From: Chitinophagaceae bacterium
Lineage (GTDB): Bacteria > Bacteroidota > Bacteroidia > Chitinophagales > Chitinophagaceae
DNA length: 11,265 nt
NCBI GenBank assembly: GCA_025455245.1
Contig: JALOMX010000028.1
Span: 1 to 11,265, forward strand
Reading direction: 5' to 3'
Both the position numbers and the translations under genes were made by a program. Within the stretch, counting starts at the first letter, position 1, and every line of letters starts with the position of its first letter. Positions 1 to 11,265 of this stretch are shown one piece after another. Below the pieces are notes generated by a model, which saw only the letters and a list, made by a program, of their open reading frames with translations, did no database searches and was not told where the DNA came from.

Positions 1-537
1 AGTAGAAATGCTTTTCATAAAGTAGGTGGTTTTAAAGGAATAGATGCCTTGCCAACAGGAGATGATATGTTGCTGATGTATAAAATTTTTAAGAAGTATC
101 CCTCCGGTATACGCTATGTAAGGAGTTATGAATCATTGGTTTTTACCAAAGCCCCATCCACGTGGAAAGATTTTTTTCAGCAGCGAATCCGTTGGGCAAG
201 TAAGGCTGCATACTTTCACGATAAGCGAATCTTCTGGGTCTTACTGTTGGTTTATTTGTTTAATGTCTGGTTATTGGTCCTGGCCATTGCAGCTATATTT
301 TCAAAGCAGGCTTTGCTTTGGCTGGTTATGTGCATAAGCGTAAAAATAGTGTCAGAACTCATTTTCTTATGGCCCGTAGCACTATTTTTCAGGAAAACAA
401 AATGGATGGTTTACTTCCCTTTTTTACAGCCTGTCCATATTGTCTATACAATTTTGGCAGGTTGGCTTGGAAGGTTTGGCTCATATAAATGGAAAGGAAG
501 GACAGTTCAAAAACCATCCATCCTCTCCAAGGGCTGA
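1..537 (+). CDS. Glycosyltransferase family 2-type membrane protein, 3' part only
   Basis: The reading frame is open from the first base, so the gene starts before the window; 178 codons are visible. The visible part has the C-terminal signature of processive or membrane GT2 enzymes: a Phe-x-x-Val-Gly-Gly-Phe stretch, a Gly-Asp-Asp acidic motif near visible residues 20-22, and a Gln-Gln-Arg-Ile-Arg-Trp (QxxRW-type) motif at about residues 60-65. Three hydrophobic segments follow (roughly 76-100, 105-130 and 135-155), ending in a basic tail. In this family the Asp motif and QxxRW bind the acceptor and the nucleotide-sugar, and the membrane helices anchor the enzyme or form a translocation path. 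The likely role is transfer of a sugar to a lipid or polysaccharide at the inner membrane; donor and acceptor cannot be read from this fragment. It converges on the Lrp gene with a 10-base gap and no visible terminator. Confidence 0.85.
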   Translation, partial: SRNAFHKVGGFKGIDALPTGDDMLLMYKIFKKYPSGIRYVRSYESLVFTKAPSTWKDFFQQRIRWASKAAYFHDKRIFWVLLLVYLFNVWLLVLAIAAIFSKQALLWLVMCISVKIVSELIFLWPVALFFRKTKWMVYFPFLQPVHIVYTILAGWLGRFGSYKWKGRTVQKPSILSKG

Positions 538-547
538 TGAAATGTTT

Positions 548-1012
548 TTAGGTTACCTGGATATTACGGCTAAAACTTTCTTCGAGTGAGATAAAGGTCT
601 CGGTACGTTCAATGCCTTTAATTTTTTGTAACTGATCATGCAGGACGCTCCTCAATTGGCCGATGTCCCTGCATACAATTTCACAGAACATACTGTAGTT
701 TCCGGTGGTGTAATTGAGCCTTACAATCTCCGGGATTTTCCTAAGTTCCTGAGCTACAACATCATACATCGAACTTTTTTCGAGATATATCCCTAAAAAA
801 GCAATGACATCATATCCCATGATCTTTTTGTCAATGGAAAGTTTGGTACCTTTTGCAATGCCCAGTTCCTCTAATTTTTTAATGCGGACATGTATTGTTC
901 CTCCGCTTACCCCTAACTTTTTGCCGAGGTCTGCATACGAAATTTCAGCATCATCAACCATCTGCTGAATGATTTGGAAGTCAAGTCTGTCCAAATGCGG
1001 TTTTGAGTTCAT
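548..1012 (-). CDS. Lrp/AsnC family transcriptional regulator
   Basis: This 154-residue protein has the usual length and two-part layout of Lrp/AsnC proteins. An N-terminal winged helix-turn-helix spans about residues 6-60: Leu-Asp at the start, then the Ala-Asp-Leu-Gly-Lys-Lys-Leu-Gly-Val-Ser recognition region and a Lys-Lys-Leu-Glu-Glu helix. A C-terminal RAM/ligand-sensing domain spans about 68-150, with the family-typical Thr-Gly-Asn-Tyr-Ser segment. Such proteins form dimers to octamers on DNA and answer to amino acids or related metabolites. The effector here is unknown, and neither neighbour is an amino-acid gene. The ATG at 1012 is preceded by an A-rich stretch without a Shine-Dalgarno sequence, as usual in Bacteroidota. 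It is transcribed away from the 760-base spacer that carries the tRNA-like RNA; autoregulation through that spacer is plausible but not shown. Confidence 0.93.
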   Translation of the reverse strand: MNSKPHLDRLDFQIIQQMVDDAEISYADLGKKLGVSGGTIHVRIKKLEELGIAKGTKLSIDKKIMGYDVIAFLGIYLEKSSMYDVVAQELRKIPEIVRLNYTTGNYSMFCEIVCRDIGQLRSVLHDQLQKIKGIERTETFISLEESFSRNIQVT

Positions 1013-1095
1013 TTTGCGTAGTGTTTTAAAAAAATTCTAACTAAATAACCGATCTATTGAATTTTAACTAAAATATAAAATTTTGCATTGAAAAA

Positions 1096-1127
1096 TTTGG
1101 AATCTATAGTGAGTGGTTATAATATTG
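1096..1127 (+). promoter_or_regulatory. Candidate Bacteroidota-type promoter reading toward the tRNA-like RNA
   Basis: TTTG at 1096-1099 is followed after exactly 20 bases by TAATATTG at 1120-1127. The Bacteroidota housekeeping consensus is TTTG, a spacer of about 19-21, then TAnnTTTG; only one base of the -7 box differs. Transcription would start near 1133-1136 and reach the terminator at 1565-1595, giving a primary transcript of about 460 nt. The region is AT-rich, so a chance match is possible. I found no better match closer to the tRNA-like gene. Confidence 0.4.
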
Positions 1128-1364
1128 CACCCACAAACGAATTAAGAAACATAGGAGAATTACAAAACCGTTAGGCTTTTCCTAAATTTCTTTCGTCTGT
1201 TTCCAAATAGTTCTTTAAGTGATTCTGTCTCGCTCGATGAAGATTGAAACTTTTGAATCGTAGGTGTCTTTCAGCGTGTTTTTCTAAATGTAAATATAGA
1301 GAATATTCTGAAACTTCAAATATTTTTCAATTTTTTCTAAGAAAATGAGATAATCATTAAATAC
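1128..1364 (+). other. Non-coding stretch between candidate promoter and tRNA-like RNA
   Basis: This AT-rich stretch would be the leader of the tRNA-like transcript if the promoter at 1096-1127 is real. I see no convincing ORF; the only short in-frame ATG reading, at 1237-1263, is eight codons without a ribosome-binding signal. A small hairpin is possible at 1171-1185 (TTAGG, loop CTTTT, CCTAA). GATTGAAAC within the stretch resembles the tail of some CRISPR repeats but occurs once. No tRNA arms, repeats or coding signature were found. A 5' leader of this length would be removed by RNase P if the tRNA-like fold is processed normally. Confidence 0.5.
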
Positions 1365-1559
1365 TGTGGGGTGATGAAATTTTTGGCAGACATGCCCTCT
1401 TGTCTCGAGGGTGGAGAGCAAAGGATAAACACTGCGTAACGCCGATTCCGACTGCAGCGGAACCGACTGGGGTTGACCACCAATCGGCCGGGATAGCTTC
1501 CCGACACTCGATGCGCAGCGGCTAACTTCTCCGTGGAGGTTCGAATCCTCCCCCTACAG
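1365..1559 (+). ncRNA. tRNA-like RNA (class II, Leu-like body) with a giant structured variable arm
   Basis: A full cloverleaf can be drawn. The acceptor stem is TGTGGGG 1365-1371 with CCCTACA 1552-1558 (seven pairs, one G-U), with unpaired G 1559 as discriminator and no encoded CCA. T8-G9 are 1372-1373. The D stem is ATG/CAT (1374-1376/1391-1393), with a 14-nt loop containing GG at 1385-1386. The anticodon stem is CCCTC/GAGGG (1395-1399/1407-1411), with loop TTGTCTC giving U33 and a nominal GUC anticodon. The T arm is GGAGG-TTCGAAT-CCTCC (1535-1551). The D arm matches bacterial tRNA-Leu in pattern (AAATT..GG.AGA) with three extra loop bases. The variable region runs 1412-1534 (123 nt). Its base is an ordinary class II stem, GGAGA 1413-1417 with TCTCC 1528-1532, extendable by wobbles at both ends. 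Inside that stem lie about 110 nt with further helices: 1432-1436/1514-1518, 1441-1447/1482-1488 and the hairpin 1489-1503. Oddities are U37, a U1-A72 first pair and G73. It could be a non-decoding tRNA-derived RNA, a divergent tRNA, or a pseudogene that keeps its fold by chance. The structure reading is confident; the function is unknown. Confidence 0.7.
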
Positions 1560-1564
1560 CACTG

Positions 1565-1595
1565 AAAACCCCGGCGAAAGCCGGGGTTTTGTTTT
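1565..1595 (+). terminator. Strong intrinsic terminator of the tRNA-like RNA
   Basis: AAAACCCCGGC (1565-1575) pairs perfectly with GCCGGGGTTTT (1580-1590) across a GAAA tetraloop, and the T-rich run TTTTGTTTT ends at 1595. It begins five bases after the last base of the tRNA-like fold. This strongly suggests that the RNA is a separate, deliberately ended transcript, and it insulates the merR gene downstream. Confidence 0.93.
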
Positions 1596-1649
1596 ATGGT
1601 GCCACCTTCCTTAACTATTGGCCACAGGTCAGCCTCCCCCTTAAGCCCG

Positions 1650-1688
1650 AAAATGAAAAAGGGTAAAAGTTGGCTGCCGTTTCATTTT
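1650..1688. repeat. 9-bp inverted repeat upstream of merR
   Basis: AAAATGAAA (1650-1658) and TTTCATTTT (1680-1688) are perfect inverted copies separated by 21 bases. They lie between the tRNA-like RNA terminator and the merR promoter region. The separation of arm centres, 30 bp, is close to three helical turns, which would suit a looping or dimeric regulator. AT-rich DNA also produces such matches by chance. Confidence 0.35.
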
Positions 1689-1706
1689 AGATGACTTCGT
1701 TATTAT

Positions 1707-1738
1707 TTTTTTTAACACTGTTAACATGCCTTACTTTG
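1707..1738 (+). promoter_or_regulatory. Candidate merR promoter with palindrome in its spacer
   Basis: TTTT at 1707-1710 and TTACTTTG at 1731-1738 are each one base from the Bacteroidota -33 (TTTG) and -7 (TAnnTTTG) elements, and they are spaced by 20 bases. A transcript would start around 1743-1746, about 28 bases before the merR ATG. The spacer carries the perfect dyad TTAACA-C-TGTTAA (1712-1724). Regulators of the MerR family characteristically bind a dyad between the two promoter elements, so autoregulation by the gene just downstream is a reasonable inference. Confidence 0.35.
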
Positions 1739-1772
1739 CAATACAGGTTTTTTACCTGCAACTTGCATATTT

Positions 1773-2858
1773 ATGATTGGAAAACAACTAGATCTGTTTG
1801 GCGGACCTCCAATGCCTCCCAAAAAAATAAGGGTAGAGGAAGAAGAACCGGCACAAATTCCTGCCGAAGAAGTATCCAACGAACCTGTTTCAGAAAATAA
1901 AATCGATTCTTCCGCAGAATTTCCCGCGGCGGGCGAGGAGCAAAAAGTCTTCGTTCAAATGCCCGGTAATTCATCAGTATCACAAATCATTACCACCGGC
2001 CAAAGCATTCCGGAACCAACCGAAAATGAATTACCGGCTAATGGACCTGATGTAACAACCCCAGAAGAAGCCGAAGAAAATATTATCGCTCTTGATTCCC
2101 CGGAACCCGGGGAAATTGATGATACAGAAACCGATTCCGGATTTGAAGTATCGGTTTTGCAGCAGGAAACAACATACGAAGAACAGGATGTTGCAGATGA
2201 AGTAGTGTTTGCAGCAGAAGATGAAGAAACAGAGGAGTATGATGATAGGCAGATGCAGGAAGACATTTTGGGAGATTCCATTGGGGCTGAGGAAGAACAA
2301 ATTGTGCAAACGGAGAATAGGGCTGACCTCATACCCGGGATTCATGAAGATCCTGTTATGCAAGAGACAGCATCTGCTGATGAACCGGAATCTGATAACG
2401 CAGAAGACATTGAAGCTATCTCTGAATTATCTGCTGATAACCCTATTGAAGGATTTACAGAAAAGGAGGAAACTGACCGGCATCTTAATGAAGATGGCCG
2501 ACAGTTATCATCTTCAGGTTTAAATATTCCCGAAGAAAAAATATTGTACAGCCGGCAGTACTATACCATGCGCGAAACAGCGGCTATGTTCAATGTTAAT
2601 CAATCATTGCTCCGGTTTTGGGAAAATGAATTTGATATCCTGAAACCAAAGAAGAACCGCAAGGGTGACCGGTATTTCAGGCCGGATGATATCCGAAACC
2701 TTGAAATGATTTATCACCTGTTGAGAATCAGAAAGTTTACCATTGAGGGTGCAAAAGAATATATTAAATCAAGATCGAGATCGCTTGAAACCTTTGAGAT
2801 GGTGCAGCGGCTTGAAAAGTTGAAGTTATTTTTACAGGAGCTAAAAACGGCTAATTGA
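1773..2858 (+). CDS. MerR-type DNA-binding protein with long acidic N-terminal tail
   Basis: This 361-residue protein is built in two parts. Residues 1-20 carry a short conserved-looking head (Gln-Leu-Asp-Leu-Phe-Gly, then Pro-Pro and basic residues). Residues about 21-255 are low-complexity and dominated by Glu and Asp, with Ser/Thr/Pro and no Cys, so they are very probably disordered. Residues 259-330 form a MerR winged helix: Tyr-Thr-Met-Arg-Glu-Thr-Ala-Ala-Met-Phe-Asn-Val, then Leu-Leu-Arg-Phe-Trp-Glu-Asn-Glu-Phe and the Lys-Lys-Asn-Arg-Lys-Gly-Asp-Arg-Tyr-Phe wing. A short helix rich in Leu, Lys and Glu ends the protein (about 336-358) and could be the dimerising coil. Typical Bacteroidota members of this subgroup are only about 100-130 residues, so the acidic extension is unusual. 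No metal-binding Cys is present, so metal sensing is unlikely. The thioredoxin-like gene starts one base after the stop, indicating one operon. The target genes are unknown. Confidence 0.88.
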   Translation: MIGKQLDLFGGPPMPPKKIRVEEEEPAQIPAEEVSNEPVSENKIDSSAEFPAAGEEQKVFVQMPGNSSVSQIITTGQSIPEPTENELPANGPDVTTPEEAEENIIALDSPEPGEIDDTETDSGFEVSVLQQETTYEEQDVADEVVFAAEDEETEEYDDRQMQEDILGDSIGAEEEQIVQTENRADLIPGIHEDPVMQETASADEPESDNAEDIEAISELSADNPIEGFTEKEETDRHLNEDGRQLSSSGLNIPEEKILYSRQYYTMRETAAMFNVNQSLLRFWENEFDILKPKKNRKGDRYFRPDDIRNLEMIYHLLRIRKFTIEGAKEYIKSRSRSLETFEMVQRLEKLKLFLQELKTAN

Positions 2859-2859
2859 T

Positions 2860-3390
2860 ATGATGAGGATGCGTAATCTTATATTGGTATTTATTTCCAT
2901 GTTTTTTATTAATCAGTTACAGGCCCAATCTGAACTGAAATTATTTGAAGTGGTTCCGGATGCTGAAGAAAAGAAATTTCTAAAAGGTTTTATCAGTAAG
3001 GAGCAAATTACCGGTGACCCTGATTTTGCCTGGTATCAGCAAAACCTGAAATATGCAAAGCCCAACAAAGAATACGTAGATATCATCAAAGAAAAAGCTT
3101 ACGATTTTCAGATAATGCTTTTTATCGGTACATGGTGCCATGATTCTCAACAGATTTTACCTAAATATTTTTCATTGCTTGAAGCAGCAGAGTTTCCGGA
3201 TCACCACATGGTAATTATCGCATGCGACAGGCAAAAAACTGCGCCGGCCAATATGCATCGTCCGATGAAGGTAGTAAATGTGCCTACCCTTATTGTCTTG
3301 AAAGAGGGAAAAGAAGTAGGGCGTATAATGGAATTCGGAACAACGGGTATGGTAGACAAGGAACTTGCCGACATCATAAAAACACTTTAG
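2860..3390 (+). CDS. Exported thioredoxin-fold protein with CxxS active site
   Basis: This 176-residue protein begins with a signal peptide (Arg-containing head, hydrophobic core about 7-18, likely cut after Gln-Ala-Gln near residue 23). The mature part has a thioredoxin fold: a beta strand, then Gly-Thr-Trp-Cys-His-Asp-Ser (Trp92, Cys93, Ser96), a helix, and the cis-proline loop Asn-Val-Pro-Thr (Pro142), followed by Leu-Ile-Val-Leu-Lys-Glu-Gly-Lys-Glu. The second catalytic cysteine of CxxC is replaced by serine, so a normal dithiol reductase cycle is impossible. Cys122 is the only other cysteine of the mature protein. Monothiol enzymes of this kind can act on mixed disulfides or as chaperone-like proteins; the actual substrate is unknown. 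It probably acts in the periplasm. It is co-transcribed with the MerR-type gene (one base between stop and ATG; a second ATG at 2863 is equally possible). Its TAG stop overlaps the TAA stop of the opposing gene. Confidence 0.86.
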   Translation: MMRMRNLILVFISMFFINQLQAQSELKLFEVVPDAEEKKFLKGFISKEQITGDPDFAWYQQNLKYAKPNKEYVDIIKEKAYDFQIMLFIGTWCHDSQQILPKYFSLLEAAEFPDHHMVIIACDRQKTAPANMHRPMKVVNVPTLIVLKEGKEVGRIMEFGTTGMVDKELADIIKTL

Positions 3391-4238
3391 GGTAACCGGT
3401 AAATAGAAAGTGCACCCTCTTTGTCAAGAACATAGAGTTTTTGACTTTCCACGCGGATCTTTTGACCTGAATTAAGCAACGATGAAGGGAGATTAAAGTT
3501 GCGGATGTTTAGTGTACCCGGTTCGTAATAAATCAATCCGTTTGCATCGGTGGCAGCAATTCCTTTTGAAATGCCTTGAACATTTTGCCATCCGGTAAAA
3601 CTGAGTTTGTTTTTATAAGCGCCATAATAGTCCATTACGAGAAGCCCTTTTGCGCTGTCGTATGCATATAAAAACCGGTTGAAATCACAAAGGGTTTGCG
3701 GTTGCGGAGGTTCATCAAAAATTACCCTGAAATCAGGTGAGGTAGTAAGTACCTTTCCGTTCTCATCTACTTTTTTTACCATATTATCCAACTCGTCGTA
3801 CACCCAGATATTATTGTCAAAACTTTGCGTTATGGCGCTAACCTGTTGTATGCCGGCGGTTCGGAGATTAAGTATGGTTCGGACATTAAAAAACCTGTCG
3901 AGAATGATAATGATTCCATAATCGCGGAAAAATAAAAGCACTTTCAATGGATTGGAAACATCTATGGAATAAAGCTTTCCGAATTTTCGCTTATCATTAT
4001 AAACAGCGAGGCTGTCGAGGGTAGGTGAGCGTTTAATGATTTGTTGTTGCGCGCCTACAAGGAAAAGGTTCCCGAGGTTATCTACCTCAAAGTCGCTGAA
4101 CTTTCCTTCGAGGGTATGGATGAATACCGGTAAGTTTTTATTGGAGGAATCTATGGTTTGGGCAATGAGTGGTTGACAGCTTTCAGAAAACAGTATGCCT
4201 GAAAGGCTATAAAAAAAATATATGATTATCTTCTTCAT
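3387..4238 (-). CDS. Exported beta-propeller-like protein of unknown function
   Basis: This 283-residue protein has a signal peptide (Met-Lys-Lys, hydrophobic core to about residue 20, probable cut after Ile-Ala-Gln near 27). The remainder is beta-rich with recurring short units of the NHL/six-bladed-propeller kind: Phe-Glu-Val-Asp-Asn-Leu-Gly-Asn-Leu-Phe-Leu-Val, Asn-Asn-Ile-Trp-Val-Tyr-Asp-Glu-Leu, Ala-Ala-Thr-Asp-Ala-Asn-Gly-Leu-Ile-Tyr-Tyr and Gln-Lys-Leu-Tyr-Val-Leu-Asp-Lys-Glu-Gly. No catalytic residues can be proposed; a binding or scaffold role in the periplasm or outer membrane is the cautious reading. The cysteine at residue 21 does not sit in a good lipobox. The ATG follows the lpxH stop with no intervening base, so translation is probably coupled to lpxH, which may point to an envelope-related role. 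The gene ends tail-to-tail with the thioredoxin-like gene, sharing stop-codon bases. Confidence 0.7.
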   Translation of the reverse strand: MKKIIIYFFYSLSGILFSESCQPLIAQTIDSSNKNLPVFIHTLEGKFSDFEVDNLGNLFLVGAQQQIIKRSPTLDSLAVYNDKRKFGKLYSIDVSNPLKVLLFFRDYGIIIILDRFFNVRTILNLRTAGIQQVSAITQSFDNNIWVYDELDNMVKKVDENGKVLTTSPDFRVIFDEPPQPQTLCDFNRFLYAYDSAKGLLVMDYYGAYKNKLSFTGWQNVQGISKGIAATDANGLIYYEPGTLNIRNFNLPSSLLNSGQKIRVESQKLYVLDKEGALSIYRLP

Positions 4239-5009
4239 TTAAACGGACAATGTTTCTTCGAACTTCTTCAGTAGCATTTCCTGCCCATTCCATTCGGCAT
4301 AGGTAAAATGGGTAACCCAATCGCCGAGATTTACATACTGACTTCCTGAAGGAAGGGCATGAATACCCGGAACATGCCGATGGCCATATATAAAATAATC
4401 ATAATGCTCTTGCTGCAGTACTTCCCTGCTGTGGATCATCAGGAATTCTTTATCGGGACCCCAGAAACTTTTTTCATGTTCTGCTATTGCCGCCCGGCTT
4501 TTTCTGCTGAAAAAGTCTGCCAGACCAATACCAATGACAGGTGGCAGCAAACCAAACATCCATTGACAAACCGGGTTCCGGAAAATTTTCTTCAAAAATT
4601 TATAACCATGATCACCCGGGCCCAGACCATCGCCATGCGCTATGTAAAATCCTGTATTTCCAAAATGGAATGTTTTCGGCTGAAAGTAAACAGGGATATT
4701 AAGCTCCTGTTGAAAGTAGTTTTTCATCCACATATCATGATTACCTACAAAAAAGTGTACGTCAATACCGCTGTCCGTTAATTGCGCCAGTTTACCCAAT
4801 ACACGAACATATCCTTTGGGTACTACCTTTCGGTATTCGTACCAAAAATCAAACAAGTCGCCAACAATAAAAATTACCTGTGCTTCTTTTTGAATATTTT
4901 CCAGAAACCGGATAAGCTTTTTTTCCCGGACAAGGCTTGATTGCTTGTCGGGGGCTCCCAGATGAACATCACTGAGAAAATATATTTTTTTTCCGGGTAA
5001 TAAATCCAT
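4239..5009 (-). CDS. lpxH: UDP-2,3-diacylglucosamine diphosphatase LpxH (calcineurin-like phosphoesterase)
   Basis: This 256-residue protein (family members are about 240-260) carries all five metallophosphoesterase blocks: Ser-Asp-Val-His (Asp14, His16), Gly-Asp-Leu-Phe-Asp-Phe-Trp (Asp51), Gly-Asn-His-Asp (Asn90, His91), Ala-His-Gly-Asp (His125) and Tyr-Gly-His-Arg-His (His210, His212). The Phe-Asp-Phe-Trp-Tyr-Glu context and the helical lid around 135-185 are typical of LpxH rather than of other phosphoesterases. LpxH removes UMP from UDP-2,3-diacylglucosamine to give lipid X, the fourth step of lipid A synthesis, at the cytoplasmic face of the inner membrane. The metal is Mn2+ in characterised members. 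The gene lies six bases after the GGCT-like gene and abuts the propeller gene, so the three form one transcript. Confidence 0.9.
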   Translation of the reverse strand: MDLLPGKKIYFLSDVHLGAPDKQSSLVREKKLIRFLENIQKEAQVIFIVGDLFDFWYEYRKVVPKGYVRVLGKLAQLTDSGIDVHFFVGNHDMWMKNYFQQELNIPVYFQPKTFHFGNTGFYIAHGDGLGPGDHGYKFLKKIFRNPVCQWMFGLLPPVIGIGLADFFSRKSRAAIAEHEKSFWGPDKEFLMIHSREVLQQEHYDYFIYGHRHVPGIHALPSGSQYVNLGDWVTHFTYAEWNGQEMLLKKFEETLSV

Positions 5010-5015
5010 GAACCA

Positions 5016-5441
5016 TTATCTCTTGTTTCGGATGTATTCAAGCACATCGCCGCTTTCTACAACAGGCTTACCCTCTACATCGCCTGTGTACCAGTAAATC
5101 CAGGCATTATGTTCTTCTCCGCTGTCAAGTTTTACCAACGTAAGATCACGCCGGTATAATGCAGGCTGATCATAACTTGCATCCACACCTTCATAATCGT
5201 CAAGCTGAGCTATTGCATATTCAAACTCATCTTCATGATTTATCCGGTATAATTCCCCGGCTATTTGCAAATGTTCTTCGGAGGGAACAGCTGCAGGGTA
5301 AGGGCCAAGATCATATAAAATGCCCTGTGCCCTTCCGCGGCCAAGCAAGGAAAAATATTGCTTGATATATTCGTAAGCGGTATGGTTAAATCCCTGACGA
5401 AGTGATCCGTAAACAAATAAGTTATATTCCCTGTTTGGCAT
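5016..5441 (-). CDS. Gamma-glutamylcyclotransferase-like (GGCT/AIG2 fold) protein
   Basis: From the ATG at 5441 this gene encodes 141 residues. The frame is open back to a TTG at 5477, but the 12 extra residues do not resemble the family, and the fold begins with Asn-Leu-Phe-Val-Tyr-Gly-Ser-Leu-Arg (residues 7-15), so the ATG is the better start. Family marks are the Tyr-Gly-Ser-Leu phosphate/substrate loop, the Ile-Ala-Gly-Glu-Leu-Tyr-Arg-Ile strand (about 60-67) and Leu-Asp-Asp-Tyr-Glu-Gly (80-85), in which Glu84 is the expected catalytic acid. Proteins of this fold cyclise gamma-glutamyl or gamma-glutamylamine substrates to 5-oxoproline. Many bacterial members have no proven substrate, so the activity is inferred from the fold and Glu84 only. 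It is the first gene of the operon with lpxH; no convincing promoter was seen in the 79 bases upstream. Confidence 0.82.
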   Translation of the reverse strand: MPNREYNLFVYGSLRQGFNHTAYEYIKQYFSLLGRGRAQGILYDLGPYPAAVPSEEHLQIAGELYRINHEDEFEYAIAQLDDYEGVDASYDQPALYRRDLTLVKLDSGEEHNAWIYWYTGDVEGKPVVESGDVLEYIRNKR

Positions 5442-5520
5442 GATTTTGATGTATTTGGCAGGGTGCAAAATACGCAAAAAAGTACAGGGCCGGCTGTAAG
5501 TAATTTTTAAAATTTATATA

Positions 5521-6138
5521 TTATTCCTCCAGCAGAAAGCAAAACACTTCCTTAGGGCCATGTACGCCGGTTACCAATGTTTTTTCAATATCTGCGGTTC
5601 GGCTTGGTCCGCTTGCAAAGGTCAGCAAGGAAGGAACCTGACCCTGGTATTTATCATTTACGTAGTCTATAGCATGTGCTATATCGGGGACCAGTTGATT
5701 GGAAAATGCAATACAGATATGGATGGGTGCATACACACTGGCCGTGCGTCCCTGAGTTTGTGCAGAACTTAAAACGATGGAGCCTGTACGCGCCACCAAA
5801 GCTTCACAGGTTGTAATGGCAGCGTCACATCCTGCGAGGTCATCCGTCCATTCAAGGTTGAGAAAACTGCGCAGTTCGCTATCCGCGCAATACAACTTTT
5901 TCCAGCCTCTCGATTGGATCAGATGTATGATCTGAATTTTACATTCATGCCGGTTTTGACACCAGGAAAATTTTCCTTGCAACGAAACAAACTGTTCCGC
6001 AAATCCAATGGCAAGATCGTTGCCGGATGAAATATAAAGGTCTTGTCCGGAAGGAATCTCCGGAAAAGGTTGGGCCACCGGGGTGGACAACGCTTTCCGG
6101 ATTTTTTGCAAAATGATTTCCTTACTTCCGTCCGACAT
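5521..6138 (-). CDS. LutC/YkgG-type LUD-domain protein
   Basis: This 205-residue protein matches LutC in length and in its C-terminal signature: Gly-Pro-Ser-Arg-Thr-Ala-Asp-Ile-Glu-Lys-Thr-Leu-Val, then Gly-Val-His-Gly-Pro-Lys-Glu near residues 176-197. The middle carries Cys-Glu-Ala-Leu-Val-Ala-Arg-Thr-Gly-Ser-Ile-Val-Leu, the strand-loop typical of the LUD fold. In Bacillus, LutABC together oxidise L-lactate to pyruvate. Here there is no lutA (Cys-rich, CCG domain) or lutB (Fe-S ferredoxin-like) beside it. The gene lies two bases downstream of ftsH in the same orientation. A lone LUD gene in an ftsH cluster is, from memory, a common Bacteroidota arrangement, and its role there is unclear. 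Lactate use is therefore possible but not supported by context. Confidence 0.85.
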   Translation of the reverse strand: MSDGSKEIILQKIRKALSTPVAQPFPEIPSGQDLYISSGNDLAIGFAEQFVSLQGKFSWCQNRHECKIQIIHLIQSRGWKKLYCADSELRSFLNLEWTDDLAGCDAAITTCEALVARTGSIVLSSAQTQGRTASVYAPIHICIAFSNQLVPDIAHAIDYVNDKYQGQVPSLLTFASGPSRTADIEKTLVTGVHGPKEVFCFLLEE

Positions 6139-6140
6139 AG

Positions 6141-8315
6141 TTATTTGGAATATTGAGGTGGCTGATTCAATAGATCGTTGATGGGATCATGCTGCTTGTC
6201 CTGCCCGTTTTCTGAAATTACACTACTGTCTGAAGAATCAGGCTGTGTTGAAATTTGCGGGGTTAACTCGTGCACATTTCCCACTTCTTCCGCTTTTTTG
6301 GCATGGTGTTCATCGGGCGCATCATCCACTACATGTACCGGTTTTTTCTCCTCAAACGGCCTTTTTCCAATCAGGGCCTCCACATCACTCTGGAACAATA
6401 CTTCCCTTTCGAGCAGTGCTTTTGCCAGTTTTTCCAGTTCAGTCTTTCGTTCGGTCAGCAATGCAAGGGTGCGCTTGTATGCAAGGCTGATGATGGTACG
6501 AACTTCTTCATCAATGAGTTTTCCCGTTTCTTCGCTATAAGGTTTGGTAAATGTCTGATCTTGTGTGGGATCGTAAAAGCTGATATTGCCCACCTTGGGG
6601 TTCATACCATAAACCGTAACCATGCTGTATGCTGTACGGGTAACCTGCTGCAAATCATTGCTTGCACCGGTGCTTATTTTCCCGAAGAATATTTGTTCGG
6701 CAGCCCTTCCGCCAAGCGTCATACATATCTGATCATTCAATTGATCGGTATTGTACAGGTACTGTTCTTTGGGAGTGTACTGCGCATATCCGAGTGCAGC
6801 CGTGCCGCGGGGCACAATGGTAACCTTAAGCAAAGGATATGCGTGTTCAAGAAACCATCCGCAAATGGCGTGGCCTGCTTCATGGTATGCAATGATCTCT
6901 TTTTCTTCGGGGCTGATTATTTTATTTTTCTTTTCAAGACCACCGATCACACGATCAATGGCATCCTGAAAATCTTCCATTTCTACCCCGTCCTTGTTTT
7001 TACGGGCAGCAATCAGGGCAGCTTCATTGCACACATTGGCAATATCGGCGCCTGCAAAACCGGGTGTTTGTTCTGCAAGTTTGTGGATGTCAAGACTTTG
7101 AGAAACCTTAATGGGTTTCAGGTGAACTTTAAAGATCTGTTCGCGGCCAACCACATCGGGACGGTCAATGGTGATCTGCCGATCAAAACGACCGGGACGC
7201 AGAAGAGCACTGTCAAGCACATCGGGGCGGTTGGTGGCAGCAAGAATGATGATGCCTGTGTCGCCGCCGAAACCATCCATTTCCACGAGTAACTGATTGA
7301 GTGTATTTTCCCTTTCATCGTTGCTCATCATGGCGTTGCGCCCACGGGCGCGGCCGATGGCATCAATTTCATCAATAAAAATGATACAGGGGGCTTTTTC
7401 CCGGGCCTGTTTAAACAAGTCACGTACACGGCTTGCGCCCACACCAACAAACATTTCCACAAAGTCGGAACCACTGAGGCTAAAGAAAGGAACCTTAGCT
7501 TCTCCGGCCATGGCTTTTGCCAGCAAGGTTTTTCCCGTACCCGGAGGACCTACCAATAAGGCGCCTTTGGGAATCTTGCCTCCAAGAGCTGTGTATTTCT
7601 TTGGATTTTTCAAAAAATCCACAATTTCCATTACTTCTACTTTGGCTTCATCGAGGCCGGCTACATCGCTGAACGTAACATTTACCTTCAGGTCTTTATC
7701 GAAAAGGGTAGCCTTGCTTTTTCCGATATTAAAAATGCCACCCGGGCCACCGGCACCTGCGCCGCCGCCCATCTTGCGCATCATTACCACAAAAAGCAGG
7801 ATAAATAAACCAATGGTAACCAATGTGTTTACCACAGGGCCAAGCCATTCCGCCTCATCTTCGGCATCTGAATTGAGGGTGGGCAACTGTTTTGACTGCT
7901 GGAATTCTTTTAATTCCGTATTCCAGCTATTCCAATCGGTAACCTTAAACTCAAAATGCGGACCTGCTTCATTTTGCCGGGCTGCAACCGATTTAAACTT
8001 ATCGGTGTAGTAGGGCTTTTTAAGGCTTTCGGGCTTAATGTACACCCTAACCAAAAGTTTGTTTCTGATCTCTACAATATTCTTTACATCGCCATTGGCA
8101 TACATTTCTTCGAGAAATGCCTTTTTAGTGGTCTTTAAGGCATCGCTGCCCTGCCGGAGGTAGGATGTTCCCAGCAATAAAATGGCTATGATGGCATAAA
8201 TCCAATAAATATTAAATCGGGGAGGGCGTGGCTTGCCATCACCTCCTCCGGGGCGTTGAAAAGGATTATTTCGGTTTTGCTGATTGTCTTGCTGTTGCTT
8301 TTCTTCCGGTAACAT
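6141..8315 (-). CDS. ftsH: ATP-dependent zinc metalloprotease FtsH
   Basis: This 724-residue membrane AAA+ protease has all its parts. A Gln/Asn/Pro-rich cytoplasmic head (1-33) is followed by transmembrane helix 1 (about 35-53), a periplasmic domain to about 157 and transmembrane helix 2 (about 158-179). A Gly-rich linker leads to the AAA module, with Walker A Gly-Pro-Pro-Gly-Thr-Gly-Lys-Thr (256-263), Walker B Ile-Ile-Phe-Ile-Asp-Glu-Ile-Asp (311-318) and the second region of homology with arginine fingers (about 361-379). The substrate-gripping pore loop is Phe-Val-Gly-Val-Gly (about 289-293). The zinc site is His-Glu-Ala-Gly-His (478-482), with a later Asp in Ser-Asn-Asp-Leu-Gln-Gln. FtsH degrades misassembled membrane proteins and regulators; in enterobacteria it also controls LpxC. 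The last 70 or so residues are an acidic, Ser/Gln-rich tail of low conservation. It lies between rsfS (129-base spacer) and the LUD gene (two bases). Confidence 0.98.
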
Positions 8316-8377
8316 ATTATGCTTTCTTCACTGATTATGTTTAAATAAAATGCAATCTGCCTTTTTTGTTTTTGATC

Positions 8378-8391
8378 TTAAAGCGCTTTAA
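8378..8391. promoter_or_regulatory. 14-bp perfect palindrome in the rsfS-ftsH spacer
   Basis: TTAAAGCGCTTTAA reads identically on both strands and lies 63 bases upstream of the ftsH ATG. Its size and symmetry suit a dimeric repressor or stress-regulator site controlling ftsH separately from rsfS. There is no U-run after it, so it is not an intrinsic terminator. The binding protein is unknown, and a chance origin cannot be excluded. Confidence 0.35.
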
Positions 8392-8400
8392 CAATTCTGT

Positions 8401-8434
8401 GGCCAAAAAGACCGTATAAACGGCAAAATTGGCC
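8401..8434. repeat. Nested inverted repeat in the rsfS-ftsH spacer
   Basis: GGCCAA (8401-8406) pairs with TTGGCC (8429-8434). Inside it, CCGT (8412-8415) pairs with ACGG (8420-8423) around the loop ATAA, leaving a symmetric five-by-five internal loop. On the minus strand it would form a hairpin in the RNA just after the rsfS stop and before the ftsH start. It is not followed by a U-tract, so it is more likely a processing or stability element, or the 5' leader of ftsH, than a terminator. Confidence 0.4.
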
Positions 8435-8444
8435 CTTTGAGTCA

Positions 8445-8858
8445 TCAAAAGTCTCTATGTTCTGTGAGGGGCGCATCGCTCCACATTTCTTCGAGCTGAT
8501 AAAATTTTCTTGGCTCAGGCTGCATAATGTGGATGACAAGGTTGATATAATCTACCAAAACCCACTTGGCATTCTGATATCCTTCATGCCGGTGAGGTAT
8601 TTCACCGCAAACCCGTTTTATTTCGTCCTGTACAAAATCGCCGATGGCTTTCACCTGAATGGGATTGGAGGCCTCGCAAATAATAAAAAAGTCGGCCACA
8701 GCTTCGGGTATCTTCCTCATGTCAAGCGATACTACATGTTCACCTTTTTTTTCAAGGATGGCGCTGATGGCCGTTTTAAACAAGCGCGACTGTTTTGTGA
8801 GCCTTGAAACTGCAGTATTCCTGCTTTTGGAGGTTACTTGCAACGGAGTCAAATTCAA
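8445..8858 (-). CDS. rsfS: Ribosomal silencing factor RsfS (Iojap/DUF143 family)
   Basis: This protein of up to 137 residues has the RsfS core at about 25-130: Ile-Leu-Glu-Lys-Lys-Gly-Glu-His-Val-Val-Ser-Leu-Asp, then Val-Ala-Asp-Phe-Phe-Ile-Ile-Cys-Glu-Ala-Ser. Conserved stretches follow: His-Glu-Gly-Tyr-Gln-Asn-Ala-Lys-Trp-Val-Leu-Val-Asp-Tyr and Phe-Tyr-Gln-Leu-Glu-Glu-Met-Trp. RsfS binds uL14 on the large ribosomal subunit and blocks joining of the small subunit when nutrients are scarce. No ATG exists in frame before the core: the first internal Met is residue 47, inside the domain, and an in-frame stop lies at 8874-8876. Translation must therefore begin at a TTG (8858, or less likely 8852 or 8843); an A-rich stretch precedes 8858. 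It is the first gene of the rsfS-ftsH-LUD cluster and divergent from birA. Confidence 0.92.
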   Translation of the reverse strand: MNLTPLQVTSKSRNTAVSRLTKQSRLFKTAISAILEKKGEHVVSLDMRKIPEAVADFFIICEASNPIQVKAIGDFVQDEIKRVCGEIPHRHEGYQNAKWVLVDYINLVIHIMQPEPRKFYQLEEMWSDAPLTEHRDF

Positions 8859-8919
8859 TACTTTTTTACTTTTTTAGATTCGTTTACAGTCCACCGCGCC
8901 TGTGGCAACGGCTTCCAAT

Positions 8920-8927
8920 TATCTTCG
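8920..8927 (+). promoter_or_regulatory. Candidate -7 element of birA
   Basis: TATCTTCG is one base from the Bacteroidota -7 consensus TAnnTTTG and lies 26 bases before the birA ATG at 8954. I could not find a matching -33 TTTG at the usual distance, so only the downstream half is supported. The 95-base spacer must also hold the rsfS promoter, for which I see no good match. Confidence 0.3.
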
Positions 8928-8953
8928 CGGCTAAATTAGTCATTATTCGCTGT

Positions 8954-9697
8954 ATGGAACCATGCATTGGCAGCCGATTTGAAGAATTAGATAGTATTGA
9001 CAGTACCAATTTGTATGCCATGCAGCAGATTCATGCAGGAAAGGCGCGTCCGGGCGATGCCTTTTTTGCCCATGCGCAGGTGGCGGGAAGGGGACAGCGG
9101 GGGAAAACCTGGTGGTCGGCCGCGGGTCAGAATATCGCCCTGAGTGTGGTGCTTGATACTACGAAACTGGCATCCAGTCAACGTTTCAGGCTGGTGGCTA
9201 CCATGGCTTTAGGCGTATTGGACTGGCTTCAGTCAATTCATCCCGGCGACTGGAAAACCAAATGGCCCAACGATCTTTACCATGATGACAGAAAGGCAGG
9301 CGGCATGCTGATTGAAAACCTGCAAAAAGGCGGAAGGTGGACCCACGCCGTGGTAGGAATCGGAATTAATATGAACCAACACAGTTTTCCCGGACACCTG
9401 CCCAATCCCGTTTCCATTTTTATGATTTCGCGGAAAAGACATCGCTGTGCCGATGAGGCCCGCAGCATCTGCCAATTTTTAGACAACCGTTGGAAACAAC
9501 TGATGGAAGGCGGCTGGACCCGGATACTTGAAGATTACAATGAAAACCTCTATGGCAAAGACAAAATCTGCCGCATCAAAAAGGACAGTGCCGTGATTCC
9601 CTGCCTGGTGAAAAGTGTAAACGAACAAGGGCAATTGATTGCCGGTGAAAATAATGAATGGGCTTTTGAGTTTGGAGAGGTGAGTTGGGTGGTTTGA
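8954..9697 (+). CDS. birA: Biotin-[acetyl-CoA carboxylase] ligase, monofunctional BirA
   Basis: This 247-residue biotin protein ligase activates biotin with ATP to biotinyl-5'-AMP and transfers it to the lysine of biotin carboxyl carrier protein in the cytoplasm. Visible motifs are Ser-Thr-Asn (17-19), the Gly-Arg-Gly-Gln-Arg-Gly-Lys adenylate loop (45-51) followed by Trp-Trp-Ser, Lys-Trp-Pro-Asn-Asp (103-107), Lys-Ala-Gly-Gly-Met-Leu (114-119) and Gly-Ile-Gly-Ile-Asn (135-139). A small C-terminal SH3-like part follows. The N-terminal DNA-binding domain of E. coli-type BirA is absent, so this is a class I enzyme without repressor function. The frame is open back to 8804, but that extension overlaps rsfS and the divergent promoter region and looks like neither a helix-turn-helix nor any family sequence. 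The ATG at 8954, just before the conserved start, is therefore chosen. Confidence 0.95.
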   Translation: MEPCIGSRFEELDSIDSTNLYAMQQIHAGKARPGDAFFAHAQVAGRGQRGKTWWSAAGQNIALSVVLDTTKLASSQRFRLVATMALGVLDWLQSIHPGDWKTKWPNDLYHDDRKAGGMLIENLQKGGRWTHAVVGIGINMNQHSFPGHLPNPVSIFMISRKRHRCADEARSICQFLDNRWKQLMEGGWTRILEDYNENLYGKDKICRIKKDSAVIPCLVKSVNEQGQLIAGENNEWAFEFGEVSWVV

Positions 9698-9719
9698 TTT
9701 TTTGTTGTTTTGTATTTGT

Positions 9720-9782
9720 TGTTTATTGTTTAAGGTTCCGGGTTTGAGGTTTCGCGTTGCGGGTTACGGGTTGAGTGTTCCG
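9720..9782 (+). repeat. Degenerate heptamer tandem array (GGTTNCG), nine units
   Basis: From 9720 the sequence divides without gaps into nine 7-base units, each with GTT at positions 2-4: TGTTTAT, TGTTTAA, GGTTCCG, GGTTTGA, GGTTTCG, CGTTGCG, GGTTACG, GGTTGAG and TGTTCCG. The core seven (9734-9782) fit a GGTTNCG consensus. The array fills most of the spacer between the convergent birA and HExxH genes; a T/G-rich run (9698-9719) precedes it. Similar GTT-CGG heptamer tracts occur, as I recall, between genes in other Bacteroidota, but their role is not established. Confidence 0.8.
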
Positions 9783-9794
9783 CTTTGCAATCAT

Positions 9795-10097
9795 TTATTC
9801 CTCTTTTTCCGCCTCCCTTGCCTCCACCTCAAGCGGATTGCGGTAATAACCATAACGAAGACTATACCAACCGTACAGCCATAAGAACCTAAACAGCCCG
9901 TAACGTTTGTATTGCTCCACATGTTTCAATTCGTGCCTTATCAGCCTTGGTGAAGATTTGAATTCTTCCTGCGAAATATTGAACAAGTGAATAGTACGTC
10001 CGACAACAAGGGCTACATGATTGGCGCGCATTTTTTTTGCGGCCAACCATGCAAGCCAGGAATTTTCTTTTAACCGGATATAGGCTGGCAAAATCAT
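9795..10097 (-). CDS. Small HExxH (zincin-like, DUF4157-type) protein
   Basis: This 100-residue protein has an ATG start and carries His-Glu-Leu-Lys-His (55-59) within Arg-Leu-Ile-Arg-His-Glu-Leu-Lys-His-Val-Glu-Gln-Tyr. This is the zinc-binding helix of gluzincin-type metallopeptidases, most like DUF4157-type domains. A possible third ligand is a Glu in Asn-Pro-Leu-Glu-Val-Glu-Ala-Arg-Glu (about 88-95). Between them lies an aromatic-rich stretch (Phe-Leu-Trp-Leu-Tyr-Gly-Trp-Tyr). The chain is too short for a classic peptidase with its own prodomain; it has no signal peptide and few places for a substrate cleft. It may be a minimal peptidase, a zinc-dependent structural protein, or a domain that works in a complex. 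It lies 37 bases after bcp on the same strand, so co-transcription is likely. The family assignment is by motif only. Confidence 0.75.
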   Translation of the reverse strand: MILPAYIRLKENSWLAWLAAKKMRANHVALVVGRTIHLFNISQEEFKSSPRLIRHELKHVEQYKRYGLFRFLWLYGWYSLRYGYYRNPLEVEAREAEKEE

Positions 10098-10134
10098 TTA
10101 TCAACAAATATAACCTGATTAGCCAACCCATTCA

Positions 10135-10599
10135 TCAGGCGTTTGCCCATGCTTCAAGCACTTCGGCGGCGTGGTTTTTGGTGTCCGGCTTTTCTATGAT
10201 GGATTTTATTTTTCCATCTTCATCTATCAGGAAAGTAGTACGGGTTGTGCCCATATAGGTTTTGCCCATAAATTTCTTTTCTCCCCATACCCTGTAAGCC
10301 TCCACGATCTTTTTGTCCTCATCGGCCACAAGCCAAAATGGAAGATCATATTTTTCTTCAAACTTTTTGTGCTTCTTCACGCTGTCAACGCTTACCCCAA
10401 TGACCACAAATCCTTTTTTCAGCAATTCGCTGTGGTTGTCGCGCAGGTTGCAGGCTTGGGCCGTACAGCCCGGTGTATCATCCTTTGGGTAAAAATAAAG
10501 GACTACTTTTTTCCCTTTAAAATCTTTGAGAGCTATTGAATTGCCATTTTGATCTACCCCGGAAAAGGCAGGGGCTTTTTTGCCAACTGTAAGTGCCAT
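10135..10599 (-). CDS. bcp: Thioredoxin-dependent peroxiredoxin PrxQ/Bcp
   Basis: From the ATG at 10599 this gene encodes 154 residues, the standard Bcp length. A TTG at 10623 in the same frame would add eight residues unlike the family and is rejected. The protein starts with Val-Gly-Lys-Lys-Ala-Pro-Ala-Phe. It has the active-site block Thr-Pro-Gly-Cys-Thr-Ala-Gln-Ala-Cys, in which Cys45 is the peroxidatic and Cys50 the resolving cysteine (the C-x4-C arrangement of PrxQ). The conserved Arg is at 120 in Thr-Thr-Arg-Thr-Thr-Phe. It reduces hydrogen peroxide and organic hydroperoxides with electrons from thioredoxin in the cytoplasm. It appears to be the first gene of a pair with the HExxH gene. 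An inverted repeat lies just before the start and could affect translation. Confidence 0.96.
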   Translation of the reverse strand: MALTVGKKAPAFSGVDQNGNSIALKDFKGKKVVLYFYPKDDTPGCTAQACNLRDNHSELLKKGFVVIGVSVDSVKKHKKFEEKYDLPFWLVADEDKKIVEAYRVWGEKKFMGKTYMGTTRTTFLIDEDGKIKSIIEKPDTKNHAAEVLEAWANA

Positions 10600-10601
10600 G
10601 T

Positions 10602-10626
10602 GATTTGTTTTTTTATTAAACAAATC
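10602..10626 (-). promoter_or_regulatory. 9-bp inverted repeat directly upstream of bcp
   Basis: GATTTGTTT (10602-10610) and AAACAAATC (10618-10626) are perfect inverted copies around a 7-base spacer. The near arm is two bases from the bcp ATG. It would place a hairpin or a dimeric operator over the ribosome-binding region. In a peroxiredoxin gene this could be a redox-responsive operator or a translational block; neither is proven, and the AT-rich content lowers its weight. Confidence 0.4.
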
Positions 10627-10768
10627 CGGAATAAATAGGTTTGAATGCTTTTAAATAACAAGTACCATTAGCATACCAATTAAACACTCATTTATCCTTT
10701 CCTGTGTGTTGATTTTTATTTTACAAACATGGGTAGTACTTTACAGCCTGAATGTTTCCTGAATAATA

Positions 10769-11265
10769 ATGAAAACCATGCTAAGAGTCATTGCAATAAC
10801 TGCATTTTTGTTTACTGTTCATAAGGCTATTGCGCAAAAGGATAATAAGGCAGACAGGTACCTTCCCTTGTCAGGAAAAATAATGGGAGCCTCGGCTACC
10901 ATGTATCTCTACTTTGCAAAGGATGGAATAAAGGGCTACCTTTTGCTTGCAAGAGATGCCCGGCCCTTTAATATCCGTCAGCCATTTGAAGCAAGTAACT
11001 CGAAAGATAGTATTTTGCTGATGGCAACCCGCAGTCCGGGGATTACCATCAACATCAAACTGAAATGGCAGGCTGATAGCCTGTTGGGTTCTTCCGAAAT
11101 GTTTTCAGATCCCGGATTGACGGGTAATATGAGGTCTATCCGGAAAGGCAAAACCGGCTTTGGGATAGACAGTAGCAAAACAAATTTTGATTTTGCAAGC
11201 CTCAAAAAGGAGGAGGTTGTACCGGTAAAAGTTGACAATAACCCGATATTCAATTATGCCTCTTC
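10769..11265 (+). CDS. Exported protein of unknown function, 5' part
   Basis: The frame opens at the ATG at 10769 and stays open to the last base, so the gene continues outside the window (165 full codons visible). Residues 1-22 form a signal peptide: Met-Lys-Thr-Met-Leu-Arg, then a hydrophobic core, likely cut before Gln-Lys. The mature part begins Lys-Asp-Asn-Lys-Ala-Asp-Arg-Tyr-Leu-Pro-Leu-Ser-Gly. It is strand-rich with mixed charge, has no Cys in the visible part and no motif I recognise. It is divergent from bcp across a 169-base spacer, which holds no clear promoter match (the best -7-like string near 10736 has two mismatches). The final visible residues cannot be interpreted. It resembles the many unassigned periplasmic or surface proteins of Bacteroidota. 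Confidence 0.8.
   Translation, partial: MKTMLRVIAITAFLFTVHKAIAQKDNKADRYLPLSGKIMGASATMYLYFAKDGIKGYLLLARDARPFNIRQPFEASNSKDSILLMATRSPGITINIKLKWQADSLLGSSEMFSDPGLTGNMRSIRKGKTGFGIDSSKTNFDFASLKKEEVVPVKVDNNPIFNYAS

Follow-up and report, generated by a model that had tools for sequence, protein, structure and literature searches.

A family of tRNA-like RNAs with a domain-sized variable arm in Bacteroidota and their phages, and its possible connection with asparagine

INTRODUCTION

Several described systems resemble the RNA reported here in part. tRNA-dependent asparagine synthesis, as presented in PMC4206432, combines a relaxed aspartyl-tRNA synthetase (ND-AspRS) with GatCAB; both act on a decoding tRNA-Asn (anticodon GUU) with a U1-A72 pair, and GatCAB may be kept beside AsnRS and GlnRS. 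The present RNA has the same U1-A72 pair and candidate features for AspRS and GatCAB, and its hosts likewise keep GatCAB beside the two synthetases. It differs in looking non-decoding and in its anticodon, GUC, with which an ordinary AspRS would do. According to the account in PMC4482635, Escherichia coli AsnC activates asnA when asparagine is absent, and asparagine abolishes this activation. Here too an AsnC-type regulator adjoins a gene proposed for making asparagine, but that gene is an RNA rather than a synthetase and its control by AsnC is putative.

Allo-tRNAs and selC* tRNA-Cys (PMC7609411) also have long variable arms, and their anticodons, which include GUC, are unexpected too. Those treated in that source come from other phyla and combine 8/4 or 9/3 acceptor/T stems with a serine or cysteine identity, whereas the present RNA has 7/5 stems (8 if position -1 pairs) and a far larger arm. 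The tRNA-Other of Bacillus cereus is a tRNA-like element with no function in translation, as is proposed for the present RNA; PMC3399842 describes it as one pseudo-tRNA that lies by a genomic island and is contained in a larger RNA, whereas here a family extends across orders and phages. tmRNA is also a non-coding RNA with a chargeable tRNA-like part. The present RNA has no anticodon-less tRNA half, and tmRNA was rejected as its identity: the window has no RF00023 match, and 35 of 36 relatives have a separate tmRNA over the cut-off. In the open-access literature, with most subscription journals and all bioRxiv-only preprints outside the scope, no description of the family was recognised.

RESULTS AND DISCUSSION

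The RNA and its structure

The window, i.e. the whole stretch of DNA analysed, comprises 11,265 nt of a 78%-complete metagenome-assembled genome (MAG) of a Chitinophagaceae bacterium, whose named relatives are Bacteroidota. The original prediction had placed at 1365-1559 a tRNA-like RNA with all the cloverleaf elements (U8, GG, U33, the T loop and others), a variable (V) region of 123 nt, an ordinary class II stem at the base of the V arm and an 11-bp terminator behind. Each of these is present, as follows.

548-1012, minus strand: divergent AsnC-family regulator (closest PDB sequence, E. coli AsnC)
1097-1127, plus strand: promoter motif TTG-N17-22-TAnn[TA]TTG, directed toward the RNA
1365-1559, plus strand: tRNA-like RNA, discriminator G73 included (cloverleaf; covariation; 155.9 bits with a covariance model that had this copy among its training sequences)
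1365-1371, plus strand: acceptor stem 5' strand UGUGGGG, pairing with 1552-1558; U1-A72, G2-C71
1372-1394, plus strand: U8 (1372), G9, D arm (stem 1374-1376/1391-1393, GG at 1385-1386) and G26
1395-1411, plus strand: anticodon arm, stem 1395-1399/1407-1411, loop UUGUCUC at 1400-1406 (anticodon GUC 1402-1404, U37 1405, C38 1406)
1412-1534, plus strand: 123-nt variable domain (10 of 14 arm pairs doubly changed; inner coordinates mapped by eye)
about 1413-1417/1528-1532, plus strand: V stem (1413-1416/1529-1532 in the domain map)
1421-1423/1526-1528, plus strand: arm helix
1424-1431 and 1521-1525, plus strand: arm internal loop, GGAUAAAC and GCUAA
1432-1438/1512-1518, plus strand: covarying inner helix
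1475-1480, plus strand: GACCAC motif, inner hairpin of the arm
1535-1558, plus strand: T arm (1535-1539/1547-1551, loop UUCGAAU) and acceptor 3' strand (1552-1558)
1565-1590, plus strand: terminator-like hairpin of 11 bp with a GAAA loop and a T run (seen in the sequence; sub-threshold Rfam hairpin matches there)
1773-2858: MerR-type gene, downstream neighbour of the RNA

The structural features of a tRNA are thus in place, with a cloverleaf, U8, GG in the D loop, a UUCRA T loop and a 7-bp acceptor stem; C74 is encoded at 1560, after the discriminator. ARAGORN predicted no gene in the window, and Rfam 15 gave no tRNA match there even at E 10. Nor was there any Rfam match at the RNA in seven further loci, so that in the window and these loci no unrelated Rfam family claims it. 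ARAGORN calls just five 96-nt phage copies, as tRNA-Asp.

Folded as a single sequence, the RNA is only mildly better than shuffles (z -1.91; -2.46 when the V region is taken by itself), and the case therefore rests on homologues. Covariation was assessed over 35 pairs in an alignment of 66 of the 79 dereplicated long-arm copies that hold GACCAC. In this alignment 98.2% of cells pair, against 85.0% in shuffles and 45-56% in slid controls; as the structure had been derived from this alignment's own consensus, with the D stem added, the slid control is biased towards it. Double changes occur in 20 of the 35 pairs (covariation score 0.460 versus 0.180), and doubly changed cells number 338 against 75.2 in shuffles. 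This strong covariation, and V regions of 26-144 nt (median 87) across 270 unique copies, support the predicted tRNA-like RNA in which the class II variable arm has been turned into a structured domain. One predicted helix, 1441-1447/1482-1488, fared less well; it forms in the window fold, but inspection by eye shows another sequence in place of its partner strand in two loci of the same genus (L011, L012).

GACCAC is found in 198 of 230 arms of at least 68 nt and in none of 40 shorter arms, and its GAC is complementary to the GUC loop. At position -1 (1364 in the window), 242 of 270 copies have C or U and the other 28 have A. This base is never G and could therefore pair with G73, giving an 8-bp acceptor stem.

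Extent of the family

The RNA at 1365-1559 belongs to a large family. Matches were obtained by blastn in 56 of 99 genomes, including the source MAG. One of these, G070, was left out of the RNA/GatB tables; in its locus L051 (977-1114, minus strand) the 3' half of the RNA alone is recognisable (30.5 bits with the covariance model), and this copy is possibly a decayed RNA. A pattern of D arm plus anticodon arm yielded at least 120 stretches in contigs of named genomes and at least 120 in IMG/VR viral contigs. Copies were then delimited with a finder that fixed GUC, the D-arm end, U8 and the T loop, required at least six acceptor pairs, imposed A at 20a and left positions 1, 2, 32, 33, 37, 38 and 71-74 free. 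It returned 321 copies, 270 of them unique (206 bacterial, 64 from viral contigs); in 30 of the 120 listed viral matches a strict finder gave no full cloverleaf. By title, the listed matches among at least 120 named-genome loci comprise 43 Chitinophagales, 31 Cytophagales, 18 Saprospirales, 4 Flavobacteriales, 22 Bacteroidota without a placed order and two without a phylum. At least two different copies are present in 24 of the 107 listed named-genome loci that the finder resolved. Locus L109 has an extra copy (loop UGGUCUC) between the AsnC gene and the copy found by the pattern.

The covariance model, R1, also matches ordinary Leu-like tRNAs at about 40-58 bits, and at least 73 bits was therefore required; G148 (62.6 bits) was left out under this cut. 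Of 52 model-collected loci, 13 yielded no row in the recount described below, and in two of the 39 recount rows (V of 170) adjacent copies were taken for a single one. That the family and its structure are real we regard as practically certain. A search of plasmids matched the terminator end alone.

Lineage f65 has lost GUC, while U1-A72, G2-C71, C38 and G73 are kept. Its members are a 77-nt form in G148 (L407, 538-614, minus strand), in which the variable region is very short and the loop reads CUAUCUC, and a copy in G250 (L399) with loop CUCUCUC. G250 has no GlnRS over the cut-off.

Aspartate and amidation determinants

Bacterial aspartate identity lies mainly in G73, G34, U35, C36 and C38, with the G2 pair as a minor element; U1-A72 is what confers amidation by GatCAB, which G1-C72 and U20a block (both as set out in PMC9976931). 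Among the 270 unique copies, which include those from contig scans that imposed GUC, C38 and pyrimidines at 32, 33 and 37, G73, C38 and G2-C71 are each present in 270 and U1-A72 in 267. Because of what the scans imposed, a recount was made on other collections. C38, U1-A72, G2-C71 and G73 occur in 69 of 69 unique copies collected by blastn. Of the 39 unique rows found with the covariance model, whose training copies had GUC, 37 show GUC together with C38, the exceptions being loops CUCUCUC and UCGUCUA, and all 39 show U1-A72, G2-C71 and G73. Base 20a is A in 39/39 of these rows (37 by script, two by eye). The family therefore displays the tRNA-Asp identity set (G73, G34 U35 C36, C38, G2-C71) and the features of a GatCAB substrate (U1-A72, no U20a). 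It lacks the G1-C72 pair, which according to PMC9976931 is invariant in bacterial tRNA-Asp and is described as helping to position the 3' end in AspRS; G10 is found in just 10 of 270 copies.

Position 37 is U, C or G in 262, seven and one of the 270 copies, and U or G in 35 and four of the 39 model-collected rows. It is never A, the base of ordinary tRNA-Asp, and decoding is therefore unlikely. The combination of U33 with a purine at 37 expected of an elongator is not the rule either, with U33 in 225/270 and 28/39 and a purine (G) at 37 in 1/270 and 4/39. In its determinants, then, the RNA looks chargeable with aspartate and amidable, yet unfit to decode. On these features we consider it quite probably a substrate of AspRS and, with somewhat less assurance, probably one of GatCAB.

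A role as the sole tRNA-Asp of its genome was rejected, as an ordinary tRNA-Asp(GUC) exists in relative G008. One C is encoded after the discriminator, followed by any base, and the same C74 is seen in the 30 G008 tRNA genes printed. At the N-terminal AspRS residue that we take to tell discriminating from relaxed enzymes, most of 20 sequences have F, with and without the RNA. G008 also holds a 136-nt Rfam tRNA match near glnS (L488; G008:C1:2206280-2206415, minus strand). By eye this is tRNA-Gly-like with about 60 nt inserted in the T arm, and ARAGORN with intron search gave no call for it.

The AsnC-type neighbour

Among the 121 host loci listed, 77 have an AsnC-family gene upstream on the other strand within 1 kb, at a median distance of 169 bp; 11 have less than 900 nt upstream, and the gene is missing in 33 of the other 110. 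This adjacency led us to reject a mobile origin of the host copy. Two members of the neighbour family were compared with E. coli AsnC: the window protein scores 110.8 bits against it, 75.1 against the next PDB chain and 47.9 against Lrp, and the first 90 residues of a Marivirga neighbour also match AsnC best (67.0 versus 41.6). An adjacent AsnC-type gene, as expected of an AsnC regulon, is thus present. In E. coli, asnC and asnA are adjacent and divergent. Given this neighbour and the control of asnA by AsnC, the RNA stands where an asparagine-making gene might.

The motif TTG-N17-22-TAnn[TA]TTG, which we take to be a Bacteroidota-type promoter consensus, points toward the RNA in 35 of 77 intergenic regions and the other way in eight, with shuffle means of 2.0 and 3.3 and maxima of 7 and 9. 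The RNA is presumably transcribed, and its gene is probably controlled by the AsnC-type regulator. No shared gapped 5-mer palindrome reached the threshold in the intergenic regions. A recurrent neighbour, which by its sequence looks like sufB, lies near the RNA in 11 of the host loci listed (e.g. L149), with eight of the genes within 1 kb.

Co-occurrence with GatB

GatB was sought afterwards, because of the amidation idea, and the covariance model was applied to blastn-negative genomes to establish the presence of the RNA. GatB was found in 29 of 36 near-complete relatives and AsnRS in 35. GatB is present in 28 of 28 RNA-positive genomes of this set and in one of eight RNA-negative genomes; the latter, G078, is without GlnRS. 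GlnRS was searched in 35 of the 36, and among the 31 relatives with both GlnRS and AsnRS, 25 have GatB as well as the RNA and six have neither. In 59 relatives from the family of the window, GatB occurs in 42 of 44 RNA-positive genomes (a fragment below cut-off in G021 being counted) and in one of 15 RNA-negative genomes (all model-checked except G055). The discordant genomes are G046, with GatB and no RNA, and G003 and G009 (incomplete MAGs, 79% and 90%), with the RNA and no GatB match. In a class survey of 246 genomes, the RNA (at least 73 bits) was present in 44, among them the incomplete source MAG, in which GatB was not found. That MAG aside, GatB was present in 43 of 43 RNA-positive genomes versus 138 of 202 without the RNA.

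The Fisher tests applied to these tables take no account of kinship. In a GlnRS tree with 36 genomes (30 that have both GatB and the RNA, six that have neither), the joint absence comes down to two changes, and only one independent pair rests on starred branches. The link between GatB and the RNA is therefore one that rests on few independent losses. It is also weakened by the U1-A72 tRNA-Asn in all 67 genera tabulated in PMC4206432 with AsnRS, GlnRS and GatCAB, since GatCAB would then have another substrate. On the RNA-bearing contig L157, the tRNA-Asn has G1-C72. The one tRNA-Asn found among 33 tRNA matches of G008 (L326) has C1-G72, and C73 instead of the usual G73. With G1-C72 in one and C1-G72 in the other, the usual route on tRNA-Asn is not expected there. 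Contig ends were searched for further tRNA-Asn genes and none was found. AsnB (TIGR01536) is over the cut-off in 35 of 41 genomes and does not track the RNA, being missing in RNA-positive G024, G027, G031, G099 and G324 and in RNA-negative G040.

Phage copies

In 62 of the 120 viral loci listed, the RNA is followed by a protein cluster on the same strand, which starts 122-2873 nt after the conserved core. A member of this cluster matches the terminase large subunit phrog_6681, and a member of a downstream cluster matches the portal protein phrog_6547; we assume these terminase and portal genes to be crAss-type (Crassvirales). An ordinary tRNA gene lies within 2 kb in 47 of the 120 listed viral loci. 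At L208 (2510-3776), and also at L224, L217 and L225, the phage RNA has a run of 4-7 ordinary tRNA genes nearby, with the same orientation. Of the 64 viral copies, 62 have U1-A72 and all have G73. Searches of INPHARED phage records gave one 29-base match and otherwise none, i.e. no convincing match.

Possible function and alternative explanations

The anticodon GUC, the determinants and the AsnC-type neighbour, none of which was part of the original prediction, together with the GatB co-occurrence and the phage copies that likewise went beyond it, are best accommodated, in our view, by a pathway on the RNA itself. AspRS would load it with aspartate, reading G34 U35 C36, C38 and G73. GatCAB would turn this Asp into Asn on the RNA, reading U1-A72 without U20a, and the GUC loop without A37, often without U33, would keep the product out of ordinary decoding. 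An AsnC-type asparagine regulator would control the RNA gene. That AspRS charges the RNA, GatCAB makes Asn on it and AsnC controls it has, we consider, somewhat better than an even chance of being correct. That a large arm might hinder AspRS counts against this reading. Under it, the arm may serve for docking, e.g. in a complex of AspRS and GatCAB with the RNA, or may keep the RNA away from the ribosome.

G73, G2-C71 and a large variable region are also features used by SerRS, as given in PMC9976931 and PMC7609411, and the three tRNA-Ser inspected in G008 have G73 as well. A serine-charged class II tRNA-like RNA related to allo-tRNAs is nevertheless unlikely: in 267 of 270 copies A72 stands where the serine set has C72, and SerRS gives no reason to conserve GUC and C38. 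The RNA might also be an AsnC-controlled base-pairing small RNA that has its seed in the GUC-U-C loop and a stable scaffold in the tRNA fold; an invariant loop core with a divergent regulator is the layout of regulator/small-RNA pairs. Such an RNA would leave the invariant G73 and G2-C71 (270/270), U1-A72 (267/270) and the co-occurrence with GatB unexplained, and we consider it improbable.

The phage copies bear on two further explanations. At least 120 viral stretches hold the loop pattern, and phage copies are often by tRNA genes, as might be expected of a tRNA that acts as a decoy or in counter-defence, e.g. against tRNA-cutting enzymes, and that has spread among phages and hosts. The AsnC neighbour of 77 of the 121 listed host loci, over several orders, looks like housekeeping instead, and makes a decoy very unlikely. 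The tRNA genes beside 47 of 120 listed viral loci, the cloverleaf and the tRNA-like 3' end grammar G73-C74 would suit a working elongator tRNA for Asp or Asn with a large arm. This has very little probability, with position 37 never A, position 33 other than U in 45/270 and 11/39, and the ordinary tRNA-Asp(GUC) of G008.

If AspRS and GatCAB do act on the RNA, its likeliest role would be asparagine supply or asparagine sensing, and we place such a role under AsnC slightly short of an even chance. The fuller proposal is more tentative: a non-decoding RNA would serve as the carrier for conversion of Asp to Asn, the RNA gene that makes asparagine would be under asparagine feedback through AsnC, and some Bacteroidota phages would carry it as a metabolic gene.

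Were it true, an amino acid would be made on a specialised RNA that does not take part in translation. This would explain why GatCAB is kept in many Bacteroidota despite the presence of GlnRS and AsnRS, and some phages of Bacteroidota would carry a metabolic gene made of RNA. Even without the mechanism, it is unexpected that several orders and their phages share a family of tRNA-derived RNAs in which the variable arm has the size of a domain.
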